The position numbers were made by a program, and so were the translations under genes. From the NCBI GenBank assembly GCA_945877855.1, contig CAMDWA010000001.1, forward strand, positions 1-64,000: 64,000 nucleotides of DNA. The letters run 5' to 3'. Source of the DNA: Thermoflexus hugenholtzii JAD2. GTDB taxonomy: Bacteria; Chloroflexota; Anaerolineae; J036; Brachytrichaceae. Positions within the stretch are counted from its first letter, which is position 1. Each line of letters starts with the position of its first letter. Below the pieces are notes generated by a model. It did not search any database. It had not been told where the DNA came from and saw only the letters and a list, made by a program, of their open reading frames with translations. Below, piece after piece: positions 1 to 64,000 of the stretch.

Positions 1-718
1 CGGAAGAATCGGAGGCGAGCCAAACCGACAGGCCTTTGATATCGTCGGGTTGACCGAAGCGCCCGCGTGGGATGCCATGCAAAAAGGTATCACGCAAGTA
101 AGGGTCATTCTCCATGCGCTTTTCAAGGCCGCCGCTGCCCAACACTTGGGCGGGCAAAATCGCATTCACCCGCACCCCACGCCCCGCCCATTCGGTGCTT
201 AGCTCTTTGGTCATGTGAATGACCGCCGCCATCGCCATGCCATAGACCGATTGGGTGCGCCCTAGCGAGCGATCACCCGCAATGGAGCCGATGCTCATGA
301 TGCTGCCTTTGCCTTGTTTGAGCATGCGCCGCCCAGCATGTTGGCAGGTGTAATAGCGCGAAATGACCAAATTGTGAAAGGTGATCTGAATATCGCTCAG
401 GGCCATGTCTTCGGCGGGGCCAGCTTTGGCTTCGCCAGCCACATTGCCCAAAATGTCAATGCGCCCAAATTCGCGATCAACCGTCTCGAAAATATGGTCG
501 ATATGTGCAAAATCGGTGATATCGCCCGAGATTGGCAGTGCTCGCCGACCTAGTTGCGAGAGCTTGTGAGCGGTGGCTTCGTTGCCTTCTTTATTGCGGT
601 CGAGCAAGACCACATCGGCTCCGGCTTCGGCCAAGGCCGTCGCCATTGCGCGGCCCATGCCTTGGGCTGTGCCGGTTACTACGGCTACGCGGTTAGAAAG
701 ATCGAACAAATTTGTCAT
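1..718 (-). CDS. SDR family oxidoreductase, C-terminus cut by window edge
   Basis: Classical short-chain dehydrogenase read on the minus strand from the ATG at 718 and running off base 1 (239 codons present). The Rossmann dinucleotide motif TGTAQGMG lies at residues 15-22, the NVAG motif at about 92-95 and the serine motif SIGSIAG at about 142-148. The catalytic tyrosine is Tyr159 in YGMAM, but the position normally held by lysine (YxxxK) is Met163. Family members oxidise or reduce alcohols and carbonyls with NAD(P). It lies beside a hydroxyacid dehydrogenase and a sugar-type ABC importer, so a role in the same catabolic pathway is inferred. Loss of the lysine makes activity uncertain. Confidence 0.85.
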   Translation of the reverse strand, partial: MTNLFDLSNRVAVVTGTAQGMGRAMATALAEAGADVVLLDRNKEGNEATAHKLSQLGRRALPISGDITDFAHIDHIFETVDREFGRIDILGNVAGEAKAGPAEDMALSDIQITFHNLVISRYYTCQHAGRRMLKQGKGSIMSIGSIAGDRSLGRTQSVYGMAMAAVIHMTKELSTEWAGRGVRVNAILPAQVLGSGGLEKRMENDPYLRDTFLHGIPRGRFGQPDDIKGLSVWLASDSS

Positions 719-737
719 GAGTTATTTGTTTTTTGGG

Positions 738-822
738 GACTAAGGATTAGGGATTAGGGATTAGAGATTGGGAATTGTCGAAAATCCCTATCCCTAATCC
801 CTAATCCTCAATCCCTAATCCT
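738..822. repeat. Inverted heptamer-repeat hairpin (GGATTAG)
   Basis: Tandem GGATTAG-like heptamers on the left are answered by the reverse complement (CTAATCC) on the right, giving a long imperfect hairpin between two minus-strand genes. It lies at the 3' side of the hydroxyacid dehydrogenase gene and may act as a terminator or mRNA 3'-end stabiliser. Confidence 0.8.
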
Positions 823-1851
823 TTGCTTAAACGGAAAGCGCGTTTTAACGCTTGGGTTAACAATATTTTCGGGCAATGGCAAAGAGCCATTGAGCATGTC
901 AACGACGTTTTGAATACCGGCATCCATCATGTCAATTTTGGCTTGAATGGAGGCGCTGGCGGTGTGGGGCGATAAAATAACATTGGGGCAATCGACGAGT
1001 GGATGCACGGGTGATGGAATATGCTCGACAAAAATGTCGATTAAGCCGTAAGTATCGATACCGGCCCCGCCGATGCGCCCCTCTTTGAGCGCTGCCACCA
1101 ACGCCCATTCATCAATAAGCAACCCACGTGAGGTGTTAATGATGATGGCAGTCGGTTTCATTTTGGCCAACGCCGCCGCATCGATGATGTGGTGGGTGGC
1201 TGGGGTGAGCGGAATGTGCAGCGAGACGTAATCTGATTCGCGCAAGACAGTGTCGAGATCGGTCATCTCTACCCCCAACGCATCGGCCTCATCACGCGGG
1301 GCATTTTTGTTTTGGCGGGTTGCCAGCACCCTCATGCCAAAGCCTTTGGCGCGGCGGGCGGTGTGCACGGCGCTGCGGCCAAACCCAACCAGCCCCAAGG
1401 TGCAGGCGCTCATGCGGTTAATGTTGGCGGTGTCGCGGCGGGCGCGGGCGAGGTCGCCATCCATCATGCCCTGATGTTGGCTGGCTAGCCGTCGATTGAA
1501 ATGCAGCGCCATCGCCATGACATGATCGGCCATTTCTTCGATGCAAAAGAAAGGCGTGTTTGCCACTAAAATACCCAACTCGGTGGCGCGGGCCACATCA
1601 ATTTTGTCGGTGCCAGTGCCAAAACGGGCAATGGCGCGGCATTTTTGCATGGCATCGACCACTTTGCGTGGCACTTTGGTGCCGATCAGGGCCACAATGT
1701 CGGCATCGGCGACAGCAGCGGCCAGGGCATCGGGGTCTTCGTCGTGCACTTGCGTCATGGGTAAACCCAATGCGGCATAGCGCTGTAGCTCATATTCACC
1801 GGGTTTAAACACCGATGCTGTGAGACGCACAATTTTGTATTGTGAAAACAT
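808..1851 (-). CDS. D-isomer-specific 2-hydroxyacid dehydrogenase (PGDH-like)
   Basis: A 347-residue NAD-dependent 2-hydroxyacid dehydrogenase. The nucleotide-binding motif GFGRSAVHTARR has Ser and Val where the usual GxGxIG has Ile-Gly. Then come the catalytic Arg in NTSRGLLID, the GIDTYG segment and the catalytic His in LSPHTAS near the C-terminus. Length fits the phosphoglycerate or glyoxylate reductase type. It starts at 1851, 12 bp downstream of the permease stop, so it is probably co-transcribed with the ABC transporter as its last gene but one. The exact substrate cannot be read from sequence. A sugar acid or other 2-hydroxyacid derived from the imported compound is inferred. A second paralogous family member is at 9537-10496. 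Confidence 0.85.
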   Translation of the reverse strand: MFSQYKIVRLTASVFKPGEYELQRYAALGLPMTQVHDEDPDALAAAVADADIVALIGTKVPRKVVDAMQKCRAIARFGTGTDKIDVARATELGILVANTPFFCIEEMADHVMAMALHFNRRLASQHQGMMDGDLARARRDTANINRMSACTLGLVGFGRSAVHTARRAKGFGMRVLATRQNKNAPRDEADALGVEMTDLDTVLRESDYVSLHIPLTPATHHIIDAAALAKMKPTAIIINTSRGLLIDEWALVAALKEGRIGGAGIDTYGLIDIFVEHIPSPVHPLVDCPNVILSPHTASASIQAKIDMMDAGIQNVVDMLNGSLPLPENIVNPSVKTRFPFKQRIRD

Positions 1852-1863
1852 ATGCTTTCGCTT

Positions 1864-2715
1864 TTAGCCTTTGGTTGCGCCAGCGGTTAAGCCGCTGACA
1901 AACCGGTCGGTGAAGAAGAAATAGAGGATGGCAATGGGCACAGATGAAACAGTGGCGGCGGCCATCAGCGGGCCGATCACCATAAAATCGCCTTGGGCAA
2001 ACGCGCCCATCACGCCGGTGGTGAGCATACGGTTTTGCTCACCGCTGGTGAGGGCAATCGAATAGACCAATTCGTTCCACGAGGCCGTAAACGAGAAAAT
2101 GCCCGCCGTGATGATGCCCGAAATTGCCATTGGTAACGTAATGCGAACAATCGCGCCAATGCGGCTGGCCCCATCCACCATCGCGCATTCTTCCGGCTCG
2201 TGGGGCACATTTGCAAAATAACCGCTCAGTAACCAGGTGCAGAATGGAATGAGGAAGGTTGGATAGGTGATATAGAGCGCAGATAAACTGCCGAGCAAGC
2301 CCCATTCTTTTAATATTTGCGCCAAGGGCACAAATAAAAAGCCTTTGGGCGCAATATAAGTGATGAAGACTAAGGTTCCAGCGAGCGCTGCCCCGCGAAA
2401 TTTGAGCCGTGCAATGGCAAAACCGGCCATGACAGAAATAATGACCGAGATAACGGTCGTGACCAATGAGACGAATAGGGTATTCCAGAACCACACAAAA
2501 TAATTTTTGGTGGTGAACAACAGGAAATAATTGTTAAACGTAGGCGCTTTTGGAATGAGGAAATTGCCGGTGAAATCGTAAATTTCGGCCTCGGTTTTGA
2601 GCGAGGTGATGAAGCCCCAATAAAACGGGAACAGCAAAAAGATGAGAACGGCAGCGAGCGCTAGATAAAGGGGCGCTTGTTTAATGGCTTTGCGAGCAAT
2701 TTGCGATGCATTCAT
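1864..2715 (-). CDS. Carbohydrate ABC transporter permease, MalG type
   Basis: Inner-membrane permease of 283 residues with about six hydrophobic segments. The EAA loop that contacts the ATPase reads EECAMVDGASRIGAIVRITLP (residues about 178-198). This is the CUT1 MalG/UgpE-like family that pairs with a MalF-type partner, here the gene at 2752-3663. No ATP-binding subunit is encoded next to it. In CUT1 systems a shared MsmX-like ATPase encoded elsewhere often serves several importers, so that is inferred. The order on the minus strand is SBP, MalF-type, MalG-type, dehydrogenase, SDR, consistent with one operon. Confidence 0.9.
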   Translation of the reverse strand: MNASQIARKAIKQAPLYLALAAVLIFLLFPFYWGFITSLKTEAEIYDFTGNFLIPKAPTFNNYFLLFTTKNYFVWFWNTLFVSLVTTVISVIISVMAGFAIARLKFRGAALAGTLVFITYIAPKGFLFVPLAQILKEWGLLGSLSALYITYPTFLIPFCTWLLSGYFANVPHEPEECAMVDGASRIGAIVRITLPMAISGIITAGIFSFTASWNELVYSIALTSGEQNRMLTTGVMGAFAQGDFMVIGPLMAAATVSSVPIAILYFFFTDRFVSGLTAGATKG

Positions 2716-2751
2716 AGCAGTTTTAATTGGGCAGGGGTTGGACCTGCCGGG

Positions 2752-3663
2752 TTAACCTTGTTGTTGGCGACGCACATTAATCAGCGAGGCGATGATCAAC
2801 ACCAGCAAAAATGGGAACATGGTCATCGTCACCGCCGACCCAAGCCCAATCAGGCCAGAGCCGAGCGATAGGTTGTATGTCGTAAGGGCAAACATGGTGG
2901 TGGCGTTATTGGGGCCGCCACGTGTGAGCAAAAACGGCAAATCGAAATCGCCCAACGTGCCGATGGTTGAGATGAGCATGACGATGGTGACGACGGGCAA
3001 AATGGCTGGAAAAACGATGAGCCAGAAGCTTTGCCAAGGGCTTGCGCCATCAATGCGGCTGGCTTCGATGATTTCATTGGACACCGATTGAATGGCGGCC
3101 AAAAAGGTGATGGCAAAGAAGGGCAGGCCGCGCCATAAATTGATAAAAATAAGCGATCCCATTGCCCACGTTTCATCTCTTAAAAAGGGCAGTGGCTGCG
3201 AAATAAGATGCAGTTTGTTCACCAATACTTCATTGACCACGCTAAAGGCTGGGCTAAAAATCCATTGCCAGATCATGGTGCTGAAGGCGGTGGGCAAAAT
3301 CCAAGGCAAGAGCATGAGCGCCTTGGCAAAGCGTTGCCCAATAAATGGGCGATTGAGCAAGAGCGCCAGCGCCATGCCACAACTAAACTTTAGCACCAGT
3401 GCGATGCTGGTATAGACCAGCGAGTTAACCACCGTTTTGGCGAATAAGGTCGTGCTAAATAGTTTTTCGTAGTTTTCAAACCCAGTGAAATTGGCTGCCC
3501 CGCCCACTTCTTTATCGGTAAAGCTGAGATAGATGGCATAAAAAAACGGATAGGCCATCATGACGGCTAAAAACAAAAAACCGGGGCTGAGCAAAATCGG
3601 CCCTAGTGTGCTGTCTTTGTGCAACAATCTCGATATTTTGGCAGATAAGGTGGGCGTTTGCAT
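2752..3663 (-). CDS. Carbohydrate ABC transporter permease, MalF type
   Basis: Inner-membrane permease of 303 residues with six predicted transmembrane segments and the CUT1 EAA motif EASRIDGASPWQSFWLIVFP at about residues 198-217. It probably forms a heterodimer with the MalG-type permease 36 bp downstream and receives substrate from the lipoprotein at 3754-5115. An inverted GATGAAG-repeat hairpin separates it from the binding-protein gene. Such a hairpin could protect the upstream mRNA and so raise binding protein over permease; this is inference. Confidence 0.9.
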   Translation of the reverse strand: MQTPTLSAKISRLLHKDSTLGPILLSPGFLFLAVMMAYPFFYAIYLSFTDKEVGGAANFTGFENYEKLFSTTLFAKTVVNSLVYTSIALVLKFSCGMALALLLNRPFIGQRFAKALMLLPWILPTAFSTMIWQWIFSPAFSVVNEVLVNKLHLISQPLPFLRDETWAMGSLIFINLWRGLPFFAITFLAAIQSVSNEIIEASRIDGASPWQSFWLIVFPAILPVVTIVMLISTIGTLGDFDLPFLLTRGGPNNATTMFALTTYNLSLGSGLIGLGSAVTMTMFPFLLVLIIASLINVRRQQQG

Positions 3664-3685
3664 TGGGAAATGAGGGAATGGGGGG

Positions 3686-3740
3686 AAAGGATGAAGGATG
3701 AAGGATGAAGGATGAAGAATTCTTCATCCTTCATCCTTTA
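3686..3740. repeat. Inverted heptamer-repeat hairpin (GGATGAA)
   Basis: Four GGATGAA-type heptamers are followed at once by their reverse complement (TTCATCC) with the palindrome GAATTC at the centre, making a nearly loop-free hairpin of about 25 bp per arm. It lies inside the ABC operon, just after the SBP stop codon. Confidence 0.85.
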
Positions 3741-3753
3741 AAATCTCATTTTT

Positions 3754-5115
3754 TTAGCTGAGCAACTTGAGGTCGTTGATGTCTTTCATCACACCGGCTA
3801 AGGCGGCTTTGGCGTTGCCAGTTGAGCAGGCTTGTGAGAACAGTTTGCCGATTAGCACTTTTTCTTGCATCAAGCTCGATAGCTTGTTGTTGTTTGGCAA
3901 GGCGTAGCCAGCGGGCAAGGCCAATTTGAACATGTCTTTGGCAATCGCCAGTTTGGGGTCGGCGGGCCAAATGGGTTCGCTTTCAAACTTGGGCAACATG
4001 GGCAAGATATAGCCTTGACCAGCCTTATAGAACGCCCCAAGGTTCTTAACCGAGAAGAAGTTCTTGATCAAGTCTTTGGCGGCATCGAGATCGGCCCCTT
4101 TGGTATGACCCAGAATGCCCCACCAAGGCAATGTGGCGGCGCCAAAGCGCCCGGCTGGGCCTTTGGGTGGGATGGCGTGATTCATCCCGGCGGCAACGGC
4201 GGGGTTGTTTTTGGTAGCGGGCAAATAAATGGTGTTGACGTTGGCTGTCATCGAGATTTTGCCAGCCAAGAAACCAGAGTTATTTGCGCCGTCGTCATAG
4301 GCCACCTCGCCCGGGTCGCCACAGTCGTTGTGGAACTGAATGGCATATTCGAGCGCGGCAAGCGTCTCTTTGCTGTCGAGCGCCAATGAGCCATCGGGGT
4401 TAAATTCTTTGGCCCCAAACGCCCACAATATCAAATAAGGCGCTGCGTTGCCATCGCCAGCGGCTTTATCTGAGAAAGTCATGCCGAAGGGGCGGCCTTT
4501 GGCTTTCAACTTTTTGCCCGCAACCAACATTTCATCCCATGTGTCGGGGAATTTGGTAATGCCTTCTTCCTTAAACCAGTCTTCACGATAGTTCATGAAC
4601 CAGTTGTGTTGACCGAGTGGCACGGCAATCCATTTGCCGGAATTTTTGGCAACAAATGGGCCAGCGGGCAAATAGCCACCGCCTTCGCTGCTCAGGGCTT
4701 CGGCCACACTGCTGATATCTACCAAGCTCTTAGCATAAATGGCGGGGGGTGTGGCCGACTGAATGATGTTTGCGCCGCTGCCGGTCTCGATGGCGGTTTG
4801 GATCTTTGGCCCAAAGTTTTGGTCACGCTCGATCGTGAGGGTGACATTGTTTTGCTTGGCCCAATCATTGGCAAAATTGTCAATGACGGGGTCAAGTTCG
4901 GGCAAAAAGCTCCATGCACCACCGAGCCAATTTACTTTTGCACCTTTTAGGGTGACGGGTGCAGCGGGTTTGGCTGCGCCGGTGTCAGCGGGTTTGGCGG
5001 GGGCGGGGGTTGGGGCCGGGGCGCTACATGCCGCCAGTGCACTTACGCCCGTACCGAGGGCGGCGATACCTGCGCCTTTTAAGAGCGCTCTACGAGTTAA
5101 TTTGGTTTGCTTCAT
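3754..5115 (-). CDS. ABC transporter substrate-binding lipoprotein, family 1
   Basis: Extracellular solute-binding protein of 453 residues. The N-terminus has a twin-arginine-like signal (TRRALLKGAG) followed by a lipobox LAAC at about residues 26-29, so Tat export and lipid anchoring are both suggested. An Ala/Pro-rich linker follows. The mature part resembles the SBP_bac_1 family (maltose or glycerol-phosphate type) in length and in the ADLDAAKDLIKNFF-type C-terminal region. The start at 5115 is fixed by a strong Shine-Dalgarno (AGGAGG on the minus strand, 5125-5130). It is the first gene of the minus-strand operon and is divergent from the 2-oxoacid dehydrogenase operon, so shared control from 5116-5369 is likely. 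The substrate is unknown. Confidence 0.9.
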   Translation of the reverse strand: MKQTKLTRRALLKGAGIAALGTGVSALAACSAPAPTPAPAKPADTGAAKPAAPVTLKGAKVNWLGGAWSFLPELDPVIDNFANDWAKQNNVTLTIERDQNFGPKIQTAIETGSGANIIQSATPPAIYAKSLVDISSVAEALSSEGGGYLPAGPFVAKNSGKWIAVPLGQHNWFMNYREDWFKEEGITKFPDTWDEMLVAGKKLKAKGRPFGMTFSDKAAGDGNAAPYLILWAFGAKEFNPDGSLALDSKETLAALEYAIQFHNDCGDPGEVAYDDGANNSGFLAGKISMTANVNTIYLPATKNNPAVAAGMNHAIPPKGPAGRFGAATLPWWGILGHTKGADLDAAKDLIKNFFSVKNLGAFYKAGQGYILPMLPKFESEPIWPADPKLAIAKDMFKLALPAGYALPNNNKLSSLMQEKVLIGKLFSQACSTGNAKAALAGVMKDINDLKLLS

Positions 5116-5290
5116 GGCAATTTATCCTCCTTTGGTTTGTTTTGTCGAATTTTGTTTGATACTTTGAATCTATTTTCTTAATAATGAGGGGTAAGTAAAG
5201 CCGCTTTCGACATTACGTCTTTGAGATTTCCCCTTATTACTGAGAAGATGCAATTGAACACTAATTTAAATTGTATTCATATATAAAAAA

Positions 5291-5357
5291 TTGTCAACTG
5301 TCAATTGTAAGTTGTTAACAGTTTACTGTTGACAGTATAAACTATTTCGACTATGAT
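5291..5357 (+). promoter_or_regulatory. Promoter with candidate GntR operator, divergent intergenic region
   Basis: A near-consensus sigma70-type promoter for the E1alpha gene is visible: TTGACA at 5329-5334, a 17-bp spacer and TATGAT at 5352-5357. Four related half-sites surround it: TTGTCAAC (5291), CTGTCAAT (5299), GTTAACAG (5314) and GTTGACAG (5328), two in one orientation and two inverted. They overlap the -35 box. The GntR/FCD regulator encoded at 8851 is the obvious candidate ligand-responsive binder. The start codon at 5370 lies only 12 nt after the -10 box, so the 5' leader would be about 6 nt. Confidence 0.6.
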
Positions 5358-5369
5358 ATTAGTATTCAT

Positions 5370-6335
5370 ATGGAAAAAGACACGGGCTTATTACTTTACC
5401 GAAATATGCTACTCATCCGCATGAGCGAAGAACGGCTGGCGCAATCGCGGCAAGCCGGTTTGGTTCATGGTGCTTGTCACACTTATGTGGGTGAAGAGGC
5501 GGTTGCGACGGGCGTTTGCGCCCATCTTAACCAAGATGATATGGTGTTTAGCACCCATCGTGGTCATGGTCATGCCTTGGCAAAAGGTGTTTCGCCTTTT
5601 GAGGTAATGGCCGAGCTGTATGGGCGCGAAACGGGTTGCTCGCATGGTCGCGGCGGCAGTATGCACCTTTTTAAACCCGAAGTGGGCTTAATGGGAACCA
5701 GTGGTATTGTTGGCCCATGCATTTTGCAGGCTGCAGGCGCAGGCTACACCTTTAAATTGTTGGGCAAGCCCAATGTGGCGGTGGCGTTTTTTGGGGATGG
5801 GGCCTCGAATAACGGTGCTTTTCACGAAGGTGTTAACTTAGCCGCCATTTACAAGCTACCGGTGCTGTTTGTGTGTGAAAATAATTTATACGCAACCGAA
5901 GTGCCATCGTCCTATTCATCGGGCAACCCCGATATTTATCAGCGGGCGATTGGCTATGGCATACCGGGCGTAAAGGTCGATGGCAATGATGCATGGGAGA
6001 TGTTTTTAGCGGCGGGTGAGGCAGTGCGACGAGCACGGGCTGGGGAAGGTCCGACCTTGATCGAGGCAAAAACCTATCGTACCCGCGCCCATTCTGAAGG
6101 TATGCGCGATGTGGGCTACCGCACCCAAGAAGAGGTTGAATCTTGGAAAGCCCGCGACCCGATTAAAATGTTGCGTGATCGTTTGCTGCGTGATCATACC
6201 GCCGACGAAGACGATATCGACAATGTTCATAACGAGGTCACCGCACGGGTGACCGATGACCATCAACGCGCTGCCGATAGCCCTTGGCCTAAAGGTTCAG
6301 ACGCATTGTCACATGTTTATTTTGAGGGAGCATGA
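5370..6335 (+). CDS. TPP-dependent 2-oxoacid dehydrogenase E1 alpha subunit
   Basis: 321-residue E1 alpha subunit of the pyruvate/acetoin dehydrogenase family. Seen are the thiamine-diphosphate motif beginning GDGASNNGAFHEG and ending CENN, the SHGRGGSMH loop and the GTSGIVG segment. With E1 beta it decarboxylates a 2-oxoacid and passes the acyl group to lipoyl-E2. Its 3' end overlaps the E1 beta start by 4 bp (ATGA at 6332-6335), indicating translational coupling. Short E1 alpha subunits of this size are typical of acetoin dehydrogenase (AcoA) and of many gram-positive-type PDH systems. Which 2-oxoacid or diketone is used cannot be decided here. Confidence 0.9.
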   Translation: MEKDTGLLLYRNMLLIRMSEERLAQSRQAGLVHGACHTYVGEEAVATGVCAHLNQDDMVFSTHRGHGHALAKGVSPFEVMAELYGRETGCSHGRGGSMHLFKPEVGLMGTSGIVGPCILQAAGAGYTFKLLGKPNVAVAFFGDGASNNGAFHEGVNLAAIYKLPVLFVCENNLYATEVPSSYSSGNPDIYQRAIGYGIPGVKVDGNDAWEMFLAAGEAVRRARAGEGPTLIEAKTYRTRAHSEGMRDVGYRTQEEVESWKARDPIKMLRDRLLRDHTADEDDIDNVHNEVTARVTDDHQRAADSPWPKGSDALSHVYFEGA

Positions 6336-7309
6336 AAGAACTAACCTATACCGTTGCTGCGCGTGAGGCGCTTGATGAAGAAATGGCGCGTGACCCACGT
6401 ATTTTTGTGATGGGTGAGGGCATTGGCAAACGCGGCGGCAACTTTAACACCACCTTGGGGCTATATGAAAAATATGGCCCGTTGCGTTTGTGTGATACCC
6501 CTATTGCCGAGCGTGGTTTTATTGGCTTGGCGGTGGGGGCGGCCATGTCTGGCTCAATTCCGGTTATCGACTTTATGATGGTCGATTTTATTTTGGATGC
6601 GATGGGCGAGATTATTAACCAAATGGCGAAGATGCAATACATGAGCAGCGGGCGGCTACGGATGCCAATGGTGCTGCGCGGTTGTATCGGCATTGGTGGC
6701 GCAGCAGCGACACATCATTCGGGCAGCTATTATTCTATTTTTAGCAATATTCCCGGGTTGCGCGTGATTGTGCCGACCACGCCTGCCGATGTCAAAGGCA
6801 TGTTTAGAACGGCTTTGCGCGGCAATGACCCTGTGATTATGCTTGAGCACAAAAATTTGCTCAGCAATAAAGGGCTGGTTCCTGATGAAGATTACACCAC
6901 GCCATTTGGTCAAGCCCGCATCGCGCGGGCGGGCAAACATGTGACTGCGGTGGGGGTGGCGCTGACGGTGCAAAAATGTGTGCAAGCCGCCGAAGTGCTG
7001 GCCAAGCAAGGCATCGAGGTCGAGGTGATTGACCCACGCAGCACCTCACCGCTCGATATCGCCACCATTTTGCAATCGGTGAAAAAGACCGGGCGTTTGA
7101 TGATTGTGGATGATGCCTTTGAGCCATGTGGCTTTGGGGCCGAGGTGAGCGCCCAAGTCGGCGCACACGGCTTCGATGATCTCGACGCGCCCATTCGGCG
7201 GCTGAGCGGGGCCTTTGCGCCCACGCCCTATAGCCCGCCGCTTGAGCAAGAAATCGTGCCCAGTGTCGAAACGATTACAAAAGCACTTTATGATTTGGTG
7301 AAGGAATGA
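6332..7309 (+). CDS. TPP-dependent 2-oxoacid dehydrogenase E1 beta subunit
   Basis: 325-residue E1 beta subunit (AcoB/PdhB-like) with the transketolase pyrimidine-binding domain in the first half and the transketolase C-terminal domain in the second (for example VEVIDPRSTSPLD and LMIVDDAFEPCGFGAEV). It forms the alpha2beta2 E1 with the preceding gene, whose stop codon overlaps this start. A heptamer hairpin in the 80-bp gap separates it from the E2 gene. No dihydrolipoamide dehydrogenase (E3) gene follows, so E3 is presumably supplied from elsewhere in the genome. Confidence 0.92.
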   Translation: MKELTYTVAAREALDEEMARDPRIFVMGEGIGKRGGNFNTTLGLYEKYGPLRLCDTPIAERGFIGLAVGAAMSGSIPVIDFMMVDFILDAMGEIINQMAKMQYMSSGRLRMPMVLRGCIGIGGAAATHHSGSYYSIFSNIPGLRVIVPTTPADVKGMFRTALRGNDPVIMLEHKNLLSNKGLVPDEDYTTPFGQARIARAGKHVTAVGVALTVQKCVQAAEVLAKQGIEVEVIDPRSTSPLDIATILQSVKKTGRLMIVDDAFEPCGFGAEVSAQVGAHGFDDLDAPIRRLSGAFAPTPYSPPLEQEIVPSVETITKALYDLVKE

Positions 7310-7310
7310 G

Positions 7311-7387
7311 ATGAAAAGGGTGAAGGATGAAGGATGAAGGATGAAATAAACCTTCATTCTTCATCCTTTATCCTTTATCCTTTTAAA
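7311..7387. repeat. Inverted heptamer-repeat hairpin (GGATGAA)
   Basis: Tandem GGATGAA units and their reverse complement (TTCATCC, decaying to TTTATCC) form a hairpin between the E1 beta and E2 genes. The heptamer is the same as at 3686-3740 in the divergent operon of the same locus. Confidence 0.85.
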
Positions 7388-7389
7388 AG

Positions 7390-8715
7390 ATGGCTGTTGA
7401 AATTGTTATGCCCAAACTCGGATGGACGGCTGAAGAGGCGACCATTACCGAGTGGACGAAAAAAGACGGCGAGCTGGTGCAGCGCGGCGAAGTCTATTTG
7501 CTGGTCGAAGGCGATAAATCGGTGAATGAGATTGAATCGTTTGAGACTGCCATTTTGCGTTTGTTGCCCGATGGCCCCAAAGTGGGTGAAACGGTTAAGA
7601 TCGGCACTTTGTTGGGGTATTTTGTGCAGCCGGGCGAAAAGCCACCCTTTGAGGCTGCTCAAGCTGCGGCCCAACTTGGCGGCCAAGCTGAGCCACAAGC
7701 CAGCCCCAGCGCGGCAGCCGCTGCCCCAAGCCCTAATCCTGACCCATACGCCGGGCGTGATAAACGCGGGCCAAAAATTAGCCCCCGCGCTTTGCGCATC
7801 GCCAATGAATTGGGGGTGGATTGGCAAAAACTGACCGGCAGCGGCACGAGTGGCCGCATTGTTGAGGCCGATGTGCAAGCGGCTGCGGCTGCTATGGCAG
7901 CGACGGCAGCGGCGAAGGTAGCGGTTGTGCAAGCTCCGCCGGTGCAACCTGTGGCGGCGCCAGCGATTGTGCCAGCGCCAACGCAGCCGGTGGTACGCGC
8001 TACGCCTGTTGCCAGCAATGCCACCCGCAAGACCATTGCGGCCCGCATGAGCCAAAGCGCACATACCACTGCGCCGGTCACATTGACGACCGAAGTTGAT
8101 GCCAGCGAGTTGTTTAAATTGCGCGAGACGCTTAAGGGCGAAGGCGCGGGCCGTGGCGCGGCCCAACTTGTGCCCAGTTATAACGATCTTTTTGCCAAAT
8201 TGGTGGCCTTGGCTTTGCAAGACCACCCTGCGCTGAATGCCTCGTGGTCAGACGAAGGCGTGATTCAACATGCCCATATCAATATTGGCATGGCAGTGCA
8301 AACCGAGCGCGGCTTGTTAGTGCCGGTTGTGCGTGACCCGGCTCGTAAGTCATTGCCCGATATTGCCGCCGAGGCCAATCGGTTGGTGGAGCAGGCGCGG
8401 AATGCCACCCTTTCGGGGGATGATATGCGCGGCGGCACATTTACAATTACCAACTTGGGTATGTATGACATTGATGGCTTTACGCCTGTGATCAATTTGC
8501 CTGAGTGTGCTATTTTGGGCATTGGGCGGATGGTGGCGAAGGTGGTGGTGGTGGATGAGGCAAACCCGCGTCGCGCTGCGCGGACGGCTATTCGCAAGAT
8601 GATGGTGTTGAGTTTGACGTTTGACCATCGGGTAGTGGATGGTGCACCGGCGGCCCAATTTTTGCAACGGGTAAAGAAATTTGTCGAACAGCCTTATATT
8701 TGGCTGGTACGCTAG
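7390..8715 (+). CDS. Dihydrolipoamide acyltransferase (E2) of the 2-oxoacid dehydrogenase complex
   Basis: 441-residue E2. The N-terminal lipoyl domain carries the lipoylated lysine in EGDKSVNEIES (about residues 40-50). An Ala/Pro linker leads to a peripheral subunit-binding domain (KISPRALRIANELGV to SGRIVEADV, about residues 130-165). A second Ala/Pro linker precedes the catalytic domain, which has the acyltransferase motif DHRVVDG near residue 415. It takes the acyl group from E1 to CoA. There is one lipoyl domain only. The gene is followed by a long GCCGAAAT-type palindrome and then the GntR regulator. Confidence 0.92.
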   Translation: MAVEIVMPKLGWTAEEATITEWTKKDGELVQRGEVYLLVEGDKSVNEIESFETAILRLLPDGPKVGETVKIGTLLGYFVQPGEKPPFEAAQAAAQLGGQAEPQASPSAAAAAPSPNPDPYAGRDKRGPKISPRALRIANELGVDWQKLTGSGTSGRIVEADVQAAAAAMAATAAAKVAVVQAPPVQPVAAPAIVPAPTQPVVRATPVASNATRKTIAARMSQSAHTTAPVTLTTEVDASELFKLRETLKGEGAGRGAAQLVPSYNDLFAKLVALALQDHPALNASWSDEGVIQHAHINIGMAVQTERGLLVPVVRDPARKSLPDIAAEANRLVEQARNATLSGDDMRGGTFTITNLGMYDIDGFTPVINLPECAILGIGRMVAKVVVVDEANPRRAARTAIRKMMVLSLTFDHRVVDGAPAAQFLQRVKKFVEQPYIWLVR

Positions 8716-8732
8716 GGCAATCAAAGTGGTAA

Positions 8733-8789
8733 TGCCGAAATGGATATTCCTCTACCTCTATCTGGGGTAGAGGAATATCCATTTCGGCA
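8733..8789. repeat. Palindrome of the GCCGAAAT family
   Basis: Arms of about 25 bp, outer sequence TGCCGAAATGG and complementary ATTTCGGCA, with a short loop around 8758-8764. It lies at the 3' end of the E2 gene. It shares the outer arm with eight other palindromes in this window, while the inner arm is unique to this locus. Confidence 0.9.
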
Positions 8790-8850
8790 AAACCTGTTTA
8801 TCGTTGCGAATGTGATATTGTTAAGTTAAGAGGATACGAAAATAGAGTTT

Positions 8851-9534
8851 ATGGATATCGATGCACTGAATCAAGTTTTAACGGCTCCAATCAAACGTAG
8901 TTTGTCGGATGAGATCATTGTGCGTTTGCGTGACGCGATCTTAACGGGAGCTTTTCCGCAGGGCGAACGCTTGCGCGAAGAAAACTTGGCGGCATCGCTA
9001 AAGGTGAGTCGTGGCCCCATTCGTGAGGCGCTAAGCAAACTTGAACGTGAAGGTTTGGTGGTACTCAACCCGAATCGTGGCGCGACGGTGACGATGATCA
9101 CGCGCAAGGATTTGGACGAAATTTTTAGCTTGCGGCTGTCGCTTGAACAATTGGCGGCTGTTGAGGCGATGAAGTATAACAACCAAGCCAATTTTGCTGA
9201 AATGCAAACGTGTGTGGTGCAAATGGGAGAAGCCGTTACACACGATGGCAGTGCCGCCCGCGAGGCCGCCGAGCTAGATGTGCGTTTTCACGAATTGTTG
9301 GTGCAGGCGGCTAATCACACCCGTTTGTATCGGCATTGGATGGAACTTCGTCCGCAAATACAGTGGTTGTTGTTGGCCCGCACCATCAACCCCGATTTTA
9401 AAGATTATGCTGTGAGTGGGCATCAAAATATTTTAGACGCTATCCGCCAAAAAAACAAATCAGCGGTGCTAGACATCTTGGCACATCATATGAGTGTGGC
9501 TTATGAGCGGGTAGCGAGTGTGTATATCAAATAA
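8851..9534 (+). CDS. GntR family transcriptional regulator with FCD domain
   Basis: 227-residue regulator. The N-terminal winged helix (residues about 10-75) contains the GntR signature LREENLAASLKVSRGPIREAL. The C-terminal helical FCD ligand-binding domain shows the conserved pattern ending in HQNILDAIRQKN. This FadR-type subfamily usually responds to small organic acids. Lying between the dehydrogenase complex and a hydroxyacid dehydrogenase, it probably controls the catabolic locus, perhaps through the half-sites at 5291-5335. It ends 2 bp before the next gene. Confidence 0.9.
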   Translation: MDIDALNQVLTAPIKRSLSDEIIVRLRDAILTGAFPQGERLREENLAASLKVSRGPIREALSKLEREGLVVLNPNRGATVTMITRKDLDEIFSLRLSLEQLAAVEAMKYNNQANFAEMQTCVVQMGEAVTHDGSAAREAAELDVRFHELLVQAANHTRLYRHWMELRPQIQWLLLARTINPDFKDYAVSGHQNILDAIRQKNKSAVLDILAHHMSVAYERVASVYIK

Positions 9535-9536
9535 TT

Positions 9537-10496
9537 ATGAATCCAAGCATTCTCATTGTTTTTGGCGGCGACGCCAGCCATGAACGCGCCACTTTGGCGT
9601 CGCTCAACCCGCGTATTGTGCATGTGCCAGACTTTGATCACCCAGACGCGCTGGCGGCTTTGCCCGAAGCCGATGCCATTATGTTTACCTTGCAATATGT
9701 TGGGGCCGACATTATGGACAAAGCGCCCAAATGTAAGATTCTCTCGCGGCTGGGTGTGGGCTACGACAATATCGATATTCCCGCCGCCACAGCGCGGGGC
9801 ATGTGGGTGTCGTATGTGCCCGATTATGGGGTGGATGAGGTGGCGGGCCACGCCATTGCCCTGATGATGGAGGGGATGCGCGGGGTAGGCCGCTTGTCTA
9901 CGTCGGTCAAGGCTGGTAAATGGGGGCTTGGCTCGGTTGCGCCAGTGAAACGCATGAGCGATTCGGTGCTGGGGGTGCTTGGTTTTGGGCGAATTGGGCG
10001 TGAGGCTGGCAAAAAGGCGCATGGCTTGGGCATGAAGGTGCTGGCCTATGACCCGATTGTGTCTGCCGAGAACATCGCCGCCACCGGTTGCGAACCCGCC
10101 AGCCTAGAGCGGGTGTTGCGCGAGAGCGATTATGTCACCTTGCATACGCCATTGTCCGACAGCACGCGCCATCTCATCAACGCCAACACCTTGGCGATGA
10201 TGAAACCGAGCGCTTTTCTCGTCAACACCGCCCGCGGCGGTCTGATTGATGAGGCCGCGCTGCTGGATGCGCTGAATAACGGCGTCATTCGCGGCGCTGG
10301 GTTGGATGTCTTTCAGAAGGAACCTGCGCCCGCCGATCATCCGCTGGTGTCGCACCCTAAGGTCATCGCCACGCCCCACGCGGCGTTTTATAGCGAAGAA
10401 GCCGTGCGTGACCTGCACATTCGCGGGGCCGAGGAGGTCGTGCGTGTGTTGACCGGCGGTGTGCCGCGTTGCCCGTTGAATAGGGTGAGTGGGTGA
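9537..10496 (+). CDS. D-2-hydroxyacid dehydrogenase, NAD-binding
   Basis: 319-residue member of the D-isomer 2-hydroxyacid dehydrogenase family. The Rossmann motif GFGRIGREAGKKA (about residues 145-157), the catalytic Arg in NTARGGLIDE, the QKEPAPADHPL glutamate region and the catalytic His in ATPHAAF are all intact. It starts 2 bp after the GntR stop, so it is the last gene of the 5370-10496 operon. It probably interconverts a 2-hydroxyacid and a 2-oxoacid that feeds the E1/E2 complex. It is a distant paralogue of the gene at 808-1851. Confidence 0.9.
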   Translation: MNPSILIVFGGDASHERATLASLNPRIVHVPDFDHPDALAALPEADAIMFTLQYVGADIMDKAPKCKILSRLGVGYDNIDIPAATARGMWVSYVPDYGVDEVAGHAIALMMEGMRGVGRLSTSVKAGKWGLGSVAPVKRMSDSVLGVLGFGRIGREAGKKAHGLGMKVLAYDPIVSAENIAATGCEPASLERVLRESDYVTLHTPLSDSTRHLINANTLAMMKPSAFLVNTARGGLIDEAALLDALNNGVIRGAGLDVFQKEPAPADHPLVSHPKVIATPHAAFYSEEAVRDLHIRGAEEVVRVLTGGVPRCPLNRVSG

Positions 10497-10500
10497 CAGG

Positions 10501-10840
10501 GTGACAAGGTGAGGGGGTGACGAAGTGAGGCAATCGGCCCCTAGCCCCATTTATGGGGCGTTGTTAAGTAGCGCGGGGATTGCTCCCCGTGCGAACCCAA
10601 TCCCCCGCAAAATAAACATCATCATGCGCCGTGATGTCAAAATCACGTCGGGCGCACCCGCACGGGGATCAATCCCCGCGCGAACCCAATCCCCCGCAAA
10701 ACAAACATCATCATGCGTCGTGATGTCAATATCGCGTCGGGCGCACCCGCACGGGGATCAATCCCCACGCTACTTAACAACGCCCTGTAAATGGGGCTAG
10801 GGGGCGATTGCATCGCCTTGCCACCCCCTCACCTTGTCAT
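10501..10840. repeat. Three-level nested palindrome containing 89-bp tandem repeats
   Basis: The outermost arms are GTGACAAGGTGAGGGGGTG (10501-10519) and its complement (10822-10840). Inside lies a second inverted repeat, from CAATCGG / CCCTAGCCCCAT at 10531 to ATGGGGCTAGGGGGCGATTG ending at 10810. Inside that are two direct copies of an 89-bp unit (10574-10662 and 10663-10751) plus the first 16 bp of a third. Each unit begins with a small CGGGGATnnnTCCCCG-type hairpin and contains a CATCATGCG...TGATG stem. No coding sequence is convincing here. Confidence 0.85.
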
Positions 10841-10968
10841 AAAATAGGGGTATGGCAGATGTGCATTACTTCAACGGATGTTCATAGTGTTAGGCTCTGC
10901 TATATATCAATTTTCTATTGTTGTAAACCTCTAATTTCTTTGTTTTTAGATAGTTTCAACAAAGTTTT

Positions 10969-13248
10969 ATGGCATTTCAACATTTCCTTCCAGCCACTTA
11001 TCTTGCTTTTTTTTCTTCGCAGATTTCTACTCCTCGCCGAAATAGTGTGATTTGGGTTGGTGATAAATTATCTGGAAAAATATTTCAAAGCAAAGTAGGT
11101 TCTATTGCTGCAATTAACAATTTTTATACTTTGCTTGCGCAAGATAAATCTAATAATGACCCTAATATGATTGACAAAATCTGGGGTGCATATGAGGCAG
11201 GGTTGGCAGAAGCAATTAAGCAGCTTATTACAAATACAATTGATGGTGAAACTTGGATCAGAACGTTGGTTCCCTTTGTGGCAAGTTTATTTGTTCGGGG
11301 GCCGGATTTTAATAATAGATTTAAATCTAGATTTTCTTTTCATGACGATACGAGTAATGATGCAAAAGAAATCAGGCAATGGCCTGTATCAGATGACAAT
11401 ATTAATCAAGCTCGCGCGATTGAACTTCAACGACTTCTTGCACCTATTTCTGCTGCTAAGTGGACGGTATTTAAAACAAGCGGCAGCGAATCATTGATAA
11501 CAAGTGATTTGTCATTTGCTTTATACACTGACCCACAAACGCAAGAACAAGGAGTTGCGATACCTTTAGCTCATGATCACATCTTAGCAATTGTGTTAAA
11601 GCAGCGCTGGGTTGTTGCAGAGTTTGTAGATGGAAAGTGGTTCCCCAATATTACTTATATTACCTTAGACGATGATAATCACAAAGGTTTTAATGAAGCT
11701 ATTTCAGCTTTAAGCCAAAAATGGCTTTATGGGCCTGATAAATACAGCATTGAGAAATATGTAACTATTTTGTCTAGCCAGCAGACTTTCCCACCAGATG
11801 TTGTAAGTTTGGGGGGGCTTAGCCCTAGAGATTTACGAATCCACGAATTCACTTGGCATCGCTTAGCAACTGTGTTATCTAAGCCGCTTAATACAGCTTA
11901 TGGAGATGACATTGAAGTTGATTACGAAGTGCTTTCGAATGCTTGGCATCCGCCGATATATTTCCCTACCAATATTCCGTTTGCCCCATCCGCAGCGCAT
12001 ATATTAAATAACGCGTTGTATGTTGATTTTTATGATACTGAACCATATTATTATGAAGTCGATGCAAATAATGCATTTATGGCTAGCGATTATGCAAGTG
12101 TGGTTTCCTTTTGTTCGAAAGCGCTTGACAGCGCTTTCGAAGTAGAACAAAAAATAAGACTATATGGTAACAGGGGAAAAGCACAATTTTTATTAAAAAA
12201 TTACACTAAAGCGTTGGACGATTTCAAACAAGTGATAAGCCTTAAAGTTGATGATTTATTTGCTTGGTTGAATATCGGGGCTATAAAGTTAGAGATGGAA
12301 GATTATGACTCTGTCATCGAATGGGGTTATAAAGCTGCAGATCTTATACCAGATGATGCAGTTGTTTTTGCTTATCGAGGAGAGGCCTACTTTAATTTAA
12401 ATAATTATGTTAAGGCTATTTCAGATTTTGATAAAGCTATTAGGTTAGATAAAAAACAAGCGATTAACCCTGAAATTTTTATTAGGCTTGCTCAGGCAAA
12501 AGAAGCATTAGAAATGTATAAAGAAGCTGTAGCGGATTATAGTGTTGCGATCGAAAAAATAACTGATGCAAAAACTAAGGCACTATCATTTTGGGGACGT
12601 GGATTTTGCACTTATAGATTAAATAAAAACAGCGATTTAGCCTTAGACGACTTGAATAATTCAATTTCTTGGGATGAAACTTTATTAGTAGCCCATTTTC
12701 TAAAGGCACAGATTTTGTTTGAAAGAAGTAGGTTCAATGAAGCTATCGATGCTATTAATATAACTCTCAAATATGCACAAACAAAGCAGCAATTAGGTGA
12801 GGCATACAATCAAAGAGGCATTTATTTGAGTGCAATTGAAGACTTTCAGAACGGTATAAAGGATTTTACAGAAGCAATATTCTGCAATGATACAAAATGC
12901 AACTATTTTTTTAATCGTGGCTTAAATTATACTTACGAAGACAACAAAGAGTTAGCTTTAAAAGATTTTACAAGCGCGATCAAAAAGAATCAGCATTATC
13001 CTCATGCTTATAATGCGCGAGGCGCTATATACCTCCAATTAAAAAAATTTCATAAAGCGATTTTAGATTTTGATAAAGCGATAAAACTTTGGGGCCATGA
13101 CGTTGAACGAGTTCGTGCATTTAGAAATAAGATATTGTGTTTAATTGAATTAAAAAGATTCCCAGAAGCCAAAAAATTATTTTCTATCGTTTTAACATTA
13201 GATCCAGAACACCCTCTTTCGATCGAGATTTCTAAAAAATTGAAATGA
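10969..13248 (+). CDS. DUF4238-like domain fused to TPR repeats, AT-rich accessory gene
   Basis: 759 residues. The N-terminal about 330 residues match my memory of DUF4238: QHFLPATYLAFF at the start, then VGDKLSGKIFQSKVGSIAA, NNFYTL and a later SGSESLITSDLSFAL segment. From about residue 365 to the end there are roughly nine to eleven TPR-like repeats (for example ALDDFKQVISLKVDDLFAWL and AISDFDKAIRLDKKQ). Base composition is clearly more AT-rich than the neighbours, with many AAA, TTA and ATT codons, suggesting recent transfer. The ATG at 10969 is the first after an in-frame stop and matches the usual DUF4238 start. DUF4238 proteins are of unknown function and often lie in accessory loci. 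No enzymatic motif is obvious. Confidence 0.75.
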   Translation: MAFQHFLPATYLAFFSSQISTPRRNSVIWVGDKLSGKIFQSKVGSIAAINNFYTLLAQDKSNNDPNMIDKIWGAYEAGLAEAIKQLITNTIDGETWIRTLVPFVASLFVRGPDFNNRFKSRFSFHDDTSNDAKEIRQWPVSDDNINQARAIELQRLLAPISAAKWTVFKTSGSESLITSDLSFALYTDPQTQEQGVAIPLAHDHILAIVLKQRWVVAEFVDGKWFPNITYITLDDDNHKGFNEAISALSQKWLYGPDKYSIEKYVTILSSQQTFPPDVVSLGGLSPRDLRIHEFTWHRLATVLSKPLNTAYGDDIEVDYEVLSNAWHPPIYFPTNIPFAPSAAHILNNALYVDFYDTEPYYYEVDANNAFMASDYASVVSFCSKALDSAFEVEQKIRLYGNRGKAQFLLKNYTKALDDFKQVISLKVDDLFAWLNIGAIKLEMEDYDSVIEWGYKAADLIPDDAVVFAYRGEAYFNLNNYVKAISDFDKAIRLDKKQAINPEIFIRLAQAKEALEMYKEAVADYSVAIEKITDAKTKALSFWGRGFCTYRLNKNSDLALDDLNNSISWDETLLVAHFLKAQILFERSRFNEAIDAINITLKYAQTKQQLGEAYNQRGIYLSAIEDFQNGIKDFTEAIFCNDTKCNYFFNRGLNYTYEDNKELALKDFTSAIKKNQHYPHAYNARGAIYLQLKKFHKAILDFDKAIKLWGHDVERVRAFRNKILCLIELKRFPEAKKLFSIVLTLDPEHPLSIEISKKLK

Positions 13249-13406
13249 GGTTTGCTCATGCTATTTATACCTTGCTCGCTGGCGACAGCACCCGCGACGA
13301 TAAGGTGCGGGCCCTCATCACGTATTGCGACCGCCACAACCGCAAGCACGAATTGCTGCACAACTTGCGCGAGTTGCGCCCGGCGGCGTTTGAGGGGTTA
13401 AAGTAG
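13245..13406 (+). pseudogene. Remnant of an effector-associated-domain (EAD)-like protein, C-terminal part
   Basis: A 53-codon frame whose ATG overlaps the TPR gene stop (ATGA at 13245-13248). It ends with the pattern RDDKVRALITYCDRHNRK followed by ELLHNLRELRP. This resembles the C-terminal half of effector-associated domain 7, an adaptor found in bacterial conflict systems. Its GC-rich codon use differs sharply from the AT-rich gene before it, so it looks like the surviving tail of an older gene that was replaced. It could still be translated by coupling. Confidence 0.5.
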
Positions 13407-13423
13407 AAGATAAGGAGGTGTCA

Positions 13424-13543
13424 ATGCCATCGCCGTTTCCGGGCATGAAGCCGTATCTTGAACGCGCCAATATTTGGGAAGATTTTCATCAAAGCCTCGG
13501 CGTAGATGTGCCAGCTTGGCATCCGGCCTCCCTCGTTGGGTGA
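13424..13543 (+). pseudogene. Truncated DUF4058 family gene, N-terminal fragment
   Basis: A good Shine-Dalgarno (AAGGAGG, 13412-13418) precedes an ATG. The first residues MPSPFPGMKPYLERANIWED and then FHQSL match the start of DUF4058 proteins (MPSPFPGMDPYLE-type). The frame then changes to unrelated sequence and stops after 39 codons, whereas full-length members have over 200. It is a deletion remnant with intact translation signals. Confidence 0.7.
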
Positions 13544-13546
13544 CAA

Positions 13547-13581
13547 ATGCCCCGCGTCTGCCATGTGCGGGGCATCTCTTT
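13547..13581 (+). terminator. Rho-independent terminator
   Basis: The stem ATGCCCCGC / GCGGGGCAT with a GTCTGCCATGT-type loop is followed by TCTCTTTT. It is placed directly after the DUF4058 remnant. Confidence 0.65.
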
Positions 13582-13603
13582 TGGCCTAAATTTACTCGTA
13601 TCT

Positions 13604-13636
13604 AGAAATCGGGTTTCTTCCAGAAACCCGATTTCT
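13604..13636. repeat. AGAAATCGGGTTTCT palindrome, copy 1
   Basis: Perfect 15-16 bp inverted repeat AGAAATCGGGTTTCT with a 2-4 nt loop. A near-identical copy is at 53601-53635, 40 kb away, so this is a dispersed genomic repeat. Confidence 0.85.
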
Positions 13637-13718
13637 GTGACATGTCACAATTTAGCGAAACGCCTAACGCTTCGATATTGTCCTGTATTTGATTAGAAAT
13701 ATACCTAAGACGGTATAC

Positions 13719-13745
13719 AATAAACACTCTATTGTTTATTTTTTG
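13719..13745 (+). promoter_or_regulatory. Stem-loop with T-run in permease leader
   Basis: AATAAACA / TGTTTATT stem with a 6-nt loop followed by TTTT, upstream of the permease start at 13770. TACAAT at 13716-13721 could be a -10 box, in which case the hairpin would be at the very 5' end of the transcript. Function as attenuator or 5' stabiliser is a guess. Confidence 0.3.
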
Positions 13746-13769
13746 TCAAACTTAATCAGGATCAACTTT

Positions 13770-15308
13770 ATGTCAAAAAAATCACCTCAACAACCCCACG
13801 ATGAAGATGTCAAACAACTACACGCCTTAGGCTATGCACAAGAATTGTCGCGTCGAATGAGCGGGTTTTCAAACTTCGCTATTTCGTTTTCCATCATTTG
13901 TATTTTGGCAGGGGGTATTACCGCTTTTGCCAATGGTTTTAACTCGGCGGGCGGGGCCGCCATCGGCATCGGTTGGCCGCTGGGCGGTTTATTTGCCCTG
14001 ATTGTCGCCTTGGCAATGGCCCAAATTTCGTCGGCCTTCCCCACCGCCGGGGGGTTATATCACTGGAGTTCTATCCTCGGCAATAAAGGGTGGGGCTGGA
14101 TGACGGCATGGTTCAATCTGCTCGGCCTCATTTTTGTGGTGGCCTCGGTCGATGTCGGTATTTATTCGCTTTTTCGTGACCTCATTCTCAAACAGTTGTT
14201 GGGCATCGACACCAGCGGATGGGGATTGAGCCAACAACTGATCGGTGTCGGCCTCATTTTGTTGGTGCAAGGTGCGCTCAATCATTATGGTATTCGCGTC
14301 ACTACCCTCATGACCGATCTCAGCGGTTATCTCATCTTCATCGTGGCGATCTTGCTCACCTTGTCGGTGCTGATCTTCTCGCCGGTAGCGCTTGATTTCT
14401 CGCGTCTGTTCACCTTTACCAACCTTACCGGCGCGGCGGGTGGCGATGTGTGGCCCGAAACCCAAAGCATGATACAAGCATTTTTGCTCGGGTTAATTTT
14501 GGTGTGTTACACCGTTACCGGCTTCGATGCATCCGCCCATACCTCCGAAGAAACCCGCAATGCCGCCGTCACCGTGCCGCGCTCGATGTTGCAATCCGTC
14601 ATCTGGTCGGTGCTATTTGGTTACATCATGGTCAGCGCCTTCGTGTTAGCCATGCCCAGCATCAAAGAAGGCGGTGCACAAGGCTTTGGCGTTTTTGGTT
14701 GGATGATGGAAAATTCACGGATGCCCGCCTTTTTGCGGGGCCTGCTCAATATTGGTATCGTTTTCGCCAACTTCTTATGCGGTTTGGCCTGTCTCACCTC
14801 GTGCTCACGCATGATCTATGCCTTTGCCCGGGATGGCGGTTTGCCAGCCTCGGCCAAACTTAGCACAGTGAATGAAACCTATCGCACCCCCGTCACTGCC
14901 ATTTGGACTGGGGCTGTGTTGGCGCTACTTGCGACCATTTATAGCGAGGCCTTTAGCGTATTGGCGGCAGGTTGCGCGGTATTTCTGTATATTTCTTACA
15001 TCATGCCTGTTGCCGCCGGGTTGTTGGCCGAAGGTAACACGTGGAAGCAAAAAGGCCCCTTTAGCTTGGGTGTTTATTCAAAATTGGTTGCCATCTTAGC
15101 CATTTTGGGTGGATTGGTCTTGGCGTGGGTGGGGATGCAAGCCCCTAACGAAAAAGTCGGCTATCTCACAGTTGCACTCATTGTCGGGTTAACGGTGTTG
15201 TGGTGGGCCTTCGAGCGCCGCCGTTTTCAAGGGCCACCCACCGGCGAACGCATTGCGGCGCGTCAACGCGAAATTGCTGAGGTTGAAGCACGCTTAAACC
15301 GTAACTAA
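13770..15308 (+). CDS. Amino acid permease, APC superfamily
   Basis: 512-residue integral membrane transporter when started at the ATG at 13770, which has an AGGA at 13758-13761. An upstream in-frame ATG at 13689 would add 27 residues without conservation and lies in promoter-like sequence. About 12 transmembrane segments are visible. The N-terminal LSRRMSGFSNFAISFSIICI followed by AGGITAF is typical of the GABA/amino-acid permease (BAT1-like) branch of the APC family, and GFDASAHTSEET in mid-protein is also characteristic. It is probably a proton-coupled amino acid or amine importer. The gene is monocistronic, flanked by palindromes on both sides. Confidence 0.9.
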   Translation: MSKKSPQQPHDEDVKQLHALGYAQELSRRMSGFSNFAISFSIICILAGGITAFANGFNSAGGAAIGIGWPLGGLFALIVALAMAQISSAFPTAGGLYHWSSILGNKGWGWMTAWFNLLGLIFVVASVDVGIYSLFRDLILKQLLGIDTSGWGLSQQLIGVGLILLVQGALNHYGIRVTTLMTDLSGYLIFIVAILLTLSVLIFSPVALDFSRLFTFTNLTGAAGGDVWPETQSMIQAFLLGLILVCYTVTGFDASAHTSEETRNAAVTVPRSMLQSVIWSVLFGYIMVSAFVLAMPSIKEGGAQGFGVFGWMMENSRMPAFLRGLLNIGIVFANFLCGLACLTSCSRMIYAFARDGGLPASAKLSTVNETYRTPVTAIWTGAVLALLATIYSEAFSVLAAGCAVFLYISYIMPVAAGLLAEGNTWKQKGPFSLGVYSKLVAILAILGGLVLAWVGMQAPNEKVGYLTVALIVGLTVLWWAFERRRFQGPPTGERIAARQREIAEVEARLNRN

Positions 15309-15326
15309 GCATCCAGATTTATCAAC

Positions 15327-15394
15327 GCGAAGGGGCGAAGCACGCGAAGAATTGTAACGTTAATTACAATTCTTCGCGTGCTTCGCCCCTTCGC
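15327..15394. repeat. 31-bp-arm palindrome after permease gene
   Basis: Near-perfect inverted repeat with outer arm GCGAAGGGGCGAAGCACGCG and a 6-nt CGTTAA centre. It is placed 18 bp after the permease stop and may serve as a terminator. Confidence 0.9.
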
Positions 15395-15445
15395 ATTTAC
15401 AAACCCATGTGCGGCTTAGAGGTTGTATAAAAACGTCGCAATTTG

Positions 15446-15685
15446 TCTCTCACGAAGCTCACAAAGAACACCAAGGGTTTATCAATACCTTCGCCATCTC
15501 GCCCGTGAATGAATTCACGGTCTAAAAATTTCAAACGCGCTAAAGCGCGTTCGCCGCACGCTTAATGCGTTTTATCGCATTTGTTTGTTTCAGACCGTGA
15601 AATTCACGGGCAGGCAATCGCAAATTGGCGAAGGTATTGTTTATAAAAGTATCTTCTTTGTGTTCTTTGCGAGCTTTGTGAGAGG
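15446..15685. repeat. 240-bp nested imperfect palindrome
   Basis: Outer arms TCTCTCACGAAGCTCACAAA / TTTGTGAGAG-type sequence. Further in is TATCAATACCTTCGCCA / TTGGCGAAGGTATTG. The inner hairpin is GCCCGTGAATGAATTCACGG with its complement at about 15593-15612. An AACGCG / GCGCGTT mini-stem is nearest the centre. Together these suggest hairpins inserted one inside another. The outer arm resembles the palindrome at 18639-18719. Confidence 0.8.
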
Positions 15686-15710
15686 TTGTGTATCGTTTTT
15701 ATCCTAACGC

Positions 15711-16523
15711 TTATGGCTTGGCGGTAAAGGTCAGCTTGAGCTTGGTATCGTCATTAGACTTCAACATGCCGGCAATATTGGGCGGGTCAAAATTAAACAT
15801 GGTCATTTTGACGGCGGTGGTGGCGCTGCCCTTAAGCGAACTGCCATCATAAATCGCCTCTACATCCCAAGTGACCGGCTTGCTGGTTTCTTTCACTTTC
15901 ATGTCGCCAATCATCTTAAATTTGAGCGTATCGCCCACTTTATAGCTGGTGGGCAAGCCCTCTAATTTGGTTGGGTTAAATTCAGCGATTGGGAACTTGG
16001 CCGATTCGAGCCATTGGGTGCGAATAAAGTTATCGCGGCGGGCGCTGCCGTTGCCATTGGGGTGGCCGTCGCTCTTAAGCACTTGAATATTGACGCTTAC
16101 TTTACCCACTTGGGTTTTTGAAGGGTCATTTGGGTCAAGCTTGATCTCGCCATTGATGTTGTCGGTAATACCGATGGCGGTGGCCAGCTTGTTATTTTGG
16201 TTAAAAAACACCTCATCCACTTCATATTGGGCTTTCGACTCACCCGGCACAATTTTTAGGGTGATGGGACCTGCGGCTGCCGGTTTGGGTGCGTCAGTTG
16301 GCTTGGGCGCATCGGTGGGCTTAGGGGCGACGGTGGGTTGGGCCGCTGCAGGTGCAGCCGTTGGCGCTGGGGCCGATGTCGGAGCCGCCGCCGCTGGTTT
16401 TGCGGCTTCGGTGGGTTTGGCGGGGGCCGCCGTTGGGGCAGGTGTGGCGGCGGGGCTACAGGCTGCCAGCAAAACGCTTGCGAGCATGAGCATACTGGTG
16501 TGTTTGATTGTGTTTATTTTCAT
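15711..16523 (-). CDS. YceI-like domain lipoprotein
   Basis: 270 residues from the ATG at 16523. A signal peptide with lipobox LAAC lies at about residues 17-20. A long Ala/Pro/Thr linker (residues about 21-85, with tandem APKPTD units) is followed by a YceI-like lipocalin domain (from about residue 87: LKIVPGESKAQYEVDEVFF). YceI proteins bind isoprenoid-like or other hydrophobic molecules in the periplasm or outside the cell. The upstream in-frame extension to 16694 lies in a palindrome and is unlikely to be translated. It is monocistronic. Confidence 0.85.
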   Translation of the reverse strand: MKINTIKHTSMLMLASVLLAACSPAATPAPTAAPAKPTEAAKPAAAAPTSAPAPTAAPAAAQPTVAPKPTDAPKPTDAPKPAAAGPITLKIVPGESKAQYEVDEVFFNQNNKLATAIGITDNINGEIKLDPNDPSKTQVGKVSVNIQVLKSDGHPNGNGSARRDNFIRTQWLESAKFPIAEFNPTKLEGLPTSYKVGDTLKFKMIGDMKVKETSKPVTWDVEAIYDGSSLKGSATTAVKMTMFNFDPPNIAGMLKSNDDTKLKLTFTAKP

Positions 16524-16578
16524 AGTTAATTTTATTTCCTTTCTTTTTTTTGTCAGAGGTAATTTAAAAAGATGTAAT

Positions 16579-16648
16579 GTCGAAATCACGATATGGACTT
16601 GGGAGCAAGGGCAAGCTTCTGCTCCCAAGTCCATATCGTGATTTCGAC
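16579..16648. repeat. Palindrome of the GCCGAAAT family (GTCGAAAT variant)
   Basis: Arms of about 30 bp, outer GTCGAAATCACGATATGG, loop around AGGGCAAGCT. It lies between the 5' end of the YceI gene and the 3' end of the epimerase gene. Confidence 0.9.
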
Positions 16649-16791
16649 GAAAATTTGTTTTATTCACCCCAAAAAAATAGTGAACATGACACAAGATACG
16701 TCATGTTCACTATAAATACTATTAAAAACGCCAAAATGGATGTCTTAATCAGTGATTTACTATCAAACTCTTAGCTGCGATTCATCTAACT

Positions 16792-17496
16792 TTACGGCCT
16801 CGCCAATGGCTCCCAACCCAATTCACGCTTGGCTTTGGCCATATTGATAATTTTGCCTTCATAGTCGCCACTAATCATATAGGCCTGATACCCATTTCGA
16901 TGCCGCAGCGCTGCATCGAAGGCCCGTGCGAGGTCGCTGGCAGCAGTATGAAACGTGAGTTTGCCCGCCCGCGCAATTTCGAGCCATGCCTCATCGGTGA
17001 TTGGAAAACACATGCGCAAGACATTGGCGCTCATGCCAAATTGCACCACTGCGTTATAACATACCATTTCGCCCATATATTTGGTCAGCGCATATAAATT
17101 GCGCCCATCGAAGGGGATGGCTTCGTCATAAAAATAGCGCGTGGTTAGTTCCCCGTCATAGATCGACATCGAGCTGGTATACACTGCATGTTGGATGCCC
17201 GCCTCACGCGCTGCCCGCAGCGCCAAATACACGGCTTTGGTGTTCACATCAAACCCAGTTTGAATGCCTTCGACCTCTGTCCAATTTAGGGTTCCCATCG
17301 CCATATAAATCAGCGCATCCATACCTGTCATCGCATCACGCATCGCATCGTAATCGGTGACCGCCCCAATGCGATAATCGAGTGTGGCATCGGCGGGTGG
17401 GCGCAGGTCGAACACCCGAATATTGTGTTGTGGCTTGAGAAATGGAATGACGCGGCTTGCGACGCCACCGGCGCCGCCAATAATAAGTAAGTTCAT
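16792..17496 (-). CDS. NAD(P)-dependent epimerase/dehydratase family protein
   Basis: 234 residues, extended SDR fold. The N-terminal MNLLIIGGAGGVASRVIPFL holds the GxxGxxG dinucleotide motif. The catalytic YALTK (YxxxK) lies at about residues 134-138, with a SSMSIYD serine region upstream. It is shorter than most sugar-nucleotide epimerases (about 300 residues) because the C-terminal substrate domain is small, so a nucleotide-sugar substrate is not assured. It is followed upstream by an inverted repeat and the divergent PxpC-like gene. Confidence 0.8.
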   Translation of the reverse strand: MNLLIIGGAGGVASRVIPFLKPQHNIRVFDLRPPADATLDYRIGAVTDYDAMRDAMTGMDALIYMAMGTLNWTEVEGIQTGFDVNTKAVYLALRAAREAGIQHAVYTSSMSIYDGELTTRYFYDEAIPFDGRNLYALTKYMGEMVCYNAVVQFGMSANVLRMCFPITDEAWLEIARAGKLTFHTAASDLARAFDAALRHRNGYQAYMISGDYEGKIINMAKAKRELGWEPLARP

Positions 17497-17500
17497 GGTT

Positions 17501-17634
17501 GGTTTATTAGTTTATTAGTTTATTAGTTGATTGGTTGATTTATCATTTATTTTACAGATGTTATTAAGCAGTTAACCAGCCAACCAATCAACCAATCAAC
17601 TAGTGAACTAATCAACCAACCCAACCAACCCAAC
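17501..17634. repeat. Inverted short-repeat hairpin (GTTTATTA / GGTTGATT)
   Basis: Left arm: tandem GTTTATTA octamers leading into GGTTGATT. Right arm: tandem AACCAATC / AATCAACC units. It lies between the divergent epimerase and PxpC-like genes, so here it cannot be a 3' terminator for either. Confidence 0.75.
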
Positions 17635-17636
17635 CC

Positions 17637-18632
17637 ATGATGCACATTATTTCGTCGGGCATTTTGTCCCTCATTCAAGACCTTGGTCGCCCTCACATGC
17701 AGCCCTTTGCTGTGCCAGCTTCGGGGGCGATGGATCGCTTTGCGTGTGAAGCGGCGAACCGATTGCTGGGGAATGACCCCGATGCGGCTTGTGTCGAGGT
17801 AACTGGCGGCGGGGCGATGTTTGAATTTGCCGAGGCGAGTGTATTTGCATTGGCGGGGGCCGATCTTGATGCGACCCTCAATGGCCGACGGCTGCCGAAT
17901 TGGGCGACGGTGTATGCCCCCAAAGGGGCGCAATTGGCCTTGGCTGGGCGACAAACCACATGGGGGGCGCGGGCTTATTTGGCCTTGCCGGGTGGCATTG
18001 ATGTGCCGATGGTGCTTGGCTCGCGCAGCACCTATGCCTCGGGCGGGTTTGGCGGTTTGGGCGGGCGGGCGCTAAAGGCGGGTGATCAATTGACGGCGCA
18101 GACCCCATTCACCCAGTTTGATGCCTTGCGCTTTGCGGGCCGTTTATGGCCTGCCCACGCCAAACCAGCTTATGCGGCCATGCCCAAAGTGCGCCTTTTG
18201 TTAGGGCCACACGCCCATTTATTCGCCGACAATGCCATTCAACAACTGAGCGCCCAACCCTTAAAAATTACCAGCACCTCGAACCGTATGGGCTACCGCT
18301 TTGAAGGGTGTCCCAAATTGGCGTATCGTCAGGCGCTTAGTTTGGCCTCGTTGGGGGTGTTTGCTGGGGTGATTCAAGTGCCGCCCGATGGCTCGCCCAT
18401 TTTGCTGACCGCCGATGCCCAAACGACGGGTGGTTATCCGATTATTGGGGTGGTCATTCAGGCCGATTTGCCTTTGGTGGCGCAATGCCTGCCGGGTGAC
18501 ACATTGCGCTTTGCCGTTTGTGGCCTCGATGAAGCTGTGCAGGCCTTGGCTCAAACGCAACAATGGTTGGCGCTGGGTGGGCAAGATGACGATTACACTT
18601 TGGGCTTGGCATGGCGCGGTAGCGCGGCTTAG
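17637..18632 (+). CDS. PxpC/KipA-like biotin-dependent carboxyltransferase family protein
   Basis: 331 residues of the allophanate hydrolase subunit 2 family (CT_A_B). The start region IISSGILSLIQDLGRPH, then VPASGAMDR and NRLLGNDPDAACVE, is characteristic. In other bacteria PxpC works with PxpA and PxpB as an ATP-dependent 5-oxoprolinase. Here no PxpA or PxpB gene is adjacent, but a hydantoinase/oxoprolinase A protein is convergent at 18761. A second ATG at 17640 is equally possible as start. The substrate remains open. Confidence 0.82.
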   Translation: MMHIISSGILSLIQDLGRPHMQPFAVPASGAMDRFACEAANRLLGNDPDAACVEVTGGGAMFEFAEASVFALAGADLDATLNGRRLPNWATVYAPKGAQLALAGRQTTWGARAYLALPGGIDVPMVLGSRSTYASGGFGGLGGRALKAGDQLTAQTPFTQFDALRFAGRLWPAHAKPAYAAMPKVRLLLGPHAHLFADNAIQQLSAQPLKITSTSNRMGYRFEGCPKLAYRQALSLASLGVFAGVIQVPPDGSPILLTADAQTTGGYPIIGVVIQADLPLVAQCLPGDTLRFAVCGLDEAVQALAQTQQWLALGGQDDDYTLGLAWRGSAA

Positions 18633-18638
18633 GTATTT

Positions 18639-18719
18639 ATCTCTCACGAAGCGCACAAAGAACACAAAGAGAAATCGAAAAATTCTTTCTTTGTGTTCTT
18701 CGTGCGCTTCGTGAGAGAT
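18639..18719. repeat. Palindrome between convergent genes (CTCACGAAGCGCACAAAG)
   Basis: Perfect outer arms ATCTCTCACGAAGCGCACAA and complement, with an AT-rich centre at about 18674-18683. It sits between the stops of the convergent PxpC-like and HyuA-like genes and could terminate both. Its arm resembles the outer arm at 15446. Confidence 0.9.
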
Positions 18720-18760
18720 TTTTCCCTTGCTAACATGCGAAGTTAGTCTTTATACAGCCT

Positions 18761-20953
18761 TTAAGCGATGGCTTGCAAATCGACAATTAAATTGGATTGT
18801 GCATCGACATGACAGCGCCCACGCCTGCCAATGATGAGCGTGGCCTCGCGTTCTTCGACAATGGCTGGGCCATCAAACATCATGCCGGGCGCAAGGCGAT
18901 AGCGGTCGTAAACCGGCGTTAATTGCATCGCACCCGTTTTTGCGCCGCCCTCGGCTTCAGGGTCATAAGCTATACGCTGGGTTTTGATGGCGCTGATGGC
19001 GTTGCGAGGGGTTGCATCATCGGTTTGGGCGCTTTGGGCGCTTGTGGTTTGCAAACTCAGTCGCAAATTGGGTTCGGGCGATGACGAGATCACCCGCCAT
19101 GTCACGGCCTCAAGCGGCACTGGTGGCCCCAGCCGACCAAAAAACCGCACATATTCACGTTCAAATTCGGCTTGAATGGTCGGCAAATCGGCGGCGCTTA
19201 ACATGTGATTGGGCAGACGGATGCGAATTTCGTGGCCTTGCCCGACATAACGCATCTCGGCAATGTGCTGATGGTGAATATCGTTGATTGCCACGCCAGA
19301 ATTGCATAACAACTGTGTGCCCTCGGCTTGCATTTCACCGAGCAATGCGTTTGTTTTGGCCCAACCGTCGGCGGTTAATGCCGCCAATTGGGTTGGAAAC
19401 GAGCGCGTAAAGTCGAAGGCCAGCGGGGCGCTGAGGAAGCCGATGGCGCTCATCACCCCCGCCCCAAATGGCACGATGACCTGTGGCGACCCCAGCGAAG
19501 CCGCGACGCGATAGGCGTGAACCGGCCCGGCCCCGCCAAAGGCAAAAATGGGCAGGGTGCGTGGGTCTTTGCCGCGTTCAATGCTGTGCACGCGGGCGGC
19601 GTTTGCCATTTGCTCATTCACAATTTGGTGAATCCCCCACGCAGCTTGTTCAATGCTCAACCCCAGCGGTATGGCGATGCGGGTTTCGATGGCGCGGCGG
19701 GCTGCCGCCACATCGAGCGCCATCACCCCGCCCAGAAAAAATTGTGGGTCGAGAAAACCCAACACCAAATCGGCATCGGTGACGGTTGGTTCAGTGCCGC
19801 CGCGCCCATAGCAGGCTGGGCCGGGTTCGGCTCCTGCCGATTCAGGCCCAATTTTGAGCAAGCCCAAGGCGTTTAGGCGGGCAATCGAGCCACCACCTGC
19901 CCCAATTTCGATCATTTCGATGACGGGGGCTTTGATGGGCAAGCCAGAGCCTTTTTTGAAACGGTAGCGCCGGTCTACCTCAAAATCATGGGCCAAGAGC
20001 GGTTTGCCTTGGTCGATGATGGCAAATTTGGCGGTGGTGCCGCCCATGTCGAATGAGAGTAGATCGGCGGCGTGGCCTTGTACCCCGCTCGATAGGCCAA
20101 AGCGGGCCGCTGCCAATGCGCCCCCGGCTGGGCCACTTTCGAGCAAACGCACCGGATAACGCACTGCGGTATCAACCGTGCCTAGCCCACCGCTCGACAA
20201 CATTAACAACAAGCTGCCCGTAAAACCGGCGCGTGTCAGCCGCGCTTCAAGCTCGCGCAAATAATGCTCGACCCGCGCCTGCACATACACATTTGCCACA
20301 GTGGTTGAGGTGCGCTCATATTCACGAATTTCGGGCACAACATCGGCTGAGATCGACACACGCATGTTTGGGGCCGCCCGTTGCACAATGGCGCGGGCTT
20401 GGCGCTCGGCGGCAGGGTTGGTATAGCTGTTGATAAAGGCGATGGCGATGGCGGTAATGCCTGCCGCGTCTAATTCGTGTACTAATTTTTCGAGGTAAAC
20501 CTCGTCGAGCGCATGTAAGGTGCTGCCGTCAGACAAGGTGCGTTGCGGCACATCAAAACGCAAATAACGCGGCACCAGCGGTTGTGGCATCTCAAGTTGC
20601 AGGTCATACAGGTCGTAACGGTGTTCGCGCCCAATCTCAAGCGCATCTTTAAAGCCTTGGGTGGCGAGCAAGGCCGTTGGTGCGCCTTTGCGCTCAATGA
20701 TGGCATTGGTCACCAAGGTTGTGCCATGAATGATTTGCCCGAGGTCGGCATGGGTGATGCCTGCCTTTGCCAATGTCTCATTTAACCCGGTTTCAATGGC
20801 TAACGATGGGTCGCTGGGGGTGGTGAGGGTTTTGCCAATGCTAAAGCTGCCGTTGACATCATCGACCACAATCAGGTCGGTAAAGGTGCCGCCAATATCG
20901 ACACCGGCGCGGTATTGTTGGGGGCGGTTTTGAGGGGCTGGGAGGCTGGGCAT
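18761..20953 (-). CDS. Hydantoinase/oxoprolinase family protein, subunit A type
   Basis: 730 residues. The N-terminal hydantoinase A domain begins with the ASKHA-type ATP-binding motif VDIGGTFTDL at about residue 18. A second phosphate motif LSFDMGGTTAKFA is near residue 300, followed by GAGGGSIA and FGGAGPVHAY. Family members use ATP to open hydantoin, 5-oxoproline or to carboxylate acetone, normally with a HyuB partner. No HyuB gene is in this window. Convergence with a PxpC-like gene suggests but does not prove a shared pathway. Confidence 0.88.
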   Translation of the reverse strand: MPSLPAPQNRPQQYRAGVDIGGTFTDLIVVDDVNGSFSIGKTLTTPSDPSLAIETGLNETLAKAGITHADLGQIIHGTTLVTNAIIERKGAPTALLATQGFKDALEIGREHRYDLYDLQLEMPQPLVPRYLRFDVPQRTLSDGSTLHALDEVYLEKLVHELDAAGITAIAIAFINSYTNPAAERQARAIVQRAAPNMRVSISADVVPEIREYERTSTTVANVYVQARVEHYLRELEARLTRAGFTGSLLLMLSSGGLGTVDTAVRYPVRLLESGPAGGALAAARFGLSSGVQGHAADLLSFDMGGTTAKFAIIDQGKPLLAHDFEVDRRYRFKKGSGLPIKAPVIEMIEIGAGGGSIARLNALGLLKIGPESAGAEPGPACYGRGGTEPTVTDADLVLGFLDPQFFLGGVMALDVAAARRAIETRIAIPLGLSIEQAAWGIHQIVNEQMANAARVHSIERGKDPRTLPIFAFGGAGPVHAYRVAASLGSPQVIVPFGAGVMSAIGFLSAPLAFDFTRSFPTQLAALTADGWAKTNALLGEMQAEGTQLLCNSGVAINDIHHQHIAEMRYVGQGHEIRIRLPNHMLSAADLPTIQAEFEREYVRFFGRLGPPVPLEAVTWRVISSSPEPNLRLSLQTTSAQSAQTDDATPRNAISAIKTQRIAYDPEAEGGAKTGAMQLTPVYDRYRLAPGMMFDGPAIVEEREATLIIGRRGRCHVDAQSNLIVDLQAIA

Positions 20954-20962
20954 AATAAATGT

Positions 20963-20987
20963 AAAGACGCACCACCGGTGCGTCTTT
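20963..20987. terminator. Compact GC-rich hairpin (terminator)
   Basis: AAAGACGCACC / GGTGCGTCTTT stem with a 3-nt loop and flanking T- and A-rich sequence, just upstream of the HyuA start and downstream of glgC. It is likely the intrinsic terminator of glgC or a bidirectional one. Confidence 0.6.
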
Positions 20988-21008
20988 TATTTGTTGGATG
21001 AAGATTTT

Positions 21009-21063
21009 TGCCGAAATCGCTATCTAGCCCTCCCAAGGGAAGGGCTAGATAGCGATTTCGGCA
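21009..21063. repeat. Palindrome of the GCCGAAAT family
   Basis: Arms TGCCGAAATCGCTATCTAGC and complement around a CCCAAGGGAA centre, on the 3' side of glgC. Confidence 0.9.
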
Positions 21064-21108
21064 TTCCGCAATTTTTACCTGTGCGGCGTATCGTATTTTA
21101 TGGAAATA

Positions 21109-22380
21109 TTATTCTTCAACTTTGCGCACGCGGTAATTGCTGCCACTGCTGATCTTGTCGCCTTCGAAGTCTTGGGCGTTGAGGTCGCTACCGACTTGCA
21201 CATTGCGACCAATAATCATGCCTGGGGGGATATGTGTGTTTTTGCCGACGACGGTAATGCCACGAGTGAGGCCAATGCTGGCGTTGGTGGCATAGTCATT
21301 GCCGTGTCCAACGTGGGCATCGCGTCCAATCGTGACACGTTTATCGATAATAGAATGATCGACCACGGCACCCGGGGCGATGACGCTATCGGTGAGAATG
21401 ACGCTGTGGCGCACGATGGCCCCACGTCCCACCCGAACACCGGGTGATAACACCGAATATTCGACACTGCCCTCGATGACACAGCCATCGGCCAGCAAAC
21501 TGTGATTGACCACTGCACCGGTGCGAATATTTACGGGGGGACGTTCTTCGCTGCGGGTGTGAATAATCCATTCGCGGTCAATCAGATCGAGATCGGGCTT
21601 GTCTTCGAGCAATTGCATGTGGGTTTCCCAATAGGCTTCGACTGTGCCGACATCGACCCAAAAATCGCGGTAAGGGAATGCAAATACGCGATGATTTTCG
21701 CGTAGCATTTTGGGGATGATGTCGCCGCCAAAGTCTTTCTTTGAATTGGGGTCTTTGGCATCTTCGGTCAACATGCGCTTGAGAATATCGTAGCTAAATA
21801 CATAAATTCCCATCGAGGCCAGCGTGCCCTTGGGTTGTTTGGGTTTTTCTTCAAACGAAGTGACCCGGCTTTGTTCATCGGTTGCCAAAATGCCAAAACG
21901 ATGGGCTTCTTCGATCGGCACTGGGCGGGTAGCGATGGTGATATCGGCTTCGTTTTGCTCGTGATAATCGATCAAAATCTGGTAATCCATTTTATAAATA
22001 TGGTCACCGGCCAAGATCAATACATATTGGGGGTTGTAATTGACAATAAAGTCGAGATTTTGATAGATCGCGTCAGCCGTGCCTTTATATTCAGTGACCC
22101 CCCCACGATAGCTTTGGTAGGGGTGCAGGGCATAAGCCCCGCTGTTCATGCGGTCGAGATCCCACGGCCCACCGCTGCGAATGTGATCGGTGAGTGAACG
22201 GGGTAAATATTGGGTGAGAATGCCGACGGTGGTGATGTCACTATTGACGCAGTTGGACAAAGTGAAATCGATAATGCGATATTTGCCAGCAAACGGGACG
22301 GCGGGTTTGGCTCGTAATTGCGAGAGTACCCCGAGCCGTTTTCCTTGCCCACCGGCCATAATCATTGCTACGGTTTTCAT
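21109..22380 (-). CDS. glgC: Glucose-1-phosphate adenylyltransferase
   Basis: 423 residues, the usual length. It makes ADP-glucose from glucose-1-phosphate and ATP, the committed step of bacterial glycogen synthesis. The N-terminal nucleotidyltransferase domain shows [20 protein letters not shown] and the substrate segment [11 protein letters not shown]. Later come [10 protein letters not shown] and the [13 protein letters not shown] block. The C-terminal left-handed beta helix has hexapeptide repeats, ending near [11 protein letters not shown]. The start is supported by GAAAGGAAA 8-16 nt upstream. It appears monocistronic and ends before two hairpins. The allosteric state cannot be read from the sequence. 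Confidence 0.95.
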
Positions 22381-22515
22381 AGTATTTTTTCCTTTCTAGT
22401 GCGCTGAATCTTACCATTATGTAGTCTTTTTTTACTAGGCGTTTTCAAATGTTTTTTCAAGAATCGCGCAAATTCCTAAAAGATGAAGGGCCGATTTCAC
22501 AATCTAAGGTTTGGG

Positions 22516-24963
22516 CTAGTTTGAGGCTTCTCGATTTACCTCACGCCCTTTACCGGCCTGTTTGCTGGCTGCGCCAACATAGCCCATTTGCTGCAATTCT
22601 TCCATCAGCCGCGCAGCACGTGGGTAGCCGATGCGCAATTTGCGTTGTAACAATGAAGTGCTGACGCTGCCCGAAGTGCGAATGATCTCCATCGCTTTTT
22701 CGATCAAGTTGTCGTCGCCGTCTTCGGCCTCATCGCTGTCGCCACCCCGCCCACCGCGCCCAGATTTGCCACCGCTACGGGCCAACTCAGAGGCGACTTC
22801 GCCGACCATCGATTCCCAAGGCGCGGTTTCTGTTGTAACTAATGCTCCCAATTCGGGCGGGTTGGCTTGTTGTGGCACAGTGCTGCCCATTTCGTTCTCC
22901 CACCATGCCAACATGTTATCCATCTCTTTGTCGCTGACAAAACAGCCTTGTACACGCATGGGGGTGCCGGCTTCGGGGTTGAGGAACAACATATCGCCGC
23001 GCCCTAATAGTTGCTCGGCCCCAACTTGATCGAGAATGACCCGTGAGTCGGTGGAAGAGGCCACCGAGAACGAAATACGCGCCGGAAAGTTGGCCTTGAT
23101 CAAGCCTGTGACCACATCGACACTGGGGCGCTGGGTGGCGACGACCAAATGAATGCCGGTGGCACGCGCCATTTGCGCCAAACGACATAGTGTCTTCTCG
23201 GTTTCGACTGGCGTTTGCAGCATCAAATCAGCCAATTCGTCGATCAACACCACCATGCGGGGCAGTTTTTCGGGCGTGGGTAGGTTGCTGGGGCGGGCCA
23301 GTTGGTTGCTTTTTAACTCGCGTTCAATACTAGCGTTGTAATCGGCGATATTGCGCGAGCCAGTGGTGGCAAAGCGCTGATATCGTCGATCCATCTCACG
23401 TGTAACCCAACGCAACACACCCGGAATACGTTCATGATCGCTTTCGGGTTTGCCAAGTACATGCGGCAGGCTGGCAAAGCGCGTCAATTCCACCCGTTTG
23501 GGGTCAATCAAGATCAATTTCAAATCTTCAGGTCGATTATTCATCGCCAAACAGGTGATGAGGGCGCTCATGCATACGCTTTTGCCAGAGCCGGTGGTGC
23601 CTGCAATCAGCACATGCGGCATACGCCCCAAATCGGCGGCAATATTTTGACCCGACACATCTTGCCCCAATGCTACCGCCAGCGGGGCATTGATTTTCTG
23701 AAAGGCCTCACTCTCCATCACCCCGCGCAGGTCAACGGTGCTGATGCTGGGGTTGGGCACTTCGATGCCGACCAAGTGTTTGCCCGGGATGGGGGCCTCG
23801 ATACGCAAAGATGAGGCCGACAGCGCCAAGGCAAAATCATTATGTAAAGCCGCGATTTGCCCGACCCGAATTTTTTGTTGGCGCATTTCACCGTTGGGGC
23901 CGGGGCGCTCGATATAGCCCGGCTCGACCCCAAATTGGGTGACGGCAGGGCCGCGCCGCATTTCGAGCACTGTGCCCACCAAGCCAAAATGGCGCAATGT
24001 TTGCTCAATGACCCGCGCTTGTTGGTCGATATCGGCGGTGTTGACTTTATTATTTTTGCTGAGCGCCAGCAAACTCAGCGGCGGCAAATTGTCGGAGCGC
24101 GGGCGCATTGTCACGACTGGCTGAGGCTTTTCGGTGGTTTTGCTCACAGCCTTTTTTGCGCTTGGTTGGGGTGGCACAATGGGCGGTTCGGGCAGCGGCT
24201 GTGCAATGGGTGCTTCGGGTTCGCTCAGCTTGGGCTTGGGTTTGGCTTTGGGGCTTGGTTTTGGGGGTTCGGGTGCTGGCTGTGGGGGGATGGCGGCGAT
24301 AGCGGGTTTAATTTTAGGGGCAATCGTCCGTTGCTTTTCGGGCAGCGATGGTATCTGTACTTCTGCATTGGTTTGTTGTTGATTGCGGTTTAGACGCTCC
24401 CGAATTAAAACCGCCAACGATGGAAACATGAGGATGGCTGCTGGGATGAGCATTAGCCCCAACCAGATGAACACCGTTAGCCAACGTGCCCCCGCCCCAT
24501 CACCAATCACCCAGCGCCACAAGAGCGTGGTAAGCACCCAACCAACCGCCCCGCCTGCTTGGCCGGTGGTTGCCATCAGGACGGCGCTTTGGCTGCCTGC
24601 CAACGCCGCATTAAACGCATGTAGAAACCCGAGCAAGGCGCAAAAACCAATCTCGGCCACAATAACGCGTCGCCACAAGCGTGCGCCGCTGTGAATGGGG
24701 GTATTGAGGGCGATGGGCACGCCGATGCCGATAATGAGCAAACAAAATACATAGACCCCTGTGCCAAAGGCGCGGCGTAAGAAGCCAGCGATACTACCAA
24801 TCAGCCCGCCCGTGTTTAAACCCAATGCGGTGAGCATCAGCACTGCCCCAATAAAAATGAGAAATAAGCCAAAGCCATCACGCCAAAGCCAACGGCTGCG
24901 AGGTATTGGCAGGCGTGGGATAGACTGTAGCAGTTGCCGAAAAAATGCGCTAAACCGAGACAT
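22516..24963 (-). CDS. ftsK: DNA translocase FtsK/SpoIIIE
   Basis: 815 residues from the ATG at 24963. The longer in-frame start at 25044 would read through a GCCGAAAT-type half-site and adds a non-conserved tail. About four or five N-terminal transmembrane segments (residues 20-190) are followed by a Pro/Lys-rich linker. The motor domain has the Walker A segment AGTTGSGKS and Walker B LILIDPKRVEL. The C-terminal gamma winged helix (SGSVSTSLLQRKLRIGYPRA) normally reads the chromosome's polar KOPS/SRS sequences. It moves chromosome ends through the septum during division. The linker is short compared with enteric FtsK, as in SpoIIIE. Confidence 0.95.
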   Translation of the reverse strand: MSRFSAFFRQLLQSIPRLPIPRSRWLWRDGFGLFLIFIGAVLMLTALGLNTGGLIGSIAGFLRRAFGTGVYVFCLLIIGIGVPIALNTPIHSGARLWRRVIVAEIGFCALLGFLHAFNAALAGSQSAVLMATTGQAGGAVGWVLTTLLWRWVIGDGAGARWLTVFIWLGLMLIPAAILMFPSLAVLIRERLNRNQQQTNAEVQIPSLPEKQRTIAPKIKPAIAAIPPQPAPEPPKPSPKAKPKPKLSEPEAPIAQPLPEPPIVPPQPSAKKAVSKTTEKPQPVVTMRPRSDNLPPLSLLALSKNNKVNTADIDQQARVIEQTLRHFGLVGTVLEMRRGPAVTQFGVEPGYIERPGPNGEMRQQKIRVGQIAALHNDFALALSASSLRIEAPIPGKHLVGIEVPNPSISTVDLRGVMESEAFQKINAPLAVALGQDVSGQNIAADLGRMPHVLIAGTTGSGKSVCMSALITCLAMNNRPEDLKLILIDPKRVELTRFASLPHVLGKPESDHERIPGVLRWVTREMDRRYQRFATTGSRNIADYNASIERELKSNQLARPSNLPTPEKLPRMVVLIDELADLMLQTPVETEKTLCRLAQMARATGIHLVVATQRPSVDVVTGLIKANFPARISFSVASSTDSRVILDQVGAEQLLGRGDMLFLNPEAGTPMRVQGCFVSDKEMDNMLAWWENEMGSTVPQQANPPELGALVTTETAPWESMVGEVASELARSGGKSGRGGRGGDSDEAEDGDDNLIEKAMEIIRTSGSVSTSLLQRKLRIGYPRAARLMEELQQMGYVGAASKQAGKGREVNREASN

Positions 24964-25101
24964 TAGTTTTATGATTGTACTGGGTTTACGACATACCGAA
25001 ATCACTATCCTCTTTTCTCGTTTAAGAATGACAAGGCTGTCCAAAAGTCAGCCCTGTCAAGAATGAAGAAATAGTAATTTTGGCACTATCATTAGCATAT
25101 T

Positions 25102-26082
25102 ATGAACAAAGGTCTCACCGATATTTCGGGCCTACAGGTAGGCCATTGGACGAACAAAGAAGGCGGCACCGGCTGCACGGCCATATTATGCCCACCCGAA
25201 GGTGCGGTGTGTGGGGTTGATGTGCGCGGCGGCGCACCCGGCACCCGCGAAACCGATTTGCTGCGCCCCGAATGCAGCGTCGAGAAAGTTCATGCCATTA
25301 TGTTGGCGGGTGGCAGCGCCTTTGGGTTGGCGGCGGCAGATGGGGCGATGCATTGGCTCGAAGAACATGGGCGCGGTTACGATGTCGGTGTTGCTAAGGT
25401 TCCGATTGTGCCATCGGCCATTTTGTTTGATTTACCGATGATTACACCCAAAGCCCGCCCCGACGCCGCCGCTGGTTATGCCGCCTGTCAAGCCGCAAGT
25501 GATGCGGCTGTGGTCAACGGCACGATTGGCGCAGGCACTGGGGCGACAGTTGGCAAAATATTGGGGTTGCGTCAGGCCACCAAAGGTGGCATTGGCAGCG
25601 CCAGTAAACATATTACCAATGGCATTGTTGTATCGGCACTGGTGGCGCTGAACGCCTTTGGCGCGGTGATTGACCCCAAAACCGGCGAGATCATCGCTGG
25701 GCCGCGTAAACCTATTGGCAAAGGCTTTGTCGATCCGGTCGAGGCGGCCCAAGGCTTTATTGGGCAGACCATCGCCCGCGCCCGCGAAGCGTGGAGCGAA
25801 CGGGCTAACACCACGCTTGCCGTGGTTGCCACCAATGTCATTTTGACGAAGGCCCAAGCGACCAAAGTGGCGCAAATGGCGCATGACGGCCTCGCCCGCA
25901 CCATTCGCCCGATTCATACGTTGTTTGATGGCGATGTGGTATTTGCGTTGTCGCATGGCGATAAAAAAGCCGATGTCAGCCTCATTGGTGCGCTGGCCGC
26001 CGATGTTTTGGCCGAGGCTGTGATCAACGCTGTCCAATCTGCCACCGGCCTTGGCGGCGTGCCAGCCATGCGCGAACTTTGA
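25102..26082 (+). CDS. P1 family peptidase (DmpA/aminopeptidase-like, autoprocessing)
   Basis: 326 residues of the DmpA/BapA Ntn-like family. The N-terminal TDISGLQVGHWT and the GGSAFGLAAADG motif are typical, as is GTIGAGTGATVGK. The self-cleavage site is expected before the nucleophile in the N-T-T-L-A-V-V segment near residue 238, generating two subunits from one chain. Members cleave N-terminal D- or L-amino acids or beta-peptides. A TATCAT box at 25087-25092 sits 9 nt before the ATG, so a very short leader is possible. Confidence 0.88.
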   Translation: MNKGLTDISGLQVGHWTNKEGGTGCTAILCPPEGAVCGVDVRGGAPGTRETDLLRPECSVEKVHAIMLAGGSAFGLAAADGAMHWLEEHGRGYDVGVAKVPIVPSAILFDLPMITPKARPDAAAGYAACQAASDAAVVNGTIGAGTGATVGKILGLRQATKGGIGSASKHITNGIVVSALVALNAFGAVIDPKTGEIIAGPRKPIGKGFVDPVEAAQGFIGQTIARAREAWSERANTTLAVVATNVILTKAQATKVAQMAHDGLARTIRPIHTLFDGDVVFALSHGDKKADVSLIGALAADVLAEAVINAVQSATGLGGVPAMREL

Positions 26083-26196
26083 AAGTGCAAAGTGCAAAGT
26101 TGAAAGTAAAAAGTGTTGAGCGATATGTAGTGACTCATTACTTTTACTTTTTACTTTGCACTTTTTACTTTGCACTCCTAATTTTGCACTTTCATC
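26083..26196. repeat. Inverted heptamer-repeat hairpin (TGCAAAG)
   Basis: Tandem TGCAAAG / TTGAAAG units at the left and TTACTTTTTACTTTGCACTT-type complement at the right, between convergent stops of the P1 peptidase and the GHMP-type gene. Confidence 0.8.
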
Positions 26197-27092
26197 GTTG
26201 CGCCGTCGTTGTCACAGATCACGCCCATGACTTCAGGGCCAAAGTAACCGAGGGCTTTGACTAAGGCTTGGCGAATGGCGCGGCTGTCATCGCCACCGTG
26301 AATGATGCTGTAGTAGCCGAGGCCACTTAGGGCACGGGCTTGCATGGCTGCGCCATTTGCTTGTAGCAAAGGCAAAATGGGGTCATCGTCGGCATCGGCT
26401 TGGCTTTGGGCGGGGGCCGATTCGGCCCGCAGTTTGGCTAAGGCTTGGGCAAAGGCATCGAATTCACGGCGTTCAGCAGCGTTAAATAATTGATTGGCGG
26501 CGGCAAAGGCGGCTTCGCGGTTGATGTTGGCCTTGGCTTGCCACAGGGTGCGGCGTTGCTGCAATTCATAGTCTTCGGGCAAGCCATCGGGTGGCATCGG
26601 CATGACCAAAATCCACACCCACGCATTGTCATCATCGATAAAGTCGATGAGCACATGTCGTCGTAAACGGCCTGTGCCGTCTACCGCCACCAAACCGCCA
26701 TTCTGATATGCCTGAACTTCGCAAGCGTGGGTTGGTAAATTGAGCGCGTCGGGGATGGTGTCGGGATCGATGGTGACTGAGCCGTAAAATGGCGATAACA
26801 CTTGCGCAACGGCAAGGCTGTGCATGGCATCTGAGCCATAGCCCATTGCGGCTGGCAAGCCCGATTCAATTTCAAGCTCGCCCGAAGGTTGTAGGTTGTA
26901 ATGAGCAAAAAAGCGTTGTGCTTGTTCATTTGTCCAGTCGGCTCGCCCTCCCGAAGCGATGAATTCATAGGCCGGGTGTGCCGTCAAGTCGATTCGTGGG
27001 CCTTGCAAGGCCACACCAATTTCGCACCACTCGCCATCGATAGGCGCAAGGCCGAGGAACAAACAAGCAGGAACTTGGAGATGAATTTTCAT
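26178..27092 (-). CDS. GHMP kinase superfamily protein, beta-RFAP synthase-like
   Basis: 304 residues from the ATG at 27092; an upstream in-frame ATG at 27119 would add 9 residues. The pattern VPACLFLGLAPIDGEWCEIG then VALQGPRIDL at the N-terminus and the Ser/Gly-rich loop ESGLPAAMGYGSDAMHSLA (about residues 85-103) match the beta-ribofuranosylaminobenzene 5'-phosphate synthase branch of the GHMP fold, known from methanopterin synthesis. Many bacterial homologues have no known role. The GHMP phosphate loop is imperfect, so kinase activity is doubtful. This assignment rests on motif recall. Confidence 0.6.
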   Translation of the reverse strand: MKIHLQVPACLFLGLAPIDGEWCEIGVALQGPRIDLTAHPAYEFIASGGRADWTNEQAQRFFAHYNLQPSGELEIESGLPAAMGYGSDAMHSLAVAQVLSPFYGSVTIDPDTIPDALNLPTHACEVQAYQNGGLVAVDGTGRLRRHVLIDFIDDDNAWVWILVMPMPPDGLPEDYELQQRRTLWQAKANINREAAFAAANQLFNAAERREFDAFAQALAKLRAESAPAQSQADADDDPILPLLQANGAAMQARALSGLGYYSIIHGGDDSRAIRQALVKALGYFGPEVMGVICDNDGATMKVQN

Positions 27093-27119
27093 AGGAGGAG
27101 ACTGCACTTGGGGCGGCAA

Positions 27120-27460
27120 TTAAAGTTTGGCCGAGCGGGGGTATTATATTCGTGGTTCTGTCGGATTATGTGGCGGGCATATTAAATCTAAAAAAGCATC
27201 CTGAGCCGAACTTGACTTGACGCAGTGGTTATAAACCACGCGCGCGCTAGGCGCACAAAGCCCGCCTTCGCGGGCTGGATCGGCTTTGTTCGTCTAGCAC
27301 GCGAATTCTATTCGCCGCGTGATCATTCACAAATTTAATTAGATGGCAGGTCGCGTTTTTATATAACTGCTAAAAACTATGGACTTCTCCATGGATGGGG
27401 TTTATACAATTTTGAAATTTATTCTTGCCCTTATAGATTTTCGCCAAGCCTAAACAAAAG
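27120..27460. other. Long intergenic region with compound hairpin
   Basis: No gene seen. It contains a compound inverted repeat at 27232-27322: outer CGCGTGCTAG-type arms, ACAAAGCC / GGCTTTGT, and an inner CCCGCcttcGCGGG hairpin. The rest is AT-rich leader towards the pst promoter. Confidence 0.7.
27236..27322. repeat. Compound palindrome with CCCGC-CTTC-GCGGG core
   Basis: Nested stems: CACGCGCGCGCTAGGCG pairs with CGTCTAGCACGCG, then ACAAAG with CTTTGT, then a 5-bp GC hairpin with tetraloop CTTC. The flanks ATTCGCCGCGTG and CCACGCG extend the pairing. Confidence 0.65.
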
Positions 27461-27469
27461 CATTAATTC

Positions 27470-27501
27470 TTAACACAAATTTAACTCAATGCGGGTATAA
27501 C
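27470..27501 (+). promoter_or_regulatory. Pho box and -10 of the pst operon
   Basis: TTAACA (27470-27475) and TTAACT (27481-27486) form a direct repeat with 11-bp period, matching the known PhoP-box half-site TTAACA spaced by 4-6 bp. TATAAC at 27496-27501 is a good -10 box, so the PhoP site replaces the -35 as in activated promoters. The ATG at 27514 is only 12 nt after the -10. Phosphate-starvation induction is inferred. Confidence 0.7.
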
Positions 27502-27513
27502 TGGCGTAACGAT

Positions 27514-28434
27514 ATGACCGCAACGAAACACCCCAACAGCCTAAAACGCAAAACCCGTTTGGGCGAAAAACTAATTCAAGCCTTTTTCTTTTTTTGTGGT
27601 TTTGTTTCTATCTTTACGACGCTTGGCATTGTGGTGGCGCTTGGTTCACAGGCGTTGCGCTTTTTTGGCGAGCCGAGCATCAACCCGATTGAGTTGATCA
27701 CCACTACCAATTGGTCGCCCAACATTGGCGAGATTGGGATTTGGTCGTTGGTGACATCGACGCTGATCACGACTTTTTTGGCGCTTTTGGTGGCGATTCC
27801 ATTAGGGTTGGCGGCTGCCATTTATCTAAGCGAATATGCTACGCCCAAGGTGCGTAATACGCTTAAACCCATTCTCGAAATTTTGGCGGGTGTGCCAACC
27901 GTGGTGTATGGCTATTTTGCCTTAACCTTTATGACCCCATTATTGCGCCTCATTTTTGGTAGCGATGTGGTCAAAATTTACAACATGGCTTCGGCAGGGT
28001 TGGTGTGTGGGGTGATGATTATCCCGCTGATCTGCTCGATGAGCGAAGATGCCTTACGCGCTGTGCCTCGTAGCCTGCGCGAAGGCTCTTTTGGCTTGGG
28101 CGCAACCAAGCTAGAGACCAGCCTCAGGGTTGTGTTGCCCGCGGCGTTGTCGGGTGTTATCGCTGCCATTGTGGTGGGCACATCCCGCGCCATCGGTGAA
28201 ACGATGATTATGGCGACGGCGGCAGGGGCTGGCCCCAATTTCACCTTTAATCCATTCGAGAGCGCCGAAACGATGGCTGGGCACATTGTGCGTATCAGCG
28301 GCGGTGATGTTGATTACAACAGTATCGATTACACCAGCATTTTTATCGTCGGCCTTACCTTGTTTTTAATGACTTTAGCGCTCAATTTTCTCAGCCGTTA
28401 TTTTGTAAATAAGTATCGTGAAGTTTATGAATAA
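27514..28434 (+). CDS. pstC: Phosphate ABC transporter permease PstC
   Basis: 306 residues, six transmembrane helices. Conserved PstC features are LAAAIYLSEYATPKVRNTLK then PILEILAGVPTVVYG, and the later RAVPRSLREGSFGLGATKLE coupling loop. It forms the channel with PstA for high-affinity phosphate import. It is the first gene of a pstC-pstA-pstB-phoU operon behind a Pho box. No pstS (periplasmic phosphate-binding protein) precedes it, so PstS must be encoded elsewhere. Confidence 0.92.
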   Translation: MTATKHPNSLKRKTRLGEKLIQAFFFFCGFVSIFTTLGIVVALGSQALRFFGEPSINPIELITTTNWSPNIGEIGIWSLVTSTLITTFLALLVAIPLGLAAAIYLSEYATPKVRNTLKPILEILAGVPTVVYGYFALTFMTPLLRLIFGSDVVKIYNMASAGLVCGVMIIPLICSMSEDALRAVPRSLREGSFGLGATKLETSLRVVLPAALSGVIAAIVVGTSRAIGETMIMATAAGAGPNFTFNPFESAETMAGHIVRISGGDVDYNSIDYTSIFIVGLTLFLMTLALNFLSRYFVNKYREVYE

Positions 28435-28485
28435 GAATGAAGGTTGATGACTTCTTCAACCTTTATCCTTCAACCTTTAACCTTT
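28435..28485. repeat. Short inverted repeat between pstC and pstA
   Basis: GAATGAAGGTTGATGA-type left arm and CTTCAACCTTTATCCTTCAACC right arm, of the same heptamer-repeat design as other gaps. Confidence 0.6.
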
Positions 28486-28502
28486 ACTTCTAATCCCTAA
28501 AA

Positions 28503-29747
28503 ATGCAAAGCAACATTATTTCCCGCAAACGCAATGCCAAAATTGGGCAAGCGATCATGTTTGCCTCCACTGCCTTTGCCTTGATTGCGCTGGTGGCCTT
28601 GCTGTTGAATGTGCTCAATCGCAGTTTTGGCAATGTGATTGTGCGACGCGAGATCGAGCCGTCAGTATTATCGCCAACGCCGTTAGAGCAACTCAGCCGC
28701 GACGAATTAAACGCGCTCGTAAAGCGCATTGCTGATAGCGATGATTACGACGGGTTAACTCGTGGGGCGTATCGTCGTTTGGACTCTGAAAAACCTTTTG
28801 CCGAGCGCAGTCAGGCCGAGATTTTGACTGTGATTAACGAACGTTTGATCAAGGAAGAGGTTGTGGCTAGCTTTACATTGTGGCAAACATTATTTGAGCC
28901 TGCCAGTGTTAATGCTGAATTGGCTAAACTAAATAATGCTCGTAAAGCAGGCATGCCTGAAGCTCGTGTCGAGTTTCGCTCATGGGTCAATGCACGTTTC
29001 TTTACTCAAACGATGGGGTCAGTGGCTGAGCTTTCGGGTATTCGCACCGCTATTCTTGGCTCATTGGCGGTGATTGCAATGACGATGGCCATCGCCTTGC
29101 CAATTGGGGTTGGGGCGGCTATCTACTTAGAAGAATATGCCAAGAAAAACCGCCTAAATGATTTGATACAAACCAATATCACCAATTTAGCGGGTGTGCC
29201 GTCGATTATTTATGGTATGTTGGGCTTGTTTGTGTTTGTGCGGGCGCTTGAGTCATTCACCAGTGGCGCGGTTTTTGGCATTGCCGGTAACAATGGCCGC
29301 ACCATTTTATCGGCGGGGCTAACGATGGCCTTGTTGGTGTTGCCCATCATTATTATTAATGCCCAAGAAGCCATCCGCGCCGTGCCAAATTCGCTGCGTC
29401 AGGCCAGCTATGGGCTTGGCGCAACCCAATGGGAGACGATCCGCGATCATGTAATGCCAGCTGCTTTGCCGGGTATTTTGACGGGAACCATTTTGGCGAT
29501 GAGCCGCGCCATGGGCGAAACCGCCCCGATGGTGGTAGTGGGTGCGTCTACTTTTATTGTTAGCGACCCGACCGGCCCATTCTCAAAATTTACCACGTTG
29601 CCGATTCAAATTTATAACTGGACAGCGCAGCCCGATGAACAATTTCGTAATATTGCCGCTGCCGCCATTTTGGTGCTGCTCATCATTTTGCTCTCACTCA
29701 ACATGATCGCCATTTTGCTGCGCAATAAAATGAGAAACACAAACTAG
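28503..29747 (+). CDS. pstA: Phosphate ABC transporter permease PstA with large periplasmic insertion
   Basis: 414 residues, against about 280-300 in ordinary PstA. TM1 lies at about residues 18-40. A hydrophilic segment of about 130 residues (45-175, rich in Glu/Arg, with SRDELNALVKRIADSDDYDG) separates it from TM2. The rest is standard: ILGSLAVIAMTMAIALPIGV, then LEEYAKKN, LAGVPSIIYG and the RAVPNSLRQASYGLGATQWE coupling loop. The insertion faces outside the cell by topology, so it may contact the binding protein; that is inference. Confidence 0.9.
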   Translation: MQSNIISRKRNAKIGQAIMFASTAFALIALVALLLNVLNRSFGNVIVRREIEPSVLSPTPLEQLSRDELNALVKRIADSDDYDGLTRGAYRRLDSEKPFAERSQAEILTVINERLIKEEVVASFTLWQTLFEPASVNAELAKLNNARKAGMPEARVEFRSWVNARFFTQTMGSVAELSGIRTAILGSLAVIAMTMAIALPIGVGAAIYLEEYAKKNRLNDLIQTNITNLAGVPSIIYGMLGLFVFVRALESFTSGAVFGIAGNNGRTILSAGLTMALLVLPIIIINAQEAIRAVPNSLRQASYGLGATQWETIRDHVMPAALPGILTGTILAMSRAMGETAPMVVVGASTFIVSDPTGPFSKFTTLPIQIYNWTAQPDEQFRNIAAAAILVLLIILLSLNMIAILLRNKMRNTN

Positions 29748-29752
29748 GAGAT

Positions 29753-29880
29753 GTGAGCCATGAGCTTTGAGCTTTGAGCCGTGAGCCATGACTCACGAAC
29801 AGTTTTAGCTCAAGGCTCAAGGTCACGGCTCACGGCTCATGGCTCATGGCTCATGGCTCATGGCTCACAGCCCAAAGCCC
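29753..29880. repeat. Inverted heptamer-repeat hairpin (GGCTCAT)
   Basis: Five GGCTCAT-type heptamers in tandem (29834-29868) answer GAGCCATGAGCTTTGAGC on the left around a centre near 29795. The repeat runs into the leader of pstB and is so clean that it looks recently expanded. Confidence 0.9.
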
Positions 29881-29892
29881 ATCATAAAAAAC

Positions 29893-30711
29893 ATGCTATC
29901 AATCAACTCTCAATCAAAAACCGTAAATGCTGACCCCAAGGTTCAGAAAATGTTGGCAGAGAATGCCAGTATTTTTTATGGCGCATTTCGTGCTGTAGCC
30001 GATGTAACCTTGCCGGTGCATGAACGCCAAATTACTGCCATCATTGGCCCCAGTGGCTGCGGCAAAAGCACATTGTTGCGGGCATTTAACCGTATGAATG
30101 ACTTGGTGCAATCAGCGCGGGTCGAAGGCAAAATTTTATTGGATGGCGACAATATTTATGCGCCGGATGTCGATGCTGTTGCTGTTCGGCGGCGGGTGGG
30201 TATGGTTTTTCAACGCCCTAATCCCTTCCCAAAACCCATTTACGACAATGTGGCTTATGGTGTGCGGCTGGGCAACCCGCGCATCCCCAAACCCGAACTC
30301 GATGCGATCGTAGAACAGAGTTTGCGTGGGGCGGCGTTATGGGATGAGGTGAAGGACAAGCTAAAGGAATCAGGCACGGCTTTGTCGGGCGGGCAGCAAC
30401 AACGATTGTGTATTGCCCGCGCTATTGCGGTGCAGCCTGATGTGTTATTAATGGATGAGCCATGCAGCGCTCTCGACCCCATTGCGACGATTAAAATTGA
30501 AGAATTAATGCAAACACTCAAAGAGCGTTACACCATCATGATTGTGACGCATAATATGCAACAGGCGGCCCGCGCCAGCGATTACACCGTGATGATGATG
30601 ATGCGCCCTGATCGCGCTGGTGAGATGATCGAATTTGATCAAACTGAGCAGATTTTTACCAACCCGCGTGACAAACGCACCGAAGATTATGTTTCGGGCC
30701 GATTCGGCTAA
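29893..30711 (+). CDS. pstB: Phosphate import ATP-binding protein PstB
   Basis: 272 residues from the ATG at 29893. The frame is open to an upstream ATG at 29839, but that part translates the heptamer repeat and is rejected. Walker A is GPSGCGKST, the signature is LSGGQQQRL, Walker B is [13 protein letters not shown] and the H-loop is IVTHNM. The DEPCSALDP variant is typical of PstB. It powers phosphate uptake by PstCA. Confidence 0.95.
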
Positions 30712-30717
30712 ATAAAA

Positions 30718-30783
30718 TTTAAATTTTAGAGTTTGATTGCGTGTTAAGACGGCTAATCTAAAATCTAAAATCTAAAATCACAA
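30718..30783. repeat. Tandem AATCTAA heptamers before phoU
   Basis: At least three AATCTAA units (30753-30779) with a weak complement AAATTTTAGAGTTT on the left, in the pstB-phoU gap. Confidence 0.65.
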
Positions 30784-30784
30784 A

Positions 30785-31477
30785 ATGATTCCAGCAAAAC
30801 GACCAATCCTAGATCAAGATTTAGCATTGTTGCAAGACAATATTTTACGCATGGGCAGCATGGTTGAATCGATGACCGAAAAAGCCGTGCGAGCGCTCAA
30901 AGAGCGTAAGGTTGAGCTTGCCCGCGAGGTGCGCGCCGAAGAAAAAGTAGTCGATCAGTTGCGTTTAGATGTCGAAGAGGCTGGCATCCGCACTATTGCC
31001 ACCCAGCAACCCTTAGCGAGTGACTTGCGCAAAATTATCGCCGCCACCCACATGGCGGTTGAGCTTGAGCGTATGGCTGATTATGCCAATGGCATCGCCA
31101 AAATCGTCATTCGTAGCATCGATGAACCACTGCTAAAGCCCTTGATCGATATTCCACGTATGCAGTTTATTGTATGTGGTATGACGCATCGTGCCCTCGA
31201 TGCTTATGTTAAAGAAGATGCCAACTTGGCGCGGGCGGTGCAGGCCGAAGATGATGAGGTAGATGAGCTATATAAGCAGATTCTGCGCGAACTGGTCAGC
31301 TATATGAGCGAAGATGCGCGCACCATTTCACGTGCTATGAATTTATTGTTTGTGGCCCATAATCTTGAGCGTCTCGGCGACCGTGCTACCAATTTATGCG
31401 AGCGTGTTGTTTATGCCGTCACCGGCCAATTGCACGAGCCAAAGCCCAAGAAGTCGAGTATTGCGACGTTGGGGTAG
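30785..31477 (+). CDS. phoU: Phosphate signalling protein PhoU
   Basis: 230 residues of two PhoU three-helix bundles. Each bundle carries the metal-binding pattern E/DxxxD, seen in VELERMADYANGIAKI (first) and NLERLGDRATNLCERV (second). It links Pst transport to the phosphate-sensing histidine kinase and represses the Pho response when phosphate is plentiful. It is the last gene of the operon and is followed by an imperfect GCCGAAAT-type hairpin. Confidence 0.95.
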   Translation: MIPAKRPILDQDLALLQDNILRMGSMVESMTEKAVRALKERKVELAREVRAEEKVVDQLRLDVEEAGIRTIATQQPLASDLRKIIAATHMAVELERMADYANGIAKIVIRSIDEPLLKPLIDIPRMQFIVCGMTHRALDAYVKEDANLARAVQAEDDEVDELYKQILRELVSYMSEDARTISRAMNLLFVAHNLERLGDRATNLCERVVYAVTGQLHEPKPKKSSIATLG

Positions 31478-31492
31478 CTTTTAGGGTGATAA

Positions 31493-31551
31493 TGCCGATT
31501 TCACTATCTATCTTCCATAGCGTAGATGTGGGGGGAGATAGTGAATCGGCC
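31493..31551. repeat. Decayed palindrome of the GCCGAAAT family
   Basis: Outer arm TGCCGATTTCACTATCTAT pairs with AGATAGTGAATCGGC, but the centre no longer pairs well. It sits 3' of phoU. Confidence 0.75.
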
Positions 31552-31656
31552 TTGTATTTTTTTTCGGAATTTGCTCTAAGCCGACTATAAAGAAACCCGC
31601 CAATGGATCGAGCGTTTGATCGCGGAAGGATAGCGATTACAATAGGCTCGATTCAC

Positions 31657-32211
31657 ATGCAAGTAACTACCGGCAAGGCCAAGGGCCGCACCCTCTATTC
31701 TGTTCCCAGCGAAAATACCCGACCGATTACGGATCGGGTGAAACAAGCGTTATTTAACATCATCGGCGATGACGTGCGTAATAGCACATGGCTCGATTTA
31801 TTCGCCGGAACGGGCGCGGTGGGGATTGAAGCCCTGAGCCGAGGGGCCAAAAGTGTGATTTTTAACGACAAAGAATCGATTGCCGTTAAAACCATTCAAG
31901 CCAATTTGAGTATGTTGCAGCTTGAGGCCAACGCCCGTGTATTGCGGCTCGATGCGTTTGCACTCTTGGCAGGTCGCCCCTCAACCCGCTACGATTTTAT
32001 TTATATTGCGCCGCCGCAAAATAAGGGGTTATGGTCGCGGGCGCTGATGACACTCGACCAAAATATTGGTTGGCTAAGCGATATTGGCTGTGCCGTTGTG
32101 CAAATTGACCCGCGTGAATCGACCACGCTCGCCCTCACCAACCTCGAACTCAGCGACGAACGCCGCTATGGCAAAACGTTGCTGTGTTTTTATGATCAAA
32201 TTAAGAAGTAG
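31657..32211 (+). CDS. rsmD: 16S rRNA (guanine(966)-N(2))-methyltransferase RsmD
   Basis: 184 residues from the ATG at 31657 (MQVTTGKAKGRTL). An upstream ATG at 31603 would add 18 non-conserved residues. It shows the RsmD block TRPITDRVKQALFNI, the SAM site LDLFAGTGAVGIEALSRGA and the catalytic motif IAPPQ, a variant of the usual DPPY-type motif also seen in this family. It methylates G966 of 16S rRNA. Its stop codon lies inside the left arm of the hairpin split by the downstream island. Confidence 0.88.
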   Translation: MQVTTGKAKGRTLYSVPSENTRPITDRVKQALFNIIGDDVRNSTWLDLFAGTGAVGIEALSRGAKSVIFNDKESIAVKTIQANLSMLQLEANARVLRLDAFALLAGRPSTRYDFIYIAPPQNKGLWSRALMTLDQNIGWLSDIGCAVVQIDPRESTTLALTNLELSDERRYGKTLLCFYDQIKK

Positions 32212-32243
32212 CAAGTGGCAGGTGGCAGGTGGCAGGTGCTAAG
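32205..32243 (+). repeat. Left arm of a split heptamer hairpin (GGCAGGT)
   Basis: GAAGTAGCAAGTGGCAGGTG continues with tandem GGCAGGT units and ends GCTAAG. Its reverse complement is not nearby but 5.3 kb away at 37540-37578, with the same order of elements. Confidence 0.85.
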
Positions 32244-32390
32244 TATGCACTATTTGATGTGGCTCCCTAAAAGTGGAGTCACATCAGTGAACTTTATATC
32301 TAAATAACAGAAGTCCACTGATGTAAAAATATCGTCATTGTTGAACCGTGGTATTTGGGTGTCACATCACAATCCATCTGACATTCGACC

Positions 32391-32978
32391 CTAGTCGGCA
32401 TCTGCCTCGTCGCCATAGTCATCATACAGGGGCAGGGAACCGAACTTGCCATCCCATTCCCGCTGCATGTGGCCAAGATATTTATCGCCATAAGAGGACT
32501 CATCCGAGGATTGCCAGAGGGATTCCTTTCCAATTCTTATTTCTTCCGCCGTTTGGTTTACATGTGAAATGCCATTTTTATGTTTAGCAGTTTTCACCCG
32601 AGACGATTCGAACTGGTCAGATTGGGGCGTTGGATTAGTCCGCTGCGGACATTTTGTCTGAATATGCTTTTCCAGACGATCAGGACGAACTGAAGCCATA
32701 CAGTTAGGACATTTGACTAGGTCAATGCGATTGTGCCTGACTGGGCGGGACAATTCAGGTGATGGTTTGGATCGATTGGGCATATGCCGGGTCACAGCTG
32801 GCTGTTTGGGGACCATTCGATCGGAGTCTGGCTTATCAAGCTTCGCCTTGATTGGATTCATACTGCGAGTGTGGACTCCTGGGGGAATTTGATTCGATCT
32901 AGGTGCAGCAAACGTATTTCGTTTCTCCCCGGTGACGAATCCATATTCATCTAGTACGTATACGTGTGTTTTCTTCAT
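32391..32978 (-). CDS. Uncharacterised zinc-finger protein in helicase island
   Basis: 195 residues, very basic and Pro-rich, with no transmembrane segment. One clear zinc motif lies at about residues 90-110: CPNCMASVRPDRLEKH followed by IQTKCP, a CxxC...H...C (C2HC) finger. The N-terminus starts KKTHVYVLDEYGFVTGEK. The C-terminus is acidic (DDYGDEADAD). No family is recognised. It lies downstream of, and on the same strand as, the SF1 helicase with about 125 bp between them, so co-expression is plausible. Confidence 0.6.
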   Translation of the reverse strand: MKKTHVYVLDEYGFVTGEKRNTFAAPRSNQIPPGVHTRSMNPIKAKLDKPDSDRMVPKQPAVTRHMPNRSKPSPELSRPVRHNRIDLVKCPNCMASVRPDRLEKHIQTKCPQRTNPTPQSDQFESSRVKTAKHKNGISHVNQTAEEIRIGKESLWQSSDESSYGDKYLGHMQREWDGKFGSLPLYDDYGDEADAD

Positions 32979-33105
32979 TTCTGTAACCCTCTTCTACTAA
33001 TATCGAGCAGCCAATAAGAACATTTTACATGAAATATAGTTTTGCCAGCTACTGGTGCTGTTAGCAGGTATTGTTTGCTCGGTGTCCACCTGCCCAGCGA
33101 ACAAG

Positions 33106-35748
33106 TTACTGCAACCAGCTTAGTCGTCGCTTCCAGGTGCAGGTTGGGAAGTTAGCACAGCCAACAAACACGCTGGAACTTTGTTTGCCTTCAACGGGTC
33201 CACCACATTTTTCACACACCTTGCCGGTTAAGCGGGCTAAGACGGTGGCATCGTTGGGCAGAAAACGGCGGCGGTGGTTGCAGGCTGGATTAGAACAGCA
33301 TACACTTAAACCGCCATATTCATTGTCGGCGTGGGTCAACGGTGATTTGCAGTTTGGACAATTGCCGTATAAGCCATTGTCAGCCAAGATCTCTGGGGTC
33401 TGGATCGGAATCTTGATGGTGTTAGGGGGCACCAGCTCGATCAAACCGTAGAGTGTCTTAATCATTTCGGTGTGTTGAATATGGATTGCGCCTGCATTTG
33501 GATCATTTGGGTCAGTAAACAGCCAAAGTGATTTTCGATCAATTGCAACCAAGCCAGAACGAATGTTTGATTTGGCTTTGAGAAATACGATTGCCGAGAC
33601 TGGATGCTGCTGATTATCTGGCTGAGGCGCAGCCACGTAGACTCTGGTCCCGCTAGCCGCACGCATTTTTAACATATGCACTTGGAAACTTTGCTGCGAC
33701 AGGGCTTGTGGCCAAACGATTGCAATTTCCTCAGTTGCTTTTTCTAGGGCGTTTACGAGGCTTTGGTCGGCAATTCGCCGGGTTGGGAATACGGTGCCCA
33801 ATGCGGATATGAGATTGACACAGGATTGCCAGTCCATTTTGGTATATGTGCCTTTAGAACTCATAAGATCAAACGTAATTGTCATGGCGCTATCGGGTAG
33901 ATTTTGATGCAAATAGTCAAGATGCCCGATGGCGATGAACTTGCTCTTGGCACGACTGACTGCCACATTCATCAGACGCGCAGTAGTGCTTTCCATATCG
34001 CCAGTTGACAATTTGCCGGGACGTTTTGGGGGGGCTTCGACGGCATCAAAAATGACCATATCGCATTCAGAGCCTTGATATTTGTGAACCGTAGCAACCC
34101 GCACCTGCTGGCTTAATTTTGTGTCGCGTAATAAACGATTGATGAGTCTTGCCTGGGCGTTATATGGCGTGATGATGGCAACCGGGTTTTGCCCGTCCGG
34201 ATGCGGTTTTCCACTGGAGCGAATTGCTTCCCGGGCAAGGGCAACGCACATCAGGGCTGTAAGGATATTGAATCGACTTCCGCCAAAGGCCTCGCTGAAG
34301 CAGAAGGCGTTCAGGTTGGATGTGTCAATGGTGAGCACGGCTTTCTGTGAGCTGGGCGCAATACTCGCAATAAAGCCTTGGTTATTGACAACCTCGACTG
34401 TATTCGTCAACCGCTTGTAGTAGGATAGTTGATTGATGATTTGGCTGATATCTGGGTGCATACGGTATTGTTCGCGCAGCATGACCAAACGACGATCTTC
34501 TCGTCCTTGGGCAACGGCCTCAGCAATCCTGGCGTGCTGAAAAATATCGGTCGAAAGCCACTGCACGGCCTTGGGTGTTTCGGCTAGACTAATCGGCGGT
34601 AATTGCTTGAAATCGCCAAAAATGGCGACACGTTTAGTGGCTAGACTGGCCAGAAAAGCAGCCTGCGGAATACTGGCCATACTTGCTTCATCGAGTATGA
34701 CGTTGTCAAATGTCCGCGCATAAATGCTGTCGTCGATGGCGGCTTTGGAGAGGGTAGCGATGACGAGTTTTGCATCTGTCAACAGCACTTTTTCAGCCGC
34801 TCGAATCAGCTCGAGAATTTGATTTCGTTGTTGCTTAATCTGGTTCAGTTGGTCCGGAATCGCGTCTTTTTCGGTTAGGGTTAGTTTTGCTTGGCTAAGC
34901 TGTTTGTGGAGGGTGGCTTTTTGCTTTTCCAAGGACTCAAGCTCTTGGATTAGCTTTGGTTGTCGTTGTGCCATGATAGTACGGGATGACAACATTTCAT
35001 AATTATTCACCTCAGACAGAATCGGAATGCCGGCGCGGATACATTTGCCATCAAGATAGATTGCCTGATCGGTCAAATGTAGGGCGGTGTTAAGTGTGGC
35101 AACATCAACAGCAGTATTACTGTGGGCAGCAATTAATACGGATTCGCCCTGTTGCAGCAGGGTGGCCGCCACAACACCCAGCGTCCTGGTCTTGCCTGTA
35201 CCGGGCGGGCCCCAGATGAAGGACAGGTCTTGGCCAAGTATGGTTGTCAATGATTTGTTTTGCAGTGGATTTAGAGTGTTGGGCGGCAGCCAACGATTTG
35301 CGTGGGCGGGCTGCCGGGTCACACCCATCGCATCGTGCCCACGCAGCATCCGAAGTAACACCGGGTTTCTGGCATCACTGCCAAGAGTGGGGATTGCACC
35401 CAAGCGCAATTGGAGTTGTTCCAGGAGAAACCAGGGTCGGGCATACAGTCGGATCTCATCGAGGGAATCGCCCAAATGTTCATCGACACCGATAACAAGG
35501 TCGAAACCGTGTGACGAAACCAGGTGTCCTTCGTGTCGCTTGCCGCGATACTCGACCTCTATGGGTGAGCCGTCAAGTATCCGCACTTCGGAGTCACAGG
35601 TAAACACGTATAGGTATTCCGATTTCTTACCCAGATAAATTCCGCCCACGGCTATGACAGGCGCAGTATGTTTATGTTTTGCTTGTTTTATTTCTTCGTC
35701 TAGTGCTTGATTAAACTGATATACGAAGCTGTCAAGTGAGGTAGCCAT
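33106..35748 (-). CDS. SF1 (COG1112-like) helicase with degenerate PLD-like domain and zinc ribbons
   Basis: 880 residues. Helicase motifs: Walker A GPPGTGKT (residues about 180-187), a coiled coil at about 262-320, motif II ILDEAS (351-356), GDFKQLPP (378-385), REQYRMHP (425-432), the motif V region VATVHKYQGSE (551-561) and motif VI NVAVSRAKS (594-602). Residues about 640-775 resemble a phospholipase-D-like fold, but the HxKxxxxD motif is replaced by R730-x-G732-xxxx-D737. The C-terminus has zinc ribbons at about 797-823 and a topoisomerase-type C4 finger at 845-870. The layout recalls Mokosh-type (helicase plus PLD) antiphage proteins, with the nuclease site lost. That link is inference. 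Confidence 0.85.
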   Translation of the reverse strand: MATSLDSFVYQFNQALDEEIKQAKHKHTAPVIAVGGIYLGKKSEYLYVFTCDSEVRILDGSPIEVEYRGKRHEGHLVSSHGFDLVIGVDEHLGDSLDEIRLYARPWFLLEQLQLRLGAIPTLGSDARNPVLLRMLRGHDAMGVTRQPAHANRWLPPNTLNPLQNKSLTTILGQDLSFIWGPPGTGKTRTLGVVAATLLQQGESVLIAAHSNTAVDVATLNTALHLTDQAIYLDGKCIRAGIPILSEVNNYEMLSSRTIMAQRQPKLIQELESLEKQKATLHKQLSQAKLTLTEKDAIPDQLNQIKQQRNQILELIRAAEKVLLTDAKLVIATLSKAAIDDSIYARTFDNVILDEASMASIPQAAFLASLATKRVAIFGDFKQLPPISLAETPKAVQWLSTDIFQHARIAEAVAQGREDRRLVMLREQYRMHPDISQIINQLSYYKRLTNTVEVVNNQGFIASIAPSSQKAVLTIDTSNLNAFCFSEAFGGSRFNILTALMCVALAREAIRSSGKPHPDGQNPVAIITPYNAQARLINRLLRDTKLSQQVRVATVHKYQGSECDMVIFDAVEAPPKRPGKLSTGDMESTTARLMNVAVSRAKSKFIAIGHLDYLHQNLPDSAMTITFDLMSSKGTYTKMDWQSCVNLISALGTVFPTRRIADQSLVNALEKATEEIAIVWPQALSQQSFQVHMLKMRAASGTRVYVAAPQPDNQQHPVSAIVFLKAKSNIRSGLVAIDRKSLWLFTDPNDPNAGAIHIQHTEMIKTLYGLIELVPPNTIKIPIQTPEILADNGLYGNCPNCKSPLTHADNEYGGLSVCCSNPACNHRRRFLPNDATVLARLTGKVCEKCGGPVEGKQSSSVFVGCANFPTCTWKRRLSWLQ

Positions 35749-35825
35749 AGCGAATTAGTTGCAAAGTTGAATAAGAAAATAAAGATGTTTTCGAAGGCAC
35801 AAGAATTACGCACGTTTTCATCACG

Positions 35826-36014
35826 GTGACTATCGGGAATGGAGCGAAGGCAAAAATTTTTATGCATAGCACGCTTTACTTTTTAGATGGACGCTGGACT
35901 TTCTCATCAACAACTGATGAAGGCGACCGAGTTGATCGGCACAAGAGTAGCCTCTTTAGTCAATTTGGGCAAGTAGGCAACCGCCCGATTAAGGCTGTCA
36001 TTCTGAAGGACTGA
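35826..36014 (+). CDS. Small hypothetical ORF truncated by IS insertion
   Basis: 62 codons, no recognised family. If the IS and one target copy are removed in silico, the frame would read on for a few codons (LKEPQRRE) and stop. No clear Shine-Dalgarno is visible. It may be only non-coding leader between the helicase gene and the island's right end. Confidence 0.2.
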   Translation: MTIGNGAKAKIFMHSTLYFLDGRWTFSSTTDEGDRVDRHKSSLFSQFGQVGNRPIKAVILKD

Positions 36015-37448
36015 TCGTTTACGAACATTTGTGCATGCTCAGGAATCATCTTGAATCAACCGAGCACCCTCAGCCCAAAGCAAGAGCTGTTGCCAACCGC
36101 GCCAAATCGTGCGCCAACCCGGCGGATGCTGACGCGGATTGGCAACATAACCGCCCAAACGCGCAACCAACAACCAAAATTCACTCACTGCAATAGTGAT
36201 AGACACTCTAAACCGTGCCATGATCAAACGTAACATCACCGGATCAACCACTTGCTGGGCTGGGAGGTCTGGTGCATTGCGTGCAATCTGTCGCATTTGT
36301 AGCAAATGAACCGCGATCGGTAATGCAAAACCGAGTAGGTTTTGTAAGTCTCGCCCATCGTCCAATTGGCTGCTTTCAACTTTGCACCCCGTCTTTAGAC
36401 ACATATGAAAATCTTTAATCATCCAACGGCATTCATAGTAACTGATCACACGTTTTGCATCTTCCGCGCTTTGCACCTGCAAACTCGTAAGTAAAATCCA
36501 TTCAACCGCCTCGACATTGGCTGGCGGATTCACTTCCCATACACGCACTACACACGCTACGATGGGCTGTTGTTCTATGGCTGATTGCGGCGCTTTAATT
36601 TCTACCGCACTCCAGCTCACCACTAGCTTGGCTTTTCGTTTCGGATGCTTGCTGCTTGCATCTACTTCTACCTCATAAGCCGGGTAACTTTCATTGGCCG
36701 GCAAACCACGCGCATAATCTAACAATCGCGTTTCGGTATCTTGATTTAATGCACGATTGACCTTGGCTCGTAGCACGAATCCCATCCCATGTTCCTGACA
36801 ACTTCGCATATGTTCATAGATATCGCTCTCTCGATCACTTACATTAATCCATTGGCTTGACTCATGAGGATTTCCTCCTATCGCTTTCACCCCGTTTTCC
36901 CATACACGGCCTTCTGTCCCCTTGTGTCTTCTTTCTCGATCTAGGCCACCTCTTTTTTCTGACCGCACGATCATTTCAACGTAACCTAAGCCCAAAACGT
37001 GTCGTTGGTCTGCTTCGACTGCCAATACACTCCCCATGATTAGTCCATGTTGACCTTTATAACAGCTTATGCCGCCTAAGTTTTTGGTGTGTTGGTGTGT
37101 AGTGAAATCTAACATCGTTTTATCATGAATAAACAACACCACTTTTTTCTTAGCCGCTGCGCTTAATGTATGTCTCAGATGTGGCTCAAGTAGCTGTTTC
37201 ATTGTGATTCGACGACTATTTATTAAGCGATATGCTGCTGCCAGTTTGTCGGGTGATGCCAGTTGTTGGGGCAGACTGGCTTCAGGCTTTATCACCATAT
37301 GTTGCCCTATTTCAACGGCTCGTGCGGTGCGTAATACGTTGTTGAGTTTGCATTCTCCCCACTGTTCTTTTGCCCATTCGAGGTTATCTATCATATTGCG
37401 CCTATTCTTTCACGCTTTGCCGTCGTACATTTGTTCGTAAACGATCAG
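36011..37448. mobile_element. Complete IS4-family insertion sequence with 11-bp target duplication
   Basis: Terminal inverted repeats CTGATCGTTTACGAACA (left, 36011-36027) and its complement ending at 37448. The 11-bp direct repeat ATTCTGAAGGA flanks both sides (36000-36010 and 37449-37459), as expected for IS4-group transposition. The identical duplication means recent insertion. It encodes one transposase. Confidence 0.92.
36039..37394 (-). CDS. IS4 family (Tn5-like) transposase, catalytic Glu replaced by Lys
   Basis: 451 residues. First catalytic Asp is D91 in FIHDKTMLDF, the second is D187 in NVSDRESDIYEH. The YREK region reads YECRWMIKDFHMCLKTGC: Tyr, Arg and the final Lys are in place, but the position of the catalytic glutamate (Y-2-R-3-E-6-K) is K327, codon AAA. 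A single G-to-A change from GAA would explain it. The neighbouring D328 might or might not compensate. A Tn5-like N-terminal DNA-binding region precedes (AYRLINSRRIT). Confidence 0.9.
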   Translation of the reverse strand: MIDNLEWAKEQWGECKLNNVLRTARAVEIGQHMVIKPEASLPQQLASPDKLAAAYRLINSRRITMKQLLEPHLRHTLSAAAKKKVVLFIHDKTMLDFTTHQHTKNLGGISCYKGQHGLIMGSVLAVEADQRHVLGLGYVEMIVRSEKRGGLDRERRHKGTEGRVWENGVKAIGGNPHESSQWINVSDRESDIYEHMRSCQEHGMGFVLRAKVNRALNQDTETRLLDYARGLPANESYPAYEVEVDASSKHPKRKAKLVVSWSAVEIKAPQSAIEQQPIVACVVRVWEVNPPANVEAVEWILLTSLQVQSAEDAKRVISYYECRWMIKDFHMCLKTGCKVESSQLDDGRDLQNLLGFALPIAVHLLQMRQIARNAPDLPAQQVVDPVMLRLIMARFRVSITIAVSEFWLLVARLGGYVANPRQHPPGWRTIWRGWQQLLLWAEGARLIQDDS

Positions 37449-37539
37449 ATTCTGAAGGAGCCGCAGCGCCGCGAGTAATCTTGCACCGTTACAGAATCTC
37501 GGCCCAACATACGCTTGCCGCGCATCATACGCACAGATT

Positions 37540-37578
37540 CTTAGCACTTGCCACCTGCCACTTGCTACCTGCTACTTC
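37540..37578 (-). repeat. Right arm of the split heptamer hairpin
   Basis: CTTAGCACTTGCCACCTGCC and onward to GCTACTTC. This is the reverse complement of 32205-32243 with only a few mismatches. It lies directly downstream of the M20 stop codon. Confidence 0.85.
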
Positions 37579-37579
37579 T

Positions 37580-38734
37580 CTAGCGTTTCAAATAGCGACG
37601 GGCGGTTTCGGCCATGATGGCGGCGCCGGTGCTGAGAACGGATTCATCGATATCGAAATCGGGGTGGTGATGAGGGCGGGGTTTGTCGCCAATGGCCGCG
37701 CCGAGGCCGATAAAGCCGCCGCGTGCTTTTTGTGCCATATAGGCAAAGTCTTCGCCTGCCATCATGGGGTGCGCCTCTTGCACCCAATTATTGCCGATCA
37801 AATCTTGGGCCACACTGCGAATAAATTGGGCGGCATCTTTGTCATTGATGGTAGCCGGGTAGCCATATGGGTGGGTTAGGGTATAGTCACCCCCCATTGT
37901 GCGCGCAATTGAGAAGGCTTGCTCTAGCCCGGCGTGTAATTGTGCCCGCACTTCTGCTTCAAATGAGCGAATGGTTCCGCTCATATCGACCTTCATCGGA
38001 ATGACATTATTGACAGTGCCCGCGTGAATGGTGCCGATGGTGATGACGGCTTTGAGGGCTGGGTCGATGCGCCGAGGGATGATGCCATACACAGCTGGCA
38101 ATACTTGCGATGCTAGCCAAATGGGGTCGAGTGAGCGATGTGGAAAGGCGGCGTGACCGCCTACGCCCAATATTGACCCACTAAATGAGTCAGCTGCTGC
38201 GGTAATTGGGCCATCGCTGACCGAAACAACCCCGCTGGTTTCACCGCTGCCGACGTGTAAGCCCCATACCATCTCCACATCATCCAGTGCGCCTTCATCC
38301 ACCATCAACTTGCCGCCACTTTTATCGTCGGCCCCGCCTTCTTCAGAGGGCTGAAACAATAATTTGATGGTGCCGTTAATCTCTTCTTTTGCCAACAATT
38401 CGGCCACGCCCAACAAAATGGCGGTGTGGGCATCGTGACCGCAGGCGTGCATGACCCCCGGGTGTTGCGATTTATAGGGCGAGTCATTGGTTTCGGTAAT
38501 GGGCAGCGCGTCCATATCGGCGCGTAAGCCAATGGTTGGGCCATTGCCATTGCCCAACACGGCCACAATGCCGGTTTTTGCCACGCCACGTTGGTGCTCA
38601 ACCCCCAATGCGGTGAGTTGATCTGACACATATTGACTGGTTTGAAATTCCTGAAAACCAAGCTCAGGGCGGGCATGAATATGCCGGCGATACATCACCA
38701 ATTTGGGTTGGAGGAGTCTTGCGCGTTCTAACAT
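37580..38734 (-). CDS. M20 family metallo-amidohydrolase
   Basis: 384 residues from the ATG at 38734; the in-frame ATG at 38791 adds 19 residues that overlap the amylase stop region. Zinc ligands are seen in HACGHDAHTAILLG and in the FQPSEEGG glutamates, with a dimerisation domain (about 190-300). The N-terminal RRHIHARPELGFQEF is typical of N-acyl-amino acid / IAA-amino acid hydrolases. It probably hydrolyses N-acyl or peptide-like amides in the cytoplasm. It starts just downstream of the GH13 gene on the same strand (stop 38761), so the two may be co-transcribed. Confidence 0.9.
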   Translation of the reverse strand: MLERARLLQPKLVMYRRHIHARPELGFQEFQTSQYVSDQLTALGVEHQRGVAKTGIVAVLGNGNGPTIGLRADMDALPITETNDSPYKSQHPGVMHACGHDAHTAILLGVAELLAKEEINGTIKLLFQPSEEGGADDKSGGKLMVDEGALDDVEMVWGLHVGSGETSGVVSVSDGPITAAADSFSGSILGVGGHAAFPHRSLDPIWLASQVLPAVYGIIPRRIDPALKAVITIGTIHAGTVNNVIPMKVDMSGTIRSFEAEVRAQLHAGLEQAFSIARTMGGDYTLTHPYGYPATINDKDAAQFIRSVAQDLIGNNWVQEAHPMMAGEDFAYMAQKARGGFIGLGAAIGDKPRPHHHPDFDIDESVLSTGAAIMAETARRYLKR

Positions 38735-38760
38735 GGCTGTATTGTAAAACAGATGGTGGG

Positions 38761-40422
38761 TTATTTCCACACCACTACCAACATGCCCCAAGGCTCAAGT
38801 GGCAACTGAGATAGGTCGGTTGCTAATGCGCCTAGCACGGCTTTGGGTTTGCTTTGGGCTGGCACAGATGCGCTTGTAAGGTCAAATGGGATTTTTTGTG
38901 CAGCTTCGCCAAAATTGAAGATGAGCAAAGTCGCTTCGCCCGCTGCATAGCGCCACAGCCCCAAACACTGGTCACAATCGCCGACGTTTTCGATAACGCT
39001 AAAGTCGTTTGAACGCAACGACGGATATTGCGCACGCAATTGCGCCAAACGGCGATAAAACGATAAAAGACTGTCGGGCTTGACCTCTTGTTCTTGCACC
39101 GATATGCCATCATTTGGGGCGTTATTACGGTTGGCTGGCTTAAACCAATGGGTCATGCCTATGCCATTTTCGTTGGCATACCAATCCATCGGTTCGCGGC
39201 GTAATTCGTCATACACCGGCCCCTCGCCTTTGTTGCCGCGCATCCCGATCTCTTCGCCGTAATAAATCATGGGCACGCCCGGGGTGAGCAAGGCCGAAGT
39301 GGCGGCCAATTTCATGCGGCGCAGGTCGCCTAGGCTGTCGCTGGCGATGCGGTTGGTGTCGTGGTTGCTGCTAAAACGCACCAATTGGGCACCGCTTGGG
39401 TAGGCGCGTTGTATTAAACGATAAGGTGATTGTAATAATGTGGCAGGTTGTTTGCCATTGAGCACCCCATCGCCATTGCGGTCAGGGTTGCCAGTCAGGG
39501 TGAGATACCAAGGGAAATCGAATAAGGCATCGAACCCTGCCTCGAAATAACGCTTCAGCGTCAGCGCCCCGCCATCCCATACCTCGCCCAAAATAACAGC
39601 ATTGGGGTGTTTGGCCTTTACTTTGCTGCGCAATTCGGCCCAAAACGGCGCTTCGACCCCCAGCGCATAATCGCAACGCAGGCCATCGGCCCCCAAATCA
39701 AGCCAAAATTGGGCCGAATTAATCAGATATTCACGCACATCGGGGTTATCGGTGTTCCAATCGGGCAAGTTTGGCACACCAAAAAATGAATCGTAGACGG
39801 TGTTTTGTTTGTCACGAAAGTGATACCACTGGCTGTAACGCGAGGCCGGATTTTTATAAGCGGCTTTAAAAAATGGATGACTGTCTGATGAATGGTTGGC
39901 GACAAAATCGACGATCAGGTGCATATTGCGGCGCTTTAGCTCAGTTGTCAGCGCCTTAAAGTCATCGAGTGTGCCAAATTGCGGGTTGACCTTGAAATAA
40001 TCGGTGACATCGTAGCCGTGATAAGTGGTGCTGGGGTAAAACGGGGTCAGCCAAATGGTATTTGCCCCTAGCGCTTGAATATAGTCGAGCTTTTGCCGAA
40101 CGCCGTTTAGGTCGCCGATACCATCGTTGTTGGTATCGTAAAAACTGCGCGGAAAAATCTCGTAGATAACCGCTTCATCAAACCAATTGGGCGATTTAAT
40201 CACTTTGCCGTCTGGCTTGAGGGCCGGGGTTGGGCGCGGTGTGGCGGTTGGGGGGATGGGTGTTGGGCTGGCCGATGGTCGCGTGGTAGCGGTGGGATCT
40301 GTGGGCGGCTGGGTGACAGGTGCAAGGGGTTGCGGGTTGCTTTGGCAGGCCGTTAGGCTTGTGATGAGCACGGTAAGCGCCGCAAAAATGCTTGTTTTAA
40401 AGTTGCCAGATACGTAATTCAT
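38761..40422 (-). CDS. GH13 alpha-amylase family lipoprotein
   Basis: 553 residues. A signal peptide with lipobox LTAC (about residues 22-25) and a Pro/Thr linker indicate a surface-anchored enzyme. Catalytic regions: I LIVDFVANHSS, II DGLRCDYALG (nucleophile Asp), III ILGEVWDGG (acid/base Glu), IV FSSNHDTNR (transition-state Asp). An EIFPRSFYDTNNDGIGDLNG block precedes them, as in alpha-glucosidase and neopullulanase-like members. It probably releases malto-oligosaccharides or glucose outside the cell. Exact specificity is uncertain. Confidence 0.92.
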   Translation of the reverse strand: MNYVSGNFKTSIFAALTVLITSLTACQSNPQPLAPVTQPPTDPTATTRPSASPTPIPPTATPRPTPALKPDGKVIKSPNWFDEAVIYEIFPRSFYDTNNDGIGDLNGVRQKLDYIQALGANTIWLTPFYPSTTYHGYDVTDYFKVNPQFGTLDDFKALTTELKRRNMHLIVDFVANHSSDSHPFFKAAYKNPASRYSQWYHFRDKQNTVYDSFFGVPNLPDWNTDNPDVREYLINSAQFWLDLGADGLRCDYALGVEAPFWAELRSKVKAKHPNAVILGEVWDGGALTLKRYFEAGFDALFDFPWYLTLTGNPDRNGDGVLNGKQPATLLQSPYRLIQRAYPSGAQLVRFSSNHDTNRIASDSLGDLRRMKLAATSALLTPGVPMIYYGEEIGMRGNKGEGPVYDELRREPMDWYANENGIGMTHWFKPANRNNAPNDGISVQEQEVKPDSLLSFYRRLAQLRAQYPSLRSNDFSVIENVGDCDQCLGLWRYAAGEATLLIFNFGEAAQKIPFDLTSASVPAQSKPKAVLGALATDLSQLPLEPWGMLVVVWK

Positions 40423-40480
40423 AACTTTGTCAAAAATTTATCAAGTTAAATAGGTCATTATCGGGTAAGCTTAGTGCACT

Positions 40481-41404
40481 ATGTTAAAAATTAAATCGCC
40501 TTTAATGATCGTAATGACGTTTTTAATTAGCCTTTTGGGTATTACAAGCCCAATTCATGCTGCCGTTGATGCGCCTGATACGACGCCAGTTGCAACCATG
40601 CGCCAAAAATTAGCCTTTATGTTGGGCCAACGTGCCACCAGCATTCGGCTTGTTTCGTCCACGGCCACCAATTTCAGCGATTCGTGTTTTGGCCTTGGCC
40701 TCGCCAATGAACTATGCGCCCAAGCCATTACACCGGGTTATAAAATCACCTTTTTGCATGGCGGGCAGCGCTATGTGTTCCATACCAATGCCGATGGCTC
40801 AGCATCTCGAATGCCGCGTCAGTTTGGCGTGTTTGTCTCATATAACCGCATTGTGATTAATGCTCGCCTGATTGTGTCGAAACAATTTGGCGTCAGTCGT
40901 AGCACCGTACCTCTCATTGATTTTCACCCATTGCCGATTGTGCCACCGTGTTTGCCAAATAACCCATGCCCAGCGGTTATTCTGACTGGCTATGCCCTGA
41001 CGTTTGTGGCAAATGGACAAGCTACGACCATTAACATGGGTTTAGATGGCAAAGTTATCTCAGATAGCGCTGCTGTGAATATTTCAGCGATTGATGCAGG
41101 TAAAACGGTGAATGTTGTTCCCAGCAATCAGGTGAATTTAACGCTAGAGGGCAACCCAACCACTGGGTATAGTTGGGCCGTTGCACCCGATAGCACAAAT
41201 TTGCTCAAGCAGAACGGGGCATATGTGTATCAAGCCGACAATTCGGGCATGGTCGGGTCGGGTGGCAAATTTATCTTTAAGTTTGATGTGACTGGCTTGG
41301 GTGCTGGCAAGCTTAAGATGATCTATCACCGCCCCTTTGAGACTGGTGTTGCTCCCATTCAAACTTTCGAGGTCAATATTAGTGCGGTTGCTGTTACAAA
41401 TTAA
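40481..41404 (+). CDS. Secreted protein with C-terminal chagasin-like (I42) inhibitor domain
   Basis: 307 residues with a signal peptide (hydrophobic MIVMTFLISLLGITSPIHA, about residues 8-26). The central part is unassigned. The last about 100 residues carry all three chagasin loops: NPTTGYSW, GMVGSGGK and YHRPFE. Inhibitor family I42 proteins block papain-like cysteine proteases. It is divergent from the amylase gene, with no operon partners. Confidence 0.8.
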   Translation: MLKIKSPLMIVMTFLISLLGITSPIHAAVDAPDTTPVATMRQKLAFMLGQRATSIRLVSSTATNFSDSCFGLGLANELCAQAITPGYKITFLHGGQRYVFHTNADGSASRMPRQFGVFVSYNRIVINARLIVSKQFGVSRSTVPLIDFHPLPIVPPCLPNNPCPAVILTGYALTFVANGQATTINMGLDGKVISDSAAVNISAIDAGKTVNVVPSNQVNLTLEGNPTTGYSWAVAPDSTNLLKQNGAYVYQADNSGMVGSGGKFIFKFDVTGLGAGKLKMIYHRPFETGVAPIQTFEVNISAVAVTN

Positions 41405-41556
41405 CCTTAAATAAGCCTGTTTAGGAAAATCAGAGAGTTCTTTTAGGTTGATTCCGGTATATATTTCTACTGAGTAGCCTAATAGAAAAGATGCATTGGG
41501 GGGATTCAGAATTATTGAGGGAAAAAATGGAATGTGATTTTTAATTTAAATATGCG

Positions 41557-41562
41557 TATAAT
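41557..41562 (+). promoter_or_regulatory. -10 box giving a probable leaderless mRNA
   Basis: TATAAT lies 7 nt before the ATG at 41570, so transcription should begin at or within a base of the start codon. No Shine-Dalgarno is present and the -35 region is weak. Confidence 0.55.
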
Positions 41563-41569
41563 TAAATAA

Positions 41570-42268
41570 ATGGATAATCAAAACGCCCCTTCAATAATTG
41601 CACAAGCCCGCGCACGCAAAACCCCCATCACCTGCGCCGAGGTGCTAAACCCACTCGCGGCCTTGGCCGATGAGAGTCGTTTGCGTATTTTAGAATTGCT
41701 TGCCGCCGAAGGTGAGGTGCGTGGGCAAGACCTCATCAACAAACTTGAGCTTAGCCAGCCCAACCTGTCGCGGCATCTTAAAACCTTGGTTGCAGCGCGA
41801 TTGGTGCAAGAGCGCCGCGCTGGGGATACCAACAAGTTATATCAATTAAATGGGGCTGCCATCGAAGATTTGTGTGCCAAATTGACGCAATTATTTAGCC
41901 CCGATAATGCCCAAGCCAATGTAATGGTTGCCCAAGCCCAAGCATTGCGGAATGCCGCTTTGCGCGGGGTAGCGCTCGAAGTGCAGCCATTTTTAGATGA
42001 CCAAGGTCGTGTGGCGCATTTTTCGACCAAATTGAAAGAGCAGCAAATGGTGTTGGCTTATCTCATCAACAAAATTGCTCTGGACCGTAGCTATACTGAA
42101 CGCGAAATCACCCAACTGATTGATGATTGGGTAAACCCCGATGCCCGCAAACGGCGTTTATATGGCGTTGACGCGGTTACATTGCGGCGAGCGTTGATTG
42201 AAGAAATTACCCTGCCGAGCCGGCTGCGCCGTACCAGCGATGGCGCAAAATATTGGCGTGAATCGTAA
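41570..42268 (+). CDS. ArsR-type winged-helix regulator with C-terminal DUF2087
   Basis: 232 residues. N-terminal ArsR-like helix-turn-helix (residues about 20-100: LAALADESRLRILELLA and LSQPNLSRHLKTLVAARLVQ) without the metal-binding CxC of metal sensors. The C-terminal DUF2087 domain (about 145-230) shows the typical YTEREITQLIDDW and YWRE ending. Such fusions are common in Chloroflexota and Firmicutes but their ligand is not known to me. It is monocistronic, followed by a GCCGAT-type palindrome. Confidence 0.85.
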   Translation: MDNQNAPSIIAQARARKTPITCAEVLNPLAALADESRLRILELLAAEGEVRGQDLINKLELSQPNLSRHLKTLVAARLVQERRAGDTNKLYQLNGAAIEDLCAKLTQLFSPDNAQANVMVAQAQALRNAALRGVALEVQPFLDDQGRVAHFSTKLKEQQMVLAYLINKIALDRSYTEREITQLIDDWVNPDARKRRLYGVDAVTLRRALIEEITLPSRLRRTSDGAKYWRES

Positions 42269-42296
42269 TTGTCGTCAAGACGTTTTGCCGATTGCC

Positions 42297-42343
42297 GTAT
42301 CCCTTCACCAAACGTAGTTTGATGGCGAGATACGGCAATCGGC
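42297..42343. repeat. Palindrome of the GCCGAAAT family (short arm)
   Basis: GCCGATTGCCGTATC pairs exactly with GATACGGCAATCGGC around an unpaired centre, 3' of the ArsR-DUF2087 gene. Confidence 0.8.
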
Positions 42344-42649
42344 GTTTCTTTTATTTTTACTTTTTCTGGGTATTGCAAAGATCATCAAATGATTTCAATG
42401 AAGATCAGAAGCGACATTTTAACCGCCCCAAAAACGCACTTTTATCTGAGAGACAGATAAGACGGGTATCATAGGCTACTTTTAGGCACATTAATATTTA
42501 TAGCCTAACGTATTTTGGCGACTCATTCTCGCCACGACAAATTTAACTCCAAAATCGGCGCGAATTTATTTGCATTCGCAACAAAAATGGAACCGTATCT
42601 GTCTTAATTTATATGTTCATAAGACAGACAAACAATAAAATTTAGCAAT

Positions 42650-42678
42650 CGAAAATCGAAAATCGAAATCGAAAATAA
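42650..42678 (+). repeat. Tandem GAAAATC heptamers upstream of rnj
   Basis: GAAAATC units in tandem, one shortened, ending a few bases before the ATG at 42685. No complementary arm is visible here, unlike most heptamer loci. Confidence 0.7.
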
Positions 42679-42684
42679 AATAAT

Positions 42685-44331
42685 ATGTCTCTTCCCCTAA
42701 AATGGCTTCCGCTTGGCGGGCTTGGGGAGGTTGGTAAGAATATGATGATGTTTGAATATGACAAAAACATCATCGTGATCGACTCTGGCCTCATGTTTCC
42801 TGCGTCCGACATGCATGGGATCGACTATGTCATCCCCGATTATCAATACCTCAAAGATCGTATCGACCAAGTAAAGGCGATCATCATCACACACGGCCAC
42901 GAAGACCACATCGGTGCAATCGAGCATGTGGTGACTGATTTCCCAAATGTGCCGGTTTACGCCACGCCGCTCACTTGTGGGTTGATCGAAGTAAAGCTGC
43001 GCTCGGCCAAATTGCTCGACAAAGTCACGATTAACACCGTGCCAACCAATGGCAGTTTTCAAGTTGGCCCGTTCAAAGTCGAATTTTTCCGCATGTGTCA
43101 TAGCATTCCAGACAATGTTGGGGTGGGTATCACCACGCCTGCCGGTTTGGTGGTGCATAGTGGCGACTTTAAATTAGATCAAACGCCAGTCGATGGCAAA
43201 CCTTCTGATTTTGCAAAAATTGCCGAATTGGGGAATCGGGGCGTGTTGGCGCTGTTTTCGGATAGCACCAATGCCGAAACCCCGGGCTTTACACCCAGTG
43301 AACGCGAGATTGAACATGCACTCGAATTGGTATTTCGCGATGCGCCGGGCCGCGTGATTGTAGCTACTTTTGCATCATTGTTATCGCGGGTGCAACAAGT
43401 GGCCAATATTTGCGAAATTTATGGGCGAAAAATGGCTGTGGCTGGCACCAGCATGGTCGATAACATTAAAATGGCCCAAAAAATGGGCTATCTTAAGATC
43501 CCCGACGGCATGTTGGTGAAGCTAGAAGATGCCGTTAAGATGAAGCCCAGCGACGTAACGATTATGGCGACTGGCTCTCAGGGTGAACCCAGCTCGGTGC
43601 TAACGCGCATGGCCAAAGGCCGTCACCCGACCCTGAATGTTGAAATTGGCGACACGATTGTGATGTCGGCCAACGTCATTCCGGGCAACGAAGAAAGCAT
43701 TTTTCGCACGGTTAACCGCTTGTTTCAGTGTGGGGCAAATGTGGTTTACCCCGCCATTGCCCGTGTGCATGTGTCGGGCCATGCTTGTCAAGAAGAGCAA
43801 AAATTGCTCATCAACTTAATTCGCCCCAAATTCTTTATCCCTGTTCATGGCGAGTTGCGTATGCTCAATGCCCATTCGCGTTTAGCGCGTGATCTTGGCA
43901 TCCCCGCCAGCAATATTTTTGTTGGCGAAAATGGCACGCCGGTTGAATTTCAAGATGGGAATGCCCGCCAATTTGAGCGCTTAAAAGGTGGCTGGGTATT
44001 TGTGGATGGCCGCCGTGTGGGCGATATCGGTCCGGTTGTTATTCGCGATCGCGAAATGTTGTCACGCGAAGGTTTTATTATGCAAGTGATTCGGCGTAAC
44101 AACGATGGGGCGCTGTCAGAAGACCCCGAAATCATCACACGCGGTTGGGTGCATATGAAAGATTCGCAAGAATTTATTTTGCAGTTGGCTGAATCGGTTG
44201 GCAAGACATTGGCCGATGTCACTGCCGCCATAAGCGATGATGTGGTTAAAACCCGCGCAACCGAGGCCCTTGCCCGTCTTGTTAGCCAAGAAACCAAACG
44301 CAAACCGTTGATTATTACGGTGGTGGCTTAG
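42685..44331 (+). CDS. rnj: Ribonuclease J
   Basis: 548 residues. The metallo-beta-lactamase zinc site is HGHEDHIG (residues about 72-79) with SGDFKLDQ further on. The beta-CASP motifs include ATGSQGEPSS and RVHVSGHACQEE, then the C-terminal RPKFFIPVHGELRML. It acts as an endoribonuclease and 5'-3' exoribonuclease in RNA maturation and decay. Length is typical. It is the kind of enzyme that would meet the many strong mRNA hairpins in this genome. Confidence 0.95.
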   Translation: MSLPLKWLPLGGLGEVGKNMMMFEYDKNIIVIDSGLMFPASDMHGIDYVIPDYQYLKDRIDQVKAIIITHGHEDHIGAIEHVVTDFPNVPVYATPLTCGLIEVKLRSAKLLDKVTINTVPTNGSFQVGPFKVEFFRMCHSIPDNVGVGITTPAGLVVHSGDFKLDQTPVDGKPSDFAKIAELGNRGVLALFSDSTNAETPGFTPSEREIEHALELVFRDAPGRVIVATFASLLSRVQQVANICEIYGRKMAVAGTSMVDNIKMAQKMGYLKIPDGMLVKLEDAVKMKPSDVTIMATGSQGEPSSVLTRMAKGRHPTLNVEIGDTIVMSANVIPGNEESIFRTVNRLFQCGANVVYPAIARVHVSGHACQEEQKLLINLIRPKFFIPVHGELRMLNAHSRLARDLGIPASNIFVGENGTPVEFQDGNARQFERLKGGWVFVDGRRVGDIGPVVIRDREMLSREGFIMQVIRRNNDGALSEDPEIITRGWVHMKDSQEFILQLAESVGKTLADVTAAISDDVVKTRATEALARLVSQETKRKPLIITVVA

Positions 44332-44350
44332 TCATACCTGTTGATGCAAG

Positions 44351-44401
44351 GCCGAAATCACTATCCCCAAAAGCAACGCTTTTGGGGATAGTGATTTCGG
44401 C
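44351..44401. repeat. Palindrome of the GCCGAAAT family, near perfect
   Basis: GCCGAAATCACTATCCCCAA and complement, almost loop-free, between the convergent stops of rnj and the AAA-DUF4143 gene. It is the cleanest copy of the family. Confidence 0.92.
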
Positions 44402-44408
44402 ATCGTAT

Positions 44409-45656
44409 TTAAATCCCCATCAAGTTGCTTATTGGCACAGCAAATAAATTAGGGCCAAATGCAGCTTGATGAACGCCGTTGTACAGCACAATGCCACGCA
44501 CAAAGCGCTCGCCAGCGGTTTGTGCTAAAGCACGCAACCCTTTAAAATCATTCGCCCCTATCGTCGTGCTGGATTTGATTTCAATGCCGATAATGTCACC
44601 GGCGCTCCCCTCTAATACTAAGTCCACCTCATTTTGCTGCGTATCTTGATAATGGTATAGCGTGACTTGCGTGTTTGCCCAAGTTGCTTGCTTACGAAAC
44701 TCCATCATTACAAATGTTTCAAGAAAACTGCCGATTAAGTTCGGCGTTTCATAAAGCCGGTTTGCATCAATATTAAGTAGGGCTGCCATTAAACCGGTAT
44801 CACAAATATAAAGTTTTGGAGTTTTTGTGACACGTGCCCCCAAATTGGTAGACCATGCTGGCACTTTGCATATCAAAAATGTTGCCTCAAATAGTGCTAA
44901 ATAGCGTTTGAGCGTTGCGTAGGCAATCCCTGTGCTGCGTGACAAATCACTCATATTTAAATTTGAGGCTGAGCGCGAAGCAATCAGTGTCAAAAGCTGC
45001 GGCATTGCCGTTAATCCTTCGATCTGAGCAAGATCACGAATATCACGCTGCAAGATGGTGCTGATATAGGCGTTAAACCAGCCGCGGCGTTGGGTTTCAT
45101 TACCACGTTGCACGAGGTCTGGATACCCCCCACGTACCATGCGCTGTAATAGGTCGCGACGTGGCAGCTCTGGTAAATTAAATTTTGTGGTGAATGTTGG
45201 CGAGAATAATTGATCGATAAATGTTGGAGGGATTGTGTTTATCTCGGCTTCTGCTAGCGCCCATAACGTTAATATCTGCATACGTCCAGCCAACGAATCG
45301 GCAATTTTAGGTAACAATAAGGCATTGGCTGACCCAGTGAGCAAATATTTGCCTGGGCGACGATATTTATCAACTTCGACTTTAAGCGGTAAAAATAATT
45401 CTGGCGCTCGTTGAATTTCATCAATAATTAACGTGCCGCGTGGGTTTGCCAAAAACGAAGCCGGGTCGCTTACGGCACTTGATAACAATATCGCGTCGTC
45501 TAGCGTGCGATATTCGCAGTCTAAACCCAATTCACCTGTTGCACATAAGGATTGCACCAATGTGCTTTTGCCGGTTTGTCGTGCGCCCTGTAACATAACA
45601 ATCGGGCTAAATGCCAAAGCCTCTTGAAGTTTTGGGGTGAGATATCGTGAAATCAC
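44409..45656 (-). CDS. AAA ATPase with C-terminal DUF4143
   Basis: 415 residues. Walker A QGARQTGKST (residues about 24-33) and Walker B LIIDEIQRAPE (about 75-85) belong to the AAA_14 family. The C-terminal DUF4143 part includes YICDTGLMAALL and LVLEGSAGDIIGIEIKSS, the latter resembling a restriction-like D...ExK core. The ATPase is widespread and its function is unknown. It stands alone, with no toxin or partner gene nearby. Confidence 0.88.
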   Translation of the reverse strand: MISRYLTPKLQEALAFSPIVMLQGARQTGKSTLVQSLCATGELGLDCEYRTLDDAILLSSAVSDPASFLANPRGTLIIDEIQRAPELFLPLKVEVDKYRRPGKYLLTGSANALLLPKIADSLAGRMQILTLWALAEAEINTIPPTFIDQLFSPTFTTKFNLPELPRRDLLQRMVRGGYPDLVQRGNETQRRGWFNAYISTILQRDIRDLAQIEGLTAMPQLLTLIASRSASNLNMSDLSRSTGIAYATLKRYLALFEATFLICKVPAWSTNLGARVTKTPKLYICDTGLMAALLNIDANRLYETPNLIGSFLETFVMMEFRKQATWANTQVTLYHYQDTQQNEVDLVLEGSAGDIIGIEIKSSTTIGANDFKGLRALAQTAGERFVRGIVLYNGVHQAAFGPNLFAVPISNLMGI

Positions 45657-45776
45657 ATCTGTAATTGTATATTATTTTTGTGAAATTTACCATTAAGTGG
45701 TAAATTTTCAGAAGACAATTGATGTAAATTCTAAGTGATAACACACATGCACATAAATGTCGTGACAAGGGCATTT

Positions 45777-46784
45777 TTACGCACTTTCCCGCATCACCAA
45801 TTCAACCGGCAGCAATATATTGGGTTGTGGTTGTGGTTGTGCTGTACTGTCAATCAGTTGGCATAATTGCCGAACGGCGGTGCGGCCTAATTCGGCAAAA
45901 GGCAGGCTGATGGTGGTTAGCGCTGGTGAAACATAGCCTGATTCTGGCACGTTATCGTAACCCACAATCGACACCTCAGACGGCACGTTGCGGTTGGCGG
46001 CCCGCAAGACTTTAAGCGCCCCAATTGCATTATGATCGTTACACGCCAATACCGCATCAAGATCAGGGTGTTGATTTAATAAGTCATGCATGGCTTTTTC
46101 GCCGCCCGGCACAGACCAATCGCTGACTGCAACATAACTTTCGTCGCATGGCAAGCCAGCTTCGCTCAGTATGTTGTGCCAGATGAGGGTGCGTTGTTGC
46201 GAGTCCCATGTTGCGGGGCCGGCGATATGGGCAATGCGTTTGCGCCCTTGACGAATGAGGTGTTGCATGGCTTGGGTGGTGCCATCGACGATGTTGTAAT
46301 TTACGACAGACAGCCCTGTGTTGGGGTTCATTAAGACAAAGACAGTGGGCGGTAGCCGGTCGCCATATTGTGCCAAATTAACCTCGTCGGTGTTCCATAA
46401 TTCTGGCACCGCCCAAATGATGCCTGCCACCCGATGTGAGATGAGCTGGGTCAACATTTGGTTGTTGGTTATTTGGTTATTGCGGTGCACCATGGTTAAC
46501 AAAATCGAGTAGCCGTTTTGGGCGGCTTGTTGGTCAATGCCTGTTAATACCCGTGATGTGCCATAGTCATCGAGGTGGTTGGTGACCACTCCCAAGGTGC
46601 GCGAATGCCCGTTGACCAAACTTTGCGCCAAGGTGTCTGGGTGGTAGCCCAACGTCGAGATGCTATCGAGGATGCGTTGCTGGGTTTTGGGCGAAACGGG
46701 GCGTTTGCCAGACAGGGCATTTGAGACGGTGCCGGGTGAGACATTGGCATGGCGTGCCACATCTTTAATATTCGCGATTGACAT
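45777..46784 (-). CDS. LacI family transcriptional regulator
   Basis: 335 residues. The helix-turn-helix NIKDVARHANVSPGTVSNAL and hinge helix TLGYHPDTLAQSLVNG are at the N-terminus. A periplasmic-binding-protein-like sugar-sensing domain follows. It is divergent from the ABC sugar importer at 47047-52165, whose promoter is overlapped by two TAAAACGTTTTA palindromes, so it very probably represses that operon and is relieved by a sugar. Confidence 0.92.
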   Translation of the reverse strand: MSIANIKDVARHANVSPGTVSNALSGKRPVSPKTQQRILDSISTLGYHPDTLAQSLVNGHSRTLGVVTNHLDDYGTSRVLTGIDQQAAQNGYSILLTMVHRNNQITNNQMLTQLISHRVAGIIWAVPELWNTDEVNLAQYGDRLPPTVFVLMNPNTGLSVVNYNIVDGTTQAMQHLIRQGRKRIAHIAGPATWDSQQRTLIWHNILSEAGLPCDESYVAVSDWSVPGGEKAMHDLLNQHPDLDAVLACNDHNAIGALKVLRAANRNVPSEVSIVGYDNVPESGYVSPALTTISLPFAELGRTAVRQLCQLIDSTAQPQPQPNILLPVELVMRESA

Positions 46785-46896
46785 TTTAGGAAAAAATCAG
46801 ACTGTTTTTATCAACCTATCACATAGCAGTATAGCGAATTTGTGTCGCCTCATTTATTTGGCACACAATATTTGCAGTTTTTCTGTTGAAATAGTC

Positions 46897-46951
46897 TTGA
46901 CTAAATTGGGGTTAAGTATATAATTAAAACGTTTTAATTAAAACGTTTTAA
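46897..46951 (+). promoter_or_regulatory. LacI-controlled promoter with two tandem operators
   Basis: -35 TTGACT at 46897-46902, 16-bp spacer, -10 TATAAT at 46919-46924. Two identical palindromes TAAAACGTTTTA (46925-46936 and 46939-46950) with 14-bp centre-to-centre spacing begin at the last bases of the -10. The central CG dyad is typical of LacI-family operators. The leader to the ATG at 47047 is about 115 nt and ends with a GA-rich AGAGAGAGAGACAGAGAC stretch that probably serves as ribosome-binding site. Confidence 0.85.
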
Positions 46952-47046
46952 GCTGTGAAAAATTTATTTTGCATACCAATACATTCATAGCTAAGCGTAG
47001 CAATTAAATAGCTTTAACCATTTTTAGAGAGAGAGACAGAGACACA

Positions 47047-49329
47047 ATGAGTACTAATAAACTTACTCGCAGAAACCTATTGAAGATCGGTGCTATTGGC
47101 GCAGGAGCCGCCGCATTGGCTGCCTGTGCCGCCCCGGCTACCCCAACCGCCGCACCCAAGCCAACCGATGCGCCGAAGCCAGCGGCCCCAGCCGCGCCAG
47201 CCGCTACAACAGCCCCTGCCGCCCCAGCGGCTACAGCTGTTCCGGCTGCCCCCGCCGCCACAGCCAGCAAAATTGCTGTAGGCATTGTGTTGCCAACCAA
47301 AGACGAAACCCGTTGGACACAAGACGAAGCCAGCTTCAAGGCCGCGTTGAAGGCCGCCAACTATGAAGCCGAAATTTTGTTTAGCGAAAAGTCATCGGCC
47401 AAAGAGAAAGAGAACGTCGAATCATTGATCACCAAGGGTGTGAAAGTGATTGTGTTGACCCCAGTCGATGGCGCCGCCGCCGCTGCCTCGGCAGATGCCG
47501 CCCGCAAGGCTGGCGTGAAGGTGATCTCGTATGACCGCCTCATTCGCAATACAGATGCGGTTGATTATTATGTGACGTTTGACAGCATTGCCGTAGGCGC
47601 ACAACAAGCCCAATACTTGGCAGAACGCGCCAAGGGCACAGGCAACCCATTGTATATTTACACTGGTGCGGCCTCAGACAACAATGCCTTCATTTTCTTC
47701 GAGGGTGCATGGGGTGTTTTGCAACCCAAGATCGCCGATGGCACATTTGTGATCAAGAACAGCAGCGAAGCCATTGCATTGAAAGATAAGGCCAAGCTCA
47801 GCCGCGAAGAACAAGCCAAGATTATTGGACAAACCAGCACGGGTTGGGATCCAAACACTGCCAAGGGTTTGGCCGAGAGCAACATGACCTCAGCCAAGAC
47901 TGCCGACAAGGGCGATGTGTTTATTCTTGCGCCAAACGATGACACCGCACGCTCGATTTCAGATGTGTTCTCGAAGGATAAGGAAGTCAAGAGCTTCCTC
48001 ATCACCGGTCAAGACGCAGCCAAAGCCTCTGTGCAATACATTTTGGATGGCAAGCAATCGATGACGGTGTTTAAAGACACCCGCACTTTGGTCAGCGATG
48101 CTATTACCGCCAGCGTTGCCTTGTTGAAGGGCGAGAAGCCAGCCTCGAAGGGTAGCTATAACAACGGCAAAGTTGACGTGGCCGCCATTCAATCGGCAGT
48201 AGTGACGGTTGAGAAAGGCAGCGTTAAGAAGAGTTTGATTGACTCTGGTTATTACCCAGCCGCCGATTTCAAGAATCTTGAGGCCGCCGCCGCGCCAGCC
48301 TTGCCGGGTGGCAAAATCGCCGTAGGCATTGTGTTGCCAACCAAAGACGAAACCCGCTGGACACAAGACGAAGCCAGCTTCAAGGCCGCGTTGAAGGCCG
48401 CGAACTATGAAGCCGAAATTTTGTTTAGCGAAAAGTCATCGGCGAAAGAGAAAGAGAACGTCGAATCATTGATCACCAAGGGTGTGAAAGTGATCGTGTT
48501 GACGCCAGTCGATGGCGCCGCCGCCGCTGCCTCAGCAGATGCCGCCCGCAAGGCTGGCGTGAAGGTGATCTCGTATGACCGCTTGATCCGCAATACAGAT
48601 GCGGTTGATTATTATGTGACGTTTGACAGCATTGCTGTAGGCGCACAACAAGCCCAATACTTGGTGGAACGCGCCAAGGGCACAGGCAACCCATTGTATA
48701 TTTACACTGGTGCCGCCTCAGACAACAACGCCTTCATTTTCTTCGAGGGCGCATGGGGTGTTTTGCAACCCAAGATCGCTGATGGCACATTTGTGATCAA
48801 GAACAGCAGCGAAGCCGTTGCCCTACAAGGCAAGGCCAAGCTCAGCCGCGAAGAACAAGCCAAGATCATTGGACAAACCAGCACTGGTTGGGACCCAAAC
48901 ACTGCCAAGGGTTTGGCCGAGAGCAACATGACCTCAGCCAAGACCGCCGACAAGGGCAATGTGTTTATTCTTGCGCCAAACGATGACACCGCGCGCTCGA
49001 TTTCAGATGTATTCTCCAAGGATAAGGATGTCAAGAGCCTGCTCATCACCGGCCAAGACGCAGCCAAAGCCTCGGTGCAATACATTTTGGATGGCAAGCA
49101 ATCGATGACGGTGTTTAAAGACACCCGCACTTTGGTGAAGGATGCCATCAACGCCAGCGTTGCCTTGTTGAAGGGCGAGAAGCCAGCCTCGAAGGGCAGC
49201 TATAACAACGGCAAAGTTGACGTGGCCGCCATTCAATCGGCAGTAGTGACGGTTGAGAAAGCCGGCGTGAAGAGCAACTTGATTGACTCTGGTTATTACC
49301 CAGCCGCCGATTTCAAGAACTTGCCCTAA
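47047..49329 (+). CDS. Tandem-duplicated monosaccharide-binding lipoprotein (ChvE/XylF-like)
   Basis: 760 residues, twice the usual length. Signal: twin-arginine LTRRNLLKIG and lipobox LAAC (about residues 24-27), then an Ala/Pro linker to residue 74. Copy 1 is residues 75-422 (including a linker FKNLEAAAAPALPGG), copy 2 is 423-760. Both begin KIAVGIVLPTKDETRW and both end SLIDSGYYPAADFKNL or LIDSGYYPAADFKNL. I count about 13 substitutions over about 334 aligned residues. YDRLIRNTDAVDYYVTFD is the ChvE-type sugar-binding signature. It is the first gene of the importer operon. Confidence 0.92.
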   Translation: MSTNKLTRRNLLKIGAIGAGAAALAACAAPATPTAAPKPTDAPKPAAPAAPAATTAPAAPAATAVPAAPAATASKIAVGIVLPTKDETRWTQDEASFKAALKAANYEAEILFSEKSSAKEKENVESLITKGVKVIVLTPVDGAAAAASADAARKAGVKVISYDRLIRNTDAVDYYVTFDSIAVGAQQAQYLAERAKGTGNPLYIYTGAASDNNAFIFFEGAWGVLQPKIADGTFVIKNSSEAIALKDKAKLSREEQAKIIGQTSTGWDPNTAKGLAESNMTSAKTADKGDVFILAPNDDTARSISDVFSKDKEVKSFLITGQDAAKASVQYILDGKQSMTVFKDTRTLVSDAITASVALLKGEKPASKGSYNNGKVDVAAIQSAVVTVEKGSVKKSLIDSGYYPAADFKNLEAAAAPALPGGKIAVGIVLPTKDETRWTQDEASFKAALKAANYEAEILFSEKSSAKEKENVESLITKGVKVIVLTPVDGAAAAASADAARKAGVKVISYDRLIRNTDAVDYYVTFDSIAVGAQQAQYLVERAKGTGNPLYIYTGAASDNNAFIFFEGAWGVLQPKIADGTFVIKNSSEAVALQGKAKLSREEQAKIIGQTSTGWDPNTAKGLAESNMTSAKTADKGNVFILAPNDDTARSISDVFSKDKDVKSLLITGQDAAKASVQYILDGKQSMTVFKDTRTLVKDAINASVALLKGEKPASKGSYNNGKVDVAAIQSAVVTVEKAGVKSNLIDSGYYPAADFKNLP
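47269..49329 (+). repeat. 1,044-bp in-frame tandem duplication
   Basis: Direct repeat with unit boundaries at 47269 and 48313. The second copy lacks only the terminal linker. Nucleotide identity is very high, with mostly third-position changes, so the duplication is recent or kept uniform by gene conversion. Confidence 0.92.
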
Positions 49330-49446
49330 GTTTCGGGCATCGCCTTAATTTGGCGTGCCATCACTTGAGATTGTAAAAACAGGCGAGATGAACGATAGTT
49401 TTAGCTATTGCGAATCTCGCTTGTTTTCATATAATCTCCCACCACT

Positions 49447-50967
49447 ATGAGCATACCCATCTTAGAGATGCGTAGCATCAGCAAAACGTTTCCCGGTGTA
49501 AAAGCACTGAGCGATGTGAGCTTTCAAGTTGCACGCGGTGAAATTCATTGTTTGGTTGGCGAGAACGGCGCAGGCAAATCCACCTTAATGAAGGTGTTAA
49601 GCGGCGTATACCCCCACGGCGATTATAGCGGCGACATCTTGTTGGATGGCGCGGTGCAAAAGTTTAAAGGCATTAGCGATAGCCAACGGGTTGGCATTGC
49701 CATCATTTACCAAGAATTGGCACTTGTGCCAGAAATGATGGTATACGAAAACATTTTTCTTGGCAAAGAGATTCGCAATGGCATTGTTGTGAATTGGAAC
49801 GAAACCATCAAACGGGCCAGCGAGATGCTGAAAAAAGTTGGGTTAGATGTCAACCCAGCCGAAAAAGTGCGCAATTTGGGCGTGGGCAAACAACAATTGG
49901 TTGAAATTGCCAAAGCCCTTAGCCGTGATGTAAAACTGTTGATTTTGGACGAGCCGACGGCGGCGTTGAATGAAACTGACAGCGAAAACTTGCTTAACCT
50001 GTTAAAAGGCTTGCGAAACGAAGGTGTCACTTGTATTTTGATTACGCACAAGCTAAAAGAGGTCATGGCGGTTGCTGATTCGGTCACTGTGCTGCGCGAT
50101 GGCCGCACCGTTTGCACATTAGATGCGAAGAAGGGCGAAATTTCGGAGCAAGCCATGATCAAACACATGGTTGGGCGCGAAATTGATAACATTTACCCGC
50201 CGCGCAAACACATCACCCCGGGCGAAGTGACGCTTGAGGTGAAAAATTGGAATGCTTATTCACCTGAATTAGGGCGGCAGGTGTTAAAAGATGTGGCCTT
50301 TAATGTGCGCAAAGGCGAGATTGTGGGGTTTGCTGGCTTGATGGGGTCTGGGCGGACCGAAGTGGCTTTGAGCATTTTTGGCAATCCGGTGGGTTATCAA
50401 ATCAGTGGTGACTTGCTGCTAAAAGGCCAAAAGCAAGAATTGCATGGGCCAGAAGATGCGATTAAGCATGGCTTGGCCTATGTGTCTGAAGATCGTAAGG
50501 GCAATGGCCTCATTTTGATTCAGGATGTGAAACAAAATATTTGTCTTGCTAATCTGCTCGAAATTGCCAACCGAGGCGTGGTAGACAACAACGCCGAGGT
50601 AAAAGTGGCGAATGGTTACAAGAGTTCGCTCAATATTAAGACCCCGACGGTTGAGCAAAAAGTGGTAAACCTGAGCGGCGGCAATCAACAAAAAGTGTCG
50701 TTGGCAAAATGGTTGTTTGTCAAGCCCGATGTGTTGATTTTGGATGAGCCGACCCGTGGGATTGACGTTGGCGCGAAATATGAGATTTATACCATTATGA
50801 ATCGGCTGGCACAAGAGGGCATGAGCATTTTGCTCATTTCGTCGGAACTGCCCGAAGTATTGGGGATGAGTGATCGTGTGTATATTGTGGCATCGGGGCG
50901 CATCGCAGGTGAGTTGCCCATTGCCGAGGCCACTCAAGAGAAAATAATGCATCTCGCAACAAACTGA
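49447..50967 (+). CDS. gguA: Monosaccharide ABC transporter ATP-binding protein (GguA/XylG type)
   Basis: 506 residues with two ATPase halves, as in the CUT2 family. First half: Walker A GENGAGKST, PHGDYSGDI (a GguA-type feature) and Walker B LLILDEPTAA. Second half: degenerate Walker A GLMGSGRTE, signature LSGGNQQKV and Walker B LILDEPTRGIDVGAK. It powers sugar uptake with GguB. It is 4 bp from the permease gene. Confidence 0.92.
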   Translation: MSIPILEMRSISKTFPGVKALSDVSFQVARGEIHCLVGENGAGKSTLMKVLSGVYPHGDYSGDILLDGAVQKFKGISDSQRVGIAIIYQELALVPEMMVYENIFLGKEIRNGIVVNWNETIKRASEMLKKVGLDVNPAEKVRNLGVGKQQLVEIAKALSRDVKLLILDEPTAALNETDSENLLNLLKGLRNEGVTCILITHKLKEVMAVADSVTVLRDGRTVCTLDAKKGEISEQAMIKHMVGREIDNIYPPRKHITPGEVTLEVKNWNAYSPELGRQVLKDVAFNVRKGEIVGFAGLMGSGRTEVALSIFGNPVGYQISGDLLLKGQKQELHGPEDAIKHGLAYVSEDRKGNGLILIQDVKQNICLANLLEIANRGVVDNNAEVKVANGYKSSLNIKTPTVEQKVVNLSGGNQQKVSLAKWLFVKPDVLILDEPTRGIDVGAKYEIYTIMNRLAQEGMSILLISSELPEVLGMSDRVYIVASGRIAGELPIAEATQEKIMHLATN

Positions 50968-50971
50968 TAGT

Positions 50972-52165
50972 TTGAAGGATCTCTCCATGTTTAAAAATCT
51001 ACAAAATCTTCTGCGACAGAACATCCGCGAGTATGGCATGTATATCGCGCTGTTCGTCATTATGGTGATCTTTACATTCACCACCAATGGTATTTTTATT
51101 TCTTCGCGTAACTTAAGCAATCTGCTTAACCAAACGGGCTATATTGCGGTATTGGCAGTAGGCATGACCTTAGTCATCGTTATTCGTCATGTCGATCTGT
51201 CGGTTGGCTTTTTGGCTGGCTTTATCGGGGCCATCGCCGCCATTGCGCTTGAAAAATGGGGTTGGTCGGTCTATGCCGTCATTCCATTTGTATTGGGGTT
51301 GGGGGTGATTGCTGGATTAATTACCGCCTTGCCGGTCGCTCGGCTGGGTATTCCATCATTTGTGGCTTCATTGGCTGGCTGGCTGATCTATCGTGGGTTA
51401 TTGCTGTTAGTGACTGAAAGCACTGGCACGATTAGCGTAACCGATTCAGTCTTTGTTGCCATCGGCAATGGCTATATTCCTGATATTCCAGAAATTGGGA
51501 TATTAAACGGGGTTCACAAGGTGACCTTGTTGTTGGGTGTCATTGGGGTAATTTTTTATGTGATGAGCGAAATCAGTGATCGCCGCAAAAAACAAAATTA
51601 CAACTTTGATGTGTTGCCCATGAATATGTTTGCCATTAAATTGTTGTTTGTGGCAGCAATCGTCGGTGGGGTGACATGGGTATTGGCTGGCTATAACGGT
51701 ATTTCGTGGACGGTAGTGGTGGTGCTGGTGGTTGTGGCCATTTACCATTTTATTACCACACGCACCGTTTTGGGGCGGCATATTTATGCGGTCGGCGGCA
51801 ACCCTGAGGCGGCTGAATTAAGCGGTATTAGTGTCAAACGCATTACGTATATTGTGTTTGGCTCAATGGGCTTATTGTCGTCTTTGTCGGGTATTTTGTT
51901 TACCTCGCGTTTGCAATCAGCCACCACGACGGCGGGCACTTTGTTTGAGCTGGATGCCATTGCTGCGGCCTATGTCGGTGGTGTATCGGCGGCGGGTGGT
52001 GTTGGCAAAGTCATCGGCTCGATCATTGGCGCGTTGGTGATGTTGTCGCTGACCAGCGGCATGAACTTGATGGGCGTTGGTATTGCGTATCAATATATTG
52101 TGCGCGGGGCCGTGTTGGTGGCCGCTGTGATCTTTGACGTGGCAACTCGTCGCGGGGCACGTTAA
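50972..52165 (+). CDS. gguB: Monosaccharide ABC transporter permease (GguB/XylH type)
   Basis: 397 residues with about ten hydrophobic segments. Conserved CUT2 features include LAVGMTLVIVIRHVDLSVGF and the cytoplasmic coupling segment GRHIYAVGGNPEAAELSGI. It is the membrane channel for the sugar bound by the duplicated lipoprotein. It is followed by a very long palindrome between convergent genes. Confidence 0.93.
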   Translation: MKDLSMFKNLQNLLRQNIREYGMYIALFVIMVIFTFTTNGIFISSRNLSNLLNQTGYIAVLAVGMTLVIVIRHVDLSVGFLAGFIGAIAAIALEKWGWSVYAVIPFVLGLGVIAGLITALPVARLGIPSFVASLAGWLIYRGLLLLVTESTGTISVTDSVFVAIGNGYIPDIPEIGILNGVHKVTLLLGVIGVIFYVMSEISDRRKKQNYNFDVLPMNMFAIKLLFVAAIVGGVTWVLAGYNGISWTVVVVLVVVAIYHFITTRTVLGRHIYAVGGNPEAAELSGISVKRITYIVFGSMGLLSSLSGILFTSRLQSATTTAGTLFELDAIAAAYVGGVSAAGGVGKVIGSIIGALVMLSLTSGMNLMGVGIAYQYIVRGAVLVAAVIFDVATRRGAR

Positions 52166-52199
52166 TACAAAAATTGGGAGTATTCCCAAAAGATGTAAT

Positions 52200-52271
52200 G
52201 TCGAACTCACGATCGCTTCGTGTTTGGATTGGGCAAAGCCCAATCCAAACACGAAGCGATCGTGAGTTCGG
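52200..52271. repeat. Longest palindrome of the GCCGAAAT family
   Basis: Arms of about 33 bp with outer TCGAACTCACGATCGCTTCG and a 3-nt centre AAA. It lies between the convergent gguB and MFS genes. Confidence 0.92.
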
Positions 52272-52294
52272 CGAAAATCTTCTTTTCCAAACGT

Positions 52295-53536
52295 CTATGC
52301 TGTCGCATTGATACGTCCTTCGCTGACGCGGCTAATAAAAATTGCGCCCAGCACCAAGGCCGCAATGCCAACATACCAAAGCATATGTGGGCCGCCCACA
52401 TCCATCAAATAGCCATAAAGCGGTGGCCCGATGATTTGTGAGATGGCGGTGGCGATGGCGTAAATACCGCTAAACAAGCCGATCTGGCGCAAGCTGGCGA
52501 ATTCTTGAAACAGCACCACGCCATTTACCAATACCAAGGCCCAACATGGTCCCATCACCCCCAATAAAATGGCAAAGGCCAAGATGCTGGTATTAAGCGC
52601 CCCGATGATATAAAGCGGGATGAGCAAGACAATGCCGATCATGATGGTGCGTTGCCGCCCCCATTTGGCCGCCGCGATGCCAGCGGGAACCGCCCCCACC
52701 AAATAAGACAATGCCAAAATGGCGGCGAAATTGGCCGCATCGCCGCCATTCATTTTGAGTGCAGTGGTAGCAAATGTCGTCCAAAATGATTCGATGGCAT
52801 TCCACGCCGACCAAGTGAACATCACCCCGATGAGAAATAAGATTGGGCTGCGTTGTGGCAATTTTACGAGAGTGCGAATGGCCGCGATGAGGCTCGGGGG
52901 CAGGTCGCCAGAAACATCATCGTGTTTGCCAATTTCGGCGATGTCGGGTTCTTTTACCCCGACCCGCATGACCAACGCCGCAATAACAAGCGTGAGCGAC
53001 ACCATGATAAAGGGGTATGACGGGTTGATTCGGTATAACTCGCCGCCGCCCAATAAGGCCACAATGGCCCCAATGCCTGCCATGAGGTCTGTGGTGCCGC
53101 TCACTTGCGAGCGCATCGATTTTGGAAAAAGGTCTGAAAAGAAGGAGACGAGCGGGGCGCGAAAGATGGTCATGCTAAAGTTCATGAGCAAGGCCGCGAT
53201 CACCAATGCCATCAACGAAACTTGGGCAAAGAGGGGCAAAATGAAGGTAAAAATCGCCGCCAAGGGCATTCCGACCAAAATGTAGGGCATACGCCGTCCC
53301 CATTTGCTGTGGGTTTGGTCGCTGCGTGCGCCCCAAAATGGCCCAATCGCCAGCCCCAAGAAATTATCGGTGGTCATAAGCAAGCCCACCAAAAACAAAT
53401 TGGGCACTATTTTGCCGCTGGCATCGGGTGCTTCGGTTAATTTGGCATACAGCAGCGGCATAAAAGCGTTATAGGTGGTCCAAATGGCTTGTAACGCAAA
53501 CCAGCCGACACCGATGGAGAAAATGGTCTTTTTCAT
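52295..53536 (-). CDS. MFS transporter (sugar/cation symporter-like)
   Basis: 413 residues from the ATG at 53536; the in-frame ATG at 53584 adds 16 residues without a plausible signal. About 12 transmembrane segments. The loop 2-3 motif GPFWGARSDQTHSKWGRRMP is typical of SLC45/GPH-like sugar symporters. A large cytoplasmic middle loop contains KEPDIAEIGKHDD. It probably moves a sugar or glycoside. Its stop faces the sugar ABC operon across the palindrome. Confidence 0.85.
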   Translation of the reverse strand: MKKTIFSIGVGWFALQAIWTTYNAFMPLLYAKLTEAPDASGKIVPNLFLVGLLMTTDNFLGLAIGPFWGARSDQTHSKWGRRMPYILVGMPLAAIFTFILPLFAQVSLMALVIAALLMNFSMTIFRAPLVSFFSDLFPKSMRSQVSGTTDLMAGIGAIVALLGGGELYRINPSYPFIMVSLTLVIAALVMRVGVKEPDIAEIGKHDDVSGDLPPSLIAAIRTLVKLPQRSPILFLIGVMFTWSAWNAIESFWTTFATTALKMNGGDAANFAAILALSYLVGAVPAGIAAAKWGRQRTIMIGIVLLIPLYIIGALNTSILAFAILLGVMGPCWALVLVNGVVLFQEFASLRQIGLFSGIYAIATAISQIIGPPLYGYLMDVGGPHMLWYVGIAALVLGAIFISRVSEGRINATA

Positions 53537-53600
53537 GAGAATACAACAATATGAACAAAGGTGAATGATAAACCAACTATGCATATTTTATAGGCTAGGT

Positions 53601-53635
53601 TAGAAATCGGGTTTCTTCAAGAACCCCGATTTCTA
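53601..53635. repeat. AGAAATCGGGTTTCT palindrome, copy 2
   Basis: TAGAAATCGGGTTTCT / AGAACCCCGATTTCTA, matching 13604-13636 with one mismatch per arm. It lies upstream of the PLP decarboxylase. Confidence 0.85.
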
Positions 53636-53655
53636 ATGGCCGCGACCGCTGCCTT

Positions 53656-53661
53656 TATACT
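53656..53661 (+). promoter_or_regulatory. -10 box giving a probable leaderless mRNA
   Basis: TATACT ends 6 nt before the ATG at 53668. No Shine-Dalgarno is present. Confidence 0.45.
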
Positions 53662-53667
53662 TTTAGC

Positions 53668-55101
53668 ATGAATCTCCCTCAACATGGCCTTGACCGCCAA
53701 ACCATTTTTGCAACCCTGCGCGCCTACAAACAACACGATGTTAATTGGCGCAGCGGCAAGTTATTGGCCGGGGTCTACGACCCGGGCGACGACAACGCCG
53801 CCACCATCAAAGAAGCCTATACCGAATTTTTGACCGAAAATGCGCTTTTTCTCAATTTTTACCCCAGCGTCATCCAGCTAGAAAATGACGTGACGCGCAT
53901 GGTCATCAATTTGCTGCAAGGCGATGCCAACGCGGTGGGCAATTGCACCAGTGGCGGTACTGAGAGCATTATGTTATCGGTCAAGGCGGCGCGAGATTGG
54001 GCGCGAGCCGAGCGCAAGATCACTGCCCCCGAAATGATTGTGCCGATTACGGCTCATGCCGCGTTTCACAAGGCCGCGCATTATTTGGGCTGCAAAATAA
54101 TCATCACGCCGGTCAACCCGCAGACCTTTCGCGCTGATGTCAACGCCATGCAGGCGGCCATCACCCCCAACACCATTTTGCTGGTTGGCAGTGCCCCCTG
54201 TTATGCCCAAGGTGTCATCGACCCGATTGGCGAGATTGCGGCTTTGGCTCAATCGCACAAAATCTTGTGTCATGTCGATGCTTGTGTCGGGGGCATCCAC
54301 CTTTCCATTATGCGCAAATTAGGCTATCCGTTGCCTGCTTTCGACTTCAGCGTGCCGGGGGTCACGAGCATCAGCACCGATATGCATAAATATGGCTATG
54401 CTGCCAAAAATATTTCGGTTGCCATGTTTCGGCATGACCATTTGCGCAAATTTGCCATGTTTGCCTGTGCCAATACCGCTAGCTATGCCGTGCTTAACCC
54501 AAGTGTGCTTAGCACCCGCAGTGCTGGGCCAATGGCGGGCGCGTGGGCGGCGCTCATGTCATTTGGCGAGGCGGGCTATGCCGATATGGTGCAGCGGGTG
54601 CAAACTTGCACCGCTGACATGATCGCTGCCGTCAACGCAACCCCGGGTCTACGTATTTTGGGCCAACCTGCCATGAGCATGTTTGCCATTGCCAGTGACG
54701 AAATCAATATTTTTGATTTAGATGACGAAATGGCGGCGCGAGGTTGGATGTTACAACCTCAATTTAGCACGCCTGACCTGCCAGCAAATTTACACGCTGG
54801 GGTGCATTGGGGCAATGTGGCACACGTTGGCGCGTTTGCTGCCGATTTGCAGGCTGCTGTATCGGCTTGTCGCGCCAAGGCCGTCACGACTGAGGCCGCG
54901 CATGGGCTAAAAAATCAGGTTTTGCAGCTATTACAACAACCGCTTTCGCCGCAAGTATTTGGGCAATTGTTGCAATTGGGCGGGTTAACCCCGGGTCAAT
55001 TGCCAACTGGCTTTGGGCGCATCAATACGGTGCTTGACATGTTGCCGCGTGATTTGGTAAATGTGTTGTTGGTTGAATATATGAACAGTATTTATCGTTA
55101 G
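53668..55101 (+). CDS. Group II PLP-dependent decarboxylase / sphingosine-phosphate-lyase-like protein
   Basis: 477 residues. The PLP lysine is in STDMHKYGYAAKNIS (about residue 245). The upstream DACVGG Asp contacts the pyridine nitrogen, and NCTSGGTESIMLSVKAARDW binds phosphate. The DMHKYGYAxK pattern favours the sphinganine-1-phosphate aldolase branch over glutamate decarboxylase. The last about 70 residues (after AVSACRAKAV) are extra and helical. The substrate may be an amino acid or a long-chain-base phosphate. Confidence 0.85.
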   Translation: MNLPQHGLDRQTIFATLRAYKQHDVNWRSGKLLAGVYDPGDDNAATIKEAYTEFLTENALFLNFYPSVIQLENDVTRMVINLLQGDANAVGNCTSGGTESIMLSVKAARDWARAERKITAPEMIVPITAHAAFHKAAHYLGCKIIITPVNPQTFRADVNAMQAAITPNTILLVGSAPCYAQGVIDPIGEIAALAQSHKILCHVDACVGGIHLSIMRKLGYPLPAFDFSVPGVTSISTDMHKYGYAAKNISVAMFRHDHLRKFAMFACANTASYAVLNPSVLSTRSAGPMAGAWAALMSFGEAGYADMVQRVQTCTADMIAAVNATPGLRILGQPAMSMFAIASDEINIFDLDDEMAARGWMLQPQFSTPDLPANLHAGVHWGNVAHVGAFAADLQAAVSACRAKAVTTEAAHGLKNQVLQLLQQPLSPQVFGQLLQLGGLTPGQLPTGFGRINTVLDMLPRDLVNVLLVEYMNSIYR

Positions 55102-55168
55102 ATTGTTCGGCATGATGTTTTTTAATGCTAAACATCCGTCATATTGGGTAATTAAAAAAGATTTGGTA

Positions 55169-55174
55169 TATAAT
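55169..55174 (+). promoter_or_regulatory. -10 box of the tRNA-Gly gene
   Basis: TATAAT, 10 nt before the mature tRNA 5' end. No clear -35 at standard spacing. Confidence 0.55.
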
Positions 55175-55184
55175 TGTTCCCATT

Positions 55185-55256
55185 GCGGGTGTAGCTGAGC
55201 GGTACAGCGTCTGCCTTCCAAGCAGAAGACCACGGGTTCAAATCCCGTCGCCCGCT
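55185..55256 (+). tRNA. tRNA-Gly (anticodon TCC)
   Basis: 72 nt. The acceptor stem GCGGGTG pairs with CGCCCGC, discriminator T. The D arm is GCTGAGCGGTACAGC. The anticodon stem-loop is CTGCCTTCCAAGCAG, the T arm ACGGGTTCAAATCCCGT. The 3' CCA is not encoded. A run of eight T directly follows (from 55256) and would terminate transcription. Confidence 0.95.
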
Positions 55257-55305
55257 TTTTTTATTTTTCATCACAGGCTCGTCTAGTAATTTAGCAATTA
55301 GGCGC

Positions 55306-55581
55306 TTAGAACAAATCGCTATGTGTGCCAGTTCGTGAAACAACAAGCACAATATTTTCGTTGTCTAGTTGGTAAATCAGCAACCAATCGGGTTCAATAT
55401 GGCATTCTCTAAATCCTAAATAATTGCCACTAAGCGCATGATCTCGATATTTGGGGGCAAGCACAACATCATTAGCAAGCCATTCAACCACCTCAACCAA
55501 TTTGTGCATTTCTTTACCTTGCTTTTTCATCCGCTTTAGATCGCGCCGAAAGCGTGAGGTGTAGAAGATTTCTCTGCTCAT
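55306..55581 (-). CDS. yafQ: YafQ-type mRNA interferase toxin
   Basis: 91 residues of the RelE/ParE superfamily. Diagnostic YafQ segments are RDHALSGNYLGFRECHIEPD, WLLIYQ and RTGTHSDLF at the C-terminus. The His in RDH, the Asp in EPDW and the final His-x-Asp are the usual catalytic set. It cleaves mRNA on the ribosome when freed from its antitoxin. It overlaps the antitoxin stop by 4 bp (start at 55581, stop at 55578). Confidence 0.92.
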   Translation of the reverse strand: MSREIFYTSRFRRDLKRMKKQGKEMHKLVEVVEWLANDVVLAPKYRDHALSGNYLGFRECHIEPDWLLIYQLDNENIVLVVSRTGTHSDLF

Positions 55582-55865
55582 AACACATCGTCATCATCAG
55601 CTTGATCCAAATCGAGGGATGCCATCATTTCATTTACATGATGAAATGGGCCAATTAGCCCCACTTTGTTTTGAACATCATTTAACACTTTTCGGGTCTC
55701 AGCATTGGGCACACGTAAATCAAATGGAATTGCCTGCTCAGCAACCACTCGCCGCATAAACAAACGTAATGCCTCGGCGCTGCTCAACCCAATTTTGTCA
55801 AGGGTTGATTCGAATTGTTGTTTTAGATCAGGGGAAACGCGAATATGGAAAGATGCACTGCTCAT
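55578..55865 (-). CDS. RelB/DinJ-type antitoxin
   Basis: 95 residues from the ATG at 55865; an in-frame start at 55883 lies inside the operator and is rejected. The N-terminal ribbon-helix-helix SSASFHIRVSPDLKQQFEST and LSSAEALRLFMRRV bind DNA. The C-terminal half neutralises YafQ. It is longer than most DinJ (about 86 residues). Confidence 0.88.
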   Translation of the reverse strand: MSSASFHIRVSPDLKQQFESTLDKIGLSSAEALRLFMRRVVAEQAIPFDLRVPNAETRKVLNDVQNKVGLIGPFHHVNEMMASLDLDQADDDDVL

Positions 55866-55871
55866 ATCAAG

Positions 55872-55894
55872 ATTGTATACCAATTGGTAACAAT
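55872..55894 (-). promoter_or_regulatory. Toxin-antitoxin operator overlapping -10
   Basis: Near-perfect palindrome ATTGTtACCAATTGGTatACAAT read on the minus strand. Its last six bases TACAAT (55877-55872) look like a -10 box, just 6 nt before the ATG at 55865, so autorepression of a leaderless message is likely. Confidence 0.65.
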
Positions 55895-55919
55895 AGGCGG
55901 CAATTGGGTTGCAGTTTTT

Positions 55920-56438
55920 TTATTTCAGCGCCTGATCACAAGCGTGACGAACGCCGCAGGTGGCGCAACGCCAAGGCTCGGCGTGATTGCGATTAGCATC
56001 CTCGGCCTCTAGCGAATCTCGCATTTCGGCGATGATGTCGAGCAATTGGGCTTCAAGTGCGTTGTCGTAGTCAACGGCAAATTGCTGGTCGGCATATTTG
56101 ATGATGCCGTAGCTGGGCCGCGTGCCGTAATTTTCTTCAATCAACAGACAATAGGTTGCCAATTGCAGCACATGCCCCAAACGCGGCCTGCCGTCACGTG
56201 GGGCGTTCGACGACTTTAACTCAATCGGCACAATATTCTCGCCATCGTTGATGAGGTAATCGGGCTTGCCAGTCACGCCGTGCTGGCGTGAGAACAAGGC
56301 TTGTTCGTTACGTTGCCAGCTGCTCGTGTCGCTGTAAATCAGCCGCCCACTTGGCAGCCCGCTCTCCTGCTGCGTCCGCCGTGACCACATCCACAGCAGC
56401 AATGCAAAAATGAGCGGAATGAGGATTAATGGGAAATA
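55920..56438 (-). CDS. Cas4-like PD-(D/E)xK nuclease with N-terminal membrane anchor
   Basis: About 160-172 residues; the start is uncertain. The first clear frame position is TTG at 56402, but in-frame sequence upstream encodes ILIPLIFALLLW, making a good transmembrane helix, so a non-ATG start further up (to about 56438) is likely. Nuclease core: GKPDYL (Asp), IVPIELKSS (ExK) and QLATYCLLIEE (motif IV Gln). The C-terminal CATCGVRHAC has three cysteines, and the N-terminal fourth cysteine of Fe-S Cas4 is not seen. No cas genes or CRISPR are nearby. Confidence 0.7.
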   Translation of the reverse strand, partial: YFPLILIPLIFALLLWMWSRRTQQESGLPSGRLIYSDTSSWQRNEQALFSRQHGVTGKPDYLINDGENIVPIELKSSNAPRDGRPRLGHVLQLATYCLLIEENYGTRPSYGIIKYADQQFAVDYDNALEAQLLDIIAEMRDSLEAEDANRNHAEPWRCATCGVRHACDQALK

Positions 56439-56502
56439 ATTAATGGTTAATGGTTAATGGTTAATGGTTAACCATTGATCATTAACCATTAACCATTAAT
56501 TT
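56436..56502. repeat. Inverted heptamer-repeat hairpin (GGTTAAT)
   Basis: ATGGTTA units in tandem, then their complement TAACCAT after a 2-3 nt GATC centre. It lies between the Cas4-like gene and proS. Confidence 0.9.
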
Positions 56503-57931
56503 AGTATGCGCGTGCAAAAATGGCGCGTTCGCGGGTAGGTTGGCCGGTGATGATGCACTTGCGTTCGATGCCGTCTTGCTCGAGCGGGAAGTTGCGGTTG
56601 GTGGCCTTGGTTTCTTCTTTGATCTTGGCATCGACTGCTGGATCATCGATGACGGGTGCGAGCACCCAGCCGTCTTCTACCGCCGCCTTTAGCTCGTCGT
56701 AGCTGTTGACTTCACGAATATTGGCTTTTTGGAACGCTTCGGCCTGCGCAAGTAGATTGGCCTGAATCTCGTCCATCAATTTTTTGATGGTATCGGCCAA
56801 GCCATCACGGCTGACGATGGTCTTGCCAGGTTTGCCGGGGATATCGCGGCGTGCTAGCAACACGCTGTTGTTTTGAATATCGCGTGGGCCAATTTCAACC
56901 CGTACCGGAATGCCGCGCATTTCGCAATCATAGAATTTTGCGCCCGGCGTGTCTTCGCGATCATCAAGCTTGACCCGAATGCCGGCTGCCTTGAGGGTCT
57001 TGAATACATCATCGGCGACCGCCATCACGCCCACTTTTTCTTCTGGCTTCTTGTAAATGGGCACAATCATGGCCTGGATGGGCGCAATTTTGGGCGGCAA
57101 GCGCAGGCCGATATCATCGCCATGCACCATAATCACTGCGCCGGTTAAACGCCAGCTTAGCCCCCAACTTGTCGTCCAGCAAAATTTCTCGGTGTTATCG
57201 CGGTCCAAAAACTTCATTTCAAAGGCTTTGGCAAAATTTTGGCCTAGGTCGTGGCTGGTGGCAGATTGCAAGGCTTTTTTATCGCCCATCATGCCTTCAA
57301 TGCTAAAGGTGTTGTCGGCCCCAGCAAAGCGCTCGCTCTTGCTCTTGCGGCCTTTGATAGTGGGCAAGGCGCAATCGGCCATGGCATGTTCGTGATACAC
57401 CTCTAACATCCGCATCACTTCTTCCATGCTTTCTTCGTGATTGGCGTGGGCGGTGTGGCCCTCTTGCCAATAAAATTCCATCGTGCGCAAAAAGGGCTTG
57501 GTGCGTTTTTCCCAGCGCACCACGCTATTCCATTGGTTAATCAGCACCGGCAAATCGCGATAGCTCTTAATCCATTGGGCATACATATAGCCGATGATGG
57601 TTTCGCTGGTCGGGCGCACCACCAATGGCTCTTCGAGTTGCTCGCCGCCGCCGACCGTGACCACCGCCAATTCGGGCGAAAACCCCTCGACGTGATGTGC
57701 TTCTTTTTGCAAAAAGCTCATCGGAATAAACAGTGGAAAGGCGGCGTTGCTGTGACCGGTGTCTTTAAACCGGCGGTCGAGCAGGTCGCGCATATTTTCA
57801 TACAAGGTCCAGCCATAGGGCTTGACCACAATGCAGCCGCGCACGGGTGCATAATCGGCCATATCGGCCTCGCGGATGACATCGAGATACCATTCGCTAT
57901 AGTCTGTGGAACGTGGAGTGATTTTTCCCAT
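56501..57931 (-). CDS. proS: Prolyl-tRNA synthetase, ThrRS-like (archaeal/eukaryal) type
   Basis: 476 residues from the ATG at 57931; a TTG at 57940 is a less likely start. It attaches proline to tRNA-Pro. Class II motifs include RPTSETIIGYMYAQWI, the motif 2 RWEKRTKPFLRTMEFYWQEG and motif 3 around GLRLPPKIAP. It ends CIITGQPTRERAIFARAY, with the C-terminal tyrosine typical of this subtype, and lacks the INS editing domain of the bacterial type. Confidence 0.95.
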   Translation of the reverse strand: MGKITPRSTDYSEWYLDVIREADMADYAPVRGCIVVKPYGWTLYENMRDLLDRRFKDTGHSNAAFPLFIPMSFLQKEAHHVEGFSPELAVVTVGGGEQLEEPLVVRPTSETIIGYMYAQWIKSYRDLPVLINQWNSVVRWEKRTKPFLRTMEFYWQEGHTAHANHEESMEEVMRMLEVYHEHAMADCALPTIKGRKSKSERFAGADNTFSIEGMMGDKKALQSATSHDLGQNFAKAFEMKFLDRDNTEKFCWTTSWGLSWRLTGAVIMVHGDDIGLRLPPKIAPIQAMIVPIYKKPEEKVGVMAVADDVFKTLKAAGIRVKLDDREDTPGAKFYDCEMRGIPVRVEIGPRDIQNNSVLLARRDIPGKPGKTIVSRDGLADTIKKLMDEIQANLLAQAEAFQKANIREVNSYDELKAAVEDGWVLAPVIDDPAVDAKIKEETKATNRNFPLEQDGIERKCIITGQPTRERAIFARAY

Positions 57932-57942
57932 CTTTATCAATT

Positions 57943-58228
57943 ACGAATTACGAATTATGAATTACAAATTGCGAATTATGAATGATTTAGGACATTCAGA
58001 AAAAATAAACTTCCAATTCTCCGTTGTTTCCGTATCTCCGTGATCCAAACGCTATGGATTGCGGAAATACGGAAACAACGCAGAATCGAAGATAGGTTTT
58101 AAAGACTAATTTTTATTTTTATTTCTTCTGAATGGCCTTATGAATTATGAATTGACAGCATGAAGACATGACTTGGCCTCACTAAAGGCTGAACCTGTAA
58201 TTCGTAATTTGTAATTTACATTTTTGAA
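57943..58228. repeat. Nested palindrome: heptamer arms enclosing a second hairpin
   Basis: Outer arms are ACGAATT-type heptamers at 57943-57984 and AATTCGTAATTTGTAATT at 58199-58216. Inside lies a separate inverted repeat from CATTCAGAAAAAATAAA (57993) to its complement ending CTTCTGAATG (58134), whose core TCCGTTGTTTCCGTATCTCC pairs with the segment at 58061-58080. No coding potential. Confidence 0.8.
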
Positions 58229-58241
58229 TTATCCCGCGAAA

Positions 58242-58790
58242 TTACAATTGTTTTCGCATTTTCCATTCATGCGAAACGACCTCAATACGTTCTTCGTTTA
58301 AAATTGCGTCATCAGGGGTTTGGCTGGTGGGCTTTAGGTAGCTCCAGCGGTTCTCAAATTCACCGACGGCAGCATAACCAAGCCGCTCATACAAACGTTT
58401 GGCGGCGATATTATCACGCTCAACATCCAATTCGGCCCAGCCAAAGCCACGCCCGCGCAACACATTTTCGGCAGCACCGATCAATTGTGTGCCGATGCCC
58501 AAATTTTGCAGCGGCAGCAATACTCGCAACGCCCACAATACCCCGATCTGCTGCTCACGTTGTTTATAAAGGTCGATCCACACTTGCCCAATTGGAAAAT
58601 CATTAAGCATGGCGTTCAACATAACAACATCGCTCATTTGTTGGCGTGTAAATGCATGTTCAATGAGATGGCGATATTCGGTGAGTGCTCCGAACCATTC
58701 TAAATTTCGCACATCTTCGACGCGACACACTTGAATGGTTATATTTGCAGTGATAGAGAATGTGGGAACGATGACGGCGTCCATTTTCAA
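58242..58790 (-). CDS. GNAT family N-acetyltransferase
   Basis: 182 residues. The acetyl-CoA site is seen as VLLPLQNLGIGTQLIGAAE (motif A, Q/RxxGxG/A) and the C-terminal NIAAKRLYERLGYA motif B. The ATG at 58790 overlaps the HMGR stop (ATGA, 58787-58790), so it is translationally coupled to it. The second ATG at 58784 is an alternative. The substrate is unknown. Confidence 0.88.
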   Translation of the reverse strand: MKMDAVIVPTFSITANITIQVCRVEDVRNLEWFGALTEYRHLIEHAFTRQQMSDVVMLNAMLNDFPIGQVWIDLYKQREQQIGVLWALRVLLPLQNLGIGTQLIGAAENVLRGRGFGWAELDVERDNIAAKRLYERLGYAAVGEFENRWSYLKPTSQTPDDAILNEERIEVVSHEWKMRKQL

Positions 58791-60070
58791 TTTTGCATTT
58801 TAAACGCTAAATTTGCCAACAGTGTTTGCGCTCGCTCTAAGCGCACTTGTTTTTCGGCAATGAGTTGCTCGGCGATGCGATCAATATTCACCCCGCTGGC
58901 CCCTGCGGCAATGGCAACTTGGCGGGCGTGCAGCGACATATGCCCACGCTGAATGCCTTCGGCGGCTAATGCCCGAATGGCCGCTAAATTTTGCGCCAAC
59001 CCGACACACACAATCACTTCGGCCAACTCACGCGCCGTTTGAACCCCCATCAGCCGTAGCGCCACTTGGGCACTGGGGTGCACCCGTGTGGCCCCGCCCA
59101 CAATGCCAACTGCCATTGGTAAATGAATTTCGCCATGCAAAAAGGTTTGGTCAGCAGAAATGCGCCAGCGCGTCATCGAGGCATATTGCCCGTTGCGGGC
59201 GGCGTAGGCATGGGCAGCAGCTTCAACCGCCCGCCAGTCGTTGCCAGTGGCAAGCACCACCGCATCAATCCCATTCATTACGCCCTTGTTGTGGGTGGTG
59301 GCGCGGTATGGGTCATTTTCGGCGAACAAACTGGCTTCGACGATACGCTGTGCCAGCGTCAAGCCATCCATTTGGGGCGTGGTTAGGGCCGTGATTGGCA
59401 CATTGCAGGTGGCCGAGGCCATACGCCGGTCATTCAGATTTGACAAAATTCGCAAATTGACCCGTCCGCCCGTCAGTTGCTCAATTTGGGGGGCCAAAGC
59501 CTCGCAAGCCGTGTTGATTAAATTGGCCCCCATGGCATCGCCGCAGTGATACAACACATGCACGATCAAAAATTGGGGAGTGGAGATTGCGTGTTGTGCG
59601 GTGTGAATTGGAATGTGGCGTATTTCGAGGTCGATGGCCTTGGCGTGTTTGCTGATGGTGCTGGGGTTTTGGGTATTAAGCCAATTTAGCAAATAGGGGC
59701 TGGCTTGGTGAAGGTTGGCTGTGGCTGCGGCGAGGTCAGCAAGATCGAGCACTTGAATTTGCCCAATCATGATTGGCTCGGTGCTGCTGGCCGTAAAGCC
59801 GCCACCGCCCCGCGCTAATTTTGCGGCAAAGCCACAGGCCGCCACCACCGATGGTTCTTCAACCACCATTGGAATGGGCACTGTGCGCCCGTTAATTACA
59901 AAATTTTCGGCCACACCCATCGGCAACGCAAAGGTCGAGATGGCGTTTTCGATCATGTGATCAGCCATGTCGAGTGAAAGCCCAGTTTGTAATGCAGCTT
60001 GGTCAGTTAAATTGATGCCGAGCAAGTTGGGGCGTTCGTTTATTGCGACATCACGAAGTTTTTTAGACAT
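58787..60070 (-). CDS. mvaA: Hydroxymethylglutaryl-CoA reductase, class II (degradative type)
   Basis: 427 residues, typical of class II. Catalytic residues are visible: Glu in VEEPSVVAACG, Lys in THNKGVMNGID, Asp in ATGNDW and His in MSLHARQVA. DAMGANLINTACE is the cofactor-domain motif. It interconverts HMG-CoA and mevalonate with NAD(H) or NADP(H). Direction in vivo (mevalonate synthesis or degradation) is not decidable here. It is co-transcribed with the GNAT gene. Confidence 0.93.
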   Translation of the reverse strand: MSKKLRDVAINERPNLLGINLTDQAALQTGLSLDMADHMIENAISTFALPMGVAENFVINGRTVPIPMVVEEPSVVAACGFAAKLARGGGGFTASSTEPIMIGQIQVLDLADLAAATANLHQASPYLLNWLNTQNPSTISKHAKAIDLEIRHIPIHTAQHAISTPQFLIVHVLYHCGDAMGANLINTACEALAPQIEQLTGGRVNLRILSNLNDRRMASATCNVPITALTTPQMDGLTLAQRIVEASLFAENDPYRATTHNKGVMNGIDAVVLATGNDWRAVEAAAHAYAARNGQYASMTRWRISADQTFLHGEIHLPMAVGIVGGATRVHPSAQVALRLMGVQTARELAEVIVCVGLAQNLAAIRALAAEGIQRGHMSLHARQVAIAAGASGVNIDRIAEQLIAEKQVRLERAQTLLANLAFKMQN

Positions 60071-60086
60071 TTAACCCTATTAAAAT

Positions 60087-60141
60087 GCCGCGATCACGAT
60101 CCCTGCTCAAACTACGCTTGAGCAGGGATCGTGATTGCGGC
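60087..60141. repeat. Palindrome of the GCCGAAAT family
   Basis: GCCGCGATCACGATCCCTGC and complement with an ACTACGC centre, between the HMGR start and the RRM stop. Confidence 0.9.
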
Positions 60142-60177
60142 GAAAACTGTTTTAAGCGCTGCGCCTAAGGGAAAATA

Positions 60178-60216
60178 AAAAAATCTCGCTTTCATTGAAG
60201 AAAGCGAGGCTTTTTG
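60178..60216. terminator. Bidirectional rho-independent terminator
   Basis: CTCGCTTTC / GAAAGCGAG stem with an ATTGAA-type loop, A-run on the left and T-run on the right. It serves the minus-strand RRM gene at 60228. Confidence 0.85.
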
Positions 60217-60227
60217 GCTCGATTTAA

Positions 60228-60662
60228 TTACCAGTCGCGGCGCTTGCCGCCACCGCTGCTGCCGCCGTCACGGCGACCACCGCCGCCGCCGCCTTCGCGA
60301 CGACCGCCACCACCGTAACCGCCGCCGCCACCGCTGTAGCCGCCGCCACCGCCGCCTTCACGACGACCGCCGCCGCCACCACCGCTGAAGCCACCACTAC
60401 GTGGTGCGCCTTCTTCGCGTGGGCGAGCAATATTGACAGTGAGTGCACGGCTGTGCATTTCAGCGCCATGGAACTGACGAATTGCCTTCAGCGCATCTGC
60501 TTGTGTTTCCATCTCGACAAATGCGAAGCCTTTTGAACGCCCTGTTTCACGATCTTTGATAATTTGCACCGACTTAACTGTACCACCCTGCGCGAACAAT
60601 GCCCGCAGGTCCTCTTCTGTGGCTGTATACGCCACATTCCCGACAAAAAGTTTGTTTTCCAT
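60228..60662 (-). CDS. RRM RNA-binding protein with Gly/Arg-rich tail
   Basis: 144 residues. A single RRM at residues 1-80 contains RNP2 LFVGNV and RNP1 KGFAFVEM. Residues 88-140 are an RGG-like tail of GGG/RR/YGG units. Proteins of this shape in cyanobacteria and Chloroflexota are often cold-inducible RNA chaperones. The 5' leader (60663-60790) has no clear riboswitch. Confidence 0.92.
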
Positions 60663-60875
60663 TTGGATTATTAAATTCTCTTAGAACTCGTGCTTCCGAA
60701 TATTTAACTTAAAGATCATTAGGGCGTCAGAATAATTCAGAGAGACTGACACTAAAAGCTGAAGGCACTAAAGACAGAAGTGTGAAAGTGAAACAAGAGA
60801 ATTTAGCCTATTGTAGCCTAAAAAAATGAGATCAGGCTTATATTTTCTCGGACTTTTGTAGGATTGCAGAAATCA

Positions 60876-61749
60876 CTACTTTTTAGGTGGCATACCGGGC
60901 ATGCCGGGCATTTGAATCAACGATGGCTCGATGATTCTTGTGAAGCAGCGGATCGATGAAGTCGCATCGGGCATATCTAACAAGACATAATGATAAACGC
61001 CATTTGGGAATTCTGGCGTAGGGCTATGAATACCATTGCATTTGTCGAGTTGGGTGGTAGTTATTTTTTTGCCATTGATATCGTGGTCGCTATAAAAGGG
61101 GGAGCCATCGAGTGCGATGCCGAGAATATACGATGGGCCGCTTGGCCTGTCTATTTTGGTGATGATATATTTTGGCAAGGCATGATAATGATATTCGCCA
61201 AATGGGGTGGGGTAGCCGGCACAGTCATCTAAAAACCATACATCAACCCCAGCCGTATTTTTTACCGAAAGATTTGATTGCATTGCAACTATTGCTTGAT
61301 CAAATTCATAGGGGTTAAATAAGGGTGCACCTGAAATCATAGCGCCCACCACCCCAAGGTCGGTTAAGGGGGGTAATATGGCTTTCTTGGGGTTGAGTAG
61401 TATCTTAATTCGTAATTTTGCGCCACGCTGGGGTCTGGCCCAGTGTGCGATGTGGCAATGGTGGGGCGTGTCTGCTCTCATTCGGCAAAGCATATTCGGC
61501 TGGGCATGGGTGATTGGGCAATCCATTCGAGCGATAATGCAACTTGCCATCGGTGTAGCTCACCATCACATTGCTGCCCCATTGGGCTTGTTGATAGCTT
61601 TTGGTCATTTCGGCAATTTGCCCTGCATTGGCTGCGTTAGTCGGGTCGATGCTTTGTGGATTTGCTGTGGGGGTGGTGCTGATGCAGCCGACTAACGCAA
61701 GCAACCCAGCGCTCATTACAATTATCGTTAAACGGGTATTTGTGTTCAT
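60876..61749 (-). pseudogene. YHYH-domain lipoprotein with frameshift
   Basis: The N-terminal frame (61405-61749) has a lipoprotein signal with lipobox LVGC, then KLHYRSNGLPNHP. The remainder continues in another frame (60876 to about 61420) with LLNPKKA, SGAPLFNPYEFDQ, DDCAGYPTPFGEYHYHALPK and ALDGSPFY. Comparison with the intact paralogue at 61798 shows that both frames are parts of one protein. The shift is at about 61405-61425. It may be a real mutation or an assembly error. Confidence 0.75.
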
Positions 61750-61797
61750 TGATCTTTTCCCCTTAGAGCAAAATCTTTCATCAACTCGGAACCTGCT

Positions 61798-62721
61798 CTA
61801 TTTGGTTAATATCGGTAAAAAGGTTAATTTATTTAACGCGGCATTTGGCGCTGTAGCTGGGGTTGCGGTTGCACTTGGTGTAGCTGTTGCTGCAGGCGTG
61901 GCTGTGGCAGATGTTGTGCCGGTGCTGTTGCTGAGATCGCCGATATAGCACCCAATGAAATATGGGAAAGCGTCGGTGGCGTAATAGGCATAAGAGCCAT
62001 CGGCCTGCACCTTGCCATTGCAACGGTCTAAATCGCCAGCCCCCGCCACATAACTATTGCGGCTCCATGCGGCGGTTTGGCTTGGGCTGGTCAATTGCCA
62101 ACTGCTGCGTAGCTTTTTGGTGCTGCTACAACTGGCATCGGCGCACACATAGGGGGTGAGAATGGGCCAGCCATCGAAGGCATAGCCGACGACGACCCCC
62201 GGAGTGGTAGCCTTGAGTTTATCGGTGAGACAAGTGGCATTCACATGAAAATGATAGTCGCCGCGTTGTGCAGGATGCCCATTGCAATGATCTAAAATCC
62301 CTTGCTCGTAAGGGTCTTTATAGCCGTCGTTGGGGGCTTCGGTTGGTCCAAAGATGGGAATGCCATTCACTGCAACAGCAACAGCCCCGCCTAGCGGTAC
62401 GCTGCGGCTTGCGCCGGTAGTGGGGGTTAATGGAATATTCCAGGTATAGTTCTGCGCTTTTAAATCATTTGGGTTGACCCGCACAAATTCAAAATTGGGG
62501 ATGCCATTTGACCTAACGACCATGTTGGTGTTGTCGCAGGTGACTGTGAGCGAAGGCGCAGGGTAGGCCAAATTTTTAGGGTCAGCAGTCACATTCATAA
62601 ATTTGCTGGCCCCGCAAGCCAACACAGTTGCGGCATTTGAAGCATGGGTTGATATGCTGGCAAAGCTGATGCTCGCCCCTAATAAGGTGCAGGCCAGAAG
62701 ATAAGAAGTTTTTTTGTTCAT
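61798..62721 (-). CDS. Secreted YHYH-domain protein
   Basis: 307 residues with a signal peptide (KKTSYLLACTLLGASISFAS, cleavage near ASNA). The YHYH-type domain has RSNGIPNFEF, GIPIFGPTEAPNDGYKDPYE, GDYHFHVNATC and GYAFDGWPILTPY. A Thr/Ala linker (about 265-293) leads to a terminal KLTFLPILTK. YHYH proteins are of unknown function, and the His cluster suggests metal binding. The FLP-type tail recalls the LPL-ending C-termini of many Chloroflexota secreted proteins. It is upstream of the frameshifted paralogue. Confidence 0.85.
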   Translation of the reverse strand: MNKKTSYLLACTLLGASISFASISTHASNAATVLACGASKFMNVTADPKNLAYPAPSLTVTCDNTNMVVRSNGIPNFEFVRVNPNDLKAQNYTWNIPLTPTTGASRSVPLGGAVAVAVNGIPIFGPTEAPNDGYKDPYEQGILDHCNGHPAQRGDYHFHVNATCLTDKLKATTPGVVVGYAFDGWPILTPYVCADASCSSTKKLRSSWQLTSPSQTAAWSRNSYVAGAGDLDRCNGKVQADGSYAYYATDAFPYFIGCYIGDLSNSTGTTSATATPAATATPSATATPATAPNAALNKLTFLPILTK

Positions 62722-62808
62722 GGATATAAAACCAGCATAAGCTGTGCTTGTTAAGATTGTGTTCGGAAGCGATATGAAATTTGTGTGGGTGGTTGTATCG
62801 TACGACTT

Positions 62809-63198
62809 ATGAAGATATTGCTAGATATGGTTGGTTATGGGGTGCGCGATATGGCTGCCATGCTTAGGTTTTATCGGTTGCTTGGGTTGCCATTGGCCCC
62901 CGAACTTGATAACGAAGCTTTTGCTGAGTGTATTACTGCTAATGGCTGTCGGCTAGGCTGGAATCACATCGATATGGTGAAATCATTTGACCCCGAATTT
63001 GAGATGCCCAAGGGTAGCCGCGTTTCGGTGGGGTTTAAATGTGCGACCCCAGCCGAGGTCAATGAGTCTTATCGGGTATTGACGACGGCGGGTTATACCA
63101 GTCACAAAGCCCTTTGGTATGCATTTTGGGGGCAGTGCTATGCCCAAGTGCCTGATATAGATGGCAGTATTGTTGATTTGTTTGACTATTTAACCTAA
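62809..63198 (+). CDS. VOC/glyoxalase superfamily protein
   Basis: 129 residues from the ATG at 62809; an in-frame ATG at 62785 adds 8 residues. The N-terminal DMVGYGVRDMAAMLRFYRLL and C-terminal WGQCYAQVPDIDGSIVDLF fit the paired beta-alpha-beta-beta-beta fold. Metal ligands and substrate cannot be assigned. It could be a dioxygenase, bleomycin-resistance-like or lyase member. Confidence 0.8.
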   Translation: MKILLDMVGYGVRDMAAMLRFYRLLGLPLAPELDNEAFAECITANGCRLGWNHIDMVKSFDPEFEMPKGSRVSVGFKCATPAEVNESYRVLTTAGYTSHKALWYAFWGQCYAQVPDIDGSIVDLFDYLT

Positions 63199-63228
63199 AA
63201 TTTGAATGCGTTGTAAAACAAGTTTTTG

Positions 63229-63282
63229 CCAAAATCACTAACTATCCATGATTTGCAAATCATGGATGGTTAGTGATTTTGG
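63229..63282. repeat. Palindrome of the GCCGAAAT family (GCCAAAAT variant)
   Basis: GCCAAAATCACTAACTATCC and complement (GATTTTGGTG end) around a TTTGCAAA centre, 3' of the VOC gene. Confidence 0.88.
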
Positions 63283-63340
63283 TGTTGCATCTTTTTTTAA
63301 TTTGTTTTAAAGTTTTCGAATAAGTGAACAATTGACCTAA

Positions 63341-63725
63341 CTTGAGTTTGCTAATTTAGAGCGTGATATTTTTTATGCGTGTGCTGGGCGCGACTATGCG
63401 TGGGCCATTCAACATTTTGCCGAAAATGTAAATTACGCCGATCCAACCCGTTATGTCAATCGTAATCGCGCCGAATTGTTACATTTTTTTGAGGACGACG
63501 GTGGTTTTGAGCAGCGCACCGTGCTGCATAACGTGGTGTTTGACGAAAAGCGTCACATTGGCGCGGTGGAATGGACTCGTGACGGCACCCGTCGTTATCA
63601 TGTGGCATCGTGGGTTAAAGTAAAAAAACAGCCAGATAACCCATTGGCGTGAATACCAGCATGTCGATGACCGCGAATGGGCCGAGTTTTTTGGTGGTGC
63701 AGCGTCTGAATCGATGATAATGTAA
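63341..63725 (+). pseudogene. Decayed SnoaL-like (NTF2 fold) gene
   Basis: Frame one from 63341 reads LERDIFYACAGRDYAWAIQH, ADPTRYVNRNRAEL, VLHNVVFDE and HVASWVKVK, and ends after PDNPLA at 63651. It has no start codon after the upstream TAA. A second frame continues the homology: ITHWREYQHVDDREWAEFFG, stopping at 63725. So the gene has lost its start and carries a frameshift near 63640. Confidence 0.65.
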
Positions 63726-63826
63726 AGTTGCAAATTCTCAATAATTGATATAAACAAGCGTTGTATTTATATTGAAAAAGCAAAATATATGCTTTGCGAT
63801 TTGTAATTTCTAGTTTTATATAAAAA

Positions 63827-64000
63827 ATGAACACTCAAATTTTTTCTCTTAAGTCGATCTTAGCGACGACGTTATTTTCAGCCGCGCTTGCACTTAGCAG
63901 TTGCGCTGCACCAGCGCCAACTGCGGCGCCAACGCCAGCGGCCCCGCCCGCCAATATGACATTGGCAACGACCACCAGCACCAATGATACGGGGTTATTG
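63827..64000 (+). CDS. Tungstate-type ABC transporter binding lipoprotein, 5' part only
   Basis: 58 codons to the window end. A signal peptide with lipobox LSSC (about residues 23-26) and an Ala/Pro linker are followed by MTLATTTSTNDTGLL. The LATTTSTxDTGLL start is typical of TupA-like tungstate/molybdate-binding proteins, whose first strand binds the oxyanion. The rest is outside the window. Confidence 0.75.
   Translation, partial: MNTQIFSLKSILATTLFSAALALSSCAAPAPTAAPTPAAPPANMTLATTTSTNDTGLL

Follow-up and report, generated by a model that had tools for sequence, protein, structure and literature searches.

The STRRs of cyanobacteria are direct repeats of heptamers. Direct repeats of the heptamer TAACTGA have been described in Beggiatoaceae and cyanobacteria, and 1 of 170 repeat sets in a Beggiatoa genome is inverted (PMC4679880). 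IS elements are known to target REP palindromes (Tobes and Pareja, 2006; PMC1525189), and islands are documented that spread without an integrase, through recombination at adjoining core genes (PMC5635113). We analysed a 5.3-kb block that carries a helicase, a zinc-finger protein, and an IS between the rsmD and M20-family peptidase genes of Thermoflexus hugenholtzii JAD2 (genome G000), in a stretch of 64,000 nucleotides referred to below as the window (Table 1). The explanation that best accounts for the locus overall, to which we assign a probability of roughly three in four, is that the block split a spacer hairpin, gained an IS, and was exchanged between lineages by recombination in a flank.

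Table 1. Features of the block, its flanking genes, and the spacers used for hairpin comparison (window positions)
Feature	Position	Strand	Remarks
rsmD, 16S rRNA methyltransferase (flank)	31603..32211	+	Pfam PF03602, 160 bits; ortholog beside the G001 empty site
Left hairpin arm	32204..32246	+	Tandem heptamers; end = GTGCTAAG
Piece of dispersed short inverted repeat, GATGTGGCTCCCTAAAAGTGGAGTCACATC type	32252..32286	+	Just inside left arm; further genomic copies
195-aa protein, C2HC-type zinc finger	32391..32978	-	Weak zf-C2HC_2 match, 19 bits
880-aa Upf1-like SF1 helicase, C-terminal Zn ribbon	33106..35748	-	AAA_11/AAA_12/Zn_ribbon_Top1
Target-site duplication, left copy, ATTCTGAAGGA	36000..36010	+	From sequence
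IS4-family insertion sequence	36011..37448	-	NCBIfam NF033590, 299 bits
IS terminal inverted repeats, 22 bp	36011-36032 / 37427-37448		
IS transposase	36039-37394		
Target-site duplication, right copy, ATTCTGAAGGA	37449..37459	+	From sequence
Right hairpin arm	37537..37579	-	Identical in G003
M20-family peptidase (other flank)	37580..38791	-	Pfam PF01546; within low-divergence tract common to G003
Spacers with compared hairpins	26082-26199, 28434-28500, 29754-29881, 56440-56499, 57939-58217		Also the L106 and L114 sites

The two 43-nt arms that bound the block are separated by 5290 nt and agree at 38 of 43 positions after reverse complementing (88% complementary). Joined and folded as single-stranded DNA, they form a 40-bp stem that is nearly perfect and closed by a 6-nt loop, with a folding energy of -40.3 kcal/mol, compared to -13.4 for shuffles (z -11). 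The near-exact complementarity reported in the first-pass annotation is therefore real. Both arms consist of tandem heptamers of the GCAGGTG/GGCAAGT family. Arrays of this family are present in ≈10 further spacers in 448 kb (≈one site per 45 kb), and the left arm is identical over 33 of 33 positions to an array on a different contig. Because the family recurs in this way, the similarity of the arms is by itself little proof and is not unique, and the chance of finding an inverted GCAGGTG-family member within 5 kb is about 10%. What is exceptional is the arrangement of the arms rather than their sequence. They are two orphans that face each other, agree at each end, and abut the stop codons of rsmD and M20, the rsmD stop codon lying within the left arm at its outer end. 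Reading of the sequences places the starts of the arms at the stop codons of both flanking genes in G001 as well.

A census of repeat arrays covered 1.23 Mb, taken as stretches and amounting to 28% of the genome. Arrays of period 7 numbered 206 and those of period 8 numbered 32, while other periods counted 0-4, the multiple 14 excepted; tandem period-7 units are thus present as in STRR-like heptamer repeats. Among 261 strong period-7/8 arrays, 193 are paired with an inverted array no more than 150 bp away and ≈18% have no clear near partner. The earlier claim that such arms are adjacent at all other loci was nearly right, but it overlooked these unpaired arrays and a few loops with short inserts. 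The arms of the block are the sole orphan pair among the 261 that face each other at kilobase distance, and a search for further kilobase-scale orphan-arm pairs in the 1.23 Mb found none. Likewise, the idea that equivalent loops might hold other cargoes was not borne out in this 28% of the genome, where no second gene-carrying loop was found. A pair at 3687/7383 in the window, considered as a second split hairpin, was rejected, as each member is a compact hairpin in itself, both of one family.

These counts bear on whether the arms are merely two independent heptamer arrays that match by chance, such that a plain gene insertion was followed by the gain of an array in each new spacer. The abundance of the family, the unrelated array that equals the left arm over 33 nt, and the unpaired fraction of strong arrays are all compatible with this idea. 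However, the match between the arms extends beyond the heptamer core into their ends, both arrays are orphans, a search of 448 kb for other inverted matches to the left arm gave a top score of 25, against 30.5 here, and a compact hairpin occupies the equivalent place in G001. A chance pairing is thus very unlikely.

In G001, which belongs to the same genus, the rsmD-M20 spacer is ≈115 bp long and contains one compact hairpin and no cargo, between flanking genes whose DNA is ≈80% identical to that of this genome. This is the empty site with conserved flanks that the first-pass annotation had predicted, and together with the split arms it supports the proposal that a segment with the helicase, the zinc-finger protein, and the IS entered a hairpin loop. 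The G001 hairpin is built from an 8-mer, TGAATGGG, unrelated to the 7-mer GCAGGTG found here; because the repeat unit differs, it represents the type of site and not the exact pre-insertion sequence. There is no rsmD-M20 synteny in G002 and G006, where each gene lies in a different neighbourhood. The G001 site also argues against a helicase-bearing mobile unit that has the arms as its terminal inverted repeats and takes them along when it moves. The arms are inverted, complete, and exactly at the block edges, and arrays of their family occur elsewhere, in keeping with such a unit. But most family arrays are compact, cargo-free spacer hairpins, as is the hairpin at the G001 site; neither a target duplication nor a remnant of an older hairpin is seen outside the arms; and the only transposase inside, that of the IS4 element, has its own ends. 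We therefore regard a mobile unit of this kind as quite improbable.

The zinc ribbon of the helicase is of the topoisomerase type, and the predicted structure of the protein (pLDDT 82) has its best fold matches in Upf1 and Ighmbp2. The helicase is rare. Strong matches were found in 2 of 24 other relatives searched, namely G003 (near-identical) and G029 (39%), and in 2 of 399 other genomes sampled from the phylum. Full-length distant relatives (36-38%) are carried by two Nostocales plasmids, and no neighbourhood shared with the block was seen in their annotation. A phage origin of the helicase was rejected (phage records and IMG/VR gave no match), as was a foreign base composition of the block, the helicase being ordinary in composition for the genome. 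No second full copy of the helicase or the IS was found in the genome. Searches of the three block proteins against Pfam, NCBIfam, and PADLOC yielded no integrase or site-specific recombinase; the earlier statement that neither is present inside holds for these proteins, except that the IS4 transposase is there.

An ancestral helicase arrangement conserved in relatives, the pattern that would speak against insertion, was not found, as 22 of the 24 other relatives have no strong helicase match. A block ancestral to the group and later lost from G001 and the remaining relatives would agree with the host-like composition of the cargo. Yet it would require a precise deletion that left a hairpin behind, the rest of the sampled family has no strong match to the helicase, and the near-zero divergence from G003 described below implies recent transfer, all of which makes ancestry with loss highly improbable.

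We conclude that the IS is a later passenger within the block. Its ends and its 11-bp target duplication are internal to the block, which rules it out as the mover, and because it sits inside, it is not the carrier. One copy is present in G000, one in G003, and none in G001. The block edges themselves show neither element ends nor a convincing target duplication, as would be expected of a transposon island, apart from a weak 6/7 match (TATGCAC/TACGCAC) just inside both edges.

G003 holds the block, including the IS and the identical right arm. Alignment of positions 32651-37579 shows 3 differences in 4929 sites between the two genomes (99.94% identity), compared to 9 of 1212 sites (0.74%) in M20, 4.9% in the 8.5 kb beyond M20, and a median of 5.3% per kilobase in the aligned window. 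The divergence of the block is distinct from that downstream (Fisher p ≈1e-78) and from that of M20 (p 5e-5). Identity of 99.94%, set against ≈95% in the chromosome, implies a recent move between species, and as the divergence shows, the block moved as one piece between the G000 and G003 lineages. The low-divergence tract reaches into a flanking gene, with 0.74% in M20 and ≈5% beyond. Divergence in the block and on the M20 side is far below that elsewhere, and each genome has the IS only once; this region therefore changed hands after the split of the two species. Homologous recombination running through the M20 flank is the simplest and most likely mechanism. Block and M20 diverge to different degrees, which points to at least two events or tracts, and a single simple tract does not fully account for both values.

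The exchanged tract is visible on the M20 side. On the other side, matches to the G003 contig stop at position 32651 within the 195-aa gene, which is broken there in G003 by another element (contig break), and rsmD is unassembled; the left junction thus rests on one MAG. Repeats can break or misjoin assemblies of MAG data, and the whole arrangement might be viewed as an assembly artefact at a repeat. This is scarcely credible, given that the block and right junction are independently present in G003 and that G001 has both flanks at one locus.

The history that we favour would begin with an ancestral rsmD-M20 spacer that held one compact tandem-heptamer hairpin, like many spacers in the species group. 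Foreign genes for the helicase and the small zinc-finger protein would have entered the centre of this hairpin, leaving both arms complete. An IS4-family element then landed in the block and made its own target duplication, and the block finally moved between the G000 and G003 lineages, most likely on a homologous recombination tract that spanned the block and the M20 gene. Because homologous recombination would carry the block, no integrase would be needed for its spread. Both arms being complete suggests that the event took place at the tip of the hairpin. Given the intact arms and the lack of a convincing target duplication, our best guess, offered tentatively, is that DNA was captured during repair of a break at the tip. 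Alternatively, the genes may already have lain between two arrays of the same family in donor DNA, with the arrays acting as short homologies. Arrays of the family do share up to 33 nt of identity between sites, but a donor locus was not found and neither the helicase nor the IS has another full copy in the genome, and we consider entry from such a donor unlikely. Capture at a broken hairpin tip remains our preferred guess for the first entry.

The hairpin at this locus belongs to a larger set. Period-7 arrays occur at 17-27 per 100 kb in G000, G001, and G003, and were absent or few in the smaller samples from other relatives. We compared orthologous spacers in which this genome has arrays, counting by reading of the listed sequences together with unit calls. 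An array, usually a hairpin, was kept at nearly all of them. The unit family was the same in 11 of 13 spacers compared to G003 and in 3 of 14 compared to G001, and a change of unit in both arms with position kept was found at 2 of 13 and 11 of 14 sites, respectively. Hairpins are found in all gene orientations, which rules out a role solely as terminators of convergent genes. Spacers with hairpins are mostly filled by them, so that tolerated insertions would land in hairpins even without a preference for the tip.

Several individual sites were noted in addition. A nested hairpin in G001 (L094:3023-3193, ortholog of 56440-56499) has outer arms of TTAATGG, the unit of G000 and G003, and inner arms of AATGAGT, as if these had expanded from the centre in both directions. 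Approximately 46 tandem TTAATGG copies run up to the end of the contig that contains the window (L102:13399-13718), far more than in other arrays. At 10483-10840, octamer arms of GGTGACAA type were seen by eye around an insert of ≈290 bp (10530-10820), an inverted-repeat element that holds an 89-bp unit repeated 2.1 times. A 158-bp insert with duplicated TTATGAAT lies in an AATTACG hairpin at 57984-58141, where G003 has no insert. An element with AGGACTTACGCG ends occupies a hairpin loop in G001 (L090:2080-2283), and the same end also interrupts the block's 195-aa gene in G003 (L082:14797-14914).

Spacer hairpins may possibly be replaceable parts that keep their position between the flanking genes, exchange the unit of both arms for another out of a common stock of 7- and 8-mers, and take up foreign DNA at their tips, ranging in size from short elements up to this block, although we hold this view with considerable reserve. 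If true, there would have to be an active process that remakes both arms jointly and renders the tip breakable. Unit replacement in both arms at orthologous spacers is the most novel lead from this analysis. The block cleanly illustrates the spread of accessory genes between species without an integrase of their own; the site in its empty state, the point of insertion, and the exchanged tract on one side can all be seen. The larger point is that many spacers are tandem-heptamer hairpins of fixed position, both arms of which change in sequence between close relatives. They allow tests of how long palindromes originate, stay symmetrical, and admit new DNA.

The block and its hairpin each resemble described systems in part. 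Like the Mokosh anti-phage helicases (MkoA/MkoC), the block helicase has an SF1 core, which matches MkoA at 210 bits in PADLOC. The match covers the core only, no separate nuclease partner was seen in the block, and the best matches of the predicted structure are Upf1 and Ighmbp2; Pfam, searched with the C-terminal region as part of the longer protein, gave no PLD hit. In common with IS elements on REP sequences (PMC1525189), the locus has an intergenic palindrome as a landing place for mobile DNA. By contrast, the IS here lies inside the block and the hairpin is not its target, the block edges have no transposase, and the hairpin is a heptamer array and not a REP. Y1_Tnp (RAYT-type) matches are present in G000 and G001 and absent from G003, although hairpins occur there. 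The islands described in 2017 (PMC5635113) likewise consist of non-core genes between two conserved genes, with no integrase and with signs of recombination in the flank; the present case concerns a single block, found at a single site in two genomes and inserted in the middle of a repeat hairpin. Finally, the arrays share with TAACTGA repeats (PMC4679880) and STRRs their tandem 7-bp units, mostly intergenic location, and large number per genome, but differ in that most are paired as inverted hairpin arms that fill the spacer and are built from many different units.
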